This document shows positions 1-64,000 of a DNA stretch of 64,000 bases, in pieces. Both the position numbers and the translations under genes were made by a program. The DNA comes from Planobacterium oryzisoli. Its GTDB lineage: Bacteria; Bacteroidota; Bacteroidia; Flavobacteriales; Weeksellaceae. The DNA is taken from the NCBI RefSeq assembly GCF_015354315.1, contig NZ_JADKYY010000004.1, forward strand, positions 124,001 to 188,000, in the 5' to 3' direction. The notes under the pieces were generated by a model, which was given only the letters and a program-made list of their open reading frames with translations, had not been told where the DNA came from and did not search any database. Within the stretch, counting starts at the first letter, position 1. The number at the start of each line of letters is the position of its first letter.

Positions 1-206
1 GTAAGTGCCTCCAGTAGTATTTGGCGGATATTTGTTCTACCAAATCACAAGATATTAATCTAAAAACACAATGAGACCTTGAAAACTTAATGAATTTCTT
101 AAAGTAAAATCTTCCTAATGCCACCGAACATTTTGCATATCTCATTAAGCGGAAAAATTCTGTAAAAGTTAGTTGGAATCACATAAGAAAAGTAAACACT
201 CAAGAG

Positions 207-407
207 ATGAAATTTGCAGAAGGGGAATGTGCCAAAAAGCACTTAAAACACAACACTATGCATTTTTGGATTGCGGGGATTCTTTTTTTAGTATGGTTTT
301 TCGGATATATGTTTTTTAACGCTGAGAAAGAAATTCATTTTGTTTTTTTAACCGCGGTACTTGTACTGGTTATCAAAATTATTAAGGACTACAAAGGAAA
401 CAACTAA
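207..407 (+). CDS. Small two-helix membrane protein, DUF5670/Lmo0937-like
   Basis: A 66-residue protein. After a charged N-terminus rich in Lys and His come two hydrophobic segments (about residues 20-36 and 45-58), separated by a short charged turn, and a basic tail. The pattern of a Trp-rich first helix, a short loop with His and a second Val/Leu/Ile-rich helix resembles the very small Lmo0937/DUF5670 membrane proteins, whose function is unknown. A second ATG at 258 sits directly before the first helix and would give a 49-residue protein closer to that family's usual length, so the start is uncertain. The next gene follows 17 nt later. The family call is by eye. Confidence 0.5.
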   Translation: MKFAEGECAKKHLKHNTMHFWIAGILFLVWFFGYMFFNAEKEIHFVFLTAVLVLVIKIIKDYKGNN

Positions 408-424
408 ATCAAAATTAATAAATT

Positions 425-655
425 ATGAAAAAATTCAATGCTTTAACCAGAATACAGTTTTTCTTACTGTCTATGTTTGCCTCAGTGATGGCATTTGCGC
501 AGGAAGCTGCGGACGATTTAAACGTAGACGTCGATGTAGACGATGCGACTGCTGGAGGAGACTGGATGTCCAATCCACTTGTGTGGGTAATTGGAGCCTT
601 GGTGCTTATCCTAATCATAGCGCTTGTAGCCAGAGGGGGAGGAAGCAGAGACTAA
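425..655 (+). CDS. Small signal-peptide protein with C-terminal membrane helix
   Basis: A 76-residue protein. Residues 1-25 look like a signal peptide ending in AFAQ. A short acidic stretch with alternating Asp and Val follows, then one hydrophobic helix (about 50-69) and a Gly-rich tail. It would sit in the inner membrane with a small acidic outer segment. I do not recognise a named family. It lies 17 nt downstream of another small membrane protein and is followed by a clear terminator, so the two probably form a small transcription unit. Confidence 0.6.
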   Translation: MKKFNALTRIQFFLLSMFASVMAFAQEAADDLNVDVDVDDATAGGDWMSNPLVWVIGALVLILIIALVARGGGSRD

Positions 656-707
656 AATACAATATTGATTTTTCTCTTCATTACTTATATTACACTTAAA
701 TCGGAAA

Positions 708-738
708 TTGCAGCGCCTGGAGCGCTGCAATTTTTTTT
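708..738 (+). terminator. Intrinsic terminator after the small membrane genes
   Basis: A perfect 9-bp stem (TTGCAGCGC / GCGCTGCAA) with a 5-nt loop is followed by eight T. It overlaps the recG stop codon by two bases. The T-tract is strong only on the plus strand. Confidence 0.8.
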
Positions 739-2830
739 ACGAGATCTTCATCCATTTGTTCTTTCCCCGGTAGCTCTTTACGTAGTAATTTCGGAGTGCT
801 AGGTGCCGTGGATCGGTAAGTGTAGGATCAAGGGTTAGAAGGTATTGCGCCAACTGCTTGGTGGTGGCTATAAGCTCGCTGTCGCTCAGAAGATCCAGTT
901 TCTTGAAATCCAAAAGACCGCTCTGCTGCGTTCCCATGATATCCCCCGGCCCGCGGAGCTGCATGTCCACCTCCGAAATCTTAAATCCGTCGGTGGTATC
1001 CACCATGGTGCGGAGACGGGTTCTGGAATCGCTTGAAAGTTTGTCCTTGCTCATCAGGATGCAGTAACTCTGGGAGCTGCCTCTTCCCACTCTTCCCCGC
1101 AGCTGGTGCAACTGCGAGAGTCCAAAACGTTCTGCACTTTCAATGACCATCACACTGGCATTAGGCACATTGACTCCCACTTCAATCACGGTGGTCGATA
1201 CCATGATTTGCGCCTTTCCCTGAGAAAAGACTTTCATGGCCTCCTGCTTGTCCTCACTTGGCATTTTGCCGTGCAGCATTACAGCCCGGTAGCTTTTAAA
1301 GAAGGACTCTACCTGCTGGTAGCCTTCCTGTAGGTTTTTATAGTCCAGCATCTGGCTTTCCTCAATGAGCGGATAGACAAAATATACCTGTCTGCCTTGC
1401 TCTAACTGCTCCCGGCAGAACTTATACACCGAGAGGCGGTCCTTTTCCCTGCGGTGCGCCGTAATAATGGCTTTACGTCCCACCGGAAGTTCATCGATCA
1501 CCGAGACGTCCAAATCGGAGTAAAAGCTCATGGCAAGGGTTCTGGGAATAGGTGTTGCGGTCATAATAAGAATATGGGGCGCCGTAGTGTTCTTTTTGTA
1601 GAGTCGTGCTCTTTGGGCCACTCCAAAGCGGTGCTGCTCATCGATGATGGCCAGCCCCAGATTTTGGAAAACCACCGGGTCCTCTAGTAGGGCATGGGTT
1701 CCTATAAGTACCGAAATATCTCCGTTTTCAAGGCCCTGCAGTACTTCGCGCCGCTGCCTGGTCTTAATGGATCCGGTAAGAATCTCCACCCGGATACCCA
1801 TAGGCTCGAGCAGAGTAGAGATACCTTTGTAGTGCTGCTGGGCGAGGATCTCGGTAGGAGCCATAAGGCAGCACTGAAACCCGTTGTCCATGGCAAGCAG
1901 CATGCTTAAAAGCGCAACAATGGTTTTTCCAGATCCCACATCGCCCTGAAGCAGGCGGTTCATCTGTACGGGCTTTTTCATGTCTTTCTGAATTTCTTTC
2001 AGCACCTTCTTCTGAGCCGAAGTAAGTGGAAAGGGCAGGTGCTTAGAATAGAACGTATGGAAATATTCCCCAACGCGCTTCATCGGATGGCCTTTACTGT
2101 ACTGATGCTGGTGGTTTTTTTTCAGGAGATAACCCAATTGGAAGAAAAACGATTCTTCAAATTTTAACCGGTGGTTGGCCTTCTCAAGGGCCAGAGCAGA
2201 GGTAGGGAAATGCACCTGACGGTAGGCCTCTACGCGGGAAAGCATTTGGGTCTTTTCCAGTAGATAGTGCGGCAGGTTTTCTTCCAGGGGCAGGGCACTG
2301 GAAGAAAGGATATTTTTAAGCACAGTACGCATGAGTTTCTGGGTGATGCCCCTTTTGGTCAGTTTCTCCGAGCTGGGATATACCGGCAGTAGTCCCTTCT
2401 CCTTGGTGTCGGTCGTTGGGAGTTCAATCTCTGGGTGGGCCATCGAAAGGCTACTTTGGAAGGAAGAAACTTTGCCGAAAATTCGAACCGTCTTTCCGAT
2501 TGGGATTTGTCCCACGAGCCATTTGGGGTAAGAAAACCAAACGAGTTCCAGAGAATTTCCGCTCTCCTCAAAGCGGGCTCTGAGTCGCCTGCCTCCAGGG
2601 GAGCTAAGTTCTTTTAGGTCCAGTATCTTCCCTTCAATCTGCACATCCCCACTTTGGTCCGAGAGCTCTGAGATGCGGTACACCCGGGTACGGTCCTCAT
2701 AGCGCAGAGGATATAAATGCAAAAGATCTTCCAGTGTGGTGACTCCAAGCACCGAGCGAAGCAGCTTGGCCCGCTCGGGTCCTATGCCTTTGATATATTC
2801 CAGGGAAGTATGTAGCGAGAGGTTCTGCAC
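737..2830 (-). CDS. recG: ATP-dependent DNA helicase RecG
   Basis: RecG remodels stalled replication forks and branch-migrates Holliday junctions. This 697-residue product has the usual length. An N-terminal helix-hairpin-like IKGIGPERA stretch is followed by the wedge/OB region, then superfamily 2 helicase motifs: Walker A GDVGSGKT at about 296-303, DEQH box at about 397-400, the TATPIPRT motif, and a C-terminal helicase domain with QLRGRVGRG. The start codon is GTG: an in-frame TAA lies seven codons upstream and no nearby ATG keeps the conserved N-terminus. It is the last gene of a leftward run behind the thioredoxin-fold gene, with an 85-bp gap. Confidence 0.95.
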   Translation of the reverse strand: MQNLSLHTSLEYIKGIGPERAKLLRSVLGVTTLEDLLHLYPLRYEDRTRVYRISELSDQSGDVQIEGKILDLKELSSPGGRRLRARFEESGNSLELVWFSYPKWLVGQIPIGKTVRIFGKVSSFQSSLSMAHPEIELPTTDTKEKGLLPVYPSSEKLTKRGITQKLMRTVLKNILSSSALPLEENLPHYLLEKTQMLSRVEAYRQVHFPTSALALEKANHRLKFEESFFFQLGYLLKKNHQHQYSKGHPMKRVGEYFHTFYSKHLPFPLTSAQKKVLKEIQKDMKKPVQMNRLLQGDVGSGKTIVALLSMLLAMDNGFQCCLMAPTEILAQQHYKGISTLLEPMGIRVEILTGSIKTRQRREVLQGLENGDISVLIGTHALLEDPVVFQNLGLAIIDEQHRFGVAQRARLYKKNTTAPHILIMTATPIPRTLAMSFYSDLDVSVIDELPVGRKAIITAHRREKDRLSVYKFCREQLEQGRQVYFVYPLIEESQMLDYKNLQEGYQQVESFFKSYRAVMLHGKMPSEDKQEAMKVFSQGKAQIMVSTTVIEVGVNVPNASVMVIESAERFGLSQLHQLRGRVGRGSSQSYCILMSKDKLSSDSRTRLRTMVDTTDGFKISEVDMQLRGPGDIMGTQQSGLLDFKKLDLLSDSELIATTKQLAQYLLTLDPTLTDPRHLALRNYYVKSYRGKNKWMKIS

Positions 2831-2915
2831 CGTGGGAGAAGGTTATATGGGGGTGAATTTCGCAAAAAAAATCGCAGCATCCAACTTTACCAGTAAGGCG
2901 GTTAGACTAATTCCA

Positions 2916-3485
2916 CTAAGGAGTGATTTCCGAGCGCATTTTCTTGCGGTAATGCTCCCACTGCTCCGGAGTGGCGAGTTTCTCATGCGCGCCACTGGAA
3001 AAAAATCTGAGATAGGGCTCTAACTCTCTAGCATTAAGCGCGCCCTGCAGGGTAGTAAGAGGCATCAGTTGCTCGTCTAAAAGCACTAGGGTAGGGGTAG
3101 AACTCACGTTCATGAATCGGGCGAACTCGTGTACGGTAGAGGATTTGACCGGGGGCGCACCGGAAAAATCCCTTCCGAAGAGACGTATAGGCTCCGTGGA
3201 ATGAATATCTATCTTTACGGTATAGTAGTGGGCTATTAAACCGGCCTGAATCTGTGGGTGTCCCAAGGTTTTCTTCTCCATCTCCAGACACAAAGTGCAA
3301 TTGTTCTCTGTGAAAAAAAGAAGTACTTTCTTAGGATGGTTCTGCTGCTGCTCGAGCATCTTAGAGAGCGAGAGCCACTGGCTTTGTGCAGTTAACTGGA
3401 AGGGGAGGTACAGGAGAAAAAGTACCAGTACACCGCTAAGATTCCAAGGGGTTTTGAGGGCACTTTTCTTTGTTTTAACGTACAT
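2916..3485 (-). CDS. Secreted thioredoxin-fold protein with CxxC
   Basis: A 189-residue protein. An N-terminal hydrophobic segment (about 17-33) ending in TAQ suggests export or anchoring to the periplasm. A thioredoxin-like fold follows, with the redox motif CTLC at about 62-65 preceded by LLFFTENN, and a cis-Pro-like STPT stretch near 130. These are features of thioredoxin-7/DUF255-type or DsbE-like proteins that reduce or isomerise disulfides outside the cytoplasm. The ATG overlaps the end of the upstream POT transporter gene by 11 nt, which suggests translational coupling. The exact subfamily and substrate cannot be told. Confidence 0.75.
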   Translation of the reverse strand: MYVKTKKSALKTPWNLSGVLVLFLLYLPFQLTAQSQWLSLSKMLEQQQNHPKKVLLFFTENNCTLCLEMEKKTLGHPQIQAGLIAHYYTVKIDIHSTEPIRLFGRDFSGAPPVKSSTVHEFARFMNVSSTPTLVLLDEQLMPLTTLQGALNARELEPYLRFFSSGAHEKLATPEQWEHYRKKMRSEITP

Positions 3486-4986
3486 CCTGCATGAGTTTTT
3501 TTACCAATGGTGAGAGCAAAATAAGTACCACTCCAGCAACCACGGCATAAATACCTAATTGTTTGTAGCCTTCCGTGTAGGCCAGCAGCGATTCGTAGTT
3601 GGAACTTCCCTCACGCGCCTTGGCCATATTGGAGCCAATGATTCCCGCCACATACTGTCCGTAGGCACTTGCTAGGAACCACAGTCCCATCATCATGCCT
3701 TGTAGGTTCTGCGTGGAGAGCCTAGTCATAATGGAAAGCCCTATTGGGGAAAGGCACAGTTCCCCAAAGGTTATCACCAAAAGGGCAATGGCAAAGATAT
3801 TTAGTGAGGTCACTCCTGCGGCATTGGCAAAGAAACGGGTTGCAAAGAGCGCGTAAAAGCCCAGTCCCAAAAAAAGGAAACCCAGTCCGAACTTCACTAC
3901 CGTATTAGGCTCGATGCGGCGTTTATTAAGCCAAATCCAGAGCAGTCCAGCCAGTGGGGCCAGAAAGATAATAAAAAATGCCCCGCCGGAATTATTCACC
4001 CCATTGGGGTCGAGTCCCAAAAGGTCGTTGTTTAAATTACGGGCCGCAAAGATCGAGAGCGAACCGCCACTCTGTTCGTAGATACCCCAGAAAATAACGG
4101 AGAACACTATGAAAATGAGTGCTGCCCAAAGTTTCTTTCGCTCCGAAGGACTCACCTTACTCATCTCGTAGAAAAGGTAGAGAAGGGTCACGGGCCCAAT
4201 AATGTACATAAAGAGATCCGTATACTGGGTCTTGGATACCATGACCATAATAAGAGGGATACACAGTAAAGTGCCAAGATAGACGGCGTACTGGTGCCAA
4301 GGTTTAATCGCTACTGTAGGATTCTCTGAAAGAGGATGGCCTGGGGCAAGACCGATGGTGGCCAAATTCCTTTGGGTAAAATGGAAGTTGAACAAGGAGA
4401 TTACCATCACTACGGCAGCCAGGCCAAAGGCCACGTTCCATCGCAGCGCCTCTGGTATCAGATCGGAGAACAATTCCCCTTTGCCAATGGCAATACAAAG
4501 GTATCCGCCCAGTAGTGCGCCAAGGTTTATACCGGCATAAAACAGGGAAAAACCGGCATCCGTGCGGTGGTCTCCTGGTTTATAGAGTTTGCCCACCATG
4601 GTGGAGATGTTCGGTTTGAAAAAGCCGGTACCAATAATGGTGAAGGCGATTCCCAGGAAGAAGTTCTTATGGGGATCCATGGCAAGTATAGCACTTCCTA
4701 CAATCATCAGCAGCCCGCCCCAAAAAAGGGACTTACGAAACCCCAGTATCTTGTCGGCAAAGAGTCCCCCTACAAAGGTAAAAGCGTACACGAAGGCCTG
4801 GGTGGCCCCATACTGAAGCTGTGCTATGTCCTCTTTCATCAGAAGCTCAGTAATCATAAAGTAGGTGAGCATTCCCCGCATGCCGTAAAAACAAAAGCGC
4901 TCCCACATCTCGGAGAAAAAAAGTCCCCATATCTGCTTGGGGTATTTTCCTTGGAAACTCTGAATGTCCTGTAGTGTCTGTGCCAT
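3475..4986 (-). CDS. POT-family proton-coupled peptide transporter (copy 1)
   Basis: An MFS protein of the proton-dependent oligopeptide transporter family (POT/PTR2, DtpT-like), 503 residues with about 12-14 membrane helices. The family signature ExWERFxxYG occurs at about residues 26-35, and the second POT motif is visible in GTGFFKPNISTMVG. It should import di- and tripeptides with protons. It is the most distal of three POT genes downstream of a dipeptidyl peptidase. A strong bidirectional hairpin lies between it and copy 2, so it may have its own promoter. It overlaps the thioredoxin-fold gene at its 3' end. Confidence 0.92.
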   Translation of the reverse strand: MAQTLQDIQSFQGKYPKQIWGLFFSEMWERFCFYGMRGMLTYFMITELLMKEDIAQLQYGATQAFVYAFTFVGGLFADKILGFRKSLFWGGLLMIVGSAILAMDPHKNFFLGIAFTIIGTGFFKPNISTMVGKLYKPGDHRTDAGFSLFYAGINLGALLGGYLCIAIGKGELFSDLIPEALRWNVAFGLAAVVMVISLFNFHFTQRNLATIGLAPGHPLSENPTVAIKPWHQYAVYLGTLLCIPLIMVMVSKTQYTDLFMYIIGPVTLLYLFYEMSKVSPSERKKLWAALIFIVFSVIFWGIYEQSGGSLSIFAARNLNNDLLGLDPNGVNNSGGAFFIIFLAPLAGLLWIWLNKRRIEPNTVVKFGLGFLFLGLGFYALFATRFFANAAGVTSLNIFAIALLVITFGELCLSPIGLSIMTRLSTQNLQGMMMGLWFLASAYGQYVAGIIGSNMAKAREGSSNYESLLAYTEGYKQLGIYAVVAGVVLILLSPLVKKLMQDVR

Positions 4987-5016
4987 AGTATTGGATAGAA
5001 TAGAGGTAAAAATACT

Positions 5017-5049
5017 AAAAAAACCTCTGAATCTTTCAGAGGTTTTTTT
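5017..5049. terminator. Bidirectional terminator between POT copies 2 and 1
   Basis: A 9-bp stem (ACCTCTGAA / TTCAGAGGT) with a 3-nt loop is flanked by seven A on the left and seven T on the right, so it works on either strand. It ends the leftward transcript of POT copy 2, whose stop codon is 20 bp away. Confidence 0.8.
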
Positions 5050-5068
5050 AGCAGTACCAAAAGGTATT

Positions 5069-6565
5069 CTAATGGATACCTTTCATGAATTTATTTAAGA
5101 GCGGGGAAAGCAAAAGAAGCAGTACCCCGGAGATCAGCATTAAATACGTGATGAACGGATAGAGGTCAAAATCGTACGCGGTTAGGATTTGCTCCAGGGT
5201 TGCAGCAAAATAGTTACCCAGTGCGAAACTGGCCATCCATACCCCCATCATAATGGAAGTGATTTTCCCTGGGGAGAGTTTGGTGACCATGGAAAGGCCA
5301 ATAGGCGAGAGCATAAGCTCTCCCACAGTAAGAAGTACATATACCAGTACCAGCCACATAGGACTTACCAGGTTGCCGCCTTCGGCCTGATTGGAGGCCT
5401 GGGTCATTATAAAGAACGCAACGGCGCCCACAAACATAGCAAGGGCAAATTTTACCGGCGTGCGCGGATTGAGTTTCTTGGCTGCCAGCTTGATCCAAAG
5501 TATGGAAAATAATGGTGCTAGCGTGACGATGGCAATAGGGTTGATGTTTTGAAACCACGTGGTAGGAATCTCAAATCCACCTACATTACGGTTGGTGTTT
5601 TCCTGAGCGAAGAGGTTAAACGTTCCCCCAGCCTGCTCGAAACCAGCCCAGAATACAATGTTAAAGAACGCCAGGATAAGTATTACAAAGACCCTTGTCC
5701 ATTCCGTGGATCCACTGGTTCCCTTGAAAATGGAAAGACCGATGAAGCCCGCCCCGGCAATACCCAGTACCCAAACCATCAGAGTGTGGATCGTATCGGA
5801 GGTATTGTTCCAGATAAGCATTACAAGGAACACAAAAGCCACATTGGCTACGGTATAGATGATTACATCCCTCCAGTCCTTAGGCAGAAGCTGAGTAATC
5901 CCTTTCTCTTTGTATCCAGGAGGAAGTCCTATGTCTTCAAGTGTGTGGCGTCTTCCGTAAAACCAAAGAACACCGATGAGCATACCGATACCGGCAGCAA
6001 GGTATCCGTACGGCCAGCCCACTTTCTCTCCGAGTGTTCCGGCTACAAACGGGGAAAGGAACGCTCCGATGTTGATACCCATATAAAAGATGGTAAAGGC
6101 ACCGTCTTTACGTGGGTCGTCGTTGTCGTAGAGATCCCCCACGATGGTAGAGATATTGGGTTTGAAAAAACCGTTACCCAGGATAAGTACCCCAAGACCC
6201 AGGTAGAAGAAGTTCTTACGCGCTTCCAGATCTCCCAGTAGGTCCGGCGCAGCACTCGCGGCAAGCATGAACTGCCCGATGGCCATAACCAGCCCCCCGA
6301 TTAGGATGGATTTTCTCTGTCCCAGTACCTTGTCCGCAAACCATCCTCCAAGAATTGGAGTAAGGTACACCAGCGCGGTGAAGATACCGTATACTTTAAG
6401 GGATTCTGCCCGGTCCAGACCGAAGCCCCCAGTAGCGAGCTCCGCAGTTAAGAAGATGGTCAGAAGTGCGCGCATTCCATAGTAAGAAAAACGCTCCCAC
6501 ATTTCAGTAAAGAACAGGGAGTAGAGTCCCTTCGGATGTCCTTGAGTCGGTTTTGCCGTATCCAT
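5069..6565 (-). CDS. POT-family proton-coupled peptide transporter (copy 2)
   Basis: 498 residues, 12-14 predicted helices, with the POT signature EMWERFSYYGMR near residues 20-31 and NGFFKPNISTIVGDLY near 135-150. These place it in the PTR2/POT di-/tripeptide:H+ symporters. It is flanked on both sides by terminator hairpins and has a well-formed promoter of its own just upstream, so it looks like a monocistronic unit inside the peptide-uptake block. The sequence differs from the neighbouring copies along its whole length, which argues for old paralogues with different substrate preferences rather than a recent duplication. Confidence 0.93.
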   Translation of the reverse strand: MDTAKPTQGHPKGLYSLFFTEMWERFSYYGMRALLTIFLTAELATGGFGLDRAESLKVYGIFTALVYLTPILGGWFADKVLGQRKSILIGGLVMAIGQFMLAASAAPDLLGDLEARKNFFYLGLGVLILGNGFFKPNISTIVGDLYDNDDPRKDGAFTIFYMGINIGAFLSPFVAGTLGEKVGWPYGYLAAGIGMLIGVLWFYGRRHTLEDIGLPPGYKEKGITQLLPKDWRDVIIYTVANVAFVFLVMLIWNNTSDTIHTLMVWVLGIAGAGFIGLSIFKGTSGSTEWTRVFVILILAFFNIVFWAGFEQAGGTFNLFAQENTNRNVGGFEIPTTWFQNINPIAIVTLAPLFSILWIKLAAKKLNPRTPVKFALAMFVGAVAFFIMTQASNQAEGGNLVSPMWLVLVYVLLTVGELMLSPIGLSMVTKLSPGKITSIMMGVWMASFALGNYFAATLEQILTAYDFDLYPFITYLMLISGVLLLLLSPLLNKFMKGIH

Positions 6566-6597
6566 AATTTTTAATTGTTAATTTTTGTTAAGACTAG

Positions 6598-6627
6598 CAA
6601 ATATACTTTTTTTTGCTTTTATACCAA
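6598..6627 (-). promoter_or_regulatory. Bacteroidota promoter of POT copy 2
   Basis: Reading leftward, a -33 TTG (6627-6625) is followed by 19 nt and a perfect -7 TATATTTG (6605-6598). The ATG lies about 33 nt further on. Spacing and motifs match the TTG-N19-TAnnTTTG consensus. Confidence 0.7.
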
Positions 6628-6637
6628 GGTTTAGAGC

Positions 6638-6665
6638 AAAAAAATCGCAGTATGACTGCGATTTT
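6638..6665 (-). terminator. Terminator of POT copy 3
   Basis: An 11-bp perfect stem (AAAATCGCAGT / ACTGCGATTTT) with a 3-nt loop. On the minus strand it ends in a run of seven T, 27 bp after the stop of POT copy 3. Confidence 0.8.
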
Positions 6666-6691
6666 AAAAGATCTCAGAAAATTATGTAATT

Positions 6692-8356
6692 CTATTGAAC
6701 ACCTTTTTCTTTCATTACCTTATTTAAGCCTTTTAGTATGGAAAGCCCCAGGCCGGTAGCAAGTAGCAAAAGCCCAAAGTTTACCCAGAAAAAGTTAGCT
6801 TTATCCTCGTAGCCGTACCAGAGGGAGGCCAAAACTCCAGAGAGTTTGTTTCCAATGGAAGTGGACAAAAAGAAACCACCCATCATAAGGGCCGTAAGGC
6901 GTGGAGGGGAGAGTTTAGAAACCAGCGAGAGTCCCATCGGCGAGAGACAGAGTTCCCCAACAGTAATCACTCCATAGGCGGCAATGAGCCACCAGGAGGA
7001 GACTTTCTCCAGGCCGTTTCCTCCAGCCCACACTGCACCTACCATCACCAGGCAGGAGAGGGCCGAGATAAAGAGTCCCAGTACAATTTTCGAAGGCGTG
7101 GAAGGTTCCTTACCCCGCCGTCTAAGCATCATGAAAAATCCTACCACAACCGGAGTGAGCGCAATGACCCAAAACGGATTGACTGATTGGAACAGTTCTG
7201 TATTAAAGAGATACACCGGTTTGGTTGGGTCCGCTTCAAGCTCCGCCTTGCGCTCTGGGGTAACATTTCTAAAATAGATGTCTTTTCCTTCCTGCTTCAC
7301 CGTTTCTCCTGCCTCGTTTTTCTCGGCGCGGTACTGATCGTCGTAAATTGGAACTTCCTTGCTTTCGTAGGATTTTTCCTCTACTAAATAGAGCGTTTCA
7401 AGGGGTTTTTCCAAAACGGCAGGAGCAGTCCGGTCTGTATAGTAGTTGGCCCAACGCGTAAGGGCCGTACCGTTTTGCTTGAAGACGGCCCAAAACATAA
7501 GACTCACGGCAAAGATTGCCAAAAGTGCACCAATGGGTCTTTTATCCTCGGCATTGGCCCTAATGTAGAGGTTAACATAGAAGAAAACTACCGGGATACA
7601 CGCAAAGATGAAGGCATCGGTGCTGTCCGAACCAAAGATGTTTCCTGGGATGATCCAACCAATCAGACCTGCAACGATGGCAGGAACAAACACCTTGAGA
7701 AGTACAGTGGAGAGCTTGGTGTCTCCTTCTTGAGCAGGCTTAAGGATGTTGGCCGAACGAATATGCTTCATACCGACAGAGAAAATCACAAGTCCTACCA
7801 GCATACCGACTCCCGCCGTAATGAAGGCCGGACCCCATCCGTACTTGTTACGCATGTATGCAGCAACAAAATTACAAACCAAGGCGCCGATATTAATGCC
7901 CATATAAAAGATGTTGTACCCTGCGTCCTTGTTGGCCTTATAGGGCTCCTCGGAGTAGAGGTTCCCCAAAAGGGTAGAGATACTGGGCTTGAAAAAACCG
8001 TTTCCTAGGATTACAAGTCCTAAAGACGCGTAAAAGAGAGGCATCTCCTGAAACAGACCCACTCCGATGTATCCTGCGGCCATCAGGACCCCTCCGATAT
8101 AGATAGCTTTCACGTAACCCAGTACACGGTCGGCCAGAAACCCACCTAAAAAGGGCGTTAAATAGGTCAGGGCGATAAAAGTTCCAAAGATGTCGTCTGC
8201 GGTTTTATCAAGAAAACCCAGACCTCCTGTGTCTTTGGGGTCAATCATATAGAGCACGAAGATGCCCAGGATCAGATAGTATCCGAACCGTTCCCACATT
8301 TCCGTGAAAAACAGGTACGGTAAGCCTTTTGGGTGTTTATTGTTGGTTTTTTCCAT
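6692..8356 (-). CDS. POT-family proton-coupled peptide transporter (copy 3)
   Basis: 554 residues. It carries the POT signature EMWERFGYYLIL near residues 20-31 and NGFFKPSISTLLGNLY near 125-140. It is longer than the other two copies because of a roughly 80-residue hydrophilic insert (about 315-395), rich in Lys and Glu, between membrane segments. That insert is likely a loop or small extra domain. It begins 40 nt after the DPP-IV-like peptidase gene, so the two are probably co-transcribed: the peptidase cuts dipeptides from peptides outside the inner membrane and this carrier would take them up. A terminator follows. Confidence 0.92.
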   Translation of the reverse strand: MEKTNNKHPKGLPYLFFTEMWERFGYYLILGIFVLYMIDPKDTGGLGFLDKTADDIFGTFIALTYLTPFLGGFLADRVLGYVKAIYIGGVLMAAGYIGVGLFQEMPLFYASLGLVILGNGFFKPSISTLLGNLYSEEPYKANKDAGYNIFYMGINIGALVCNFVAAYMRNKYGWGPAFITAGVGMLVGLVIFSVGMKHIRSANILKPAQEGDTKLSTVLLKVFVPAIVAGLIGWIIPGNIFGSDSTDAFIFACIPVVFFYVNLYIRANAEDKRPIGALLAIFAVSLMFWAVFKQNGTALTRWANYYTDRTAPAVLEKPLETLYLVEEKSYESKEVPIYDDQYRAEKNEAGETVKQEGKDIYFRNVTPERKAELEADPTKPVYLFNTELFQSVNPFWVIALTPVVVGFFMMLRRRGKEPSTPSKIVLGLFISALSCLVMVGAVWAGGNGLEKVSSWWLIAAYGVITVGELCLSPMGLSLVSKLSPPRLTALMMGGFFLSTSIGNKLSGVLASLWYGYEDKANFFWVNFGLLLLATGLGLSILKGLNKVMKEKGVQ

Positions 8357-8396
8357 AAATCGAAAGAGTTAGTTCTGGGTTTGTAATTTTTTAGGA

Positions 8397-10532
8397 TTAA
8401 AGTTTCTCCAGTAGAAAGCGGGTCATCATCTCATAGAGCTGTGGACGGGTGTTGCCCCCTCCAATACCGTGGTTCTTATCTGGATAGGTCATAAAGTCAA
8501 ACTGTTTCTTGTTTTGGATTAGTGCCTCGGCAAATTGTGCGGCATTCTGATAGTGGACATTGTCGTCGGCCGTACCGTGTACCAAGAGGAAATTCCCTTT
8601 CATAAGATGTGCAAAATGAATCGGCGAGTTTTTATCATACCCCTCCGGGTTCTCTTGAGGCGTACGCATGAAGCGCTCTGTGTACACCGTATCGTAAAAT
8701 CTCCAGTTGGTTACCGGGGCCACGGCAATTCCTGCTTTAAATACGTCGGCCCCTTTGGTTAAGGCAAGGCTGGCCATATACCCTCCGTAGCTCCATCCAA
8801 AAATACCTATACGCTCTTTATCGATATAGGATTGGGAACCTAAGTATTTAGCGGCCGCAATCTGGTCCTCTGTCTCGTATTTTCCTAGCTGCATATAGGT
8901 GGATTTTTTGTATTTGCTGCCCTTGCCCCCGGTACCTCTACCGTCTACGCAGGCTACAATATATCCTTGCTGTACCAAGTGGTTGAACCAAAGTGCGTTA
9001 CCACTGTCCCAGCTGTTGGTCACCTGCTGGGATCCCGGTCCGCTGTACTGAAACATGAAAAGGGGGTATTTCTTGTTAGGGTCAAAATCCTTGGGTTTCA
9101 TAATCCAGGCATTCATCTGATCGCCCACCTCGTTAGGAATAGTTAAAAATTCCTTGGCTACCCAATTATCCGCATTTAGTTTTTCCAGCATTGGTTGGTT
9201 GTTCTCGATCTCGCGTAGGACCTTACCGCTGCGGTCCTTTAGCGTAAAGGTATGCGGGGTCTTGGCATTGGAGGCCGTTTCTATGAAGTAATGGAAATTC
9301 TTTGAAAAATTGGCCGAGTGCGTTCCCTCAGACTTGGAAAGAAGCAGGCTCTTTCCATTTTTAAGGCTTACCTTGGAAAGCACCTTATGGATGGAGCCGG
9401 TTTGGTTGGTCTGCACAAATACTTCCTGGGTTTTAGGGTCGTAACCGTAGTAGCGCGTTACGTCGTAATCTCCTTTGGTGATTTGTTTCTTTAGTTTTCC
9501 CTCACTTGAATACCAGTACAGATGGTTTCGTCCGTCCCTTTCGCTTAGCCACAGAAAAGAGTTGTCCGGTAGAAATTCCATGGTCGCCTGATCGGTATCC
9601 ACCCATTTCTCATCACTTTCGGTAAAAAGCTTTCGTACTTCTCCTGTACGCGTGTTTACCTTCAGTACGTCGGAGGCGTTTTGCACGCGCTGTGAGGTGA
9701 TCAGAATGATTTCCTCGCCTGCCATGGTAGAGAGCACGTTCGGAATGTAGTAATTCTTAAAACCCGAGAGGTCGATTTTCTTAATCGAAGCAGAGGCAAG
9801 ATCGTACAGGTGTGCACTTACCGTGGAATTTTCTTCTCCCGCTTTAGGGTATTTGAAACGAAAATCCTTTGGGTAGAGGTCCTTTCCGTAAATCTGCATA
9901 TTCATTTCAGGAACCTTGGATTCATCAGAACGAACAAACACCAGCGCGGTGGAAGCTTTGTTCCAGTCGTAGAGGCGCGCGTGACCGAATTCCTCCTCGT
10001 ATACCCAATCGGCCAGACCGTTAAGGATGTGGTTTTTCTTGCCGTCCTGGGTGATTTGTGTGATGTTTCCAGAAGAGAGATCCTGGTAAAATAGATTATT
10101 GTCTGCTATGAAGGCTACTTTTGTTCCGTCGGGGGAAAAACGTGGTTCCTGAACGAATTTTCCTTCATTTAAAAGCAGTGTTTTGCCGGTCTTAAGATCG
10201 TGGATTTCAAATTTTCCCAAAAAGGAGTGGCGGTAGATTCCTTCACTTTCTTTCAGAAGCATGATTTTGTTTTCGTCCTCAGAGAACTCGTAGCTCTGGA
10301 AATTTCCTTCCACCAAATAGCCCTGCTTTCTAGCCGTCTTGTAGTCGTAGCGTGCAATGCCACCGCGCTCTATGGTCAAATAGTACTCCCCACTCTTTAG
10401 GGAGTTGATACCGGCGATACCTTTCCCGCGGTAATGACCGCTATAGATTTTATCCAGAGTAATGGTCTGTGCGTCCACGGATCCTAATACTCCCAGAGAC
10501 ACCAATGCGATGTAGGTTAAAATTCTTTTCAT
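8397..10532 (-). CDS. S9 family prolyl oligopeptidase, DPP-IV-like, exported
   Basis: A 711-residue serine peptidase of family S9B. A signal peptide (about 1-20, ending in VDAQ) leads to the periplasm. An N-terminal DPP-IV beta-propeller region (roughly 60-430) with the glutamate pair in WVYEEEFGH is followed by an alpha/beta-hydrolase domain. The catalytic triad reads as Ser in GWSYGG (about 581), Asp in DDNVH (about 657) and His in NHGI (about 688). It should release N-terminal X-Pro or X-Ala dipeptides. The ATG at 10532 was chosen because the upstream in-frame TTG (10556) lies inside the -7 promoter element. It leads an operon with POT copy 3. Confidence 0.93.
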   Translation of the reverse strand: MKRILTYIALVSLGVLGSVDAQTITLDKIYSGHYRGKGIAGINSLKSGEYYLTIERGGIARYDYKTARKQGYLVEGNFQSYEFSEDENKIMLLKESEGIYRHSFLGKFEIHDLKTGKTLLLNEGKFVQEPRFSPDGTKVAFIADNNLFYQDLSSGNITQITQDGKKNHILNGLADWVYEEEFGHARLYDWNKASTALVFVRSDESKVPEMNMQIYGKDLYPKDFRFKYPKAGEENSTVSAHLYDLASASIKKIDLSGFKNYYIPNVLSTMAGEEIILITSQRVQNASDVLKVNTRTGEVRKLFTESDEKWVDTDQATMEFLPDNSFLWLSERDGRNHLYWYSSEGKLKKQITKGDYDVTRYYGYDPKTQEVFVQTNQTGSIHKVLSKVSLKNGKSLLLSKSEGTHSANFSKNFHYFIETASNAKTPHTFTLKDRSGKVLREIENNQPMLEKLNADNWVAKEFLTIPNEVGDQMNAWIMKPKDFDPNKKYPLFMFQYSGPGSQQVTNSWDSGNALWFNHLVQQGYIVACVDGRGTGGKGSKYKKSTYMQLGKYETEDQIAAAKYLGSQSYIDKERIGIFGWSYGGYMASLALTKGADVFKAGIAVAPVTNWRFYDTVYTERFMRTPQENPEGYDKNSPIHFAHLMKGNFLLVHGTADDNVHYQNAAQFAEALIQNKKQFDFMTYPDKNHGIGGGNTRPQLYEMMTRFLLEKL

Positions 10533-10553
10533 ACCAATTTTTTCAAAGTGCAC

Positions 10554-10561
10554 CAAATATA
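10554..10561 (-). promoter_or_regulatory. -7 promoter element for the DPP-IV/POT operon
   Basis: A perfect TATATTTG on the minus strand, 21 nt before the peptidase ATG. No clear -33 TTG is visible. It implies a 5' leader of about 15 nt. Confidence 0.55.
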
Positions 10562-10657
10562 TTAAAATTTCTTAAAAAGTTTTAATCATTACGATATGTA
10601 TAGCCCTTGGCAAAAGAATTGGTACTATTTCTACCAAATATTCAAAAACAATAAATT

Positions 10658-11155
10658 ATGGAAAACAAAAGTGACTACGATGAGAAGCTAAAGAAATATA
10701 CATTAGAAGATTCAGTGCTCTATACGGGGTTCGCCAATTTTTCGGATGCGGAGCTTTATGCCCAAAGCAATGGAGGGCAGCTTGTGGAGGTTGGATTCAA
10801 AGATGGAAACGACAACCCGGTACTAACCTCTGAGGCCCAACTGATAGAAACGCAGAACCACTACGCAGTGGATGCAGGGCAAGAATATACATATCTGCAT
10901 TCTGCAGACCCGCGTTTTAGAGATTTTGCCGACGAGTTGCAACGCTTTAAGTCAACGGAAATTGAGGAGCTCTCCCCGGAGGAAAAATACATTACAAACG
11001 CTGAAATCGAAGTCTCTGAGGATCCCATCATCGTACTAAAAAACGGAGAATTTGATTCGGTGACCTCGCGGGAGCGTAGTAAATACCTCCGCCAGGCCAA
11101 TGTCTACGAAATCGCAGTACGTTGTCCCTTAAGCTCAGAAGAATCTAAAGACTAA
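10658..11155 (+). CDS. Hypothetical acidic cytoplasmic protein
   Basis: 165 residues, soluble, rich in Asp and Glu, with no signal peptide or membrane segment. I recognise no catalytic motif. The ordered hydrophobic pattern and typical codon use of the neighbouring core genes support a real protein. It is transcribed away from the DPP-IV operon and ends against the convergent phosphorylase-like gene, with a long hairpin between them. Confidence 0.65.
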   Translation: MENKSDYDEKLKKYTLEDSVLYTGFANFSDAELYAQSNGGQLVEVGFKDGNDNPVLTSEAQLIETQNHYAVDAGQEYTYLHSADPRFRDFADELQRFKSTEIEELSPEEKYITNAEIEVSEDPIIVLKNGEFDSVTSRERSKYLRQANVYEIAVRCPLSSEESKD

Positions 11156-11188
11156 GCACCAAAGACCAAAAACGGATTCTCTATAAAT

Positions 11189-11222
11189 GCGAGCGCCCTC
11201 TAGAAATCTAGAAGGCGCTCGC
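11189..11222. terminator. Long hairpin between convergent genes
   Basis: A 9-bp stem GCGAGCGCC / GGCGCTCGC is extended inward, after one mismatch, by five more pairs around an AAAT loop. There is no T-run on either side, so it may act as a factor-dependent or 3'-stabilising structure shared by both genes. Confidence 0.55.
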
Positions 11223-11242
11223 TGTTATGGAAGTATTACCTC

Positions 11243-12901
11243 TTACTGGTAGATAAGGGTATAGTACTCTGCGGCCATACGGTCGCTCCCAAACTTGACT
11301 TTCACATCGTCCATTGCTTTCTGGGTAAGCTTTCTCCACTGGTCCGGCTTCTCGTAGTACATAGGCAAGATTTCCTGTTCCAGAATCTCATAGAGTTTCT
11401 CTAGATCGTAGTTGTCCTGATCGTATACGCTCATGTTCTGGTAGTCCGCCTTGGGAACTACAAAGGCGTTTGCACCGTGCTGCGCAAATTCCGGTATCCA
11501 TCCATCGTCCGTGGATAGATTCACCGAGCCGTTCATGGCTGCCGTCATACCGGAGGTGCCGGAAGCTTCCCTAGGTACGCGAGGATTGTTTAGCCAAAGG
11601 TCGGAGCCTTGTTTTAAGAGCTTACTAAGGGCCAGTTCGTAACCGGTTAGAACCGCCATGTTTTTCTGGTATTTACTTTCCTCCACGAGGGTATTGAATG
11701 TGGAAATAGCGGCGTAATCCATAGGGTAGGGTTTACCTGCCCAGATGATCTGTACCGGATACTTGGGATGGTTTAAAAGCCGCAGGAAGCGTTCTTTGTC
11801 TGCAAGCAGTAAGTCCGCACGCTTGTACCCTGCAAAGCGCCGCGCCCAGACGATAGTAAACACTTTGGGATCAAAGAGTTTTCCACACTGATCGGCCACG
11901 GTCTTAAAGAGTCTTTTCTTGAGGTGCTTCTTACGGAAGTCAAACAGCGTATCGTCGTTCTCGTCTTTGGCGTCGTAGAGGGGTTTGTCGGCCCAATACT
12001 TGAATTCCTGGGCGTTGGTGATGCTCTTTATCTCACAGATTCCCTCGTACTTGCCCCACATAGCACGTGATACGTGGCCGTGCAGCTCAGAGACCCCGTT
12101 GGCAATGCGCGCCATATGCAGCGCACAAAGGGAGTGGTTAAACATATTAGGGTCGTCGCCTCCTTCCAGGGCTTTAACCTCTTCTTTGGAAAAGCCAGAG
12201 AAATAGGACATGTTGTAGCACATCTCAAAGCTGTGTTTCTCGTTTCCGGCTTCCTCAGGGGTATGGGTAGTAAAGACCAGTTTCTCCTTGACCTGGTCTA
12301 GATCTCCGCCGTATTTTCTTAGCAGATAAAACGCGGCAGGAAGGCCATGGGCTTCGTTTAGGTGGTATACCTCACGGGAGAAATTCATCATATCCAGCAT
12401 CTTGGCGCCTCCTTTACCCAGAAGTATGTATTGGGCCAGCTTGGTAGATTCGTTGGCATCGTAGAGACGGTGGCAAATGGTCTTGGAAATGTGGTCGTTC
12501 TCTGGTACGTCGGTGGAAAGAAAGAACATTGGGGCCGTATGGAAGACTTCCGGATCCAGATACCATACCTTTACCCACACCGGTGCGCTGTGGATATCGA
12601 TCTGAAATTTAATGCCGGTGTCCTGCAAGTAGCTGTAGATCTTTTTTGTCCAGGTAGGCTGGAGTGTCTGGTCGTGGTTACGCGCCTGGTCGTAGTACCC
12701 GAATTTCCAAAGAATGCCGATACCAACCAGGTCCTGTTTTAGGTTGTACGCACTGCGCATGTGGGAGCCTGCCAGAAAACCAAGGCCTCCGGAATATATC
12801 TTTAGCGACTGGTCGATGGCAAATTCCATGGAAAAGTACGCGGCTTTCTTTGTGTACTGGGGATTGATGCTGTAAGGCATCTGGAAGTTTTTAAAGTCCA
12901 T
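11243..12901 (-). CDS. Alpha-glucan phosphorylase-like protein (GT35 clan), PLP lysine absent
   Basis: 552 residues. The N-terminus (AAYFSMEFAIDQSLKIYSGGLGFLAG) and the C-terminal stretch SDLWLNNPRVPREASGTSGM match the short alpha-glucan phosphorylase type (Thermus/Thermotoga-like), which degrades maltodextrin or glycogen with phosphate. Ordinary glycogen phosphorylases are around 800 residues. In phosphorylases the lysine that holds pyridoxal phosphate follows directly after this EASGTSGM/GNM motif; here the residue is Thr (about 453), so phosphorolysis is doubtful. The ATG at 12901 is preferred over 12919, because a -7 element at 12931-12938 leaves the upper ATG almost no leader while the lower one follows AAAAGAAGAG. 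Confidence 0.8.
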   Translation of the reverse strand: MDFKNFQMPYSINPQYTKKAAYFSMEFAIDQSLKIYSGGLGFLAGSHMRSAYNLKQDLVGIGILWKFGYYDQARNHDQTLQPTWTKKIYSYLQDTGIKFQIDIHSAPVWVKVWYLDPEVFHTAPMFFLSTDVPENDHISKTICHRLYDANESTKLAQYILLGKGGAKMLDMMNFSREVYHLNEAHGLPAAFYLLRKYGGDLDQVKEKLVFTTHTPEEAGNEKHSFEMCYNMSYFSGFSKEEVKALEGGDDPNMFNHSLCALHMARIANGVSELHGHVSRAMWGKYEGICEIKSITNAQEFKYWADKPLYDAKDENDDTLFDFRKKHLKKRLFKTVADQCGKLFDPKVFTIVWARRFAGYKRADLLLADKERFLRLLNHPKYPVQIIWAGKPYPMDYAAISTFNTLVEESKYQKNMAVLTGYELALSKLLKQGSDLWLNNPRVPREASGTSGMTAAMNGSVNLSTDDGWIPEFAQHGANAFVVPKADYQNMSVYDQDNYDLEKLYEILEQEILPMYYEKPDQWRKLTQKAMDDVKVKFGSDRMAAEYYTLIYQ

Positions 12902-12930
12902 AGTTTCTCTTCTTTTCATTTTTTACCCTG

Positions 12931-12938
12931 CAAAAGTA
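12931..12938 (-). promoter_or_regulatory. -7 promoter element of the phosphorylase-like gene
   Basis: TACTTTTG on the minus strand, a perfect TAnnTTTG, about 30 nt before the chosen ATG. No -33 motif is clear. Confidence 0.5.
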
Positions 12939-12939
12939 G

Positions 12940-13405
12940 GTATTTTTATTTCTTTAGCTCATGGCTCCTTACCTGCTAATCCCTAAAAGGTAAGATATAT
13001 CAGCCTCTGACTGTTATGGCATCTCTATTGCTTCTTCTCCAAGGAAAGATACCCTTGGCGCAGGTGCTTTTTTTTTTCGTTAATAGTAATGGTAAACAAT
13101 GCGTAAAATCCTTTGTGCTCCCTGCACCTTTAAATCCCTGCGCCCTCAGGCGCCATTAGGGAGCTCCCTTTCTCGGGATCTGCCCCTGGGTAAAGAGTTA
13201 TGCCAAGGGAGAGGAGAGGTTCTGGTTCTGCCCCTTGCTCTTCGGCGGGCAAAAAAAACCAGTGCGCTGCGCTCCCCGGTATGCTACCGCGATTTGCTGC
13301 CCTTGATAATTACTATACCTTTCCTTGCAGCGGCTTTGTTTGGAACATTTTGATTTCGTGACATTTATCACGCAGGTTAATTTATCTCTCTTTTCACTTG
13401 CGTTG
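12940..13405. other. Intergenic stretch with no supported gene
   Basis: About 470 bp between divergent genes. The middle part (13100-13320) is GC-richer than usual for an intergenic region here and stays open in one frame for 84 codons. The predicted protein has no coherent hydrophobic pattern or family resemblance and no start signal. I see no tRNA or obvious inverted repeat. It may be a decayed sequence. Confidence 0.4.
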
Positions 13406-13413
13406 TAACTTTG
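13406..13413 (+). promoter_or_regulatory. -7 promoter element of the cysteine dioxygenase-like gene
   Basis: TAACTTTG, a perfect TAnnTTTG, 23 nt upstream of the ATG at 13436. Confidence 0.5.
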
Positions 13414-13435
13414 TACAAGCCAAACACAAAGCCCC

Positions 13436-14017
13436 ATGAGAACGCCAAGAAAACCCCGCCCCTTACTTCTAACCCTCGAGAGCTTAAGTGCCAGTCCCAA
13501 GCATTTTTCTAAAACTGTAGAATCACTGTTCCGCTACGGCTACGAAGATTATAATGAAGTGTTTCACCTCGACCAGCATTTAGAAGAACTGAAGGACTAC
13601 CGAAGACTAGAAGTGCTTAAAGGCATTGGATGCTCGGCAATACTGATGCTTTGGGGTAAGGACAATCAGACCGCCATCCACGACCACCGTACCAACCACG
13701 TGAAAATAAAAGTCCTGCAAGGAACCCTTACCCAAGTGTGCTATAGGGAGAATCCTAATTTCATAGAGTATAACGGAGTGGATACGGCCCATAAAGACCA
13801 GAGCTTTTCCAAACAATGTGAGGGGATCCATTCCATAATTAATATGGAAGAAGGACCTTCGGTAAGCCTGCACGTCTACCGCACTCAGGACATCAACCTC
13901 AAAGGCGTTCGTCTTTTCGATACCGTGAAACGCAGGATTGCCTACTTAAGCGCTTCGGCCGATTCCTATTCCTGGAGCCTGCCCTCCGAAGCCTACGAGA
14001 AAATCATCGATTTGTAA
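13436..14017 (+). CDS. Cysteine dioxygenase-family cupin protein
   Basis: 193 residues with a cupin core. The motif IHDHRTNH gives His82 and His84 and the later SLHVY gives His146, which match the three-histidine iron site of type I cysteine dioxygenases. These oxidise cysteine to cysteine sulfinate with O2. The hydrophobic strand pattern around ILMLWGK and KVLQG also fits. The partner of the family's Cys-Tyr crosslink is not obvious, so the substrate could be another thiol such as 3-mercaptopropionate. It is monocistronic, with a promoter upstream and a terminator downstream. Confidence 0.82.
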   Translation: MRTPRKPRPLLLTLESLSASPKHFSKTVESLFRYGYEDYNEVFHLDQHLEELKDYRRLEVLKGIGCSAILMLWGKDNQTAIHDHRTNHVKIKVLQGTLTQVCYRENPNFIEYNGVDTAHKDQSFSKQCEGIHSIINMEEGPSVSLHVYRTQDINLKGVRLFDTVKRRIAYLSASADSYSWSLPSEAYEKIIDL

Positions 14018-14046
14018 CGTATAGCATTCCAAAAGAAGAGAAGAGT

Positions 14047-14083
14047 GGCGGTAGGAATTTTTTTTCTGCCGCCTTTTATTTTT
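14047..14083 (+). terminator. Terminator after the cysteine dioxygenase-like gene
   Basis: An 8-bp stem GGCGGTAG / CTGCCGCC (one G-T pair) with an 11-nt T-rich loop, followed by TTTTATTTTT. Confidence 0.65.
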
Positions 14084-14133
14084 CACTCCCGGTTTTATGA
14101 AACTAGCTCTGTGGTAAAGCAGTTAAAATTTTG

Positions 14134-14141
14134 TAAATTTG
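14134..14141 (+). promoter_or_regulatory. -7 promoter element of mtaB
   Basis: TAAATTTG, a perfect TAnnTTTG, 24 nt before the ATG at 14166. It contains an in-frame TTG that could be mistaken for a start codon. Confidence 0.55.
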
Positions 14142-14165
14142 CAGCCACAAACCCATACCTTTTCT

Positions 14166-15521
14166 ATGAGTAAAACTGCTGCCTACCATACACTTGGATG
14201 CAAACTGAACTTTGCGGAAACCTCTACCATAGCACGCCAGCTAACTGCAGCAGGATATGCCAAGGTGACTTTTGACGATCCAGCCAGTGTATATATCATC
14301 AATACCTGTTCGGTGACCGAGGCGGCAGATAAGGAATGCCGAGTGCACGTGAAAAGGGCCCGTAAAGCAAATCCGGAGGGACTAGTGGTGGTGGTAGGAT
14401 GCTACGCGCAGCTCAAGCCCGAAGAAATTTCCTCCATTGAGGGAGTGGATTTAGTGCTGGGAGCTACTGAAAAATTCAACATTCCTTCCTATCTCCAGCA
14501 GCTTTCCAAATCAGGTAGTAAAGCCGCGGTGCACTCCTGCGAGATTGGGGACGCCGACTTTTTTGTGGGGAGTTATTCCATCGGCGATAGGACCCGTGCC
14601 TTTTTAAAAGTACAGGACGGATGCGACTACAAATGTACCTACTGTACCATCCCGCTGGCGCGTGGTATTTCCAGGAGCGATACTATAGAGCATATCGTTG
14701 CTTCGGCAAGAGAAATAGCCCAGCAGGGTATCCGGGAGATTGTGCTCACGGGAGTAAATATAGGCGATTTCGGTAAAGGCGAATTCGGAAACAAAAAGCA
14801 CGAACATACGTTTTTGGATCTGATTACCTCGCTGGATCAGGTGGAAGGAATAGAGCGCATCCGAATCTCCTCCATTGAGCCGAACCTGCTCAAGGACGAG
14901 AGCATTGAACTGGTCCAAAAGTCCCGCTCCTTTGTCCCACACTTCCATATTCCTCTGCAAAGTGGCAGTGACACTATCCTAAAACTAATGAAACGCCGTT
15001 ATCTCACGTCTCTGTACTCCCAGCGCATTGAGAAAATTCGTCAGGTTCTGCCCGATGCCGCCATTGGCGTGGACGTAATTGTAGGATTCCCAGGCGAGAC
15101 CCACGAGGAATTTTTAAAGACCTACCGTTTCCTGCAGTCTCTTCCTATTTCCTACCTCCATGTATTTACCTACTCCGAGCGCGCCGACACAGAGGCGGCC
15201 CTAATGCCCGGCGCAGTGGATCCCAAGGAAAGGAAAGAACGTAATAAGATGCTTAGAATCCTCTCAGAGAAAAAGAAAATGGAGTTCTACCACGCCCAGC
15301 TTGGGAAAGAGTATCCCGTGCTTTGGGAGCACGAAGAGCGCGCAGGAAAAATGTACGGCTTCACGCCTAACTACATACGCGCTGAGGCGCCGTACGATTC
15401 GCTACTTGCAGGAACTACCCAACAAGTGCGCCTGGAGAAACTCTCCGTAGAGGGTAATGTGGAAGTTTCTGCGCTACAAGAGAGTATAAGTGCCTTCGAG
15501 TCTTTTCTCTCCCGGGTATAG
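14166..15521 (+). CDS. mtaB: tRNA methylthiotransferase MtaB (t6A to ms2t6A)
   Basis: 451 residues with the three-part methylthiotransferase layout. An N-terminal UPF0004 domain has cysteines in LGCKLN, NTCSV and VVGCYAQ that hold the auxiliary 4Fe-4S cluster. A radical SAM domain has CDYKCTYCTIP (about residues 155-165), and a TRAM-like C-terminus follows. The TLGCKLNFAET start and the missing RimO/MiaB hallmarks favour MtaB, which adds a methylthio group to t6A37 of tRNAs reading ANN codons. The start is set at the ATG downstream of the promoter element. The t6A-forming gene tsaD is also in this window, far downstream. Confidence 0.9.
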   Translation: MSKTAAYHTLGCKLNFAETSTIARQLTAAGYAKVTFDDPASVYIINTCSVTEAADKECRVHVKRARKANPEGLVVVVGCYAQLKPEEISSIEGVDLVLGATEKFNIPSYLQQLSKSGSKAAVHSCEIGDADFFVGSYSIGDRTRAFLKVQDGCDYKCTYCTIPLARGISRSDTIEHIVASAREIAQQGIREIVLTGVNIGDFGKGEFGNKKHEHTFLDLITSLDQVEGIERIRISSIEPNLLKDESIELVQKSRSFVPHFHIPLQSGSDTILKLMKRRYLTSLYSQRIEKIRQVLPDAAIGVDVIVGFPGETHEEFLKTYRFLQSLPISYLHVFTYSERADTEAALMPGAVDPKERKERNKMLRILSEKKKMEFYHAQLGKEYPVLWEHEERAGKMYGFTPNYIRAEAPYDSLLAGTTQQVRLEKLSVEGNVEVSALQESISAFESFLSRV

Positions 15522-15681
15522 AATCGCAGCAGTAGCTTTTTAACTCGGGAGCCTGAGGGAATCAATCTGTTTCCCAGACTTTTCGTGGAGCTTTTTTTCC
15601 TTTGTCTTCTTTTAAGATAAATTCAGTAATTTAATCGCTTAAAACGTTTAAAGCAATCGGCTGTTGGCCTTATTTTGAATC

Positions 15682-17196
15682 ATGAGAAATCAGTTTATTA
15701 CATACGGAGCGGCCCTGGTGGTCTTTACCTGGGTGGTGGCACTACTGATAGGTACGCACTATTGGATTCCTATTCTTTTGAGTCTTTTGTACCTTCTAGG
15801 AATTTACAATGCAACGCAGAAAAAGCACGCCATCCTTCGGAATTTTCCCGTGCTAGGGTACTTTCGCTATTTCTTTGAGGGCATCTCTCCAGAGATGCAG
15901 CAGTACTTCATTGAAAGAGAGACCGACGGAAAGCCTTTCCCAAGGCACCAGCGTTCCTCTGCGTACCGCCGAGCCAAGAATCTAAGCGATACGGTGGCTT
16001 TTGGTACTCAGCTGGAGATCAACCACAGAAAATACGAAGGAATCAAGCATTCCATCTACGCCAAAGCGCCCAAGGAGGAGCTTCCTAGGGTCACCATCGG
16101 GAACGAGCAGTGCAGCCAGCCCTACAGCGCCTCGCTTTTTAATATCTCGGCGATGAGTTTTGGTTCCCTTTCCGACCGCGCACAGATTTCCCTCAATAGA
16201 GGCGCTAAGAAAGGAGGATTTTACCACAATACCGGGGAAGGCGGCATTTCGCAGTTTCATCTGGAGGGTGGCGATTTGTGCTGGCAGATCGGAACCGGTT
16301 ATTTTGGATGCCGCGATGAGGAAGGAAAGTTTAGCGCTACGCTCTTCAAGAAATATGCGCGCCTGGAGAATGTAAAGATGGTGGAAATAAAGCTATCGCA
16401 AGGTGCCAAACCCGGTCACGGAGGTGTGCTTCCAGCAGTGAAGAACACCCCTGAGATTGCAAAGATCCGCCACGTCACGCCGGGAATGACCATTATATCG
16501 CCGCCTTCACACTCCGCTTTTTCTTCTGCCCAGGGGCTTTTGGAGTTCGTTCAGCAGCTTAGAGATTTGAGTGGTGGCAAGCCTGTAGGATTTAAATTAT
16601 GTATTGGGGACACCAAAGAGTTTGAAGAAATCTGCGCGCAGATGAATGTACTGAAAATCTATCCCGATTTTATTACTGTGGATGGAGCCGAGGGAGGAAC
16701 CGGTGCGGCGCCGCCTGAATTTTCCGATGGGGTTGGAATGCCTTTGGAGCCTGCCCTGATCTTTGTAAACCGCACGCTTCAGACCTTTAACCTCAGAAGC
16801 AAGGTCAAAGTGATTGCCAGCGGGAAGGTGCTCACTTCCCTGGATATCCTACGGGCCATAGCCATGGGGGCCGACCTTTGCAACAACGCCCGAGGATTTA
16901 TGTTTGCCCTGGGGTGCATACAGGCCCTTAGATGCAATACCAACAACTGTCCCACGGGAGTGGCTACGCAGGATAAAATGCTAATCAAAGGTCTGGACGT
17001 CACCGACAAGAGTGAGCGGGTGTACCATTTTCATAAGAATACGCTGCATACCTGCAACGAGCTTATTGCGGCAGCAGGAAGGGAATCCTACGATCAGGTG
17101 GATGCTTCCATGTTCATGCGCGGAGATGAGTTTGACCACCTTTCCGATCAGTATTTTCCCGACATTCTGGGCTCTTCCCAAGTGACTAAATACTGA
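15682..17196 (+). CDS. FMN-binding glutamate synthase-domain protein, membrane-anchored
   Basis: 504 residues. An N-terminal hydrophobic hairpin (about 8-55) is followed by a glutamate synthase central/FMN barrel domain. Visible are the FMN-binding ISAMSFGSLS, GEGGIS, the PGHGGVLP stretch, TVDGAEGGTGAAPPEF and the Cys-rich LGCIQALRCNTNNCPTGVATQ, which in GltB holds the 3Fe-4S cluster. It lacks the class II amidotransferase and the GXGXG C-terminal domain of full GltB, so it cannot make glutamate from glutamine alone. Stand-alone copies like this are common, and their reaction is unsettled. It converges on the FKBP-like gene through a shared terminator. Confidence 0.87.
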   Translation: MRNQFITYGAALVVFTWVVALLIGTHYWIPILLSLLYLLGIYNATQKKHAILRNFPVLGYFRYFFEGISPEMQQYFIERETDGKPFPRHQRSSAYRRAKNLSDTVAFGTQLEINHRKYEGIKHSIYAKAPKEELPRVTIGNEQCSQPYSASLFNISAMSFGSLSDRAQISLNRGAKKGGFYHNTGEGGISQFHLEGGDLCWQIGTGYFGCRDEEGKFSATLFKKYARLENVKMVEIKLSQGAKPGHGGVLPAVKNTPEIAKIRHVTPGMTIISPPSHSAFSSAQGLLEFVQQLRDLSGGKPVGFKLCIGDTKEFEEICAQMNVLKIYPDFITVDGAEGGTGAAPPEFSDGVGMPLEPALIFVNRTLQTFNLRSKVKVIASGKVLTSLDILRAIAMGADLCNNARGFMFALGCIQALRCNTNNCPTGVATQDKMLIKGLDVTDKSERVYHFHKNTLHTCNELIAAAGRESYDQVDASMFMRGDEFDHLSDQYFPDILGSSQVTKY

Positions 17197-17209
17197 TACG
17201 CGCGGGGCC

Positions 17210-17258
17210 AAAAAAAAAGAACCGAAGTGCTTTTTCAAGCGCTTCGGTTCTTTTTTTA
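17210..17258. terminator. Bidirectional terminator between convergent genes
   Basis: A stem of about 14 bp built on AGAACCGAAG / CTTCGGTTCT is flanked by a long A-run on the left and seven T on the right. It serves both the FMN glutamate-synthase gene and the FKBP-like lipoprotein gene. Confidence 0.85.
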
Positions 17259-17276
17259 TTGGGCATCGGACCAGAG

Positions 17277-17990
17277 TTACCTTGGCTCGGATCCGTAGAG
17301 CTGAAAATTAAAGACAAAGGTGCGGTTTCTCCAGTTAAGGCCTCCGTACGAATAGTGTTCGTCGCGCGCAAATGCCGCGCGGGAAGGTACGATGATCACC
17401 CCTTGCAGATTATAGTTCTCTTCATTACTCTTGGTAAAACTCTTGAATTTCCTTATTCCCTCCTGGAACCCTTCAATCTCGTAAAACGAGCGGGATTTCT
17501 TACTCTCATCCAGTACACTCTGTGGTGCATAGTAATAGAGAGGATCGGAATCCGGAACGCCCGAGCCCTCTACGTTGTTGGAAAAAGGATACGGGGAGGA
17601 GAGCTTAAGGCCCGATTCGTCCACCGAAAGATAAGAAAGGGTGTACTGCATCAGGCGTAGTTTGTCGGTAGCTCCCACAGCCACACCTGGGTCGGGCTGC
17701 GCTCCAGGACGCATGATGACAATCACTCCGGAAGGTAGTTTTTCCATGGCCATGTCAGCGAGCTTGATTTCGTTGTCGTCGGCAGTAGTGGTGCCACTAA
17801 ACGAAGTGATCTTACCCTTGGAGTTGAGGTAGTTGTCCTGCAGGAACATCTCAATGGCTTTGTCGTCGTTAGAATTTTGCGTAGCGATGTTCTCTACCTC
17901 AGGAATGGCATAGGGATCCTGAAAGTCATCGTCCGAACAAGCGGCGAAACTCACGGCTGCGGCCAGGGCATATATGAAGGTTTTTTTCAT
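17277..17990 (-). CDS. FKBP-like lipoprotein
   Basis: 237 residues. A lipoprotein signal peptide ends at AVSFAAC, with Cys at about 18, followed by acidic residues that often direct Bacteroidota lipoproteins. The C-terminal half has FKBP-type peptidyl-prolyl isomerase features: EGFQEGIRKF near 180, GVIIVPSRAAFA near 205 and a final strand. The active-site aromatics are incomplete, so isomerase activity is uncertain. GldI-type gliding lipoproteins are related FKBP proteins, but I cannot assign that role. A TACTTTTG -7 element lies 26 nt upstream. Confidence 0.72.
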   Translation of the reverse strand: MKKTFIYALAAAVSFAACSDDDFQDPYAIPEVENIATQNSNDDKAIEMFLQDNYLNSKGKITSFSGTTTADDNEIKLADMAMEKLPSGVIVIMRPGAQPDPGVAVGATDKLRLMQYTLSYLSVDESGLKLSSPYPFSNNVEGSGVPDSDPLYYYAPQSVLDESKKSRSFYEIEGFQEGIRKFKSFTKSNEENYNLQGVIIVPSRAAFARDEHYSYGGLNWRNRTFVFNFQLYGSEPR

Positions 17991-18015
17991 TTATTTCGTT
18001 AATTTTACGGTTAGG

Positions 18016-18023
18016 CAAAAGTA
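18016..18023 (-). promoter_or_regulatory. -7 promoter element of the FKBP-like gene
   Basis: TACTTTTG on the minus strand, a perfect TAnnTTTG, in the 42-bp gap between divergent genes. Confidence 0.5.
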
Positions 18024-18032
18024 TAAAAAAAT

Positions 18033-18479
18033 ATGAGAATAGATAAATACCTCTGGAGCATCCGTTTGTATAAAACAAGGACCTTGGCGGCTGAGGAAAT
18101 CAAGAAGGGACGGGTTAGTGTGGAGGGCCGCACAGTGAAGGCTTCCAAGGAAGTGAAAGAGGGGGAGATTCTTCAGGTGCGCAAGAACCAGATCAACTAC
18201 CAGATCAAGGTGCTGGGGGTTCCCAAAAGTAGAGTGGGGGCCAAGCTTGTGGCAGACTATGCAAAGGATCTTACCGATCCCTTACAGTACGAGACTCTTA
18301 AGTTACGCCGTATGGAGCAGGGGTACTACCGGGCTCTTGGAGAGGGGCGTCCCACAAAGAAAGACCGCAGGGAAATCGAGGATTTTACGGCGCCCTCGCC
18401 CGGCATCATTGGAGAGGAGAATTTGGGTGAGGACTACTGGGAGTCGTTTTTTAGCGGGGAACAAGATCCACAAGACTAA
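18033..18479 (+). CDS. hslR: S4-domain RNA-binding protein, Hsp15/HslR family
   Basis: 148 residues. The N-terminal 60 residues form an S4 RNA-binding domain (MRIDKYLW, RTLAAEEIKKGRVSVEG, VKEGEILQV), and a basic middle and acidic C-terminus follow. This is the size and layout of Hsp15 family proteins. In Escherichia coli Hsp15 rescues stalled 50S subunits carrying peptidyl-tRNA. The 3' end overlaps the convergent aroK by 29 nt. Confidence 0.85.
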   Translation: MRIDKYLWSIRLYKTRTLAAEEIKKGRVSVEGRTVKASKEVKEGEILQVRKNQINYQIKVLGVPKSRVGAKLVADYAKDLTDPLQYETLKLRRMEQGYYRALGEGRPTKKDRREIEDFTAPSPGIIGEENLGEDYWESFFSGEQDPQD

Positions 18480-18975
18480 GAATCTGCTCTGTGGTCTGCT
18501 CCGGGGTCTGTAGGTCCGTGGAAACCGTATGGTGCGCCCTGGAATAGGTAGGCGAGCGCTCAAAAAGATGCTTGGCAATGAATTCAGCAAGGTCCTGCTC
18601 AGGGATTCGCGCCAAAAGGGGCCTAGAGCTTCTCTCTGATAGTAGCCGCGAGTTAAGGGTGCCTACTGCGGCGCGTAGGTAGATGCAGGTGGAGAATTTT
18701 AAGATCTGATCCATATTGTCGTAGTATACGGGAGTGCCTCCTCCCAAACTTAGCACCAGGTCTTCTTTGGATTGGAGAGTTTCGAGCAGTACGGCTCGTT
18801 CCTGTTTACGGAAAGAGAGCTCACCGAATTTTTCAAAGTACTGCGTAGTGCTATACCCGGTGCTCTGGGCAATTATTTCGTCCAAATCCAATGCTGGAAT
18901 TCCAAGGCGATTGCTTAGTAATTTGGAAATGTGTGATTTACCGCTACCCATGTAGCCCACAAGGGAAACAACCAT
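18451..18975 (-). CDS. aroK: Shikimate kinase
   Basis: 174 residues, a P-loop kinase. Walker A reads GYMGSGKS (about 7-14), the shikimate-binding region has DLDEII near 31, FR in ELSFRKQE near 55, and GGGTP near 78. It phosphorylates shikimate at the 3-OH in aromatic amino acid synthesis. The length and motifs are normal. It overlaps the end of hslR tail to tail and is divergent from the tRNA cluster. Confidence 0.93.
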   Translation of the reverse strand: MVVSLVGYMGSGKSHISKLLSNRLGIPALDLDEIIAQSTGYSTTQYFEKFGELSFRKQERAVLLETLQSKEDLVLSLGGGTPVYYDNMDQILKFSTCIYLRAAVGTLNSRLLSERSSRPLLARIPEQDLAEFIAKHLFERSPTYSRAHHTVSTDLQTPEQTTEQILSLVDLVPR

Positions 18976-19006
18976 GATTTTATTTTTAACAAATGTCCAA
19001 AAAAAT

Positions 19007-19036
19007 TTTGAGTTTTTAAAAAAACACTTATCTTTG
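19007..19036 (+). promoter_or_regulatory. Promoter of the tRNA Lys-Leu-Lys cluster
   Basis: TTTG (19007-19010), an 18-nt spacer, then a perfect -7 TATCTTTG (19029-19036), about 40 nt before the first tRNA. Confidence 0.65.
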
Positions 19037-19076
19037 CACCACTTTTTAACAGAGAAATCTGTGAGGTAAAGTGGCC

Positions 19077-19149
19077 GACCTGGTAGCTCAGCTGGTAGAG
19101 CAATACACTTTTAATGTATGGGTCCTGGGTTCGAATCCCAGCCAGGTCA
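19077..19149 (+). tRNA. tRNA-Lys (UUU), copy 1
   Basis: 73 nt. Acceptor GACCTGG / CCAGGTC, D-arm GCTC..GAGC, anticodon loop CTTTTAA giving UUU, and T-arm CTGGGTTCGAATCCCAG. No CCA is encoded. It is identical to the copy at 19324. Confidence 0.97.
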
Positions 19150-19160
19150 CTTCCAAGAAA

Positions 19161-19187
19161 AAACCGTAGTTAGTACGGCTTTTTTTT
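19161..19187 (+). terminator. Short hairpin with T-run between tRNA-Lys and tRNA-Leu
   Basis: Stem CCGTA / TACGG with a 5-nt loop followed by eight T. The T-run ends at the first base of tRNA-Leu. It could attenuate transcription inside the cluster or guide processing. Confidence 0.5.
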
Positions 19188-19270
19188 GCCTGCGTGGTGA
19201 AATTGGTAGACACGCCATCTTGAGGGGGTGGTTTCCTATGGATGTGCTGGTTCGAGTCCAGTCGCAGGCA
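19188..19270 (+). tRNA. tRNA-Leu (GAG)
   Basis: 83 nt, class II with a long variable arm. Acceptor GCCTGCG / CGCAGGC, anticodon loop TTGAGGG giving GAG, T-loop GTTCGAGTC. No CCA is encoded. Confidence 0.96.
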
Positions 19271-19323
19271 CTTAAGAAAACATTCTAAAGCGCACTGGAA
19301 AAGTAATTGGAAAGACGCTTTTA

Positions 19324-19396
19324 GACCTGGTAGCTCAGCTGGTAGAGCAATACACTTTTAATGTATGGGTCCTGGGTTCGAATCCCAGCCAGGTCA
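19324..19396 (+). tRNA. tRNA-Lys (UUU), copy 2
   Basis: 73 nt, identical base for base to the tRNA-Lys at 19077. The flanks differ, so the duplication is confined to the gene. Confidence 0.97.
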
Positions 19397-19453
19397 CGAA
19401 ATTTGCTGAAAAGTAAATTTTTTTCATATTAATATTTTGTGATTTGGTGTTCG

Positions 19454-19485
19454 GTAGCCTTCCCTTGGGAAGGCTACTGATTTTT
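19454..19485 (+). terminator. Terminator of the tRNA cluster
   Basis: An 11-bp perfect stem GTAGCCTTCCC / GGGAAGGCTAC followed by TGATTTTT on the plus strand. The T-run overlaps the panC stop codon, so the hairpin also protects the panC 3' end. Confidence 0.75.
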
Positions 19486-20332
19486 ATTCCAGATGCTTGT
19501 TGTCTATCAATCGGATCTCTCCTGCGTAGACGGCAATGAATGCCCGGTAGCTGCGGTCTTTGTAAAAGAAGTCCGTTTCCTCGAGGGTCTGCTCGTCGGC
19601 AATCACAAAATATTCCAGATTAAAGTATTTTTCTTTAGCAAAAATATCCTCCACACGCTTTTTGATTTCCTCAATACTCAGGACGCGAAACCATTCGTCC
19701 ACCCGCTGAAGGGTTTGGTAGATCATGCCTGCGGCCTGACGGACCTCTGAGGAAAGACGCTCGTTTCGTGAACTCATGGCAAGGCCATTTTTCTCCCGCA
19801 TAATGGGTACGGGATGGATTTTTATTCCCATTTTCTTGGACTGGCTCAAATGCTCGATGATACGCAGCTGCTGGTAGTCCTTCTCTCCAAAATACGCGTT
19901 GTCGGGGCGAACCTGCAGGAACAGTTCCTCCACGACGGTTCCTACGCCGTCAAAATGGCCCGTGCGGAACCGGCCTTCCATCTGGTTTTCGAGTCCCCCA
20001 AAATCATAGGACTTGCTTTTGGTCCCATGGGGATACATATCCGATACGGCCGGAATATACAGGGCGTCCACATCTCCGGTGCTTTGTAGGAGCTGAATGT
20101 CGGCCTCCATAGTGCGTGGATAGTTATGCAGGTCCGCCGGATTATTGAACTGTGTGGGATTGATAAAGATGGAGGCCACCACCAGATTGTTTTCTTTTCG
20201 TGCGGCGGCAAAAAGGGAGAGGTGCCCATCGTGGAGCGCCCCCATGGTAGGTGCAAAGCCGATGATCTTTCCCATCTCTCTGTTTCTCTCGATATAGGCG
20301 CGAAGGGCCTCTTTACTGCGAAGTATCTCCAT
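19484..20332 (-). CDS. panC: Pantothenate synthetase
   Basis: 282 residues, normal length. The nucleotidyl-transferase motif PTMGALHDGHLSL (about 28-40), the pantoate-binding NPTQFNNPADLHNYPRT and the late loop LAMSSRNERL mark panC. The enzyme joins pantoate and beta-alanine with ATP in coenzyme A synthesis. No panB or panD is nearby. It is divergent from the half-length starch-synthase-like gene, and each has its own -7 element. Confidence 0.96.
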   Translation of the reverse strand: MEILRSKEALRAYIERNREMGKIIGFAPTMGALHDGHLSLFAAARKENNLVVASIFINPTQFNNPADLHNYPRTMEADIQLLQSTGDVDALYIPAVSDMYPHGTKSKSYDFGGLENQMEGRFRTGHFDGVGTVVEELFLQVRPDNAYFGEKDYQQLRIIEHLSQSKKMGIKIHPVPIMREKNGLAMSSRNERLSSEVRQAAGMIYQTLQRVDEWFRVLSIEEIKKRVEDIFAKEKYFNLEYFVIADEQTLEETDFFYKDRSYRAFIAVYAGEIRLIDNKHLE

Positions 20333-20357
20333 AGAGTTTCTTAAAGGTTTCTGGGGG

Positions 20358-20365
20358 CAAAAATA
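20358..20365 (-). promoter_or_regulatory. -7 promoter element of panC
   Basis: TATTTTTG on the minus strand, a perfect TAnnTTTG, 25 nt before the panC ATG. Confidence 0.5.
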
Positions 20366-20459
20366 ATTAAATAAATTAATGGTGCCCGTTCTCTAAATTC
20401 ATTTTATTGATGGGCTTTCATAAAAAATGTTAATAAAATTTTATTAGCTGAAAATTTTG

Positions 20460-20467
20460 TAATTTTG
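20460..20467 (+). promoter_or_regulatory. -7 promoter element of the 20.5-24.7 kb operon
   Basis: TAATTTTG, a perfect TAnnTTTG, 38 nt before the ATG at 20506. It would drive the half-length starch-synthase-like gene, the DUF4270 gene and glmS. Confidence 0.5.
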
Positions 20468-20505
20468 CATACATTATATCTTTCGAAAAGATAAGAAAAA
20501 GAATT

Positions 20506-21276
20506 ATGCCGAATCAAAAAATTTTATACGTTACCACCGAGATGTATCCTTACCAAGAGGAAAGCAGTATGGCGGCGACGGTGAGCAAAATGGCTCTGAA
20601 AATGCACCAGGAAGGTAATGATGTGCGGGTATTTATGCCACGTTTCGGACTCATTAGCGAAAGAAAGTTCCAACTCCATGAAGTGATCCGTCTTTCCGGG
20701 ATGAACATTATTATCAACGATTTGGACCAGCCCCTTATCATCAAGGTGGCCTCCTTGCCAGGAGAAAGGCTTCAGGTGTATTTCATTGACAACGAGGAGT
20801 ACTTTAAGAGAAAGGCTTACTACCAAGAGGACAGTGGAGAGATTTTTCAAGACAACGGCGAAAGGGCTGTATTCTTTGCCCGTGGGGTGATCGAGACCAT
20901 CAAGAAGCTTAACTGGGTACCCGATGTTATCCACATCAATGGGTGGATGTCGTCCCTGATTCCGATTTACCTGAAGACTTTTTACAAAAACGACTACTAT
21001 TTTAAGAATACCAAGCTAATACTTTCGCTCTACAACGAACCGGATCTTCCTTTGAATTCCTCTATAGCACAGGTGCTGGAATTTGACCAGATTTCGGGAC
21101 TAAAGGTAGCGGAGAATCCTTCCGCACAGCAGTTCCTTATTGACAGTATGGCCTACAGCGATCTGGTACTTAAAGGCGATGAGTTTCTGGAAAAGGAACT
21201 GGATGAAGCCTACACTGCTTCCTCAGCCGAAAAAGGCGATTTTGTAGAACCTGAGGCCATCGACCAAGTTTATTAA
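20506..21276 (+). CDS. Half-length glycogen/starch synthase-like protein (GT5 N-terminal domain only)
   Basis: 256 residues that match only the N-terminal Rossmann domain of GT5 glycogen synthases: LYVTTEMYPY at the start, RVFMPRFGLI, YFIDNEEYF and the PDVIHINGW strand. The C-terminal nucleotide-sugar domain is absent, and the KTGGL loop that binds ADP-glucose is replaced by ESSMAATV. Catalysis is therefore unlikely; a binding or regulatory role is possible. The C-terminal 30 residues are acidic. It sits 16 nt upstream of a DUF4270 gene that is 5 nt from glmS, which suggests one operon tied to amino-sugar or envelope synthesis. Confidence 0.75.
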   Translation: MPNQKILYVTTEMYPYQEESSMAATVSKMALKMHQEGNDVRVFMPRFGLISERKFQLHEVIRLSGMNIIINDLDQPLIIKVASLPGERLQVYFIDNEEYFKRKAYYQEDSGEIFQDNGERAVFFARGVIETIKKLNWVPDVIHINGWMSSLIPIYLKTFYKNDYYFKNTKLILSLYNEPDLPLNSSIAQVLEFDQISGLKVAENPSAQQFLIDSMAYSDLVLKGDEFLEKELDEAYTASSAEKGDFVEPEAIDQVY

Positions 21277-21292
21277 TTTATCAGAACATTCA

Positions 21293-22840
21293 ATGACTAA
21301 AAATATCAAAAGTATTTTAAAAACTTCCCTTTTGGCTTTAAGTGGAAGTTTCTTTATGTATAGCTGCGAGGCGGAAGCCGACGATCTAGGTGCGCAGTTC
21401 TTTGACCAGACGGCCGCACAGGGAACCCGCCAGAGCTACGACATCACGGCGTACAATATTTCTAACGCAGATACCATCCGTACCGATGCAAGCCGCATTT
21501 CCACTGCGAACATAGGAGCGTTTCGTGAAGGGGTTTTTGGAACCCAGAAAGTACACCACGTCTCCCAGGCACGCCTTTCTTCCTACAATCCTGATTTTGG
21601 AACCAATCCCGTGGTGGATTCGGTGGTACTAGAACTACGACCTTTGTATCCTGCAGACTCCTCGAAAGTTACTACCGATGAAAATTATATCTTTCCGGAT
21701 GGAAACGTTCCGGCTAAGAAAGTGGTAACCACCTATCCAATCAATGTCTACGGGAGGGATGAGGCGCAGATCACGCTTAATGTGCACGAAGTGGACGAAT
21801 TCCTTGGAGCGGCCAGCGATCCGGTGTATTCCAACCGTCAGGTGACCACCTCGACCCTTTTGGGCTCCAAAAAGATAAGTTCCAAGGTATCGAGTATCAA
21901 AGTGACAAAGGATTCGGACAACACGGATCTCTTTACCCGGGATGCGCGCCTGCGCATACCTTTGGACAAGACTTTTTTCCAAAACAAGATCATAGCAAAA
22001 AAGGGACAAAGCGAGCTCTCTGATGCCGCAAGTTTCATCCGTTATTTTAAAGGAATCCGGATCTCTACCGTAGAGAATGATGGATTTATCATGCAGTTCT
22101 CACCTGCGGAAACCCAAATTGTAGTATATTATAAAAGGGATGTGACCGCTAATGGTACTACCACGGCCACGCCTGCTACGTTTGCTATTTCCTTAGGCAG
22201 CGGAAATGCCAAGTTCTCACAGATTGAATTTGACCGCAGTGGAACTCCTTCACAGGCTGTGTCCGAGAATCTTTCCGATAACGTGCAGTCTGGAGATCCC
22301 CTTCTCTATGCGCAGGGTATGGGAGGACCTTCTCTGGGCGTTCGCATTCCTGCATCGACGGTTGCCCAGCTAAGGGAACTGTTCAAAACCAAGCAAATTA
22401 ATATTCTTTCTGCCAAGGTACGTCTGTTCTCGGATCCCACCTGGAGTGAGGCCTTCGAGAAGCCTTCAGGCTTTGTGGCGTCCCCGTACGATCCAAACCT
22501 AAGGAAGATGAACCTTTCGGAATTCCTCAAAGACCTCTCGGCCTTCACCCCGCTCAACAGTCAGTTCAAACTGGTACAGGGCTACGATCTGACCAAGACG
22601 TCAGCATACTACGAGTTGACCATTACACAGACTCTTAAAGACGTAATTGAAAAGTCAGAGACTATTGGCGATATAGCACTTTCGGTGGGTACGTATGAGA
22701 TCAATGCCTCGACGGGTAACTACGTAGGACCTAGCGCCACGACCCGTGCCTATACGCCACACCGGATCCTTCTGGTAGGAAGTGACGGCAGTTCGCGCAG
22801 AAGCCAGCTGCAGATTATTTATTCATCAAAAAAACTATAA
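21293..22840 (+). CDS. DUF4270 family outer-membrane lipoprotein
   Basis: 515 residues. A lipoprotein signal peptide ends FFMYSC (Cys about 25). The mature part begins with the DUF4270 pattern DLGAQFFDQ and IRTDASRISTANIGAF...FGTQKVHH and continues with the all-beta body typical of this Bacteroidota family, whose function is not established. It lies between the GT5-like gene and glmS, in the order seen in many flavobacteria. It is likely displayed at the outer membrane. Confidence 0.85.
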   Translation: MTKNIKSILKTSLLALSGSFFMYSCEAEADDLGAQFFDQTAAQGTRQSYDITAYNISNADTIRTDASRISTANIGAFREGVFGTQKVHHVSQARLSSYNPDFGTNPVVDSVVLELRPLYPADSSKVTTDENYIFPDGNVPAKKVVTTYPINVYGRDEAQITLNVHEVDEFLGAASDPVYSNRQVTTSTLLGSKKISSKVSSIKVTKDSDNTDLFTRDARLRIPLDKTFFQNKIIAKKGQSELSDAASFIRYFKGIRISTVENDGFIMQFSPAETQIVVYYKRDVTANGTTTATPATFAISLGSGNAKFSQIEFDRSGTPSQAVSENLSDNVQSGDPLLYAQGMGGPSLGVRIPASTVAQLRELFKTKQINILSAKVRLFSDPTWSEAFEKPSGFVASPYDPNLRKMNLSEFLKDLSAFTPLNSQFKLVQGYDLTKTSAYYELTITQTLKDVIEKSETIGDIALSVGTYEINASTGNYVGPSATTRAYTPHRILLVGSDGSSRRSQLQIIYSSKKL

Positions 22841-22845
22841 TAACT

Positions 22846-24699
22846 ATGTGTGGAATCGTTGGATATACAGGCTTTCAGGATGCCTACAACATTGTAATTA
22901 ACGGACTTAGAAGACTGGAATACCGTGGGTACGACAGCGCAGGAATTGTACTGGACACTCCAGGTGGATCTTTCCAGGTCGCAAAGACCAAAGGTAAGGT
23001 AGACGATTTAGTACAGGTCTCTACAGAGCTTGACAAAACAGCCCACGTAGGAATGGGCCATACCCGCTGGGCAACCCATGGGGTGCCTAGTGATAGAAAT
23101 TCCCACCCCCATATTTCCAACAGTGGAAAGATTGCCTTGGTGCACAACGGGATCATTGAAAACTACGATACAATCAAGACCATGCTTTTGGAAAAAGGCT
23201 ACAGTTTCCAAAGTGAGACCGATACTGAGGTTCTGGTCAATCTGATTGAATACTTCATGGAGATCAACCGCGATTTTGATTTTCCTACTGCAGTGCGTTT
23301 TGCCCTTAATGAAGTCTACGGTGCGTATGCTATCACGGTGATGCACGACGATTATCCTGGACTTCTGGTTGTGGCGCGCCTGGGTTCACCACTGGCCATT
23401 GGTCTTGGTACCAAGGAATATTTCATCGCCTCGGATGCTTCTCCTTTTGTGGAATTCACCAAAGAGGCCATTTACCTTGAAGAGGGGCACATGGCTACTA
23501 TCTCCCTCGAAAAGGGCGTGGAAATACGTACCATAGTGGACAACTCGGTAATAATCCCGGAAGTACAGCAGCTGAAGTTATCCTTGGAGCAGATTGAAAA
23601 AGGAGGCTACGAGCACTTTATGCTGAAGGAAATCTTCGAGCAGCCAAAATCTATTTTGGATACCATGCGCGGAAGACTTCTGGTGGAGGAAGGCATTATA
23701 AAGATGGCCGGTATCTGGGACCACCAGGAACGTCTCACCAACGCGAGCCGCATTATCATCATTGCCTGTGGAACCTCGTGGCATGCGGGTCTGATTGGGG
23801 AATACCTGATCGAGGAGTTTGCTAGGATTCCTGTGGAAGTGGAATACGCCTCCGAGTTCCGTTACCGTAATCCCATCCTTTCTGAAAAAGACGTGGTGAT
23901 TGCCATTTCCCAATCCGGTGAAACGGCCGATACAATGGCAGCACTGAAACTTGCCAAAGAGAGAGGTGCCTTTATTTACGGAATCTGTAATGTGGTGGAT
24001 TCCTCCATCGCACGCATAACCGATGCGGGGTCGTACACCCACGCAGGTCCGGAGATTGGAGTGGCCTCCACAAAAGCATTTACTGCCCAGCTGACCATTC
24101 TATCCCTTATAGCCCTTAAGCTAGGGAAACACAACGGTCATTTGAGCAATCAGGAATTCATGAAGCTAATAACCGAGCTCGACCAGCTGCCTAATAAAGT
24201 TCAGGAAGTACTGGATTCCACCAACGAACATGTAAAGGAAATTGCCAAGAATTATATCGATGCAACGAATTTCCTATACCTGGGAAGAGGATACAACTAT
24301 CCGTCTGCTTTGGAAGGGGCTCTTAAGCTAAAGGAAATTTCCTATATACATGCCGAGGGGTATCCGGCGGCCGAAATGAAACACGGCCCAATTGCCCTGA
24401 TTGATGAAAACATGCCTATTGTCATTATTGCACCAAAGCGTGGACACTACGACAAGATTGTAAGTAACGTACAGGAGATTAAAGCCCGTAAGGGTCAGGT
24501 GATTGCCGTGGTGAATGACGGGGACGAACAGGTGGCTTCTATGGCCGACCATGTGATTGAGATTCCGGACACTTCCGAGTGCTTCTCACCAATCATCGCC
24601 GCCGTTCCGTTGCAGCTTCTCTCGTACTATATAGCTGTATACCGCGGAGCAAACGTGGACCAGCCAAGAAATTTGGCCAAGAGTGTCACCGTGGAATAA
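22846..24699 (+). CDS. glmS: Glutamine-fructose-6-phosphate aminotransferase (isomerizing)
   Basis: 617 residues. It has an N-terminal class II amidotransferase domain, with Cys2 of MCGIVGYTG as nucleophile and HTRWATHG near residue 75. Two SIS domains follow, with GTSWHAG, SQSGETADT and ASTKAFTAQ in the first. It makes glucosamine-6-phosphate, the first step to UDP-GlcNAc for peptidoglycan and lipopolysaccharide. The length and motifs are standard. It ends in a strong terminator. No glmS-type ribozyme is visible upstream, since only 5 nt separate it from the previous gene. Confidence 0.97.
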   Translation: MCGIVGYTGFQDAYNIVINGLRRLEYRGYDSAGIVLDTPGGSFQVAKTKGKVDDLVQVSTELDKTAHVGMGHTRWATHGVPSDRNSHPHISNSGKIALVHNGIIENYDTIKTMLLEKGYSFQSETDTEVLVNLIEYFMEINRDFDFPTAVRFALNEVYGAYAITVMHDDYPGLLVVARLGSPLAIGLGTKEYFIASDASPFVEFTKEAIYLEEGHMATISLEKGVEIRTIVDNSVIIPEVQQLKLSLEQIEKGGYEHFMLKEIFEQPKSILDTMRGRLLVEEGIIKMAGIWDHQERLTNASRIIIIACGTSWHAGLIGEYLIEEFARIPVEVEYASEFRYRNPILSEKDVVIAISQSGETADTMAALKLAKERGAFIYGICNVVDSSIARITDAGSYTHAGPEIGVASTKAFTAQLTILSLIALKLGKHNGHLSNQEFMKLITELDQLPNKVQEVLDSTNEHVKEIAKNYIDATNFLYLGRGYNYPSALEGALKLKEISYIHAEGYPAAEMKHGPIALIDENMPIVIIAPKRGHYDKIVSNVQEIKARKGQVIAVVNDGDEQVASMADHVIEIPDTSECFSPIIAAVPLQLLSYYIAVYRGANVDQPRNLAKSVTVE

Positions 24700-24742
24700 A
24701 TCATGAGATAATTTAGGGCAATCCATTTTGCCAGTACGAAGG

Positions 24743-24770
24743 ACCTGGGTAACTTTACCCAGGTTTTTTT
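24743..24770 (+). terminator. Terminator of glmS
   Basis: A 9-bp stem ACCTGGGTA / TACCCAGGT with an ACTT loop, followed by seven T. Confidence 0.85.
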
Positions 24771-24778
24771 ATTTGCTT

Positions 24779-25810
24779 ATGAAAAAAGTGGACACACTTA
24801 TTGTTGGGGACGGTTTTGCTGCCATGTTTCTTTCTTTGGAGCTTCTGGCAAAGGGCAAGACCGTAGCGCTGTATTCCGAGCAGCGCAAAGGGGCCTCCCG
24901 TGTATCGGCTGGAATGGTGAATCCCGTGGTACTAAAGAAGTTCACCACCTTTGACAATGCCTTGCCGCAGATAGAAAAACTCCGTAGCGTGCTGTCCTAC
25001 CTTTTGGAACTCTCCGGCGTGGATACAATTGTAGAGCAGCCGCTGCATCGCATATTCCACGATGCGCGGGAAAAAACGCTCTGGCTTGAAAAGGCCACGC
25101 AGGAGCCTCTTAGCACTTTTTTATCTGAGGAAATAATACAACTTCCAGGCGTTTTGAATCCCCATGGCTCGGGCAAAGTCTTGCATTCGTTTCGCGTGGA
25201 TGTGGAGGCTTTCTTTTTTGCCATGGAAGTAGTCCTTGGCTCCCGGGACATGCTCTTTTGCGAGCATTTTTCCTACGATGAGCTACATGCCGACCAGAGC
25301 TGCTACAAGGACGTATATTTTACTAACCTGGTATTTGCTCAGGGCCACCACGGAGCCTTAAATCCTTTCTTTCCGAATTTACACATCCATCCCAACAAGG
25401 GGCACCATCTCAAGGTGCGGCTGGATAGTCCGGTTGATTTACTGGTGAAGAAAAAGCACTTTCTTTTCCCTTTGTCGGAGGGGTACCACTACTACGGGGG
25501 CACCTACGATAGGACCGAGCGCATGGAAAAAATCGATGAGAAGGCAGTCGGACAACTCACTGAGGGGCTGAAAGAATTTTATGCGCAGGATTTTTCCGTA
25601 GAGGAAGTGGGGTTTGGATTTCGCCCTACCGTGCGCGATCGAAGACCTCTTTTAGGAGCCAGTAAAGAGTACCCCAACTTCTATGTATTTAACGGACTGG
25701 GCGCGCGGGGGCTTTTAAATGGCGCATGGTATGCACAGGTCCTTTCCGACCATTTGCTAACGGGTAAGGAAATTCCTTTGCATGCCCGGTGGGAAAGGTT
25801 TGATTTTTGA
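24779..25810 (+). CDS. FAD-dependent oxidoreductase, DAO family
   Basis: 343 residues. The N-terminal beta-alpha-beta FAD-binding fold reads VDTLIVGDGFAAMF, with the last Gly of GxGxxG replaced by Ala. The C-terminal FGFRPTVRDRRPLLG and the YVFNGLGARGLLNG stretch are typical of DAO enzymes such as glycine oxidase and the MnmC oxidase domain. The substrate is unknown; an amino acid or N-methyl compound is likely. The ATG at 24779 lies after the glmS terminator, and in-frame codons further upstream run through that hairpin, so they were rejected. The MFS gene begins 14 nt after its stop, suggesting co-transcription. Confidence 0.8.
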   Translation: MKKVDTLIVGDGFAAMFLSLELLAKGKTVALYSEQRKGASRVSAGMVNPVVLKKFTTFDNALPQIEKLRSVLSYLLELSGVDTIVEQPLHRIFHDAREKTLWLEKATQEPLSTFLSEEIIQLPGVLNPHGSGKVLHSFRVDVEAFFFAMEVVLGSRDMLFCEHFSYDELHADQSCYKDVYFTNLVFAQGHHGALNPFFPNLHIHPNKGHHLKVRLDSPVDLLVKKKHFLFPLSEGYHYYGGTYDRTERMEKIDEKAVGQLTEGLKEFYAQDFSVEEVGFGFRPTVRDRRPLLGASKEYPNFYVFNGLGARGLLNGAWYAQVLSDHLLTGKEIPLHARWERFDF

Positions 25811-25823
25811 TGCAAACTAGGCT

Positions 25824-27227
25824 ATGGCGCCTTCAACCCAAGAATTTTCCACGACCAAGAAAATTCTGCCTCTGATTTTGGCCACGGCCATCTTTATGCA
25901 GATGCTGGATTCTACCATTCTCAACACTTCTCTCAATGCTATTGCCCAGGACCTGGGTGAATCGCCCCTGCATATGCAGAACGCGATAATAAGCTATGTG
26001 CTTACCCTGGCTATTTTTATGCCCGTTAGCGGCTATCTGGCCGACCGTTTCGGTACACGAAGGGTCTTTGTGTTTTCCTTGATACTCTTCGCTCTGGGCT
26101 CGCTCTTTTGTGGCCTTTCTCAAAACCTTAACCAGTTGGTGCTCTCCAGGGTACTGCAGGGTTTAGGTGGTTCGTTAATGACTCCTGTGGGAAGGCTTGC
26201 TCTGATACGTACCTTTGACAAGAACGAACTCCTTAAGGCCCTCAACTATGCGGTAGTACCGGCCCTCATTGGACCTGTGATGGGTCCTGTCATTGGGGGG
26301 TACTTCGTAGATTATTTTTCCTGGCATTGGATATTCTATATCAATATTCCCATTGCACTGGTAGGGGTAGTACTGGGGCTTAAGTATATGCCGGATTTCA
26401 AAGCCACTAATTACCTTTTTGACCTTAAAGGGTTCCTTATCTTCGGAGCAGCTTCCCTGCTTCTTTCCATTGCCTTAGAGCTTTTTGCCAGCGTGAAGAA
26501 TACTACCCCCGTGCTGCTTGTGCTGTTTCTAGGCTTTCTAATGGTCTATTACTACTACCGCCACGCCAGGCGTGTGGAAAAACCCCTGTTTCCGCTTAAT
26601 TTATTTCTTATCCGAACCTTCCGCGTAGGGATAGTCGGGAATCTGGCAACCCGTCTGGGGATTTCTGCCTTGCCGCTACTGCTACCTCTTCTCATACAGC
26701 TTGCCTACGGGCGCAGCGCCGTGGTATCCGGTTGGATTATTGCTCCCATGGCCCTTACTGCTATGTTTGGAAAGACGGCCGTAGTAGGTATACTCGACCG
26801 CATAGGGTACAGACGGACGCTGCGGGTAAATACCACTATCATCGGGGTACTTATCATGTCTCTTGCCCTACCCGGGCTCTCGAGTTCCATCTATTGGTTT
26901 GTTCCGATAATTGCTTTACTAGGCTTTTTTAATTCCATTCAGTTTACTTCGATGAATACCATCGCCCTGGCCGACTTAAGGGAAAGCCATACATCCAGTG
27001 GGAATTCCCTTCTGGCGGTAAACCAGCAGCTGGCCATCGGATTTGGCATTGCCTTCGGATTACTTGTGTTAAGGCTTTTCCAAGCGCAAAGTGGAGACGA
27101 CCCCCAGGGTCTGCACCGGGCATTTCGCTATACCTTCCTGTCGGTAGGAGTTTTAACGGTAGTGATGGGAAATGTATTTCGCCGCTTGCACAGCCTGGAT
27201 GGGGAGAACCTAAAAACGCATGCTTAA
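25824..27227 (+). CDS. MFS transporter, DHA2 (EmrB/QacA-like) drug efflux family
   Basis: 467 residues, about 14 membrane helices. The family signatures are LDSTILNTSLNAIAQDLG in helix 1, GYLADRFGTRRVF between helices 2 and 3, and LQGLGGSLMTPVGR and GPVMGPVIGGY in helices 4 and 5. It should export hydrophobic cations or other drugs in exchange for protons. It is linked to the FAD oxidoreductase gene upstream; no regulator gene is adjacent. Confidence 0.9.
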   Translation: MAPSTQEFSTTKKILPLILATAIFMQMLDSTILNTSLNAIAQDLGESPLHMQNAIISYVLTLAIFMPVSGYLADRFGTRRVFVFSLILFALGSLFCGLSQNLNQLVLSRVLQGLGGSLMTPVGRLALIRTFDKNELLKALNYAVVPALIGPVMGPVIGGYFVDYFSWHWIFYINIPIALVGVVLGLKYMPDFKATNYLFDLKGFLIFGAASLLLSIALELFASVKNTTPVLLVLFLGFLMVYYYYRHARRVEKPLFPLNLFLIRTFRVGIVGNLATRLGISALPLLLPLLIQLAYGRSAVVSGWIIAPMALTAMFGKTAVVGILDRIGYRRTLRVNTTIIGVLIMSLALPGLSSSIYWFVPIIALLGFFNSIQFTSMNTIALADLRESHTSSGNSLLAVNQQLAIGFGIAFGLLVLRLFQAQSGDDPQGLHRAFRYTFLSVGVLTVVMGNVFRRLHSLDGENLKTHA

Positions 27228-27328
27228 TAACCTGAGACGAGTCATTTGTTATCCTAGATCAATTCGCAGCATACGCATAAACCGTACCTTTACTATATAA
27301 AAAAACACATCTTTCAAGAAGAAGAAAA

Positions 27329-28378
27329 ATGAATACAATAGAATTTGGTCTTATGACCTTTGCCGATATGGCACCTGAGAGCGACCTTTCCAAAGGCCTA
27401 AATGCTCAGAAGCGGCTCGTCGACTTGATGGAAGAGATTACTCTTGCCGATCGCTTGGGTGTGGATGTTTTTGGTGTAGGCGAACACCACAGGGACGACT
27501 ATGCCGTATCTTCCCCCGCTACGGTGCTTGCCGCCGCCGCAGTGCTGACCAAAAACATCAAGCTCACCAGTGCGGTAAGCGTACTTTCCAGTGAAGATCC
27601 CGTGAGACTCTATCAGCAGTTTGCCACGGTGGATCTTTTATCTGGCGGAAGGGCGGAGATAATGGCCGGTAGGGGCTCCTTTACCGAGAGCTTCCCTCTT
27701 TTTGGCTATCCAATTGAAAAATACCATACACTTTTCGAGGAAAAACTGGATCTACTGCTTAAGATAAATAGTGAGCCGTTTGCTACCTGGAAAGGAACCA
27801 CCAGAGCTTCGCTGCAAGGTCAGGGCGTTTTTCCTAGAGCCGTGAAAGGTGCGCTTCCCGTGTGGATCGCAGCAGGGGGCAGTCCCGATTCGGCGGTGCG
27901 CGCCGCGCGCCACCGGCTTCCCTTGATGCTTGCCATCATTGGAGGACGCGCTGATAATTTTGTTCCTTTCATAGCACATTACAGAAAGCACGCCTTGGCG
28001 GAAGGTTTACCGCAGGACCAAATTCAGGTGGGAATAAATAACCATGTGTTTATAGGAGAAAGTGACCAGCAGATTTCTGATGCCTTCTTTCCCTATTACG
28101 CCCAGATGATGGACCGTGTAGGAAAGGACAGGGGATGGATGCCAATGACCCGTCAACAGTACGACTATATGCGCGCGCCGGGGGGAGCGCTTATTGTGGG
28201 AAGCGTAGACACTGTGGTAAAGCGCATTGTAGAGGAGTACCGTCTGTTTGGATTTACCCGTTATCTGGCACAGGCCTCTTTAGGATTTGTTCCACATGAA
28301 CTCACCATGCGCTCCATTGAACTCTACGCCACGGAGGTGGTACCACGCGTACGCGAAGCTATTGCAAAACTAGGGTAA
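27329..28378 (+). CDS. LLM-class flavin-dependent oxidoreductase (luciferase-like)
   Basis: 349 residues with the bacterial-luciferase TIM barrel: EFGLMTFADM at the start, GVGEHHRDDYAVSSP near 50, VLSSEDPVRLYQQFATVDLLSGGRAE near 85-115 and the C-terminal LIVGSVDTVVKRI. It binds reduced FMN and oxidises an unknown organic substrate. The region just upstream (CAAGAAGAAGAAAA) is purine-rich. It stands alone between the MFS transporter and a small GNAT gene. Confidence 0.88.
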   Translation: MNTIEFGLMTFADMAPESDLSKGLNAQKRLVDLMEEITLADRLGVDVFGVGEHHRDDYAVSSPATVLAAAAVLTKNIKLTSAVSVLSSEDPVRLYQQFATVDLLSGGRAEIMAGRGSFTESFPLFGYPIEKYHTLFEEKLDLLLKINSEPFATWKGTTRASLQGQGVFPRAVKGALPVWIAAGGSPDSAVRAARHRLPLMLAIIGGRADNFVPFIAHYRKHALAEGLPQDQIQVGINNHVFIGESDQQISDAFFPYYAQMMDRVGKDRGWMPMTRQQYDYMRAPGGALIVGSVDTVVKRIVEEYRLFGFTRYLAQASLGFVPHELTMRSIELYATEVVPRVREAIAKLG

Positions 28379-28430
28379 TCCCTCTATCGTAGAGAATATC
28401 GTAAATTTACTTTTCACAAAATAAAACCCT

Positions 28431-28718
28431 ATGAAAGAAATTAGTCACAAGCAAAACGAAAATAGCGGCGCGTTCCATCTGCTACTCGAAGGAGAGAAAA
28501 TTGGAGAGATCACCTACCGTAAGGACCAAGAAGGAGTGGCTATTATTGACCACACCGAAGTGGATTCCAGTCATTCTGGAAACGGATATGCCAAGGAGCT
28601 GGTAGAGGCTGCTTCTAACTTTGCCAAGTCGCAGGGACTTAAAGTTAGGGCTCTTTGCCCTTATGCGGCCAAGACTATGGCTCGTCATGAGCAATGGAAG
28701 GATCTGCTGGTGGAGTAA
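28431..28718 (+). CDS. Small GNAT N-acetyltransferase-like protein (YjdJ type)
   Basis: 95 residues. The short GNAT core has the acetyl-CoA loop SGNGYAKELV near residues 46-55 and the CPYAAKTMARHEQW end typical of the YjdJ/Gtn2-like small acetyltransferases. The substrate is unknown. It follows the luciferase-like gene by 52 nt and could be co-transcribed with it. Confidence 0.85.
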   Translation: MKEISHKQNENSGAFHLLLEGEKIGEITYRKDQEGVAIIDHTEVDSSHSGNGYAKELVEAASNFAKSQGLKVRALCPYAAKTMARHEQWKDLLVE

Positions 28719-28736
28719 AGACGGTACCATGTAGGA

Positions 28737-28767
28737 TTTGATTTGCAAAAAAATAACCGTAATTTTG
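28737..28767 (+). promoter_or_regulatory. Consensus promoter of the CPA2 antiporter gene
   Basis: TTTG (28737-28740), a 19-nt spacer, then a perfect TAATTTTG (28760-28767). It implies a 5' leader of about 48 nt before the ATG at 28822. Confidence 0.7.
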
Positions 28768-28821
28768 AAGAAACGGTCTTTTTAAGTCTACGTTTCCAGC
28801 AAAAATCAAAACCTACGTTCT

Positions 28822-31089
28822 ATGGCACATCTTCCGGCACTCATTACCGACCTTGCCCTTATTCTTATTGTGGGGGCTTTTGTAACGCTGCTTTTTCGAC
28901 GTATCAAGCAGCCGCTGGTACTTGGTTATATCATAGCAGGGTTTTTGGTTGGTCCCCATTTTCAAATGGTTCCCACCGTAGTGGACGAAAAGAATATCGA
29001 TACACTAGCGGAGATCGGTGTGATTATGCTGCTCTTTAGTCTGGGACTGGAGTTTTCCTTCAAGAAACTCATGACGGTAGGAGGTTCCGCGTCCATTACC
29101 GCAGTAGTGGAGATTATTTTCATTGGTCTAGGGGGGTATCTTACAGGCTACCTTTTGGGGTGGAATAAAATGGACAGCTTGTTCTTAGGAGGTATGCTGG
29201 CCAGTTCTTCCACCACCATCATCCTTAAAGCATTCGATGAGCTCAATATGAAAACCAGGCAGTTTGCCCAGATTGTTTTCGGAGTGCTCATAGTGGAAGA
29301 CATTATTGTCATCCTCTTAATGGTACTTCTTTCCACCATTGCAGTGACCCAACAGATAGAAGGCTCTGAGATTCTCTTCACAGTACTGAAGCTTGCCTTC
29401 TTTCTTATCCTCTGGTTTTTGGTAGGAATCTATTTGCTTCCAAGCTTTTTAAAAAGAACCCGCAAGCTTTTCGATGAAGAAACCACTCTAATTTTTGCGG
29501 TAGGACTCTGTTTCGGAATGGTAATTCTGGCAACGCAGGTGGGGTTCTCTGCCGAACTAGGTGCCTTTGTGATGGGTTCGATCATTGCCGAGACAACGAT
29601 GGCCGAAAAAGTGGAGCACGTGACCAAACCCCTGAAACAGCTCTTTGGCACTGTGTTTTTTGTGTCGGTAGGAATGATGATAGATCCCTCGGCGATGGTG
29701 GAATATGCCGGTCCCATCCTTGCCATAACAGCCCTTACCCTTTTCGGTAAGTTCTTTTTCAGCGCCCTGGGTGCCGCCATCGCAGGCCAACCTCTAAAAC
29801 AGTCCATCCAGGTGGGAATGAGTATGGCTCAGATTGGAGAATTTGCTTTCATTGTGGCGACTCTGGGGCTTTCCTTGGGGGTAATCTCCGAGTTTTTATT
29901 TCCGGTAGCGGTCGGGGTTTCGGCCATCACCACCTTTACTACGCCGTATATGATACGTCTGGCCGATCCTTTCTACGAATGGCTACGAAGAAATCTGCCC
30001 GAGCGCTTTGTGCAACGCATCGATAACTACTCTCTGGAAACCGATAAAATAAGCGCCAATCCCAGATGGCAGCATGTTACCAAGGAATATTTGCGCATCC
30101 TTGTGGTAAATACCATAGTGCTAATAGCAATTATCCTGCTTTTTAATTTCTTTATTACGCCCCTTATTAGTGGTGCCATCGAAAATACACTCTACCGAAA
30201 CGCTGTGGTCATCCTACTTGCTACAGTGGTTTCGGCGCCCTTTCTATGGGCTATTCTTACCAAGCAGCCTAAATCAGCAGAAAACACTTCGCTAAGCGAG
30301 ACAGTAATCGTAGCCTTGAATATCGTGCGTTTCCTGTTAGGGACATTCCTTATAGGACTGTTTATAGACCAGATCACTTCTACCAAATACGCCATACTCT
30401 TTGCCCTTCCATTGGTAGTACTTCTGTTATGGATTTTCTCTAAGAAGATTCAGGCGGTATACCAACGGATTGAGGCGCAGTTTCTTTCCAATTTCCATGA
30501 GCGAGAGACTGCCTTTTACCAGGACAACAAAACGGCGGTGGATATTGGGGTCAAAAATCAAGAATTCAAGGAGAAACTCAAAGCCTGGGACGCCCATATT
30601 GCGGTGATGGAAGTCGACCCCTTGGCAAAGTATGTCGGTGTGCCCCTTATGGAGCTTCGCTGGAAAGAAACCTATGGTATCAATGTAGTATACATTAAAC
30701 GGGGAGAAAACCTCATTTCTCTTCCCGGGCGCAGTAACCGTTTGCTTCCGTACGACAAGGTCGGCATATTAGGAACCGACGAGCAGTTTCAGAATTTTAA
30801 ATCCGTCTTTGATGAGCGCGAGGAAGAGATTGTGGAGTTTGATGTAGACGATATTGCCCTTAAAAAGATCCTTATCGATGGGGATTGTAAATACATCGGA
30901 AAAAGCATCCGAGAGAGTAAAATTAGAGAAGAACTACTTAGTCAGGTGGTAGGAATAGAACGAGAGGGAGAACGTATTCTTAATCCCGAATCTTCCGTTG
31001 TGCTTCGCTCAGGAGATATTCTCTGGATGGTGGGCAACATCAAGAAACTCCGGGAGTTTATACTCTCCAGCGGTAGGGGAGTGCACTAG
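28822..31089 (+). CDS. Monovalent cation:proton antiporter, CPA2/KefB-like, with two TrkA-C domains
   Basis: 755 residues. The first 385 or so form the Na+/H+ exchanger-type membrane domain (GYIIAGFLVGP near 34, LFSLGLEFSF near 74, FVSVGMMIDP near 280). A second hydrophobic block (about 430-560) adds roughly four helices. The cytoplasmic C-terminus carries two TrkA-C/RCK-C domains (about 590-665 and 670-752). The nucleotide-binding TrkA-N domain of KefB/KefC is missing, so gating by NAD or glutathione is unlikely; ligand binding at the RCK-C domains is more plausible. It probably exchanges K+ or Na+ for H+. Confidence 0.88.
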   Translation: MAHLPALITDLALILIVGAFVTLLFRRIKQPLVLGYIIAGFLVGPHFQMVPTVVDEKNIDTLAEIGVIMLLFSLGLEFSFKKLMTVGGSASITAVVEIIFIGLGGYLTGYLLGWNKMDSLFLGGMLASSSTTIILKAFDELNMKTRQFAQIVFGVLIVEDIIVILLMVLLSTIAVTQQIEGSEILFTVLKLAFFLILWFLVGIYLLPSFLKRTRKLFDEETTLIFAVGLCFGMVILATQVGFSAELGAFVMGSIIAETTMAEKVEHVTKPLKQLFGTVFFVSVGMMIDPSAMVEYAGPILAITALTLFGKFFFSALGAAIAGQPLKQSIQVGMSMAQIGEFAFIVATLGLSLGVISEFLFPVAVGVSAITTFTTPYMIRLADPFYEWLRRNLPERFVQRIDNYSLETDKISANPRWQHVTKEYLRILVVNTIVLIAIILLFNFFITPLISGAIENTLYRNAVVILLATVVSAPFLWAILTKQPKSAENTSLSETVIVALNIVRFLLGTFLIGLFIDQITSTKYAILFALPLVVLLLWIFSKKIQAVYQRIEAQFLSNFHERETAFYQDNKTAVDIGVKNQEFKEKLKAWDAHIAVMEVDPLAKYVGVPLMELRWKETYGINVVYIKRGENLISLPGRSNRLLPYDKVGILGTDEQFQNFKSVFDEREEEIVEFDVDDIALKKILIDGDCKYIGKSIRESKIREELLSQVVGIEREGERILNPESSVVLRSGDILWMVGNIKKLREFILSSGRGVH

Positions 31090-31161
31090 CCTTTTGCGAG
31101 GGGCTGTAGAAGAATGTTGTTTTCTCAAGAAAGCGACCGGAAGCTATTGGTCTGAAAAAAC

Positions 31162-31169
31162 TATATTTG
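31162..31169 (+). promoter_or_regulatory. -7 promoter element of the symporter gene
   Basis: TATATTTG, a perfect TAnnTTTG, 21 nt before the ATG at 31190. Confidence 0.5.
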
Positions 31170-31189
31170 CGAAATTAAATTTTTGTTAA

Positions 31190-32767
31190 ATGAATTCAGC
31201 GACCATTCTGCTCCTGTTTGTATTTGTTTATTTCATTGGACTGCTGGTCATAGCCTACTTTACGTCCCGAAATTCTGACAACCAATCGTTCTTTATTGGG
31301 AACAAGAAAAGCAAATGGTGGCTCGTAGCCTTTGGTATGATCGGTACCTCCTTAAGTGGGGTCACGTTCATTTCGGTCCCCGGTACGGTAGGTAAGATGA
31401 CTGCGGGTGAGAATCCCTTTGGTGGATTTGAGTATTATATGATGGTGGTGGGTTTTTTCCTCGGGTACTTTATTGTTGCCTTCGTGCTGCTTCCGCTTTA
31501 CTACCGCATGAACCTGACTTCCATCTATACCTACCTTGGGCGCAGGTTCAATGTCGAAGCGCATAAGATTGGTTCGGTGTTTTTTATCATCTCACGCTCT
31601 ATAGGTGCTACGGCAAGACTCTATCTGGTAGTAAACGTCCTGCAAATCTTTTTGTTAGAGAGTCTGGGAGTACCCTTCTTTGTGACGGCGGGGGTGATTC
31701 TTCTCATGGTTCTTCTCTATACCTTTGAGGGTGGGGTAAAAACCATAGTCATTACCGATACCCTGCAAACCTCCTTTATGATCCTTTCGCTGGTGGCCTG
31801 TATTGTATTCATTCTTTCCAGTCTGGACCTTTCTATGAGTGAGGCCTATGCGGTACTTTCGGAAAAACAGTATACCCACCTAATTAATACCGACTACAAT
31901 TCCAAGACCTTCTTCTTAAAGACGGTACTGGGGGGTATGTTTATTACTATTGCCATGACGGGGCTTGATCAAGAGATGATGCAAAAGAATATTTCGGTGG
32001 ATAATCTTCGGAATTCCATGAAAAACATGCTCACCTTTGCCGCAACGCTCCTGCTAGTGAATTTTGCCTTTCTTTTTCTGGGAGGACTGCTCTATTTGTT
32101 CGCTATGGAGAACGGGGCAGTATACGGTCATTTAGTACAAGTGATCGAAGGAAAACAAACCATAACCAATGCGTTTGGCTTTGTAGGCACCGAGGGTACC
32201 ATTACCAACATTATGGGGGATGATCTCTTCCCTGCGCTTTCGCTTCAAGGGTACCTTCCTCTGGGGATTTCCATTATTTTCCTTATTGGACTTATCTCGG
32301 CACTGTTTCCTTCTGCCGACGGTGCACTGACCGCTGTGACCAGTTCGTACTGTGTGGACCTTCTTAGACTCAACGAGGATACCACCCGGACCGAAAAACA
32401 AAAGAAGGCAGCGCGTATGAAGGTGCATCTGATCTTTACCGTAGTATTTTTTATTCTGATCATGGTTTTTAAAGCTATTAACGACAAGTCGATTGTCTAT
32501 CTGATCATGGAGGTGGCCGGATACACCTACGGCCCGCTGCTAGGACTGTTCGCCTTTGGTATCCTAACCCGTCAGCAGATCGTAAGAAAAGGCGCCATAC
32601 TGGCTGTCACTCTCATAGCCCCAGTGCTCACCTATTTGTTTAATACCTGGGTTTCCTCTGTCAGCAGTTATCAGATAGGGGTCGAACTTATTCTCATCAA
32701 CGGTCTGATAACGTTCCTGGGCCTTTGGCTTATAAGGGATAAATCAGCGCCCCTTTATACGAGATAG
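31190..32767 (+). CDS. Sodium:solute symporter (SSS family)
   Basis: 525 residues, about 13 helices, of the SSS/SLC5 family. The characteristic GMIGTSLSGVTFISVPG (about 48-64) lies in the sodium-site helix, and the motif around SALFPSADGALTAVTSSY near 365 corresponds to the conserved helix-8 serine pair. The substrate is not readable; family members take sugars, amino acids, proline or sialic acid. It is monocistronic, with its own promoter and terminator. Confidence 0.9.
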   Translation: MNSATILLLFVFVYFIGLLVIAYFTSRNSDNQSFFIGNKKSKWWLVAFGMIGTSLSGVTFISVPGTVGKMTAGENPFGGFEYYMMVVGFFLGYFIVAFVLLPLYYRMNLTSIYTYLGRRFNVEAHKIGSVFFIISRSIGATARLYLVVNVLQIFLLESLGVPFFVTAGVILLMVLLYTFEGGVKTIVITDTLQTSFMILSLVACIVFILSSLDLSMSEAYAVLSEKQYTHLINTDYNSKTFFLKTVLGGMFITIAMTGLDQEMMQKNISVDNLRNSMKNMLTFAATLLLVNFAFLFLGGLLYLFAMENGAVYGHLVQVIEGKQTITNAFGFVGTEGTITNIMGDDLFPALSLQGYLPLGISIIFLIGLISALFPSADGALTAVTSSYCVDLLRLNEDTTRTEKQKKAARMKVHLIFTVVFFILIMVFKAINDKSIVYLIMEVAGYTYGPLLGLFAFGILTRQQIVRKGAILAVTLIAPVLTYLFNTWVSSVSSYQIGVELILINGLITFLGLWLIRDKSAPLYTR

Positions 32768-32775
32768 AACACTTT

Positions 32776-32808
32776 CGTCCGCGGCCCAAAAAGCCTCGGA
32801 CGTTTTTT
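32776..32808 (+). terminator. Terminator of the symporter gene
   Basis: Stem CGTCCG / CGGACG with an inner GGC / GCC pair block, followed by six T. Confidence 0.8.
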
Positions 32809-32858
32809 ATGGAACCACTAAAAAATTGTAAATTCGCAAGCAACGTAAAACCACTATA

Positions 32859-33710
32859 ATGAGTAAAAGTATTCAGGAGCTCAAAACACTTACTACACAG
32901 ATCCGAAGGGACATTCTTAGAATGGTCCATGCGGTTAATTCCGGACATCCAGGAGGAAGTCTTGGCTGTACCGAATTCTTCACCGCCCTCTATGGGAAGG
33001 TTATGAACTACAATCTGCCTTTTTCCATGGAAGGGAAAGGAGAGGATCTGTTCTTTTTATCCAACGGTCATATCTCGCCGGTATTTTATTCTACCCTCGC
33101 GCGGTTTGGCTTCTTCCCAGTGGATGAACTCCGTACTTTTAGGAAACTGGATTCCAGACTGCAGGGGCATCCTACCACCCACGAAGGACTTCCCGGAGTG
33201 CGGATTGCCTCCGGATCTCTTGGTCAGGGTCTTTCCGTAGCTGCAGGAGCAGCGCTAGGTAAGAAACTCGATGGGGATGGGTCTTTGGTTTATTCCCTTC
33301 ACGGTGATGGAGAGCTTCAGGAAGGGCAGATTTGGGAAGCTCTGATGTTTGCAGCGCACCATAAAATCGACAATCTCATTTCCACTATAGATTACAACAA
33401 CCGACAGATCGACGGAGACGTGGACGATGTAATGAGTCTGGGGAACCTGCACGCCAAGCTCGATGCGTTTGGATGGGAGGTCTTGGAAGAGAAAAACGGA
33501 AACGACCTTGAAGCAGTGGTAGCCATTTTGGAGAAGGCAAAGAGCATGACAGGACAGGGTAAGCCTGTAGTGGTGATCCTACACACGGAGATGGGTCAGG
33601 GCGTGGATTATATGATGGGTACCCATGCATGGCATGGTAAGGCACCGAGCGACGAGCAGTTGGAATCTGGTTTAAAACAACTTTATTTGGAGGCTCCAAG
33701 CGACTACTAA
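32859..33710 (+). CDS. Transketolase, N-terminal (thiamine pyrophosphate-binding) subunit
   Basis: 283 residues covering the first domain of transketolase. Visible are SGHPGGSLGCTEF near residue 28, the ASGSLGQGLSVAAGAALG stretch, and the TPP-binding GDGELQEGQIWEALMFAAHHKIDN motif ending in DYNNRQIDG. It forms a heteromer with the product of the next gene, 18 nt downstream, to transfer two-carbon units in the pentose phosphate pathway. Splitting into two genes is common in some bacteria and archaea, so it is not a frameshift. Confidence 0.95.
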   Translation: MSKSIQELKTLTTQIRRDILRMVHAVNSGHPGGSLGCTEFFTALYGKVMNYNLPFSMEGKGEDLFFLSNGHISPVFYSTLARFGFFPVDELRTFRKLDSRLQGHPTTHEGLPGVRIASGSLGQGLSVAAGAALGKKLDGDGSLVYSLHGDGELQEGQIWEALMFAAHHKIDNLISTIDYNNRQIDGDVDDVMSLGNLHAKLDAFGWEVLEEKNGNDLEAVVAILEKAKSMTGQGKPVVVILHTEMGQGVDYMMGTHAWHGKAPSDEQLESGLKQLYLEAPSDY

Positions 33711-33728
33711 CCTTAAGCGAAAGAAACA

Positions 33729-34679
33729 ATGAAATATACTTACACAGAGAAAAAAGATACGCGCAGTGGATTTGGAGCAGGACTTGCGCATTTGGCTGAG
33801 TCCAATCCCAATGTAGTGGCCCTTTGTGCCGACCTTATTGGGTCACTAAAAATGGAGAAGTTCATTGAACTCGCACCCGAGCGGTTCTATCAGGTAGGGA
33901 TTGCCGAGGCCAACATGATGGGCGTGGCGGCTGGTCTTTCCATTAACGGGAAGATTCCTTTTACCGGTACATTCGCGAACTTTTCTACCAGTAGAGTTTA
34001 CGATCAAATCCGTCAGTCCATAGCATACTCGGGAAAAAATGTAAAAATTTGTGCTTCCCACGCGGGTCTTACCCTAGGGGAAGACGGTGCTACCCACCAG
34101 GTGTTGGAAGATATCGGAATGATGAAGATGCTTCCCGGAATGGTGGTTATTAATCCTTGCGATTACAACCAGACCAAGGCTGCAACTATTGCTATAGCCG
34201 AGTACCAGGGTCCGGTATATCTTCGCTTTGGAAGACCTGCAGTGCCGGTGTTTTTACCTGAGGATACGAAATTTGAAATAGGCAAAGGAATCCTTCTTCA
34301 GGAAGGAACGGATGTAACCATTGTGGCTACCGGCCATTTGGTTTGGGAAGCCCTGGTAGCTGCCGAGGAACTTGAGAAAGAAGGTGTTTCTTGTGAGGTG
34401 ATAAACATTCATACCATTAAGCCTTTGGATGAGGAGATCATCTTAAAGAGTGTGGAGAAGACAAATCGCCTCGTGAGTTGTGAAGAGCACAACTATCTGG
34501 GTGGTCTGGGAGAAAGCATTGCCGGAATGCTGGCGCGCAGAAGGCCAACGCCTCAGGAGTTTGTGGCGGTCAACGATACGTTTGGAGAGTCGGCAACGCC
34601 TGCAGAACTAATGAAAAAGTACGGAATTGATTCTCAGGCCGTGAAACAGGCCGTTAAAAGAGTCATGGCACGGATGTAG
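33729..34679 (+). CDS. Transketolase, C-terminal subunit
   Basis: 316 residues with the pyrimidine-binding domain (RFYQVGIAEANMMGVAAGLS carries the catalytic Glu; GKIPFTGTFANFSTSR and SHAGLTLGEDGATHQ follow) and the C-terminal transketolase domain (ATGHLVWEAL, INIHTIKPLDEE, EEHNYLGGLGE). It has its own ATG and begins 18 nt after the N-terminal subunit gene. A terminator follows. Confidence 0.95.
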   Translation: MKYTYTEKKDTRSGFGAGLAHLAESNPNVVALCADLIGSLKMEKFIELAPERFYQVGIAEANMMGVAAGLSINGKIPFTGTFANFSTSRVYDQIRQSIAYSGKNVKICASHAGLTLGEDGATHQVLEDIGMMKMLPGMVVINPCDYNQTKAATIAIAEYQGPVYLRFGRPAVPVFLPEDTKFEIGKGILLQEGTDVTIVATGHLVWEALVAAEELEKEGVSCEVINIHTIKPLDEEIILKSVEKTNRLVSCEEHNYLGGLGESIAGMLARRRPTPQEFVAVNDTFGESATPAELMKKYGIDSQAVKQAVKRVMARM

Positions 34680-34702
34680 CATGCGCTTAACTTATAACAA
34701 TA

Positions 34703-34735
34703 AAGTGGTAGGCCCTTTGGTCTGCCACTTTTTTT
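34703..34735 (+). terminator. Terminator of the transketolase operon
   Basis: A 12-bp stem AAGTGGTAGGCC / GGTCTGCCACTT (two G-T pairs) with a CTTT loop, continuing into a T-run. Confidence 0.85.
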
Positions 34736-34805
34736 GTTGAAGGGGAGAAATGGAAAAGGCCCTGTTCGTAGGGCCTTTAAGGAAATAAACAATATGGAAG
34801 TGAAT

Positions 34806-35522
34806 TTAGTTTCTTAGTTTGGCTTCCAAAGCGATGGCGCCTGGGAAGAGGATGTTGTTTTCTAGGTGGATATGCTTATGCAGGTCGTTTTCAAAATCTT
34901 CGAGCATTTTGAATGCTACCTGATAGGTGCTGCATGCATCCGATGGGAACTGGTAATTGCTCGTAAGCTCTGCAATCTTTGCAAAACGTTCTCCCTCGAC
35001 TGCGTGCTCGTGCTTCATCATCTCCACGGGATTTTCAACCGATCCGAAGTGTACCTGCTCTAGTGGTGCTCCAGAGCGCTCAGCCTCTGTTAAGGTCTTG
35101 ATGAATGGGAAAAGAATCTGTTCTTCTTTTTCCAGGTGTTCTCCTAGATCCCTTGCGGACTCTTCAAATAGCTCGTATACCTCAAATAGCTCAGGGTGTC
35201 TTGCTCCGTGCACCTTACAGATTTTATTGAGGAACTGAAGCAGGACTGGGGTTTTCTCACGTACGTAATTATGGTGCATACTTACCACATACTGAGCGAG
35301 TAGGTCCAAGGGCCAGCTTTGGTAGTCGGTGTTTTCACCCTGCACCTGATTTAATTTTTCCAGGTCTTGATACACGTGGGAAGGGGAAATTTTCTTTCCT
35401 TCGCACGCCTCTTCAATAGAGCGGTTGCCTTTACAGCAAAAGTCGATACCGTATTTTTTAAATACTGCAGCAGCCTTATAGTCTTGTGCTACAATTTCTC
35501 CGATGGTTTGGTCAAGTGTCAT
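34806..35522 (-). CDS. ric: Iron-sulfur cluster repair di-iron protein (Ric/YtfE/ScdA)
   Basis: 238 residues. An N-terminal DUF542 domain has DFCCKGNRS (Cys29-Cys30), and a hemerythrin-like four-helix bundle contains the iron-ligand histidines and glutamates in MHHNYVREKT, HLEKEEQILFPF, MKHEHAVEGERF and HIHLENNILFPG. Ric proteins restore Fe-S clusters damaged by nitric oxide or peroxide. The neighbouring Rrf2 regulator with three cysteines on the same strand fits control by nitrosative or oxidative stress. The gene has its own near-perfect promoter in the gap after the regulator. Confidence 0.95.
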   Translation of the reverse strand: MTLDQTIGEIVAQDYKAAAVFKKYGIDFCCKGNRSIEEACEGKKISPSHVYQDLEKLNQVQGENTDYQSWPLDLLAQYVVSMHHNYVREKTPVLLQFLNKICKVHGARHPELFEVYELFEESARDLGEHLEKEEQILFPFIKTLTEAERSGAPLEQVHFGSVENPVEMMKHEHAVEGERFAKIAELTSNYQFPSDACSTYQVAFKMLEDFENDLHKHIHLENNILFPGAIALEAKLRN

Positions 35523-35548
35523 TGTTGTTTTTCTTTTATTTTACTTAG

Positions 35549-35579
35549 CAAAGATACGCAAAGTTTTAAATAAGACAAA
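35549..35579 (-). promoter_or_regulatory. Consensus promoter of ric
   Basis: On the minus strand, TTTG (35579-35576), exactly 19 nt, then TATCTTTG (35556-35549). This is the textbook Bacteroidota spacing. The ATG lies 27 nt further on. Confidence 0.75.
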
Positions 35580-35605
35580 TTTATCCGAATTAAAAATAAA
35601 AAAAA

Positions 35606-36043
35606 CTACACCTTTAGCCGGAAGAGTCCCTGTTCGGTTTTTTGCGCCAGATCGTAGAGTGAAAATTTCTGCGCCATCGCAAACAGGTTTTCCCTAACGC
35701 TCTTGTAGTCCTGATGCACGGGGCAAGGGTTGCTATTGGAACATTCCCTAAGACCTAAACCACAGCGCGAAAATATGCCTTCGCCGTCTATTACGCGGAT
35801 GATATCATAGATCTTGAAATGGTGCAGCTTTTCTTCGAGAAAATAAAAACCACCCTGTTTTCCACGGACCGACTCGAGGATTCCTGCCTTACAGAGTTGT
35901 TGGAGGATCTTTGCCGTGAAGGCCTCGGGAGCACTGACGGCCCGGGAAATCTCACCAACATTGACTTTTTGCAGAGCCAGGCTACGCTGTCCAATGTAGA
36001 CAGAAGACTTGATTGCGTATTCACACGCCTTGGAGAACATCAT
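35606..36043 (-). CDS. Rrf2-family transcriptional regulator with Fe-S-type cysteines
   Basis: 145 residues. A winged helix occupies the first 70 or so (ACEYAIKSSVYIG, KVNVGEISRAVSAPEAFTAKILQQL, VRGKQGGFYF). Three cysteines (about 94, 101, 107) in RCGLGLRECSNSNPC match the cluster loop of IscR/NsrR-type sensors. Next to ric it is a good candidate for a nitric oxide or redox sensor controlling Fe-S repair. Its ATG overlaps the stop of the upstream membrane-protein gene by 4 nt, so it is translationally coupled to it. Confidence 0.9.
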   Translation of the reverse strand: MMFSKACEYAIKSSVYIGQRSLALQKVNVGEISRAVSAPEAFTAKILQQLCKAGILESVRGKQGGFYFLEEKLHHFKIYDIIRVIDGEGIFSRCGLGLRECSNSNPCPVHQDYKSVRENLFAMAQKFSLYDLAQKTEQGLFRLKV

Positions 36044-36429
36044 AATCCTTTAAAAAACTGCCATTTGGGAAGGATGACTAAAAGTCCGATACCCACAAAG
36101 AGAAACAGCGATGTGACGTCTGAGTAGAGGAACGTGTCGAGATAATACAAATGGAAATAAAAATGCAGGGCAGTACCTAGAGGGAACAGTAGCACTCCCG
36201 ACTTGCGGTAGAGGTAAATAAGGACAATGGAAAGTATGATCAGTAGATCCACTCCAAAGATTAGATAAAAATACCAGCCCGGAATGTCTATGTGGTTTTC
36301 CTTGCTCTGAAGAAGTTCGTCTGCATCGACGCCTACGCCCATTACAGCAAAGAGAAGCATTGCTGCCAGGGCAAGAATAAACCCCCAGCCTTTGTCCGGA
36401 GATTCCCCTCTGAAGTAGTTAGTTTCCAT
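36040..36429 (-). CDS. Four-helix membrane protein upstream of the Rrf2 gene
   Basis: 129 residues from the ATG at 36429, with four hydrophobic helices (about 17-36, 50-70, 76-95, 102-121) and short loops. The ORF could begin at a GTG five codons earlier, but that leaves almost no leader. I do not recognise the family. The 4-nt overlap with the Rrf2 regulator gene ties it to the stress set with ric. A perfect inverted repeat overlaps the likely promoter. Confidence 0.7.
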   Translation of the reverse strand: METNYFRGESPDKGWGFILALAAMLLFAVMGVGVDADELLQSKENHIDIPGWYFYLIFGVDLLIILSIVLIYLYRKSGVLLFPLGTALHFYFHLYYLDTFLYSDVTSLFLFVGIGLLVILPKWQFFKGL

Positions 36430-36446
36430 GGTGTAAAAATACACAA

Positions 36447-36471
36447 AACTTATGAGATTCCCTCATAAGTT
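36447..36471. promoter_or_regulatory. Perfect 10-bp inverted repeat before the membrane-protein/Rrf2 operon
   Basis: AACTTATGAG and CTCATAAGTT with a 5-nt spacer. Reading leftward, the right arm runs into TAAGTTTT, close to a -7 element, about 18 nt before the ATG. It may be an operator for the Rrf2 regulator. It could instead be the terminator of the lrp gene upstream, although only four T follow. Confidence 0.5.
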
Positions 36472-36501
36472 CTGTGCTCGCTTGGTATCGTACAGGGCAG
36501 A

Positions 36502-36972
36502 TTATATAGAAATCGCCTTGATTAGTCGGTTCTTGTCCGAGAGATATTCCTCCATTGAAATCATACTTTCAGTACGCATTACGTCCTGGATATCGTCAAT
36601 CTGGTAAATGATGCGTTTGGCATCTTCGGTATTCTTGGCGCGCACTTTACAGAAGATATTGTATTTGCCGGAAATTACCGACGCTTCAATTACGTTTGGA
36701 ATCTCAGCCAGTTCCTTTAACACGTCCTGGGTACGGTTGCTCTTGGTGAGAAGAATTCCTATGAATGCGGTAAAATGGTAATCCAGTTTGCCGTAGTCGA
36801 TGGTAAGGGAAGATCCCAGGATAATTCCCGCATCCTCCATTTTCTTTACCCGAACGTGAATGGTTCCTGCGGAAACATCCATTTGCTTGGCAATCTCAGT
36901 GAAAGGCATTCTGGTATTCTCCACAAGGAAGTCCAGAATTTTCTTGTCTATTTCGTCTAGTTGGTAGTTCAT
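36502..36972 (-). CDS. Lrp/AsnC family transcriptional regulator
   Basis: 156 residues. An N-terminal AsnC-type helix-turn-helix (LDEIDKKILDFL, MPFTEIAKQMDVSAGTIHVRVKKMEDAGII) is followed by the RAM ligand domain (about 70-145). Such proteins respond to amino acids. The ATG at 36972 matches the family N-terminus, and a TAAATTTG element lies 43 nt upstream. The ligand cannot be predicted. Confidence 0.92.
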   Translation of the reverse strand: MNYQLDEIDKKILDFLVENTRMPFTEIAKQMDVSAGTIHVRVKKMEDAGIILGSSLTIDYGKLDYHFTAFIGILLTKSNRTQDVLKELAEIPNVIEASVISGKYNIFCKVRAKNTEDAKRIIYQIDDIQDVMRTESMISMEEYLSDKNRLIKAISI

Positions 36973-37014
36973 TATCTTGATTGTTGTATTAATAAGGTTT
37001 ACTTGTTTTTTTTG

Positions 37015-37022
37015 CAAATTTA
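37015..37022 (-). promoter_or_regulatory. -7 promoter element of the lrp gene
   Basis: TAAATTTG on the minus strand, a perfect TAnnTTTG, 43 nt before the ATG. Confidence 0.5.
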
Positions 37023-37101
37023 CAAAAAAAACTGATAATGAAAAATCCTGATGTTATATTAACAGGTTTTAACAGACGAGGTGATAATTGTCATAAATTA
37101 T

Positions 37102-40100
37102 CTATTTAACTGTATCAATTTTTGCGGAATCAATTTTTATAGCCGTAGAGTCCGCCTTTGGTTTTTTCTTCTTTCTTTTGAAAATGGTATTGAAACTCTT
37201 ACTGTAAACAACACCCACTCCGTAGGACTGGTTCGCGCTGGTATTGGCATTTCCGGCCACAAGACCAATGTTTGAAGGTTTACTGTAGGCTCTGAAAAGA
37301 CGGGTACCGTCGTTCTTTTTGCTCCAATCGTACTCAATGATTCCTTCACCTGAGAGGTAATTGTAAGATGTTCCTTCGCTACCCCTGGAAAGCGGCACAC
37401 CAAGACCTGTTTTCACCGTCACTCTTGGCGAGAGCGCAAAGCTCACGCTTGCGTTCGCGCGGTCTCCCGTATTGGATGCCTGATCGCCCTTAAGAAAGTT
37501 CAGATCGACTTGTACCTCATTACTTATCGTATTAAAGACCGAACCCAGCTGTTTGAAAAGAATATTGTATCCGGAACTCTCCAACGTGCTACCTACGTCT
37601 AGATCAAATCCTCCGCTGTTTGCTACATTGAATGAGTTCATCACCAGAACCGATCCGAACTGGATTACTTTCTCATCCTCATTCATCATCTTGCCGGACA
37701 GAGTTTCTTTCAACTGGGAAGACAAATCGGGCGCGCTTAGTCCTAAGGCAATTTCAGGATCATTTAGCGTACCGGTAATATTGACGGCCAAAAGGACATT
37801 GATCGGAGGGAGCGTGCTTACGCCCAGATACTGACCAGCATTAGTCACCGCGCGCATGTAGTTGGCGGTGATGTCCAGAGCAGGTGTCATAGCATCCCCG
37901 TCCCAGCGCATGCTACTGCCGCGGGTTATCTGAAAGGTGCGTTCCAGTATAGCTCGTGACACGAAGGTTCCATTATCAACGATATAGCTGCCGTTCATAG
38001 TAATGTTACCGTTGGGGAACATTCTAAAGCGTAGCGGATTGGCCGCCCCGCGCACGGTGATACTACCCACATCCTCAGGGAGCATCACGTTTACGGTGGT
38101 ACCTTTGTCCACTGCGATGTTAAAATCCAATGCCATACCGGTACCCCGCTCAGGCCGTTCTTCAATGACGATTTCACCGGATTGGTTTTCTTTTAGGAAC
38201 CTAAGCATTTTAAATTCATCCACTCCCGAGGTCGAGCCCGCATTGAAGGTAAAGACACTGTTGTTAAGGGCGCGGAAAGGTTCGTTTAAATCGGTTGCGA
38301 TACTAAGACCTGAAACCGGTCCCGAAACGTAGAGGTTACCCTGTCCGTATACCCGCCCCCAGAACAGATCATAGTCTTTTTGCTGCGTATTGAGTACCAT
38401 TAGGTTGTCGGCACGCATGATGAGGTTGACTGCCATGGAAGCGAGCGTCTCAAACTGGATTACCCCCGAGATGGTGCCTCCAGAATTACTGCGGCCGTCT
38501 TTTAGGCGTACTTCGTTGAGCACGGCAAGGCCGCGGGAAAGTGGTATTACGGTATCTTCAAATTCGTAGTCTACCCCCGTGAAATTAAGCCGCATCCCAA
38601 AATCGCTCAGTGCAATGTCTCCGCTGTAGTCAATATTGTTCAGTGGTCCGGAAATGGAGAGTATGCCGTTGGCTTTTCCACGCATGTTGCCAAAAACCCC
38701 TTTTACAAATTCTTGTGTGAAGGCCAGGTCAAAATCTTTCATATCGGCCTGGATGTCCAGGGTAGGGGTAGGAGTATTGTTATCGACCGTACCCTGGACA
38801 AGCAGACTGTTACCTCCCAGGATTCCCGCAGACTCCACACGCGCATTGACGTCAAAAACGTTGGCGCGGCCACTCTTTGAGGCCTCAAGAATCACTGTGC
38901 CCATATCTTCGCCGTTCATTGTAATCCCTGCTATGGAAAGATCAATGAGCGGTTCCAGATTGCTTTGGTTCATACGTATAGCAAACTCTCCATTAGCAAC
39001 TCCTTGGATATCCATGCTGTTGCCTCCTGTTTGCATTTCCAAAAGTTTGGCAATCTGGAGATTTTGTACACTGCCCTCAGCAAAGAAGTCCTTTGCGGAT
39101 TTGAAAGTAGCTTGCTTAAGCAGTACCGAACTCTCGTCCGAATAGAGGCGCAGGTTCTCGATAAAGAAGTCTTTCTCGCCTTTACGGTAGGTGATGGAAT
39201 GGCCAAGTTCTGGGGAAGTATCCACCCTCCAGGCTACCGATCCGATTTTAATCTCGGTTGGCTCAAATTGTACTACGTAGTCTCCACGGGAATTCGTAGT
39301 CTGATTCAGGTTGATGGCATAGGATTTGAGTTCCTGGGCAATCTCCTGTTCCCTGGTTCCATGAAGGAAATTGGTAGAGAGATGTAGGCGTTGGTTGTTT
39401 TCATTTCTACCGGTAAGGACCAAATCCCTTACCACTTGCTCGTTAAGTTGTATACGGTCCACACGTGCAAAGATTTGCTCGTCGAGTTCCGCTGTATTGA
39501 TCCGGACCACGACATTGTCCACAAGGACATTTTCATCCGGCTGAAACACGTCTTCCATTGAGTACTCTCTTCCTAAATCGGAAAGCACTTGTTCTGCTTG
39601 GGTATACTGCTTCTTGTTTTTCATGCGGTATACCAGTTGAGCGGCTTCGACATTTAAAACCAGATTGTTGCTGGTGCCTTCGTACGAGCCTGAGACGCGA
39701 GCGCCCTGGGGTATCTTCAGATCGGGTAAGAAAAAATTAGCCAGACCTTGCTCCACACTAAACTCCATATTAAAGCTTTGGCCTCTGTAGAGGGTCCGGG
39801 GTGCTGGTCCCACAAGGATGCGGCCCAGACCGTTCTGTACCATACCTGCCAAATCACCAAGACGGTAATTACCGGCAATTCTACCGCGCAGAGCTCCTGG
39901 GGCATCCACCTCTGCAACACGTACGCCCCCCTGGGTATAAATCTTCACGTTTGCGGAGGGAATCTGGTAGTCACTGCCTGAAGCCATGAAACGAAGTGCG
40001 CTTACATCGGCGTTAAGTTGTAGATCGTTCAGGCTGGACATGGATATTTTTCCGTCTATGTTTCCACTGATAATTTGTGGCGAAGAAGCGCCGGTAAAAA

Positions 40101-41865
40101 AGCTCAGATTAAGCCGCTCAATGGCGGCATTGATGTCTGCCTTGATCACGGACGTTCTAAAGTCTATCAGACCTTCAACCCGGGCCATAGCCTGAGGATC
40201 GCTGATTCGGATAAGACCGTCGTAGGTTTTTTTGTTAAGCAGTCCGTCGAGTTGCAGATTGGTAAGGGTACGGCCTAGGATCTGGATCCGGTCGATGCTG
40301 GCTTTGGTCCTTATAACCATTTGATTGACATCAAAACTCTGTCCCTGGAAATTGATGCGGCCAGAAATAAGTCCTACCTGCGGCATCTTGGTTATCACTG
40401 CAGCATTCAGATCGTTAACTTCTGCAAACCCACGGTACTTGGGCGATGGAGAACTGTAATTTTCCAAAAAGAAATTTTGAAGGCGTGCCTGACCTACCCC
40501 GGTGAGTAGACGAGCCCGTGGAACGTATATCTGCTGGGGTGTTACCCGTAGCGCTCCGGTATAACGTAGGCGTCCAAAATCGTCCGCGAAATTCTTCATC
40601 TTAAGAGCGATGAAGCTCGGCAACATGGCTTTTAAGTCCCTGTAGGTGAAGTCTGTGGAGACATTATTAGTTTCAATCAGGAAATTTCCCTTCAAGAGAT
40701 TTCGAAGGCGCATAGTGGATGTGGCAATGTTTACGTTGCGGTTACCCATGACGAAATCCTCCAGATAAAAATTATTGAGAGGTCCGGAGAGTTCTCCAGA
40801 TAAACTAATGGTGCTTGGATTGTCCCACGAGGTCATGAAATAGCCCAGATCATAGCCGCTAAGCTGACTTCCAGGCATAAGGTTTATTTCAAGTCGCACC
40901 TTATCTGCGAAGTCTTGCCAGGAACCGTTGTTAAGATTGAATTTTAAATCACCCTGCAAAAGGGAGTGGCTGGTATTGAAGGTGAGATCCTTTAAGGACA
41001 GGTAGTCCTTAGTCATGGCTATCTCAGTGGAGAATGTATCTACATAATGGGTCTTTCCGTAACGCGTGGTGGTAAACGAAAGGTTATTTACCTGCGCGCT
41101 CACATTGGAGCCGTTGACCTTAACGGCAGGAGCCAGGAGATTTACGCCAGTAGCAACGAGCCAACGCCCTTCATCCCCAGCTTTATTACGGTTTATGATC
41201 GAGACTTTTGAATCCACAAGTTCCACCCGCGAGTTAAGCTGAAATGGAGGGCGGTTGGGATCCGAGGGTTTGCCTGTCTGGAAATTATCTAGATAGCGCA
41301 CAAAATTGGAGATACTGTCGCCTTCGTAGGTAATTACCTTCACATCGGCATTGGTGAGCTGCAAGGAATTAAAACTAAGTGCATTATTTTTTCCTACATT
41401 GGTCAGTAGTGAGAGCCAGTCGGAATTGGCACGAAACTCCCGTGCTTTTATAAAGTCCATGCCTTTGTAGTCCTTTATAGTAAGTCCTTTGACGGTCACA
41501 TCGCCAAAGTAGTCCACATGGATGCTCTGGGTAGTCATCTTGGCTTTAAAATCCTGATTTAACACCTCCAAAGCCTTTCGCGCAGCCCATTGTTTGGTTA
41601 CGTTAAGATTAATGGCAATTAATATGGCGATAATCAGCGATAGGCCAATCCAGAATACATAGAGGATGAGTTTCATCCACCATTTTACACTGGTCACGTC
41701 CTTGCCAGCTTGTTGGGCGAATTCCCCGGCAACCTCAACTGGGTTTTCGATGGCATCCTTAGCGAGCTCTTTGGCTTCTTCTACAGCCTTTCCCACCTTT
41801 TTAGGGATGGACTCGTTTTGCTCCTTTGAATTTTCGTTCTCGTAATTATTATCTAAATTTGCCAT
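37102..41865 (-). CDS. TamB-family translocation/assembly module protein
   Basis: 1,587 residues. A cytoplasmic N-terminus with an amphipathic Ala/Glu/Lys stretch is followed by one membrane helix (about 62-86), then a very long beta-rich body with repeating AsmA/DUF490-like segments, and a C-terminal DUF490 domain near 1150-1530. A basic Lys-rich tail ends the protein. TamB spans the periplasm and helps place outer-membrane proteins or move phospholipids. No TamA/BamA-type gene is adjacent. The ATG at 41865 was chosen because upstream codons lie inside the opposing tsaD gene. The two start codons are separated by 4 nt. Confidence 0.9.
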   Translation of the reverse strand: MANLDNNYENENSKEQNESIPKKVGKAVEEAKELAKDAIENPVEVAGEFAQQAGKDVTSVKWWMKLILYVFWIGLSLIIAILIAINLNVTKQWAARKALEVLNQDFKAKMTTQSIHVDYFGDVTVKGLTIKDYKGMDFIKAREFRANSDWLSLLTNVGKNNALSFNSLQLTNADVKVITYEGDSISNFVRYLDNFQTGKPSDPNRPPFQLNSRVELVDSKVSIINRNKAGDEGRWLVATGVNLLAPAVKVNGSNVSAQVNNLSFTTTRYGKTHYVDTFSTEIAMTKDYLSLKDLTFNTSHSLLQGDLKFNLNNGSWQDFADKVRLEINLMPGSQLSGYDLGYFMTSWDNPSTISLSGELSGPLNNFYLEDFVMGNRNVNIATSTMRLRNLLKGNFLIETNNVSTDFTYRDLKAMLPSFIALKMKNFADDFGRLRYTGALRVTPQQIYVPRARLLTGVGQARLQNFFLENYSSPSPKYRGFAEVNDLNAAVITKMPQVGLISGRINFQGQSFDVNQMVIRTKASIDRIQILGRTLTNLQLDGLLNKKTYDGLIRISDPQAMARVEGLIDFRTSVIKADINAAIERLNLSFFTGASSPQIISGNIDGKISMSSLNDLQLNADVSALRFMASGSDYQIPSANVKIYTQGGVRVAEVDAPGALRGRIAGNYRLGDLAGMVQNGLGRILVGPAPRTLYRGQSFNMEFSVEQGLANFFLPDLKIPQGARVSGSYEGTSNNLVLNVEAAQLVYRMKNKKQYTQAEQVLSDLGREYSMEDVFQPDENVLVDNVVVRINTAELDEQIFARVDRIQLNEQVVRDLVLTGRNENNQRLHLSTNFLHGTREQEIAQELKSYAINLNQTTNSRGDYVVQFEPTEIKIGSVAWRVDTSPELGHSITYRKGEKDFFIENLRLYSDESSVLLKQATFKSAKDFFAEGSVQNLQIAKLLEMQTGGNSMDIQGVANGEFAIRMNQSNLEPLIDLSIAGITMNGEDMGTVILEASKSGRANVFDVNARVESAGILGGNSLLVQGTVDNNTPTPTLDIQADMKDFDLAFTQEFVKGVFGNMRGKANGILSISGPLNNIDYSGDIALSDFGMRLNFTGVDYEFEDTVIPLSRGLAVLNEVRLKDGRSNSGGTISGVIQFETLASMAVNLIMRADNLMVLNTQQKDYDLFWGRVYGQGNLYVSGPVSGLSIATDLNEPFRALNNSVFTFNAGSTSGVDEFKMLRFLKENQSGEIVIEERPERGTGMALDFNIAVDKGTTVNVMLPEDVGSITVRGAANPLRFRMFPNGNITMNGSYIVDNGTFVSRAILERTFQITRGSSMRWDGDAMTPALDITANYMRAVTNAGQYLGVSTLPPINVLLAVNITGTLNDPEIALGLSAPDLSSQLKETLSGKMMNEDEKVIQFGSVLVMNSFNVANSGGFDLDVGSTLESSGYNILFKQLGSVFNTISNEVQVDLNFLKGDQASNTGDRANASVSFALSPRVTVKTGLGVPLSRGSEGTSYNYLSGEGIIEYDWSKKNDGTRLFRAYSKPSNIGLVAGNANTSANQSYGVGVVYSKSFNTIFKRKKKKPKADSTAIKIDSAKIDTVK
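41854..41861 (+). promoter_or_regulatory. -7 promoter element of tsaD inside the tamB start
   Basis: TAAATTTG, a perfect TAnnTTTG, ending 8 nt before the tsaD ATG. Transcription would begin almost at the start codon. Confidence 0.55.
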
Positions 41866-41869
41866 TCTA

Positions 41870-42907
41870 ATGAGCGAATCAACAGTAATTTTGGGTATTG
41901 AGTCGTCCTGCGACGACACCTCTGCAGCGGTTATCCGGGGCAATAAGATCTTGTCCAATATCGCAGCCACCCAACAGGTGCACAACGAATACGGTGGAGT
42001 AGTTCCTGAATTGGCATCGCGTGCCCATCAGCAAAACATTATTCCTGTAGTTTCAAAGGCCCTTATTCAAGCAAATATACAACAAAAAGACATTTCTGCA
42101 GTAGGCTTTACCAGAGGCCCTGGCCTCTTGGGATCTCTACTGGTGGGAACGTCTTTTGCCAAATCCCTGGCTATGAGTCTACAGGTTCCTCTTATTGAGG
42201 TGAACCACCTTCAGGCGCATATCCTAGCCCATTTCATCGAGGATGCAAATATTATGCCTCCAAAATTCCCTTTTTTGTGTCTGACGGTAAGCGGGGGACA
42301 TACGATGATTGTTTTGGTTAAAGACTATTTCCAGATGCAGATCATAGGCAAGACTATTGACGATGCCGCAGGAGAGGCCTTTGATAAGATTGGCAAGATC
42401 CTTCAGCTGGATTATCCGGCAGGACCCATAATTGATAGAATGGCCAAAGAGGGCGATCCGCTACGGTTTTCGTTTTCCAAAGCCAAGATGGAGAACTACG
42501 ACTACTCCTTTAGTGGGGTAAAGACATCCGTTCTGTATTTTATTCAGAAGCTGCTCAAAGAGGACCCAACGTTCATTCAGAGTAATATCTATGACCTATG
42601 TGCCTCGGTGCAAAAGACCATCATTGATTCACTAATGGTAAAGCTTGAAAAAGCATCGGAAGAATTAGGAGTAAAAGAAGTGGCTATTGCTGGAGGGGTC
42701 TCAGCCAATTCGTTTTTGCGCGCAGAGATGAAAAAAAGGGAAGAGACTTTAGGATGGAATACCTACATCCCTAAATTTGAATACACCACAGACAATGCGG
42801 CAATGATAGCCATGGTGGCAAGTCTGAAATTCGAGCGGGGAGAATTTTGTGATCTGGATGTTTCCGCCGCCGCCCGCTACGATCTTATACAGGATTTTAC
42901 AAAATAG
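41870..42907 (+). CDS. tsaD: tRNA N6-threonylcarbamoyladenosine transferase TsaD
   Basis: 345 residues with the Kae1/Qri7/TsaD fold: GIESSCDDTSAAV at the start, the metal-binding HLQAHILAH (about 111-119), SGGHTMIV near 138, DDAAGEAFDK and AGGVSANSFLR. It transfers the threonylcarbamoyl group to A37 of ANN-decoding tRNAs, the modification that MtaB (also in this window) then methylthiolates. rsmE begins 2 nt after its stop. The leader appears extremely short. Confidence 0.97.
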   Translation: MSESTVILGIESSCDDTSAAVIRGNKILSNIAATQQVHNEYGGVVPELASRAHQQNIIPVVSKALIQANIQQKDISAVGFTRGPGLLGSLLVGTSFAKSLAMSLQVPLIEVNHLQAHILAHFIEDANIMPPKFPFLCLTVSGGHTMIVLVKDYFQMQIIGKTIDDAAGEAFDKIGKILQLDYPAGPIIDRMAKEGDPLRFSFSKAKMENYDYSFSGVKTSVLYFIQKLLKEDPTFIQSNIYDLCASVQKTIIDSLMVKLEKASEELGVKEVAIAGGVSANSFLRAEMKKREETLGWNTYIPKFEYTTDNAAMIAMVASLKFERGEFCDLDVSAAARYDLIQDFTK

Positions 42908-42909
42908 AT

Positions 42910-43608
42910 ATGAATCTTTTTTTTGGTGAAATAGACACAGAGGTGCGTATCGCTCCTGAAGAACAGCAGCATATACTAAAGGTCCTACGCCTTGGTTCGG
43001 GAGACCCTATTGCAGTTACCGACGGTAAAGGGCAGATAGCAAGTGGACTTCTTAGAGTAGAAGGAAAGAAAGCACTAATAGAGCATACTACCCTTCGCAA
43101 GGAGCCCTTTCCATTTGTGCCGGCACTGCACCTTGCAATTGCTCCAACAAAAAACATCGATCGAACCGAATTTTTCCTTGAGAAGGCTACCGAAATGGGA
43201 GTGGATAAAGTGACTTTTATTCAGTGCGATCATTCCGAGCGGAAGCAAATCAACATTGAAAAACTGCAGCGCCAGGCTATTGCGGCGTGTAAACAGTCCC
43301 GTAGGGTCTATTTTCCTGAAGTGGAGGGGCTTATTTCTTTTAAAAGTTTTATTGAAACAATCATACCAGGGCGCACCTTTGTAGCGCATTGTAACAATCA
43401 GTTGGAGAGACATGAGCTCAGTGGTTTGCCTTTACTGGAGAAAATCACTATTCTGATCGGACCCGAAGGTGATTTCAGTGCTGGAGAAATTGCGCTTTTA
43501 CAAGAGAAAGGAGTAGGAGGAATTTCTCTCGGTTTCCAAAGGCTACGAACCGAGACCGCTGGATTGTATGTGGCCGCCTGGAATTACCAGCGCATGTCCT
43601 TGGATTAG
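42910..43608 (+). CDS. rsmE: 16S rRNA (uracil-1498-N3)-methyltransferase RsmE
   Basis: 232 residues. An N-terminal PUA-like beta domain (about 1-70) is followed by a SPOUT methylase with the knot motifs IGPEGDFSAGEI and LGFQRLRTETA near the C-terminus. It methylates U1498 of 16S rRNA. It is directly downstream of tsaD in the same operon, and its stop codon overlaps that of the convergent TrmH-type gene by 4 nt. Confidence 0.95.
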   Translation: MNLFFGEIDTEVRIAPEEQQHILKVLRLGSGDPIAVTDGKGQIASGLLRVEGKKALIEHTTLRKEPFPFVPALHLAIAPTKNIDRTEFFLEKATEMGVDKVTFIQCDHSERKQINIEKLQRQAIAACKQSRRVYFPEVEGLISFKSFIETIIPGRTFVAHCNNQLERHELSGLPLLEKITILIGPEGDFSAGEIALLQEKGVGGISLGFQRLRTETAGLYVAAWNYQRMSLD

Positions 43609-44267
43609 TGGTTATTTTCTGCGTAGGCACGTAATATAGCCTCTCCACTGGGGATGGAATTCTTTGCCCAACGTATTTTAAGTTCGAGTTTTTTTTCTTC
43701 CGAAAGCAGATAAGGCAGCTCCGAATGCCTTAGCTTTTCGCGCAGCTGGTAAAAACAAATTCCTGCAGCCACCGAGACATTGAAACTTCGCGTGAGGCCA
43801 TACATTGGAATTTTTACGGTTAAGTCCGCTGCATCCAAGATCTTTTGTGATACTCCTTCTTTCTCCGTTCCAAAGAATAGGGCCATAGGTCCAGTAACTT
43901 GCATGTCCGGAAGATCAAGTGCGTCCCGCTCCGGTGATATTGCCAGTATCTGATATCCTTTTTTCTTCAAGGTTTCTACAGGATCTAGCTCCTGACCAAT
44001 ACGCTCTACTTCCACCCATGTTTCCGCTCCCTTGGTGACGGTTAAGTTGGGGTCAAATACATTTCTATTTTCCAGGCTTAGTACGCGGTGGATTCCGCAG
44101 GCCTCGGCGCTGCGCACCACCGCAGCGGCATTGCGGAATTGGTACACGTCTTCCAGTACCGGAAGGACATAGTCTGTGCTTTTTTCGGCATGCTCGAGGA
44201 TGGTTTGTAGCCTTTTGGGGGTAAGAAATGTACTTAAATAGGAAAATGTTTCTTCAAGGTGGTTCAT
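43605..44267 (-). CDS. TrmH-family tRNA/rRNA 2'-O-methyltransferase
   Basis: 220 residues. The SPOUT core has QFRNAAAVVRSAEACGIHRV (about 45-64), LFFGTEKEGVS (about 130-140) and the knot segment MYGLTRSFNVSVAAGICFYQLR. An N-terminal extension and basic C-terminus resemble TrmH, which methylates G18 of tRNA. The ATG at 44267 is preferred to an upstream TTG. The 3' end overlaps rsmE tail to tail. Confidence 0.9.
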   Translation of the reverse strand: MNHLEETFSYLSTFLTPKRLQTILEHAEKSTDYVLPVLEDVYQFRNAAAVVRSAEACGIHRVLSLENRNVFDPNLTVTKGAETWVEVERIGQELDPVETLKKKGYQILAISPERDALDLPDMQVTGPMALFFGTEKEGVSQKILDAADLTVKIPMYGLTRSFNVSVAAGICFYQLREKLRHSELPYLLSEEKKLELKIRWAKNSIPSGEAILRAYAENNH

Positions 44268-44271
44268 AGCA

Positions 44272-44303
44272 TTGTACAGATGCTGCAAATTAACGTATTT
44301 TTG
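44272..44303 (+). promoter_or_regulatory. Promoter of the asparaginase gene
   Basis: TTG (44272-44274), a 21-nt spacer, then TATTTTTG (44296-44303). The ATG begins only 5 nt after the -7 element. Confidence 0.6.
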
Positions 44304-44308
44304 GGTAC

Positions 44309-45334
44309 ATGAAGCGCAAGGTACTACTCATCTATACCGGTGGAACGATAGGAATGGAAAAAGACTACGTATCGGGAAGTCTAAAACCTTTCAACTTTGA
44401 GCACATTGCCAAAAAAATTCCAGAGATCAATCTTTTGGAATGCGAGGTGGCAATTAGTTCCTTTCCAGAACCTCTAGACTCTTCGGATATGGGTCCTGAG
44501 GAATGGAAACAAATCGCAACCATTATAGAAGAGGAGTATACACACTACGATGGTTTTTTAGTACTCCACGGAACCGATACTATGGCCTACAGTGCATCTG
44601 CATTAAGCTTCATGCTTAAAGGACTCCGTAAACCGGTAATTTTTACCGGATCTCAGCTTCCTATTGGGGATTTGCGTACCGACGCAAGGGAAAATTTTCT
44701 TACCGGTCTTTACTATGCAAGTCTCTATGAGCACGATGAGGCGGTAGTGCAAGAGGTAGCTATTTACTTCGAATACAAACTTCTTCGGGCCAACCGTACT
44801 CTTAAGTACTCGGCGGAGTATTTTGACGCGTACAGTTCTCCTAACTACGAAATTCTAGGTCAAAGCGGCGTGCATTTAAATGTGGATAAGGAAGCGCTTT
44901 TTCGGAATTCTACGGACGAATTATTTAGGGTAGACTACCATCTCTCTTCTGATATTCTGTTCTGGCGCATATTTCCAGGTATGCCGATGGATTATCTTTT
45001 AAAACTTCCTCAAGTGAAGGTATTAATCCTTCAGGTTTTTGGATCGGGAACTATTTTTCACAGTGCAAAATCGGAAAAGGTGTTGCGCACACTAAGAGAG
45101 CAGGGTACCGACATCGTGGTAGTGAGTCAGTGCGTATCGGGAGGAATCAGTTTTGGAAAGTACGAAAACAGTAATGTATTCAGTGCTGTAGGAGCAATCA
45201 GTGGACACGACCTTACCGCGGAAGCGGCAATTACCAAGGCGATGCATTTACTAGACAATCCTAATTACAAGGGTTCTTTTGCTGAAAATTTCCAGCAGGT
45301 ACTATGCGGAGAAATGAGTGCTGAAGAGTTTTAG
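44309..45334 (+). CDS. ansA: Type I (cytoplasmic) L-asparaginase
   Basis: 341 residues with no signal peptide. The first catalytic threonine is in YTGGTIG (about 10-16) and the second motif is VLHGTDTMAYSASAL (about 90-104). The length and lack of export signal match E. coli AnsA. It hydrolyses asparagine to aspartate and ammonia. The start codon sits at the predicted transcription start, so the mRNA may be leaderless; no later start keeps the catalytic motif. Confidence 0.94.
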   Translation: MKRKVLLIYTGGTIGMEKDYVSGSLKPFNFEHIAKKIPEINLLECEVAISSFPEPLDSSDMGPEEWKQIATIIEEEYTHYDGFLVLHGTDTMAYSASALSFMLKGLRKPVIFTGSQLPIGDLRTDARENFLTGLYYASLYEHDEAVVQEVAIYFEYKLLRANRTLKYSAEYFDAYSSPNYEILGQSGVHLNVDKEALFRNSTDELFRVDYHLSSDILFWRIFPGMPMDYLLKLPQVKVLILQVFGSGTIFHSAKSEKVLRTLREQGTDIVVVSQCVSGGISFGKYENSNVFSAVGAISGHDLTAEAAITKAMHLLDNPNYKGSFAENFQQVLCGEMSAEEF

Positions 45335-45466
45335 TAAAAAATAACGACAAAAAGCAAAAATAAGCAAAACGGCGAAGTCCGCTAAAACACAGTAGTTTAT
45401 AAAACGTGGGTCTAAAATTGGAAGTCTCTGTACTTTGGTTTTTGGGCTTAATAAGACAGGGTTAGG

Positions 45467-45481
45467 TTACTAAATCGTTAC
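45467..45481 (+). repeat. Left copy of the 15-bp direct repeat
   Basis: TTACTAAATCGTTAC, followed two bases later by another GTTAC. Identical to 50565-50579. Confidence 0.6.
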
Positions 45482-45596
45482 TGGTTACAGTCCGACCTGC
45501 CTTAATATAACTGATTATATTTCAGTCTTTTGCACTCCTTTTCATATCCCCCTGTAACTCATTGATTTTTAATTTTAAACATTAAACAATTGAGTT

Positions 45597-45931
45597 ATGG
45601 AACAGACGAAAAGGTCAACGTTTAAGCTGCTTTCTACCTAAAGAAAAACGAGCCAAAGAAGAACGGAGCGGTTGCTATCATGGGGCGTATTACCGTTGAC
45701 GGAAAGCCCGCATCATTCAGCACCAAGCTGGAAATTCACCCTGACAATTGGGATTTGAAGTATGGCCGTGTTTTGGGTAAGAGCAGCGTTGCTCTTACTG
45801 TTAACGCCAAGTTGGACAAAATACGGACACGTATCGACAAGATTTACGAGGACATGATGAAAGACGAGGGTTTTGCCACCGCTGATAAGGTAAAGCTCAC
45901 GTTTCTCGGTGTTGGCGTGATGGATGAAGCC
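45597..45931 (+). pseudogene. Tyrosine integrase, N-terminal arm-binding part only, frameshifted
   Basis: The reading frame begins MEQTKRSTFKLL, then one T is missing from a short T-run at 45631-45633 and a TAA follows. In the shifted frame the sequence continues as YLKKNEPKKNGAVAIMGRITVDGK and LEIHPDNWDLKYGRV, the arm-type DNA-binding domain of Bacteroides-type integrases. Recognisable sequence ends at GVGVMDEA, where it joins unrelated DNA upstream of the response regulator. The catalytic domain with the Arg-His-Arg-Tyr residues is gone. The remaining open stretch can be read from an ATG at 45680. Confidence 0.85.
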
Positions 45932-45966
45932 GACATTTATACAAAATTCTCCAAAGTTTGTTATTA

Positions 45967-45981
45967 CTTTTACAGTAAAAG
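45967..45981. promoter_or_regulatory. 15-nt palindrome before the response regulator
   Basis: CTTTTAC-A-GTAAAAG, a perfect inverted repeat ending 6 nt before the response-regulator ATG. A likely autoregulatory operator. Confidence 0.4.
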
Positions 45982-45987
45982 AATGAG

Positions 45988-46662
45988 ATGAAATTGTTAA
46001 TAATCGAAGACGAACCGGATTTGCTGGAAAGTATTCTACAATATCTCACACAAGAGGACTTTCGTTGTGAAGGAGTAGCTACGTTCTATGAAGGATTGCA
46101 ACGAATAGAGTCCTTTGAGTACGACTGTGTAATTCTGGATATTAACCTGCCGGATGGCAATGGACTTAAACTTTTAAAACTTCTTCGGGAGGAAAGAAAA
46201 CAGGATGGCGTAATCATTATTTCTGCCCGTAATTCCCTGGACGATAAAATTGAGGGATTATCCCTTGGTGCCGATGATTATGTGACAAAGCCTTTTCATC
46301 TCTCTGAACTAAACGCGCGGGTTAGGGCGCTAATTCGCAGAAAATATAGTAATGGAGCTAATCTGCTTGAAATACGCAACTTACAGGTTGATCTCGCCTC
46401 CCGCCTGGTAACCTGCAACCAGCAACGCTTATCGCTTACAAGGAGCGAGTTTGACCTGTTGGCTTACCTGCTGAACAACGCAAACCGTGTAGTAAGCAGA
46501 CAGGCCATAGCCGAGCATATATACGGAAACCGTACCGACAGTATGCCTTCGTTTGATTTTGTGTACTCCCAGATAAAAAACCTAAAACGTAAACTGAAAG
46601 AATGCGGTTGTGATGAACTCATACAAACAATTTATGGATTAGGATATAAGATTTCGATATGA
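45988..46662 (+). CDS. OmpR-family response regulator
   Basis: 224 residues. The receiver domain has the acidic pair EDE at 7-9, phospho-acceptor Asp51 in VILDINLPDG and Lys in YVTKPF near 101. A winged-helix DNA-binding domain (about 130-222) ends IQTIYGLGYKI. It overlaps the histidine kinase gene by 4 nt and would be phosphorylated by it. The likely targets are its own operon and the downstream DUF1259 gene. The pair belongs to the OmpR/EnvZ class, unlike the NtrC-type RteB of CTnDOT. Confidence 0.93.
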   Translation: MKLLIIEDEPDLLESILQYLTQEDFRCEGVATFYEGLQRIESFEYDCVILDINLPDGNGLKLLKLLREERKQDGVIIISARNSLDDKIEGLSLGADDYVTKPFHLSELNARVRALIRRKYSNGANLLEIRNLQVDLASRLVTCNQQRLSLTRSEFDLLAYLLNNANRVVSRQAIAEHIYGNRTDSMPSFDFVYSQIKNLKRKLKECGCDELIQTIYGLGYKISI

Positions 46663-47924
46663 GCAAACCTCTTTTACAGCGCAATACCAATGTCCTCCTG
46701 ATATGGCTGCCCATTATCCTGCTGGTCAGTTCAGGAATATTTTATATTATTTTGAAGAAACATGCACACCATGCCGAAGAAAAATACCTGTTACTTAAGC
46801 AGCAAAATGTTTGGGGAAGATTTATTGCTACGTCCGGCGCTCTGGAAAAGCATATTGCGGGGGAATACGATATTTCAGAAAGTGATGCATCAGCCCCCGC
46901 CATAGTCAATGTCCCAAGTGATACTGTTATTTTCTATCCTGCGGAAGGGAAAAATCTTCCGTTTAAGGTATTGACCAACCGATATCAATGGAATGATCAG
47001 TCTTATCTTGTGTCTACCTATATTTCCTCGACCGAAACCACCCACCTGATCATTAAGGTATTTGCTTCCGAAGCAGTAATTCTACTGGTATTATTGATTG
47101 CAATCATGGTTGTGAGCAGGAAGAGTTCAGCAAGACTATGGCGACCATTCTTTTTAAGCATAAGTTCTGCTGAAAATTTTGATATTGCCCGGAACAGCCA
47201 TTTTCAACTTCCCGAGGAAACCGGAACCACAGAATTTGACAGGCTTAATAGCACACTTAATAAATTAGTCAAAAATGTAAATAAGGCCTACTACAATCAA
47301 AAGCAATTTGTCGAAAATGCATCCCACGAAATCCAAACCCCTCTCGCGATTATCCGTGCCAAAATCGAATTACTCATTAACCAGCCGGATATTAAGGAGG
47401 AGGAAGCGTTATTGTTGGGCGACATAGCTAATGCTACAAACCGTCTTAGCGAAATGAACAGGATATTACTGTTACTTGCCAAAATAGAAAATAGCCAGTT
47501 TCCCGATAGGGAAAACATAAGCATAAACAATGTTGTCCGTAAAATATTGGACGACTGTTCAGAATACGTAGATAACTGTCCACGGATAAAAAGTAACATG
47601 GAGGAAGAGATTACCGTAACAGCTAATCTACTATTAATAGAAATCCTGATTTCCAATCTCATCAATAATGCCATCGTCCATAATAATAACAAAAAGGAAA
47701 TCGCCGTAATCATCAACGACGGTAAACTCATAATTGAAAATACGGGAGACCCTTTGTTTGTAGATCCGGAGGTACTGTTCGAGCGATTCAGGAAAAATAC
47801 CCATCAAAAACAGACTACAGGTTTAGGACTGGCTTTGGTCAGGCAAATTAGCCAACTATACCAATATAATATAGAGTACAACTACAAAAATGGCTGGCAT
47901 ATAGTAGAAGTATGTTTTAGGTGA
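46659..47924 (+). CDS. Membrane sensor histidine kinase
   Basis: 421 residues. Two membrane helices (about 13-31 and 132-150) flank a periplasmic sensor of about 100 residues. A HAMP-like linker, a HisKA domain with the phospho-acceptor in NASHEIQTPLAII (about 220-232) and a HATPase domain (INNAIVHNN, TTGLGLALVRQI) follow. The periplasmic domain is rich in Ser, Thr and acidic residues and has no recognisable ligand fold. It is the partner of the preceding response regulator; the signal is unknown, and metal or envelope stress would fit the DUF1259 cargo. Confidence 0.92.
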   Translation: MSKPLLQRNTNVLLIWLPIILLVSSGIFYIILKKHAHHAEEKYLLLKQQNVWGRFIATSGALEKHIAGEYDISESDASAPAIVNVPSDTVIFYPAEGKNLPFKVLTNRYQWNDQSYLVSTYISSTETTHLIIKVFASEAVILLVLLIAIMVVSRKSSARLWRPFFLSISSAENFDIARNSHFQLPEETGTTEFDRLNSTLNKLVKNVNKAYYNQKQFVENASHEIQTPLAIIRAKIELLINQPDIKEEEALLLGDIANATNRLSEMNRILLLLAKIENSQFPDRENISINNVVRKILDDCSEYVDNCPRIKSNMEEEITVTANLLLIEILISNLINNAIVHNNNKKEIAVIINDGKLIIENTGDPLFVDPEVLFERFRKNTHQKQTTGLGLALVRQISQLYQYNIEYNYKNGWHIVEVCFR

Positions 47925-48011
47925 CAACCCCTTCAGGTCATCTCCAAAATATCTCCAAAATCGGTTTATAGCTTTGTATCAAATTGAGGATATCGAAAAT
48001 TGATACATAAG

Positions 48012-48098
48012 ATGTTGTACACCATTGTTAAAAAGAAATGCCTGCCGGTTTTAATAGGAGCCTTTTCTATATTTCAGGCATCGGCACAGAAGAATTGA
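48012..48098 (+). pseudogene. Orphan signal-peptide fragment
   Basis: A 28-codon reading frame encodes a basic start (MLYTIVKKK), a hydrophobic core and an FQASAQ cleavage site, then stops at once. It looks like the 5' end of a deleted secreted-protein gene between the histidine kinase and the DUF1259 gene. A short coding-like tail in another frame (ending VIPSVAK) follows up to 48137. It could also be a very small secreted peptide. Confidence 0.45.
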
Positions 48099-48166
48099 AA
48101 GCTGACATTCGGGTAATACCGTCAGTCGCTAAATAAATTAGAGTATTAAACAAATATAATAGAATC

Positions 48167-49132
48167 ATGAAAAAATCAATCAGTTTTTTAAGGGTGCTTA
48201 CATTCTCGGCTGTTGTCGCTGTTGCTGGCAGCAATAACGTGAGCGCACAATCAAAGGGTCAAACCCAGATGATGCATAATACTGTGAGGGGAAAGCTCGA
48301 TATAGCCAAAATAGAGTCTATATTGGGCATGAAAGGTGTTGAGAAAAATGGGGAATTTAAAATAACCGTGCCACAAAATGATCTGGATATAAGGGTTGAT
48401 AGCTTTAAGATTATCCCTCCTATGGGACTTGGCACCTGGATAGCATTTACGCCCACCAGTGATGGTGCAATGATAATGGGGGATATTGTGGTCACAGAGA
48501 CAGATTTGAAACCTGTCCAGCGTGAGGCAATTAAACAGGGGCTTACCATTACTGCCATACATAATCATTTCGTGAGAAATCACCCAAATGTCATGTATAT
48601 GCATATAGGCGGAAGTGGCAGTACTGAGCAAATGGCATCCAAGGCGAAGGCGGTACTTGACAAAGTGAAACAAATACGTGGTGGAGATCCGTCAAAAGGT
48701 TCATTTGCCCACAGAGTTGTTGAAAACACAATAGATATCAAAAAACTGGACAACATATTAGGAATAAAAGGCGAAATGTCCAAAGGGGTATATAAATACA
48801 CTATTGGTCGTCCGGATGCACCTATTACGGAACATGGTATCTCTATTTCCACATTTTTTGGATATAATACATGGATCGCAATTCAAGGGACTAACGAGAA
48901 AGCTGCGATCGCGGGAGATTTTGCCATGCTTGAGGACGAAGTAGCACCGGTCATTAAGGCACTGATTGAAAATGGCATCGAAGTGGTAGCAGTTCATAAC
49001 CACATGGTACAGGAAAAACCACACGTCTTCTTTTTGCATTATTGGGCAGTAGGAAATGCGGAGGAACTTGTCAAATCTTTGAAACTTGCGCTTGACAAGA
49101 CGGGTAAGGGACAAATGGAGATGAAACACTAA
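48167..49132 (+). CDS. Secreted protein with two tandem DUF1259 (LppY/LpqO) domains
   Basis: 321 residues. A signal peptide (about 1-28, ending VSAQ) is followed by two similar domains (about 40-168 and 182-315). Each holds the same histidine pattern: AIHNHFVRNHPNVMYMH (His132, His134, His146) and AVHNHMVQEKPHVFFLH (His277, His279, His291). The family is known only as DUF1259/LppY-LpqO, with no proven activity. The paired HNH and downstream His suggest a metal site in each domain. It follows the two-component genes, separated by a deleted-gene scar, and is probably controlled by them. Confidence 0.85.
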   Translation: MKKSISFLRVLTFSAVVAVAGSNNVSAQSKGQTQMMHNTVRGKLDIAKIESILGMKGVEKNGEFKITVPQNDLDIRVDSFKIIPPMGLGTWIAFTPTSDGAMIMGDIVVTETDLKPVQREAIKQGLTITAIHNHFVRNHPNVMYMHIGGSGSTEQMASKAKAVLDKVKQIRGGDPSKGSFAHRVVENTIDIKKLDNILGIKGEMSKGVYKYTIGRPDAPITEHGISISTFFGYNTWIAIQGTNEKAAIAGDFAMLEDEVAPVIKALIENGIEVVAVHNHMVQEKPHVFFLHYWAVGNAEELVKSLKLALDKTGKGQMEMKH

Positions 49133-49601
49133 AAACACATTTATTAAGCTAAAGTGTGCAGATATTATTGTCCTACCAAAATAATATAACTCTATTTGAA
49201 ATTCCTGCGGCATTCTTTGTTTTGAGAATGAGTCTTGATGTCACTATTGGAACGACGTTATTCTGGATTGCAATTTTTCAGGTGCGAAAGTATGTATACT
49301 TGAGCGTCGGTTACCTTTGGACAACAGTAATATGGCAGCAACACCGTTAACAAGAGTGGTTGCAATCTCTTTTAAAGCCTTTAAAGCCTTGTAAAAGCAA
49401 TTTAACAAGGCTTTATTCAATTCATCATTAATTCTGTAAGGGATGCCTTGTGATATGGTAAAGCTCAGTATTACTCATCTTAGATCAATGTAGATCAAGC
49501 ATTCGGCACATTGTCGTTAACTCATATGGTAATGGATAATACTTATATCATTTTCTCAGCCTGTGTGGGTGCAGTATTCTGGAATTTCCAAAAATAATCG
49601 G
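49133..49601. other. Intergenic stretch before rteC
   Basis: About 470 bp. One frame (49156-49350) stays open for 64 codons with a hydrophobic bias, but it has no good start and no recognisable family. A tandem 9-nt repeat TTTAAAGCC lies at 49371-49388, a hairpin follows it, and two 10-nt near-identical units TAGATCAATG/TAGATCAAGC occur at 49481-49500, which might be a regulator site for rteC. Confidence 0.4.
49383..49414 (+). terminator. Hairpin resembling a terminator
   Basis: A 10-bp perfect stem AAAGCCTTGT / ACAAGGCTTT with a 12-nt loop, ending in TTTATT. Possible terminator of the two-component/DUF1259 unit. Confidence 0.5.
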
Positions 49602-50455
49602 ATGGACAAATTTTTCAATCAAACATTACAAAAGCTGGAAACGGCAATCAACGACATAGAGATTGAAACACCTTGTTCAATTGAAAGGATTGAAGCTGTT
49701 ATTCACCTTATTATTGACTGTTTGCTCGAAATAAAGGAATATGTGCTGGAAAATGGATTTAAGAATGTTGCTGAAGAAATTCGCTTTTTCAAATATCAGA
49801 AACCAGTAATCGTAGCAAAACTCATCTATTACAACGAAATCTATAAAATCGAGACAAAAAAACCAAACGCAACGAAATCTATAAGGAAGTACCTTAATGC
49901 TGAATTAAAGAAACTTAAAAAATTCTTTGATAATAATCTTGAATTTTACAGGTATTATCGTACCAATAATTCGTTTATTGATGACAAGCTGTTTGTGAGA
50001 GGAAAATATGATATAAAGTTGAGTTTAGACACAGTTTATTTTGAAACTGACCATCGGTTTTCTACGTCCCATGATTATAAAGCAGCAAAGGTTATTGCCA
50101 ACGACCTGATACAAATCTATATCGAAGACCAACTGTATTGTTGCAGCACCCAGATAGATAAAGCAGTAGAGATACACCAATTAAAGTGGACGGGCAGTAA
50201 AGCCTCTATGATTGAGCTGATTTATGCCCTGCACTATCAGGGTGTCTTTGATAACGGCAATGGGGATATAAGGGTAATAGCGAAATATTTTGAAGGTTTT
50301 TTAATACGGAATTGGGCAATTTTTACCAAACGTATTTATAGTTGAGAAACCGAAAGATGAGCCGTGCCAAATTCCTTGATTCGCTCCGTGAGGGGCTTAA
50401 GTCAGGTAAGATTTTTTTGACCAGAGATGTAAAAACGGCAAGTGGAACCCCTTAA
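49602..50455 (+). pseudogene. rteC: rteC, frameshifted and with a nonsense codon
   Basis: From the ATG at 49602 the frame reads as RteC for about 233 codons (MDKFFNQTLQKLE ... AKYFEGF). A T-run at 50297-50302 then seems one T short, and the frame ends at TGA 50343. In the frame one base over, the expected C-terminus continues as ELGNFYQTYL, a TAG at 50339, then LRNRKMSRAKFLDSLREGL to a stop at 50453. In CTnDOT, RteC activates excision genes. Two lesions in one gene, next to a broken integrase, show an element that can no longer move. Confidence 0.82.
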
Positions 50456-50564
50456 AAAAGAATGTACGACTGAGACACAAAAAAGCGGATAAACTCAATA
50501 GATTTTTTTATATTTGCTACTGATTTACAAGGAAATTGAGTGAAGATGAATGCAGTAAGCACCA

Positions 50565-50579
50565 TTACTAAATCGTTAC
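50565..50579 (+). repeat. Right copy of the 15-bp direct repeat
   Basis: TTACTAAATCGTTAC, identical to 45467-45481, about 130 bp before tRNA-Ser. Confidence 0.6.
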
Positions 50580-50689
50580 CTACAACGATAGCCCACCTCG
50601 TAAACTACTCATTATAAGCTGTTTTTGGCTTTTCCGTTATTTTTAATAAAAAAAAGTGCGGTATATTTTCATTCCTAAGAATAATATAC

Positions 50690-50697
50690 TATTTTTG
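50690..50697 (+). promoter_or_regulatory. -7 promoter element of tRNA-Ser
   Basis: TATTTTTG, a perfect TAnnTTTG, 13 nt before the tRNA. Confidence 0.55.
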
Positions 50698-50710
50698 CCA
50701 ACGCTAATAA

Positions 50711-50797
50711 AGAGAGGTGCTCGAGTGGTTGAAGAGGCCAGCCTGGAAAGTTGGTATACGGGTAACCGTATCGAGGGTTCGAATCCCTTCCTCTCTG
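50711..50797 (+). tRNA. tRNA-Ser (GGA)
   Basis: 87 nt, class II with a long variable arm (TACGGGTAACCGTA). Acceptor AGAGAGG / CCTCTCT, anticodon stem CCAGC / GTTGG with loop CTGGAAA giving GGA, and T-arm GAGGGTTCGAATCCCTT. No CCA is encoded. Confidence 0.95.
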
Positions 50798-50823
50798 CGA
50801 AGTAAGAAAACAAAACTTACCAG

Positions 50824-50857
50824 AACCCTTTAAAACGTTGTGTTTAAAGGGTTTTTT
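50824..50857 (+). terminator. Terminator of tRNA-Ser
   Basis: An 11-bp perfect stem AACCCTTTAAA / TTTAAAGGGTT with an 8-nt loop and a six-T run. Confidence 0.85.
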
Positions 50858-51187
50858 CATTTTTTAGGAGTTACAAAAAACACCGAAGAATTACATATTC
50901 GAACACCGTAATTCAGTGAGTAGTAAGTCCGACACCGACGTGCTCATCGAAAATCGCCGGAAACGTCCTGTTTATCGTGATCTACACTTTTTGAACATCT
51001 TGCGAGCCCTAAGATTCCAAATTAATTATAAGAAGCAAGTTTCCGCGCCTTAAATGTTTTGCTCATTTACTTCTAATTTTGTGGTGATCTCGTAACATTT
51101 GGACATAAAAAAACCTCCTGATTATGGACAGGATGAACCCCAAATGATTTCACAACTTCTGCCACTTGGGTGACTTAGACTTTTCCG

Positions 51188-51232
51188 TTGTGTCGTGTCA
51201 CGACTTTAATATAATTTAAAAGCAATTCACAA
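51188..51232 (+). repeat. 45-bp direct repeat, copy 1, with palindrome TCGTGTCACGA
   Basis: Begins TTGTGTCGTGTCACGA and ends TTCACAA. It matches copy 2 (51265-51309) at 40 of 45 positions by eye. The perfect palindrome TCGTG-T-CACGA is at 51193-51203. Confidence 0.75.
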
Positions 51233-51264
51233 CAATCCACCTTAAATAGTATCTAAAACTTGTC

Positions 51265-51309
51265 TTGTGTCGTGTCACGAATTTAATAAAACTTGAAAGC
51301 AGTTCACAA
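51265..51309 (+). repeat. 45-bp direct repeat, copy 2, with palindrome TCGTGTCACGA
   Basis: Same structure as copy 1, 77 bp downstream; the 16-bp left end with the palindrome (51270-51280) is fully conserved while the middle varies. It lies about 110 bp upstream of the hipB promoter element. Confidence 0.75.
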
Positions 51310-51414
51310 AGACCTAAGGATCCTTTGTATATTATTTTTGTTATAGATGCTTTATCAAATTTATAAATGTGTATTTAATCGCACTTTTCTGTTTTTTATT
51401 TCCAGTGAGCCGTG

Positions 51415-51422
51415 TATCTTTG
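51415..51422 (+). promoter_or_regulatory. -7 promoter element of hipB
   Basis: TATCTTTG, a perfect TAnnTTTG. The possible GTG start at 51430 would give a near-leaderless mRNA. Confidence 0.5.
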
Positions 51423-51429
51423 TCCAAAA

Positions 51430-51648
51430 GTGCAGTATATTAGGCTATTGAGTTTAATCGAGTCTATCAAAGAACGACGAAAAATTCTGGATGTCACTCA
51501 GGAAACGCTCTCGGAAATATCTGGGGTTAGCTTGCGCACGCTGAAACAGTTTGAAAGCGGAAAAGGAAATCCCACTTTACAAACGCTTCAGAAACTTTGT
51601 GACGCACTCGGTTTAGAAATAAAACTGGAAACTAAAAAACCTGAATGA
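51430..51648 (+). CDS. hipB: HipB-like XRE-family antitoxin
   Basis: About 72 residues from a GTG at 51430 (or 66 from a TTG at 51448). There is no ATG, which is unusual and may be decay. The helix-turn-helix is clear: IKERRKILDVTQETLSEISGVSLRTLKQFESGKGNPTLQTL is the HipB-type XRE domain, followed by a short beta tail (LEIKLETKK). In intact systems HipB represses its operon and neutralises the HipA kinase. The stop overlaps the start of the broken hipA (TGATG). The upstream twin palindromes may be its operators. Confidence 0.8.
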   Translation: MQYIRLLSLIESIKERRKILDVTQETLSEISGVSLRTLKQFESGKGNPTLQTLQKLCDALGLEIKLETKKPE

Positions 51649-51852
51649 TGCGCGCTGCAAATGTTTTTTTATAAGGGAGAATTAGCCGGAGTTTTGACAC
51701 AAAATAATGACGGCAGTTTTTACTTCACATATGATGAAAAATGGCTTTCAGATCCTTCAAAAACGTCTATAAGCTTGACATTCCCTAAAAGTGAAATTGC
51801 ATTTTCAACAGATTCACTGTTCCCGTTTTTCTATCATCTTTTGCCTGAGTGA
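51648..51852 (+). pseudogene. hipA: hipA, N-terminal fragment with frameshift and nonsense codon
   Basis: The ATG at 51648 reads MRAANV, then a T7 run (51664-51670) shifts the frame; six T would restore it. Past the run the frame continues YKGELAGVLTQNNDGSF ... ISLTFPKSEIAFSTDSLFPFFYHLLPE, the couple_hipA domain. It then meets TGA where family members have Gly, and loses similarity. The kinase domain, including the catalytic Asp, is missing, so no HipA toxin can be made here. Confidence 0.82.
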
Positions 51853-51970
51853 ACAAGTTGGTCTTCCGTTTGCATTCTGGGGGCAAATTAAGCTAAAGAG
51901 CACGTTGGAAAGACGCTCTTGAAGTAGTTGTGAAATGGGAAATAGTAAATAATTGAGGAATGCCTAAGTA

Positions 51971-52441
51971 ATGAATTACCTAGTTAAGAACAGAAAATTA
52001 GAATTAAAGTATGTACCTGGCAATGGTGCCTGGACTTACCACCTGGTTATTCCAAATACTAAGAATCTGGTAGGAAAGTGGGGTTCACTGAAAGTAGCGG
52101 GCACTATTGACAACTACCCAATCGAAAGCTTGAATCTTGCTAAAATAGGAGAAGGAGATAAACTAATATCGATCAATGGGAAGATTAGGAAAGCAATCCA
52201 GAAAAAGGGTGGAGACAGCGTTACGGTGAGTTTGTATCTGTTGCACCAGGAGAAACAGTGGACAAAGGAAGATATTATAGAATCCTTTCACGCTTTAGGC
52301 GTTATCGAAGCGTTCCTGCAGTTATCCCGGGACGAGCAGCAGGATATCACACAGGACATACTAAGTCAGAAATCCCAAGAATTACAGTTAAAAAAACTTA
52401 CTTCCTATGTAGATTCTCTTACCGCGAAACGCGGTGATTAA
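51971..52441 (+). CDS. DUF1905 family protein
   Basis: 156 residues. The first 95 form the small beta-barrel DUF1905 domain (GNGAWTYHLVIPN, GKWGSLKVAGTIDNYP, GEGDKLISINGKIRKAI, GDSVTVSLYL). The C-terminal 60 residues are helical and resemble the YdeI/OmpD-associated tail often fused to it. The function is unknown. It is intact, unlike its neighbours on both sides. Confidence 0.78.
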   Translation: MNYLVKNRKLELKYVPGNGAWTYHLVIPNTKNLVGKWGSLKVAGTIDNYPIESLNLAKIGEGDKLISINGKIRKAIQKKGGDSVTVSLYLLHQEKQWTKEDIIESFHALGVIEAFLQLSRDEQQDITQDILSQKSQELQLKKLTSYVDSLTAKRGD

Positions 52442-52490
52442 AAATCCACCAAGGGCTAAACTCTCATCTTTTTGTATAATCCGCCTCTTT

Positions 52491-52600
52491 TCAGCACCAC
52501 CTAAAAGTAGAGTTTCTCGGTGTCCTATAGTGAAGTGCGCTGTGCAGTGTTTCGTTGTTGTACTTCCATATCCATATTCTGAATAATTTCTCATCTGCAC
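52491..52600 (-). pseudogene. IS3-type transposase, C-terminal remnant
   Basis: The minus strand reads EKLFRIWIWKYNNETLHSAL, then HYRTPRNSTF and a stop. This matches the YNNERPHSALxYxTP end of IS3-family (rve integrase) transposases. Only about 35 codons remain and no opposite end was found. Confidence 0.6.
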
Positions 52601-52876
52601 AAGAGATGGGTTGATGATTAATTTTTTACCCAGGCCTTTAATACAGTGTGCAATACCTTCTGGATTATTATTCCTAAATGCTGTTCATCATCCCTTTACG
52701 TTCTATTTGCAAAGGCCTTATTATTCCAAACATGCATAAATGTAAGCAACGTCATTATTCTTGTCCCTTGGCGTTACAACCAAATTTGTAAGATCTACAT
52801 TATTATTTTTCTGATTTTCCCTTTAAACTGCAGTTGAATTAAATAGTTTATCTAAAATTCCTATCAGCCAAAGCTC

Positions 52877-52990
52877 CTACGCGCCTGCGATGGTGATGCC
52901 GGTAGCTTGTTGTGTTTTGTTACCAAAATTCCCAACATCTTCTACTAACTCGCTTCCTACAAGAACATCAATAATTAATGTCGCAATCAT
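52877..52990 (-). other. Possible 37-codon coding fragment
   Basis: From an ATG at 52990 the minus strand reads MIATLIIDVLVGSELVED and ends ATGITIAGA. Its residue pattern looks protein-like, but no family is recognised. It may be the end of a lost gene or a small peptide gene. Confidence 0.25.
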
Positions 52991-53172
52991 ACATTGGCAA
53001 TTTGATCGGCATTATTTACAATAAAACGGCTCGCGTTAGCTGCTGAATATTTGTCTGGATAATGTTGGAAAAAGAATTATTTGACTTCAATAATCTGAAA
53101 ATGTTTTTCCCAAAACAATTTCATGATTTTAAATTGTACTACTTTGACCGTAACATTTGAGGTTCGTGTTTT

Positions 53173-53188
53173 TTTGACATTTGTCAAA
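53173..53188. promoter_or_regulatory. Crp/Fnr-like box of the efflux operon
   Basis: The perfect palindrome TTTGACATTTGTCAAA (core TTGAC-N4-GTCAA). Its centre lies about 41 nt before the transcription start predicted from the -7-like element at 53210. A similar box is found before the hydrolase gene at 56982. Confidence 0.65.
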
Positions 53189-53209
53189 GGAATCTTTCTC
53201 CAGCGGTCG

Positions 53210-53217
53210 GAAATTTG
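53210..53217 (+). promoter_or_regulatory. Weak -7 element of the efflux operon
   Basis: GAAATTTG, one mismatch from TAnnTTTG, 21 nt after the palindrome. No -33 TTG at the right distance, which fits an activator-dependent promoter. Confidence 0.5.
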
Positions 53218-53244
53218 CACGTTCAATTTTACAAACAAACATAA

Positions 53245-54651
53245 ATGAAAACTATTCACAAATTCCTTATGGGCGCAGCTTTTTCGTTGCCTCTCACGCT
53301 TTATGCGCAGCAGGCACCTACGCTGCAGGAACTCATCAGCCGTGCGCTGCAGAATAATGAAACGCTGAACCAGCAGGTTTTAGAAAATAAGTATACGAAA
53401 CTCGACGACGAAAAACTGAATGATGTGTTTCTTCCAAAAGTGGAGATTACGGGGAAAACCGGTTATATGTACACTTCCGCGCATATTAATTCACCGGAAA
53501 TAAAAGTTCCGGCAGTTCCCCCGGTTTTTATGGGAGCAGTGGTACCTGAAGGACAGCTGAGCAATAATCTCAATATTTCCGGTCTTTCTGCCTCGGCAAA
53601 AGCAGAAGCAAGTATGGTGATCTATTCCGGCGGAAAGGTAAAATATCTGAAAGAAGCCAACCGCGAGAAAAATCTTTCGGAAGAAGTGATGATGCAGAAA
53701 ACCAAGGATGACGTCATTAGCGAAATTTCCAAAGCGTACGACCAATTGGCGCTGGTTTACGAATCCAAAAAAGTTCTGAATCAGTCCAAAAAACGTTTGG
53801 AAATCAATAAAAAAACTGCCGACAAAGCTTTGGGTTATGGTTTGATTACGCCTTACGACCATAAAAAAATAGAACTTGCACAGGCCACTTTGGATTCCAA
53901 AATGGTGGAATATGAAGGCAAAAAGGAGCTTTTGGTCACTCAGATCCATCTGTTGACAGGCATTGAAAGAGAGCGCATTGCCCTGATTGAACACGACCTT
54001 CAGCCGATAAACTACGAAGTTCTGAACGAAACCGTAGAAAACAGGGCAGAGGTGAAAGCGCTTCAGCATGGTATGAACGCGACAGATTTTAAAATTAAAG
54101 CCGAAGAGAGATGGTGGGTTCCGAAAGTTCAGGCACAGACTTCGCTGTCGTATTTCGGACTTTACAACAACCACATTACAACCTCGGATGAAATTTTTCC
54201 CGGCACCGGAAAAAAACTCGATTTGCATCCCAGTGCCATAAACGTATTTCCCATGTTTACCGCAGGAATTGGCTTTAAATGGGAGGTTTTCGACGGTAAT
54301 GAAGGTAAACACGCCATTGAAAAAGCCAAAATTGATAAAGAAATTCTAGAGAGTAAACAGAAAGACGCGATTAAAAAATTGAACTTGAACCTCGCCAACA
54401 ATCAAACCAATTACAACATCGCGAACGCTCAGATCAAACTGAAAGAAAAGGCAAGACAGATCGCAGCAAAAGGTTTGGAACAGGTGGAAAAGGAATTCAG
54501 ATACGGCACTAAAACCTCCGCGGCACTTATCGACGCAGAAACGGATTTACAGAATGCCGAACTGGAGCTGCAGACCGCGATTTTCAATGAGAGAGTTTCC
54601 GCCATTGAACTGATGAAATCTACACAAAACCTAAATCCTGAAAGTCTTTAA
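53245..54651 (+). CDS. TolC-family outer-membrane efflux protein
   Basis: 468 residues. A signal peptide (about 1-21, LTLYAQ) is followed by the two-fold repeated helical structure of outer-membrane efflux channels: long amphipathic coiled helices at about 125-220 and 355-445, beta-strand segments between, and the RYGTKTSAALIDAETDLQNAELELQ repeat that marks OEP domains. It would be the exit duct for the adaptor and permease encoded next (32 and 26 nt gaps). A Crp/Fnr-like box lies upstream. Confidence 0.92.
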   Translation: MKTIHKFLMGAAFSLPLTLYAQQAPTLQELISRALQNNETLNQQVLENKYTKLDDEKLNDVFLPKVEITGKTGYMYTSAHINSPEIKVPAVPPVFMGAVVPEGQLSNNLNISGLSASAKAEASMVIYSGGKVKYLKEANREKNLSEEVMMQKTKDDVISEISKAYDQLALVYESKKVLNQSKKRLEINKKTADKALGYGLITPYDHKKIELAQATLDSKMVEYEGKKELLVTQIHLLTGIERERIALIEHDLQPINYEVLNETVENRAEVKALQHGMNATDFKIKAEERWWVPKVQAQTSLSYFGLYNNHITTSDEIFPGTGKKLDLHPSAINVFPMFTAGIGFKWEVFDGNEGKHAIEKAKIDKEILESKQKDAIKKLNLNLANNQTNYNIANAQIKLKEKARQIAAKGLEQVEKEFRYGTKTSAALIDAETDLQNAELELQTAIFNERVSAIELMKSTQNLNPESL

Positions 54652-54683
54652 TTAATTAAAAAATTAAAAAACAAGCAAACGAA

Positions 54684-55643
54684 ATGAAATCTACATCATC
54701 AAAAATACTTTCTGTTCTTACACTTTTAACTTTAGTCAATTGCAGCCAAAAGCCCGCAGAACGTACCATTGAAGGCAAGACGAGAAAAGACCTCGTCACT
54801 TTTTCACCAAAAGTAACCGGGCGAATCCTGGAAATTTATGTGGAAGAAGGGCAAACCGTAAAAGCCGGGGATACGCTTGCAAAACTTGATGTACCTGAGG
54901 TTTCTGCAAAAATAGCACAGGCAAAGGGTGCAACTTCCGCAGCCAAAGCACAGGCTCAAATGGCAAGGAACGGTGCTACAGCGGACCAAATGAGGCAGTT
55001 GAAAGCCAAGCAAAAGGGGCTTCAGGAGCAGTACCAGTACGCGCAGAAAGCCTACAACAGGGCAAGAAATATGTACCGCGATAGCTTGCTTTCGCCACAA
55101 AATTATGATGAAGCCTTTGCGAAATATCAGGGCGCTAAAGCACAGTTGGATGCTGCAAATGCCGAAGTCCACGACGTTCAGATCGGTACGCGCTACGAAA
55201 AAATAGAAATGGCGGAAGGGCAGGCCAATCAGGCGATGGGTGCACTGCAGGAAGCGAATGTGGCTTATTCCGAAAGATATGTGATCGCTACAAATGATAT
55301 GGAAATAGAAACAGTTTCTTTGAACAAAGGCGAACTCGCGACTGCCGGTTTTGCACTTTTTTCAGGCTACATTCCGGATACGACTTATTTTAGATTTACC
55401 GTTCCGGAAAGTAAAATTTCAGCTTATCAAAAAGGGAAAATCGTAAAAATGGTCGTTAATTACAACCAAAAAGAAATTACCGGGCGCATTGTTTCAATCA
55501 AACAACTGGCAAAATACGCCGATATTACGACGGCTTTTCCGGATTATAATCCTGAAGATGCGGTTTATGAGATTAAAGTAATTCCAGATAATCGGGCCCA
55601 GTTGGGTAATATTCTGGTGAACTCCAATGTGGTTTTAAAATAA
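54684..55643 (+). CDS. HlyD-family periplasmic adaptor lipoprotein
   Basis: 319 residues. The lipoprotein signal ends LVNC (Cys20). The biotinyl-lipoyl half VTGRILEIYVEEGQTVKAGDTLAKLD (about 46-71), a coiled-coil hairpin rich in Ala, Gln and Lys (about 75-190) and a beta-barrel domain with FRFTVPESKISAYQKGKIV are typical of membrane-fusion proteins such as EmrA or YhiI. It bridges the ABC-2 permease and the TolC protein. Confidence 0.92.
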   Translation: MKSTSSKILSVLTLLTLVNCSQKPAERTIEGKTRKDLVTFSPKVTGRILEIYVEEGQTVKAGDTLAKLDVPEVSAKIAQAKGATSAAKAQAQMARNGATADQMRQLKAKQKGLQEQYQYAQKAYNRARNMYRDSLLSPQNYDEAFAKYQGAKAQLDAANAEVHDVQIGTRYEKIEMAEGQANQAMGALQEANVAYSERYVIATNDMEIETVSLNKGELATAGFALFSGYIPDTTYFRFTVPESKISAYQKGKIVKMVVNYNQKEITGRIVSIKQLAKYADITTAFPDYNPEDAVYEIKVIPDNRAQLGNILVNSNVVLK

Positions 55644-55669
55644 GTGACGGAATTTTTATTCTATTAAAA

Positions 55670-56923
55670 ATGAAACAGTTAACATATTTACTGAGTAGAG
55701 AATTTCGGCTCTTTTTTACCAATAAAACCATGCTTTCGGTGTTTTTTATGGCACCGGCATTCTACGCATTGCTCATTGGGTTCACGTATGAAAAAGGGAA
55801 GGTGGAAAATATTCCGGTAATCCTCATCAACCACGATAAAACACCGCTTTCCGACCAGGTAACCCAAATGTTTGAGGACAATCACACCATAAAAGTCCTG
55901 AATTATATCGATGAGCCGGCTCCCCTGAAAGATGAGGTAATCAAAACCGAAGCGGCCGCGGTTGTCATCATCCCGGAGCGATTTGAAGCGCTGATGCTGC
56001 AGAAAAAGTATCCGGAAATTACGGTTTACGTCAATACCTCCAATGTTCTCACCGCGAATTTTGCTACGAAAGCGATTCAGCAGATCCTGGGAACATTTTC
56101 GGCAGGGGCAGAGATCAAGGCGCTGCAGAAAAGAGGCATGAATGCAGAAATTGCGAAAACGCAGTACGAACCGTTTAAAGCCAATTACATCACGCTGTTC
56201 AACACTACGAGCAATTACCTGATTTTTATGTGGCCCGCGATGATGGCGGTGGTACTGCAGCAGGTGATTTTGATGGCAATGGCCGTGACTTTTGCTGAGG
56301 AGTTCAAGCGCGACAGTTTTAAACGTGACTTTGCCGGTAAACACAAATATGCAGTTTTGGTGATGGCGATAAAATGCCTTCCGGTATGGATTTTTGCCAA
56401 TTTCAACATCCTGTTTTTCTACCTGTGCAGCCTTTATTTTAAAATTCCGTCACCGGTGAATGTGCCCAACTTTTTCCTGCTGACCGCAATTTTCGTAGTG
56501 GCATCAACCAATTTGGGCGTGCTGTTCAGTATTTTGGTTCCTGACGCGCTGAAGGCCACACAATATTTGATGGTGATTGCTTCTCCGGCGTTCATTGTAA
56601 GTGGATTTACGTGGCCAACATCGGCGATGCCTCAGTTTGTGCAGTATTTCAATTCCATTATTCCGTTAACGCCTTATCTCGAGGCATTGAAAATAATGAT
56701 TGTGGAGCGCGGTTCGGATTATTTAACTCAAAAATACTTCATCCATCTGTTGATCCTGGCGTTAGTGTATTTTGTATTAGGCTGGATAGCGCTTAAAATT
56801 AAAATCAGTACACTCTACAAAAAATACCATATTTCAGAAGATGATGAAAGCGATGATTTTGATGAAATTACAGCATCAGAAAATAACCTCAAAGAAAACG
56901 GCTCAACACCGCAAGTAGTATAA
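55670..56923 (+). CDS. ABC-2 type permease (YbhR/YhgE-like), no ATPase partner in the operon
   Basis: 417 residues. The N-terminal helix (about 20-40) is followed by a large extracytoplasmic domain (about 45-175), then five or six helices, including the ABC-2 signature region IASPAFIVSGFTWPTSAMPQFVQYFNSIIPLTPY (about 305-338). The tail is strongly acidic. It should be the inner-membrane part of a tripartite exporter. No ATP-binding subunit is encoded in this operon or anywhere in the window, so it must borrow one or work differently. A terminator follows. Confidence 0.88.
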   Translation: MKQLTYLLSREFRLFFTNKTMLSVFFMAPAFYALLIGFTYEKGKVENIPVILINHDKTPLSDQVTQMFEDNHTIKVLNYIDEPAPLKDEVIKTEAAAVVIIPERFEALMLQKKYPEITVYVNTSNVLTANFATKAIQQILGTFSAGAEIKALQKRGMNAEIAKTQYEPFKANYITLFNTTSNYLIFMWPAMMAVVLQQVILMAMAVTFAEEFKRDSFKRDFAGKHKYAVLVMAIKCLPVWIFANFNILFFYLCSLYFKIPSPVNVPNFFLLTAIFVVASTNLGVLFSILVPDALKATQYLMVIASPAFIVSGFTWPTSAMPQFVQYFNSIIPLTPYLEALKIMIVERGSDYLTQKYFIHLLILALVYFVLGWIALKIKISTLYKKYHISEDDESDDFDEITASENNLKENGSTPQVV

Positions 56924-56952
56924 AGTTTTCATTTCTTTATAGTTTGTTTGTT

Positions 56953-56984
56953 CGTCCGGGAAGTAATTTCCGGGCGTTTTTTTT
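56953..56984 (+). terminator. Terminator of the efflux operon
   Basis: A 10-bp stem CGTCCGGGAA / TTTCCGGGCG (two G-T pairs) with a GTAA loop and an eight-T run. The T-run overlaps the Crp/Fnr-like box of the next gene by three bases. Confidence 0.85.
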
Positions 56985-56997
56985 GATAAATGTCAAT
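56982..56997. promoter_or_regulatory. Crp/Fnr-like box of the hydrolase gene
   Basis: TTTGATAAATGTCAAT (core TTGAT-N4-GTCAA), matching the efflux-operon box at 12 of 16 positions with both half-sites kept. It lies 21 nt before a GAACTTTG -7-like element, the same distance as at the efflux operon. Confidence 0.55.
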
Positions 56998-57018
56998 GCC
57001 AAATTTCAAAAGAAGCCG

Positions 57019-57026
57019 GAACTTTG
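57019..57026 (+). promoter_or_regulatory. Weak -7 element of the hydrolase gene
   Basis: GAACTTTG, one mismatch from TAnnTTTG with the same G in place of T as at 53210. The ATG is 21 nt further on. Confidence 0.5.
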
Positions 57027-57046
57027 CGTTAACAAACAACAGGACA

Positions 57047-58045
57047 ATGAAAAAGAACTTTTTACTGCTGTTGATTTTCCTTTCGGGGTTTTTCTTCTCG
57101 CAGGAATATACGTCGGATATTTTGGGAAACGGTTTTGAGCAGAAAACATTGAATTTTCCCAATGATTACGAAGGAAAAGTTACCGCAACTATCATTCGCA
57201 AAAAAGCGGAAAGACCCACCCATAAAGCAGTGTTGTATATTCACGGGTTTAACGATTATTTTTTTCAGGCGGAAATGGCTGAAAAATTCAATGAAAAGGG
57301 ATTTAACTTTTATGCTTTGGATTTAAGAAAATACGGGCGTTCATATTTACCCCATCAAACTTTCAATAATGTCAGAAATCTGGACGAATACAATGCCGAA
57401 ATCGATGAAGCTTTAAAAATCATTGCTGCTGAAAATCATAACAAAATTCTTTTGGCAGGGCACTCAACCGGCGGCTTGATTACGACACGGTATATGAAAT
57501 ATCACACTGAAAATCCCAATATTGCCGGACTTTGGGTGAACAGTCCGTTTTATGATTTCAATATGGGGTTTCTGGTAAAAAAAATTGGGGTCCCCGTCAT
57601 CAGTGGTCTGGGAAAACACCATCCTGACACGAAAATTGGCGGTGGATTTTCCACTTTATACGGTGAAAGCTTGCATAAAAATTTCAAGGGCGAATGGAAT
57701 TATGATTTAAAACTTAAACCCAATGCAAACGGGAAAGTGAATTTTGGCTTTATCCGAGCTATTCACCGCGCACAGAAAGACATCCGCAACGCAGAACTCA
57801 AGGTTCCGGTATTGGTGATGCATTCTGAAAAATCGGGCTATCCAAGAGTTTGGAATGAGGAAGTGACTTCCACTGATATCATCCTGAACGTGAATGATAT
57901 TCATAAAAATGCTGAAAATTTTAAGGGGAATGTCACGATAATTCCTGTAAAAGGCGGCATTCACGATTTGGTACTTTCCAAAAAACCGGTGCGCAAAAAA
58001 GTGTATGACGAACTTTTCACTTGGCTACAAAAGAATGATTTTTAA
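57047..58045 (+). CDS. Exported alpha/beta hydrolase (serine aminopeptidase/monoacylglycerol-lipase type)
   Basis: 332 residues. A signal peptide (about 1-18, FFFSQ) is followed by an alpha/beta-hydrolase fold: HGFNDYFF near 65 (oxyanion side), nucleophile in AGHSTGGL near 145, and the C-terminal His in GGIHDLVLS near 305. The hydrolase_4 pattern resembles lysophospholipase or monoacylglycerol lipase. The ATG at 57047 keeps the signal peptide; upstream in-frame codons lie in the promoter. It shares promoter architecture with the efflux operon. Confidence 0.87.
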   Translation: MKKNFLLLLIFLSGFFFSQEYTSDILGNGFEQKTLNFPNDYEGKVTATIIRKKAERPTHKAVLYIHGFNDYFFQAEMAEKFNEKGFNFYALDLRKYGRSYLPHQTFNNVRNLDEYNAEIDEALKIIAAENHNKILLAGHSTGGLITTRYMKYHTENPNIAGLWVNSPFYDFNMGFLVKKIGVPVISGLGKHHPDTKIGGGFSTLYGESLHKNFKGEWNYDLKLKPNANGKVNFGFIRAIHRAQKDIRNAELKVPVLVMHSEKSGYPRVWNEEVTSTDIILNVNDIHKNAENFKGNVTIIPVKGGIHDLVLSKKPVRKKVYDELFTWLQKNDF

Positions 58046-58058
58046 TGTTCAGTTTGTG

Positions 58059-58089
58059 AATAATGCCTCATTTTTAGGGCATTATTTTT
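58059..58089 (+). terminator. Terminator of the hydrolase gene
   Basis: A 9-bp stem AATAATGCC / GGCATTATT with a 10-nt loop and a five-T run, directly before the promoter of the regulator gene. Confidence 0.75.
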
Positions 58090-58096
58090 ATTTTTG
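58089..58096 (+). promoter_or_regulatory. -7 promoter element of the Crp/Fnr regulator gene
   Basis: TATTTTTG, a perfect TAnnTTTG, 16 nt before the ATG at 58113. Confidence 0.5.
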
Positions 58097-58112
58097 TACA
58101 AATTGAATCCTG

Positions 58113-58673
58113 ATGACTTTTCCCGAAATGCTTGCCACATACATCACCATCGACGATGATATCCGCAGTTTTCTAAACACCCAGACCGAAAAAATTTCTG
58201 TGCAAAAGGGAACCGTTATCAGCGACCAAAACACTTTAAACCGCACGGTGTATTTTGTAGAAAAAGGGCTTCTGCGCTCGTTTTATTTTGAAAAAGGAAA
58301 AGATATCACCACCAATTTTTACCCCGAAAACAGCATTCTCGCCAATAAAGATACCATTTTTGAGAAAATTCCGGCAAGGCATTCCATTGAAGCCATAGAA
58401 GACAGTGAGATTGTCTTTTTTCGTTACTCTAAAATGGAAGAACTCTGCGAAACTTCCCTAACCATTGCCAATTTCAGCCGCCGTGTTTTGGGACTTCTGA
58501 TGACGAATATGGAAAGGCGCATCAATTCCTTGCAGTATATGACGGCAAAGGAAAAATATATTCAGCTTTTAGAAGATAATTCTGATATCCTTTTGCGTGC
58601 TCCGCTTGGGATGATAGCTTCTTATCTTGGCATATCTCAGGAAACTTTGAGTAGGATCAGAAGTGAAGTTTAG
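58113..58673 (+). CDS. Crp/Fnr-family transcriptional regulator
   Basis: 186 residues. A cyclic-nucleotide-binding-like beta barrel occupies about 10-110 (VYFVEKGLLRSFYF, TTNFYPENSILAN). A long dimer helix and a C-terminal Crp-type helix-turn-helix follow, with recognition region MIASYLGISQETLSRIRSE at the very end. It lacks the cysteines of oxygen-sensing Fnr and clear cAMP-contact residues, like most small Bacteroidota members of this family. It is a candidate activator for the two Fnr-like boxes at 53173 and 56982; this is inferred from proximity and box type. Confidence 0.9.
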   Translation: MTFPEMLATYITIDDDIRSFLNTQTEKISVQKGTVISDQNTLNRTVYFVEKGLLRSFYFEKGKDITTNFYPENSILANKDTIFEKIPARHSIEAIEDSEIVFFRYSKMEELCETSLTIANFSRRVLGLLMTNMERRINSLQYMTAKEKYIQLLEDNSDILLRAPLGMIASYLGISQETLSRIRSEV

Positions 58674-59046
58674 AAAAGTTATCAAAGTACAGACAGAGAT
58701 ACTGCTTGAGTGGCAGTGTGAAAAATAATTGTACATTTTGTAAAGATTTTATTCTTCAGGCGGGTAAAGGAATAAGCATTCACAAAAAAAGAGACTTTTT
58801 TTCAAAATCTCTGCTGATAGTCAAACTGAAAGGTTCCAAAAGCTTACAGGACTTGCTTTCAACAGGAGCCTCATGTTGGGTTTGCAAGTGCATGGAAACT
58901 CTGGTTATCAGCAGTTGGTCTTTTTCTTCTCATGATCCGCTTTTGATACTCTTTTTATATAAGCACATCATTAGAAATCGATAAGGAAACATTTCAGGAT
59001 TAATGCTGTTCACATAGCGCAGCTTCAACCTTTCATAAAATGATAC
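58674..59046. other. Non-coding or decayed stretch
   Basis: About 370 bp. A plus-strand frame (58706-58984) is open for 92 codons but has an erratic composition and no family match. A minus-strand stretch (about 58940-59040) reads ERLKLRYVNSINPEMF in a protein-like way before a stop and may be the end of a lost gene. Nothing firm. Confidence 0.35.
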
Positions 59047-59082
59047 AAAAAAATGGAGCTGGGGAAATGCCTTGCTCCATTT
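59047..59082 (-). terminator. Terminator of the ABM-family gene
   Basis: Stem AAATGGAGC / GCTCCATTT with a 14-nt loop. On the minus strand it runs into a seven-T tract, 30 bp after the stop codon. Confidence 0.7.
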
Positions 59083-59111
59083 AACTGAATGAATAACTTG
59101 TGTTCGACTGC

Positions 59112-59405
59112 TTACTTTACTGCTAGTAGATCTACCATTTCAAGTACAGGTTCTTTAGCAAGTAATTCAGAAGCGTTGGCCATTAAAGCCTTTGCAATCT
59201 CACCATTTAAGTGAGACTCTCTTGCATCTGTAGTTTCGAACGTATCGAATATACCAAAAGTAGAAGGGCCGATTTGTAAAGCATACCATCTTACAGTTCC
59301 TGGCTCACCTTCGGCAAGCGGCAAGGCGGACTTCAGGAATTCCAATACGTCATTTTCTTTACCTGGTTTTGCTTCTACTCTTGCTAATATTGCAAACTTT
59401 TCCAT
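59112..59405 (-). CDS. Antibiotic biosynthesis monooxygenase (ABM)-domain protein, YgiN-like
   Basis: 97 residues, one ferredoxin-like ABM domain: AILARVEAKPGKENDVLEFL at the start, EPGTVRWYALQIG in the middle, FGIFDTFETTDARESHLNG, and a hydrophobic C-terminal helix. Relatives such as YgiN are cofactor-free quinol monooxygenases; others degrade haem or act on polyketides. It stands alone under a 34-bp palindrome and a -7 element, which suggests a tightly repressed stress gene. Confidence 0.85.
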   Translation of the reverse strand: MEKFAILARVEAKPGKENDVLEFLKSALPLAEGEPGTVRWYALQIGPSTFGIFDTFETTDARESHLNGEIAKALMANASELLAKEPVLEMVDLLAVK

Positions 59406-59421
59406 AATTTAAAATTTTTAA

Positions 59422-59455
59422 TGTTATAAAGAGTGTTGTTACACTCTTTATAACA
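59422..59455. promoter_or_regulatory. 34-bp perfect palindrome at the ABM-gene promoter
   Basis: Arms TGTTATAAAGAGTGT and ACACTCTTTATAACA (15 bp each) around TGTT. It begins where the -7 element ends and covers the predicted transcription start, as expected of a repressor operator. As RNA it would form a stable hairpin in the leader. Confidence 0.65.
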
Positions 59456-59461
59456 AACATA
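59454..59461 (-). promoter_or_regulatory. -7 promoter element of the ABM-family gene
   Basis: TATGTTTG on the minus strand, a perfect TAnnTTTG, overlapping the end of the 34-bp palindrome by two bases. Confidence 0.55.
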
Positions 59462-59492
59462 AGTTTTTGTAATCAAACCAGAAATACAAAAG

Positions 59493-59666
59493 ATGTTAAA
59501 TATCATTATGTATAACATCGCAGGTCAGTATCAATTTGTTCAGCCACGGAGTATTTTTTACGATCCCTCGGATAGGTTAAAGTCCTTTGTAAAGTTACAT
59601 AACAAGATGGATGAAAACGACCCGCAAAAAAACAGAACTTTCTACAAGTCTCTTCCATTTTTTTAA
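59493..59666 (+). CDS. Possible 57-residue protein, divergent from the ABM gene
   Basis: From the ATG at 59493 the frame reads MLNIIMYNIAGQYQFV, then FYDPSDRLKSFVKLHNKMDE and ends YKSLPFF. Its regular mix of charged and hydrophobic residues looks protein-coding, but I recognise no family. It could be a short gene or the truncated end of one. It is divergent from the ABM gene, so it might share the palindrome. Confidence 0.35.
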   Translation: MLNIIMYNIAGQYQFVQPRSIFYDPSDRLKSFVKLHNKMDENDPQKNRTFYKSLPFF

Positions 59667-59788
59667 AAACTTTTTAGGGTAAAATATATAATGCTGAATA
59701 ACCTTATGTTCAGCAACACTTTCGTTAATGGACTTCCATGCATCAACCGAAGTTTTTTACCGAGGCTATTGATAAAAACTTTATAATG

Positions 59789-60565
59789 CTATTTCTTATG
59801 ATAATCTCCGGCTAAGCTTGCACCCCCACCACAAAAGTAATTTAATGCGAATCTATCTTCAAATTTGGAAGTAAATACTTCAGCTGTATTTTCCTTAAAT
59901 AAAATAGTTATCGTCCCTTTTAAATCTTTATTGATGGTTTTTAAATCAACATCAATCTGATTATTCACTAACTTTCCTTTTCCTTCAAACTTACACCCTT
60001 TCGCAGCACCCGTAAATGAAATTTTTACTGAGTAAATACTGTCGTTTTCAGATGTCAATGTCAGGATTTCGTTGTATCCTTTCTCACTGGTGTTGCTATG
60101 ATACGTACCATTCAACTGGGCCGGCGTATATGCTTTTATTTGTTTAAAAATATAATTTTTGGCTAATTCTCCGCTTACTTCTTTCTTATCAGCATTGAGT
60201 CTTACCAAGGTTTTATTGGGTTTTACCAAATAATATTCTGTGGGCGAATTTGCGATGGATAGTTCAATAATATCATCATTCTTTGTCCAGGTACCATACT
60301 CGTTCTCAGAAGTACCATCGCTGTCTAAATACGAGGTGCTTTTAACCGCTTTGTTGTCTTTTTGAAAGGTAATATAGTTTTCGATTCCCATACAATCTGC
60401 GCAAGGCAATGTTGCCGTGTAGATTCCTGTCGAAAAATCATTATTTTGCTTTGCCTCTGTTTTTGTCTGCTCTTTATTGCCATCATCTGCGGTCGATTTG
60501 CTGTCGCTGCAAGAAATAAAAAAGGTGGTCAGTGCTGCTAAGGATAAGAATTTAAATGAGTTCAT
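59789..60565 (-). CDS. NlpE-like copper-resistance lipoprotein
   Basis: 258 residues. The lipoprotein signal ends FFISC (Cys19), and an acidic/Thr/Lys linker follows. The NlpE N-terminal domain is marked by GIYTATLPCADCMGIENYITF (CxxC about 56-59), and EYGTWTKNDDIIEL continues it. A second beta domain fills the C-terminal half, with another Cys in NYFCGGG. In E. coli NlpE is an outer-membrane sensor of surface contact and copper that activates Cpx. No Cpx-type partner is adjacent, though an OmpR-type pair lies at 46-48 kb. Confidence 0.82.
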   Translation of the reverse strand: MNSFKFLSLAALTTFFISCSDSKSTADDGNKEQTKTEAKQNNDFSTGIYTATLPCADCMGIENYITFQKDNKAVKSTSYLDSDGTSENEYGTWTKNDDIIELSIANSPTEYYLVKPNKTLVRLNADKKEVSGELAKNYIFKQIKAYTPAQLNGTYHSNTSEKGYNEILTLTSENDSIYSVKISFTGAAKGCKFEGKGKLVNNQIDVDLKTINKDLKGTITILFKENTAEVFTSKFEDRFALNYFCGGGASLAGDYHKK

Positions 60566-60670
60566 TGAGATTAATTTAAAATTTTTGATGATCTAATTAA
60601 TGAATTTAAAAGACCAAATAAGGCATTGCGGAGTATTAAAATGGAAGAATTTAAAGTAATTTATTTCTGA

Positions 60671-60796
60671 GATAAGATCAAAATTTCCATCGAAAAACCA
60701 CTGTTATGGTTGCAGGTGATTTCCGATATTGCCAAAAATAACCAGCTGAACTTTAGCCGGCTTCTCTACCCGGACAACTTAGTAAGGATCAATTAA
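60671..60796 (+). pseudogene. Short coding fragment of unknown origin
   Basis: An open stretch of 41 codons with no start codon reads KIKISIEKPLLWLQVISD, then IAKNNQLNFSRLLYPDN and a stop. The strand-helix-helix pattern faintly resembles a ribbon-helix-helix antitoxin end, but the similarity is weak. It is probably a gene remnant. The rest of the 60566-61027 gap shows nothing apart from the hairpin at 60822. Confidence 0.3.
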
Positions 60797-60821
60797 ATGA
60801 GGCTACAACTCACTTACAAAA

Positions 60822-60845
60822 AAGAGACCAATCTAGAGGTCTCTT
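60822..60845. terminator. Hairpin flanked by A-run
   Basis: An 8-bp stem AAGAGACC / GGTCTCTT with an 8-nt loop. An A-run on the left gives it terminator character on the minus strand, about 180 bp after asnB. Confidence 0.45.
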
Positions 60846-61027
60846 CAGTATTTTCAAAAATTGTTTAGTATGAACCCAGAATGTTGAAAACTTCCGTTCA
60901 ATAGTGGACTGTCTCTGCGTTTTTATTATTTATTTTGATTCGATGATTTTCAATTCGCTGTTGGCCTTGAAAGACCAAAGGAACTCTGGTTATTTGGAAA
61001 AAGAAAAAAAGATCGCTTTCTTGATAG

Positions 61028-62692
61028 CTAGTAACTTTGAGCATGTACCCCTACAGCTCTACCGGAAGGATCCTGCATTGTTTTAAAACTCTCGTCCCAT
61101 TCCAGTGCTGCTGGAGAAGAGCAGGCCACCGAAGCTTGTGAAGGTACCGTCTTTGCTGCTGCATCGCTTGGAAAATGCGATTCAAATAGAACTCGGTACC
61201 GGTATTCTTCTTTGCTTTTAGGAGGGTTTATAGGGAACCTCTCTCCGGCCCTGGAAAATAATTCATCGCTTATCTGTTTCTCGGCTTCCGCCTTTAGAGA
61301 ATCGATCCAGAGGTACCCCACGCCGTCGCTGAATTGCTCTTTTTGTCTCCAGGCAATTTCCTGTGGAAGTAGATCTTCAAAAGCTTTTCTTAAGGCATAT
61401 TTTTCAATTTTTCCATTCTTAGAATCAATGAGTTTTGCGTGGGTATTCAAAGACATGGCCACGTCGATAAATTCCTTGTCCAGAAACGGGACTCTGCCTT
61501 CCACGCCCCATGCCATGAGCGCTTTATTGGCCCTGAGACAATCGTAGAGATGCAGTTGCTCTAATTTACGAACCGTTTCCATATGAAAATCCTTTGCACT
61601 TGGAGCTTTATGAAAATAGAGGTATCCTCCGAAAAGCTCGTCTGAGCCTTCGCCGGATAGTACCATCTTGATACCCATGGATTTAATTACGCGTCCCAGT
61701 AGGTACATCGGAGTGGCTGCACGTACGGTGGTGACATCGTAGGTTTCCAGCTGATAGATGACATCACTGATGGCATCAAGACCTTGCTGCACGGTAAAAT
61801 GGATTTCGTGATGAACCGATCCGATATGATCAGCCATTTTCTGGGCGGCTTTAAGGTCGGGAGATCCTTGGAGTCCCACTGCAAAACTGTGAAGCCGAGG
61901 GTACCATGCTTCCTGCGTATCGCCACTTTCCACGCGGCTTCTGGCGTATTTGGCCGCCAAAGCAGATGTTATGGATGAATCCAACCCTCCAGAAAGCAAC
62001 ACACCGTAGGGTACATCGGTCATTAGTTGCCTGTGGACCGCGCTTTCCAGTGCGTCGCGAAGTACTCCGTGGTCCGCAGCATTATTCTCCACGTTTTCAT
62101 ATGAAATCCATGGTCTTTTGTACCACTTTTGTGGAGCTAGATCTGGGGCGTAGAGGTAGTGCCCGGGAGGGAACGTCTCCATGCGTTCGCAAATGCCTTC
62201 CAGAGCCTTTAACTCGGAGGCAACATAGTATTGTCCCATTGAATCCCACCCGTGGTAGAGGGGGCAAATTCCCATATGGTCACGGCCAATTAAATAGCGG
62301 TCCTTTTTAATATCGTACAGACTGAAGGCAAATATTCCGTTCAGCATGTCCAGGAAAGAATCCCCGTATTTTTGATACAAAGGAAGGAGTACCTCACAGT
62401 CGCTCTGTGTCTGAAATGCATACTCCGGGAATTCCGCCCGTAGTTCCTTGTGGTTATAAATTTCACCATTGATGGCAAGAACGACCAGGCCGTCTGCGCT
62501 GTACAGCGGTTGACCTCCTGAGCTGGGATCCACAATGGAAAGGCGCTCATGGGCCATAAGAGCTTTGGAATGCTGAAAGATACCGCTCCAGTCCGGGCCG
62601 CGGTGACGAATTTTCTTTGCCATGGCTAAGACCTGTTCCCGGATTTCCTCCGGAGTTTGTACTATGTTAAATACGCTTACTATACCGCACAT
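61028..62692 (-). CDS. asnB: Asparagine synthase B (glutamine-hydrolysing)
   Basis: 554 residues, close to E. coli AsnB. The class II glutaminase domain begins MCGIVSVFN (Cys2 nucleophile), with RHRGPDWSG, HERLSIVD and INGEIYNH. The synthase domain has the PP-loop LLSGGLDSSITSA and LSGEGSDELFGGYLYF. It makes asparagine from aspartate, glutamine and ATP. The window thus also encodes the opposing enzyme, asparaginase. It is monocistronic. A 23-bp palindrome lies about 155 bp upstream. Confidence 0.96.
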   Translation of the reverse strand: MCGIVSVFNIVQTPEEIREQVLAMAKKIRHRGPDWSGIFQHSKALMAHERLSIVDPSSGGQPLYSADGLVVLAINGEIYNHKELRAEFPEYAFQTQSDCEVLLPLYQKYGDSFLDMLNGIFAFSLYDIKKDRYLIGRDHMGICPLYHGWDSMGQYYVASELKALEGICERMETFPPGHYLYAPDLAPQKWYKRPWISYENVENNAADHGVLRDALESAVHRQLMTDVPYGVLLSGGLDSSITSALAAKYARSRVESGDTQEAWYPRLHSFAVGLQGSPDLKAAQKMADHIGSVHHEIHFTVQQGLDAISDVIYQLETYDVTTVRAATPMYLLGRVIKSMGIKMVLSGEGSDELFGGYLYFHKAPSAKDFHMETVRKLEQLHLYDCLRANKALMAWGVEGRVPFLDKEFIDVAMSLNTHAKLIDSKNGKIEKYALRKAFEDLLPQEIAWRQKEQFSDGVGYLWIDSLKAEAEKQISDELFSRAGERFPINPPKSKEEYRYRVLFESHFPSDAAAKTVPSQASVACSSPAALEWDESFKTMQDPSGRAVGVHAQSY

Positions 62693-62836
62693 ATATTGAA
62701 ATTTTAGTTAAAATAATAATGCAATACTCCAACATTAATACCTAAAAAGAAAGTATAAAACATTAATTGCTTAATTTTATACTTAAATTATCTGTTAAAA
62801 CGAAATAAGTTAATCGAAAGGGGTGTTAAGAGCCAG

Positions 62837-62859
62837 ATTTGTGAAAATTTTTCACAAAT
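62837..62859. promoter_or_regulatory. 23-bp perfect palindrome between the rRNA methylase and asnB
   Basis: Arms ATTTGTGAAAA and TTTTCACAAAT around a single T. It contains TGTGA and TCACA half-sites seven nt apart, one more than a classical Crp site. It may be an operator for asnB or part of the 3' end of the methylase gene. Confidence 0.5.
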
Positions 62860-62884
62860 AAGAAAGCAGCCATGTGGGCTGCTT
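62857..62884 (-). terminator. Terminator of the RsmB-type gene
   Basis: An 8-bp stem (AAGCAGCC / GGCTGCTT) with a 5-nt loop; on the minus strand TTTCTTATTT follows. Confidence 0.65.
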
Positions 62885-62909
62885 GGATGTTTTCTAATAA
62901 AAACCCATA

Positions 62910-64000
62910 CTAGGCACTGTCTCTTTCTATGAGTGCCATGTAAAACCCGTCGTACCCTTCGCTAGGCATGATGTGCTCTTCTTTGAGAAGGGTAAATCCA
63001 GGGGTGTTCGCTAAAAAAATTGCTACCTGCTGGGAATTTTCTGAAGGAAGTATAGAGCAGGTGGCATAAATCATTTTACCACCTTTTTTGAGCATTTTAC
63101 TATAATCGCTAAGGATCTGCTGCTGCTCTGTCTTTATGCGGTCAATGAAATCCTGATCGATCTTCCACTTGGAATCGGGATTTCTTTTAAGAACGCCAAG
63201 GCCTGAGCAGGGTGCATCGATTAAAAGCCGGTCGGCCTTCTCGTGCAGCCTTTTGATTACTTTATTGTCGGAGATCATACGGGTCTCAATGTTGTGCGCT
63301 CCGGCACGTTTGGCCCGGCGCTTGAGCTCGGCGAGTTTCCATTCGTAGATGTCCAGGGCGATGATTTGTCCCTTGTTTTGCATAAGGGCAGCCAGGTGCA
63401 GCGTCTTTCCTCCTGCACCGGCGCATGCGTCTACTACGCGCATTCCTTCCTTAACATCCAGCAGCTCCCCAATCCGCTGGGAACTGGCGTCCTGCACCTC
63501 AAAAAGGCCTTCTTTAAAGGCGGAAGTTAGAAATACATTTTTCTTCTCCTCAAGTTGTACCGCACTGGGATATCCTTGGACTGTAAAGCTCTCAACATCT
63601 TCCTGTTTAAGTTCTTGTACTAATGATTTTGCAGTAGTCTTAAGTGTATTGGCACGAAGTACGGTAGGAGCCTGCTGGTTTAAGGCAGCCATCTCCTGTT
63701 CCCATTTTTCTCCCAGTTCTTTTTCTAAAGTGGAAGCCAGCCATTCGGGAACGGAATGTTCGATGGCTTTATTTGGAACCGTATTTTTTTCCAGTTTCTT
63801 CAGTACGTCACCAATTTTAATGCCGTCAAATTCTTCAAATTTCTTGTACCGGCTCTTACTCCACAAAAGGTAGGTGAGAATAAGTTTGTACACGTTGGAA
63901 GGCTTTACCCCTTCACCCATATAGTATTCGAGCCGCTTTTTCCAACGGATTATGTTATAGAAAATCTCTGATACAACAGCGCGGTCTTGGCTGCCCCATT
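62910..64000 (-). CDS. RsmB-family rRNA (cytosine-C5)-methyltransferase, 5' end beyond the window
   Basis: At least 363 residues. The frame stays open from an internal ATG (63920) to the window edge, reading WGSQDRAVVSEIFYNIIRWKKRLEYY, so the true start lies outside. The N-terminal NusB-like part and PUA-like linker are followed by the SAM domain: VVDACAGAGGKTLHLA, LDIYEWKL, the motif IV DAPCSGLGVLKRNPD and motif VI IYATCSILPSENSQQV with its catalytic Cys. It methylates a cytosine in 16S rRNA. Whether it is RsmB itself or a relative cannot be settled. Confidence 0.9.
   Translation of the reverse strand, partial: WGSQDRAVVSEIFYNIIRWKKRLEYYMGEGVKPSNVYKLILTYLLWSKSRYKKFEEFDGIKIGDVLKKLEKNTVPNKAIEHSVPEWLASTLEKELGEKWEQEMAALNQQAPTVLRANTLKTTAKSLVQELKQEDVESFTVQGYPSAVQLEEKKNVFLTSAFKEGLFEVQDASSQRIGELLDVKEGMRVVDACAGAGGKTLHLAALMQNKGQIIALDIYEWKLAELKRRAKRAGAHNIETRMISDNKVIKRLHEKADRLLIDAPCSGLGVLKRNPDSKWKIDQDFIDRIKTEQQQILSDYSKMLKKGGKMIYATCSILPSENSQQVAIFLANTPGFTLLKEEHIMPSEGYDGFYMALIERDSA

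Follow-up and report, generated by a model that had tools for sequence, protein, structure and literature searches.

The closest parallels to the locus described here are the FarR/FarE pair of Staphylococcus aureus and, in vaginal lactobacilli, a tetR/farE/ohyA set that is induced by oleate (PMC12671165, PMC11429459). As in those systems, the exporter genes adjoin the gene of their putative regulator, and an oleate hydratase may belong to the same response, here only in some relatives of the bacterium under study. FarE, however, belongs to the RND-type pumps and is controlled by a TetR protein, whereas the present cluster has a TolC-HlyD-ABC2 exporter and a predicted Crp/Fnr activator.

With regard to the promoters, the nearest models are the class II promoters of Escherichia coli FNR and CRP, which share with this locus the Crp/Fnr fold, the ExxSR motif paired with TTGA..TCAA, a site predicted at -41.5 and a weak core promoter. 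Unlike them, the promoters studied here follow the Bacteroidota grammar, with a TAnnTTTG-type -7 element and no -33 element, and the regulator, a protein of 186 residues, lacks the cysteine cluster of FNR. Among proteins of solved structure, the one closest to it in sequence (E 5e-28) is PDB 3dn7, a small Bacteroidota Crp/Fnr protein of equal length and architecture, for which we know of no target, ligand or operator. Bacteroidota carry many such small proteins (up to 29 Crp/Fnr matches per genome among those examined). Given a fixed promoter grammar, their targets can be read off the sequence directly. No description of the box, the operon or the regulator was found in the literature searched, most subscription journals lying outside its coverage.

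The cluster and its two boxed promoters

The window, that is, the whole stretch of 64,000 nucleotides analysed, comes from Planobacterium oryzisoli, a Chryseobacterium-group bacterium, and contains the following features.

53173-53188, + strand: box 1, TTTGACATTTGTCAAA, predicted exporter-operon operator with its centre at a predicted -41.5
53210-53217, + strand: GAAATTTG, weakened -7 element of the exporter operon, first T of TAnnTTTG replaced
53245-54651, + strand: TolC-family outer membrane channel gene (OEP, PF02321, E 4e-38)
54684-55643, + strand: HlyD-family periplasmic adaptor gene
55670-56923, + strand: ABC-2-type membrane protein gene (PF12698, E 9e-38)
56982-56997, + strand: box 2, TTTGATAAATGTCAAT, predicted hydrolase-gene operator with its centre at a predicted -41.5
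57019-57026, + strand: GAACTTTG, weakened -7 element of the hydrolase gene
57047-58045, + strand: alpha/beta hydrolase gene, 332 aa, product probably exported (Hydrolase_4, PF12146, E 2e-20)
58089-58096, + strand: TATTTTTG, canonical -7 element of the regulator gene, without a box
58113-58673, + strand: Crp/Fnr-family regulator gene, 186 aa (cNMP_binding, PF00027)
58638-58661, + strand: recognition-helix codons, QETLSRIR (residues 176-183; ExxSR)

The exporter operon (53245-56923) includes an ABC-2 membrane protein and no ATPase gene, as is also the case in the relatives inspected. Upstream of it, positions 52442-53172 hold no open frame of 80 aa and appear decayed; positions 49563-50345 are taken up by an RteC-family gene. 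The hydrolase begins with a signal-peptide-like N-terminus, so that its export is probable, and carries a GHSTG nucleophile elbow; its matches in the PDB are weak and mostly to monoacylglycerol lipases, and it resembles a monoacylglycerol lipase or lysophospholipase.

An initial annotation of the sequence had described the two boxes, two GAAnTTTG elements departing from TAnnTTTG at the same base, and an identical gap between box and element. Re-reading of the window bears this out: both elements lie where they had been placed, the deviating base is the first in each, and box and octamer are separated by exactly 21 nt at both promoters, equal to 22 nt when counted from TCAA, as is done below. 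Start sites mapped in Flavobacterium psychrophilum assign positions -12 to -5 to the -7 box (PMC9723704). By that convention each of the two boxes has its centre at -41.5, the position of class II activators, in agreement with what had been claimed. There is no TTG at -33 in either promoter, that region being overlain by the box.

A pattern search of the 2.1-Mb genome found the box alone (TTGA-N6-TCAA) at 43 places, and the box with its spaced -7 element (TTGA-N6-TCAA-N24-ANTTTG) only at boxes 1 and 2. Loosening of the pattern to YN4R and ANNTTTG gave three matches, where Markov resamples of local sequence predict about 0.7, while the strict GAAnTTTG form did not occur in 9.6 Mb of such resampled sequence. 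The genome scan that had been proposed thus returned the two window sites and one more, at C1:310568 (L011 1501), directly after a different Crp/Fnr gene. The box there reads TTGATTTAGATCAA at spacing 22 to TACTTTTG, with a small predicted exported protein downstream, and the Crp/Fnr gene ahead of it contains one in-frame TAA. Strict motif searching was rejected as a gauge of regulon size, as only three sites are present genome-wide, including the one at C1:310568.

It is very likely, judging from the sequences compared here and below, that both boxes are operators of the protein encoded at 58113 (the 58113 protein) and that exporter and hydrolase are subject to class II activation by it; both class II activation at the two boxes and binding of the two by the 58113 protein are strongly inferred. 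A dimer of the 58113 protein would bind TTTGAyAwwTrTCAAA at -41.5, stand in for the missing -33 element and bring in sigma-A RNA polymerase at a -7 element that has lost its initial T and is thereby weakened (G/CAAnTTTG). Once activated, the regulator would turn on the TolC-HlyD-ABC2 exporter together with the probably exported lipase-like hydrolase and, in relatives, an oleate hydratase and a 3-hydroxyacyl-CoA dehydrogenase as well.

Box and regulator at the exporter operon of relatives

Orthologous tolC genes were compared in 52 genomes of the family. Wherever the regulator is linked to the exporter operon, the box stands upstream (31/31), with a box-to-octamer spacing of 22 nt in 30 operons and 23 nt in one, and it is kept in relatives down to ~60% protein identity. 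The hydrolase is missing from many of these operons, and in them the ABC-2 gene is directly followed by the regulator. Across the regulator-linked operons, conserved positions of the box stretch to TTTTTGAyAwwTrTCAAAGGAw, and the -7 region is conserved as CG[GC]AA[CA]TTTG. A set of named genomes behaves alike, the box being found at all 28 orthologous tolC starts that adjoin a regulator, at spacing 22 in 26, 21 in one and 23 in one. Moreover, the regulator of Moheibacter adjoins a non-orthologous exporter (22% TolC identity), and there too the box is present at an identical spacing. Close to the intact regulator gene of that genus lies another copy of it, which is broken (L097 5940-6511).

By contrast, none of the 18 regulator-less relatives with usable flanks has the box at the exporter operon. 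Their -7 elements are canonical TAnnTTTG (TATATTTG in 13, TATTTTTG in 5), with T as the first base in 18/18, compared with G or C in 28 of the 31 regulator-positive operons. The position at -41.5, the lack of a -33 element and the weakening of the -7 element only where an activator is present make class II activation the best reading. In the tolC tree the 18 regulator-less genomes form one clade, and together with genome G018, which has lost hydrolase and regulator and in which the box is substituted (TTGAA) by a base absent from all regulator-positive operons, they amount to only two independent losses, a dependence of which the Fisher value calculated for these counts takes no account. Two further genomes retain the box without a linked regulator: in G079 the orthologue sits on another contig, and in G014, a genome 80% complete in which the regulator was not found, the contig ends inside the operon.

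The hydrolase box is likewise found at spacing 22 in all seven close relatives that carry the hydrolase, and also in G027. The expectation that the boxes would be conserved is hence borne out at exporter and hydrolase alike, and box and regulator are conserved together (31/31 linked operons with the box, 0/18 without a regulator).

The regulator, its recognition helix and rival readings

The gene at 58113-58673, right after the hydrolase as the initial annotation had it, encodes a protein with an N-terminal cNMP-binding beta-barrel (PF00027, 40.4 bits, cut-off 27.5). Its AlphaFold model (pLDDT 94) has CRP, FixK2 and FNR as best fold matches and places a C-terminal helix-turn-helix at residues 165-172 and 176-185; a Pfam search of the protein gave no HTH match, so this domain is assigned by structure only. 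On profile and model, the protein is a member of the Crp/Fnr family of transcription factors. The description 'Fnr-like' is apt for DNA recognition, the QETLSRIR helix (ExxSR) and the TTGA..TCAA box both being present, and fails for 4Fe-4S sensing. There is one cysteine, C112, and several homologues have none. Without the four cysteines that bind the cluster in FNR, the protein cannot be a 4Fe-4S sensor of that type, and an FNR-like role in oxygen sensing was rejected for it. The regulator's own promoter has the canonical TATTTTTG and no box, and its activity is therefore probably set by a signal rather than by its amount.

A natural change of specificity links helix and box. In a sister clade of Sphingobacterium and Chitinophagales, the ExxSR helix has become QxxSV (QQTLSVIR or QPTLSVIR, versus QETLSRIR in the window) and the box has changed from TTGA..TCAA to TTAA..TTAA, mostly with the spacing kept; TTTAAGATATCTTAAA or a near variant stands at the equivalent place in the intergenic region in Sphingobacterium, L196 and L210. 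Among ExxSR regulators, 55 of 61 have TTGA..TCAA at spacing 22 within 6 kb and none has the TTAA box, whereas TTAA..TTAA occurs at spacing 22 for 11 of 17 QxxSV regulators and TTGA, by strict count, for none. The remaining 6 have no strict TTAA box at 22, and those inspected show an imperfect half-site or a 1-nt shift. As the QxxSV proteins form a single clade in the regulator tree, sister to that of the window regulator, the switch represents one event. The switched residues are those expected, from FNR, to read the changed base pair. As read from these alignments, the coupled change of helix and box ties the clade of the window regulator to the box.

The main competitor is that another Crp/Fnr paralogue, a global regulator, binds the box while the neighbouring gene controls something else. 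The window genome has five other cNMP-domain genes that might share the box, and TTGA..TCAA at spacing 22 serves many paralogues in the family; yet paralogue-rich genomes (up to 29 matches) without a 58113 orthologue have no box at the exporter, G079 retains both the box and an unlinked orthologue, and helix and box switched jointly in the sister clade, all of which make this explanation unlikely. Since Crp/Fnr proteins can also repress, the 58113 protein might bind the boxes and act negatively. This is very improbable, as a site at -41.5, the absent -33 element and the weak -7 element are marks of class II activation, and the -7 element is canonical in regulator-less relatives.

Exporters are frequently under TetR repressors, and TTTGACAwwTGTCAAA is a nearly perfect palindrome, so the box could be taken for a TetR- or MarR-type operator through which the exporter is repressed. 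However, no such gene was recognised, by reading, beside the orthologous operons listed, the box keeps an exact, constant distance upstream of the promoter core and does not lie across it, and promoters are weaker with the box and canonical without it, as for an activator; the idea was rejected on these grounds and is highly improbable. That the two promoters are alike by chance and without function is scarcely credible, even though A+T-rich DNA readily yields short motifs, because the strict form is absent from the 9.6 Mb of resampled sequence, the arrangement is invariant across dozens of genomes, and spacing 22 forms a sharp peak among listed pairs (33 vs 4.5, see below). Activation by the 58113 protein is thus the reading followed here, and the small regulon originally proposed, in which it would switch on exporter and hydrolase together, is supported by conservation, co-loss, the genome scan and the helix/box switch.

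Wider grammar, further targets and physiology

Of 150 listed pairs of box and ANNTTTG in 59 related genomes, spacing 22 accounts for 33, and each other spacing for 4.5 on average. The geometry that had been described for the two promoters is indeed unique to them within the genome in its strict form, but it is not private to them: with a peak at 22 across the order, it represents a promoter rule for this type of regulator. Distant homologues of the regulator (32-40% identical) have tolC-hlyD-abc2 as neighbours in Flavobacteriaceae and in Sphingobacterium, or else lie next to different genes; a box frequently comes immediately after the regulator gene, and in Gillisia the row runs regulator-box-tolC-hlyD-abc2-hydrolase. 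In genomes of genus g21, distinct box families occur at spacing 22, such as TTGATCTAAGTCAAAGTTT with GACATTTG and TTGATTTTTGTCAAGWGGA with GAACTTTG; these recurring families suggest further separate regulons. It is conceivable, though rather doubtful, that Bacteroidota have a class II grammar in common (Crp/Fnr box, exactly 22 nt, and a -7 element often without its first T), by which many small orphan Crp/Fnr proteins each drive an adjoining unit. One case would be a regulon for fatty-acid export and detoxification under a lipid-sensing Crp/Fnr activator, its DNA specificity being switched by two helix residues (E/R to Q/V).

A scan with the regulator alignment retrieved 80 loci. Genes for oleate hydratase and 3-hydroxyacyl-CoA dehydrogenase inserted in the cluster can carry the box (L146, L170, L173, L098); it lies upstream of oleate hydratase in L146 and L098, and in the latter the -7 element reads TACCTTCG. 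The oleate hydratase scores above its curated NCBIfam cut-off (788 bits, cut-off 567). It is present in one of the 59 genomes searched and is accordingly an accessory rather than a core member, and as it was not found in the window genome, the case for a lipid role draws on the relatives together with the hydrolase.

With an exporter and a lipase-like hydrolase as predicted targets, and in relatives an oleate hydratase and a hydroxyacyl-CoA dehydrogenase as well, the cluster fits a response to free fatty acid stress. Its job, as a best guess, would be the sensing, export and detoxification of free fatty acids or similar membrane-active lipids, and that such lipids are both signal and substrate is a serious possibility, by analogy with the systems above, if somewhat short of probable. 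Were it true, the cluster would correspond to the FarE/OhyA response, with a Crp/Fnr protein as its driver. It also offers a clean test case, in which a single regulator has at least two targets, and nature supplies both loss mutants and a switch of specificity.

In G027 (L098 4088-9938), an insert with oleate hydratase, hydroxyacyl-CoA dehydrogenase and arsenic-type genes (ArsR-like and methyltransferase-like, by reading) splits the exporter from the hydrolase. Three genomes each have two copies of the regulator (L146/L157, L149/L155 and L150/L156), one copy with hydrolase and oleate hydratase (~97%) and the other with the exporter operon (60%), an arrangement that hints at a mobile cluster.
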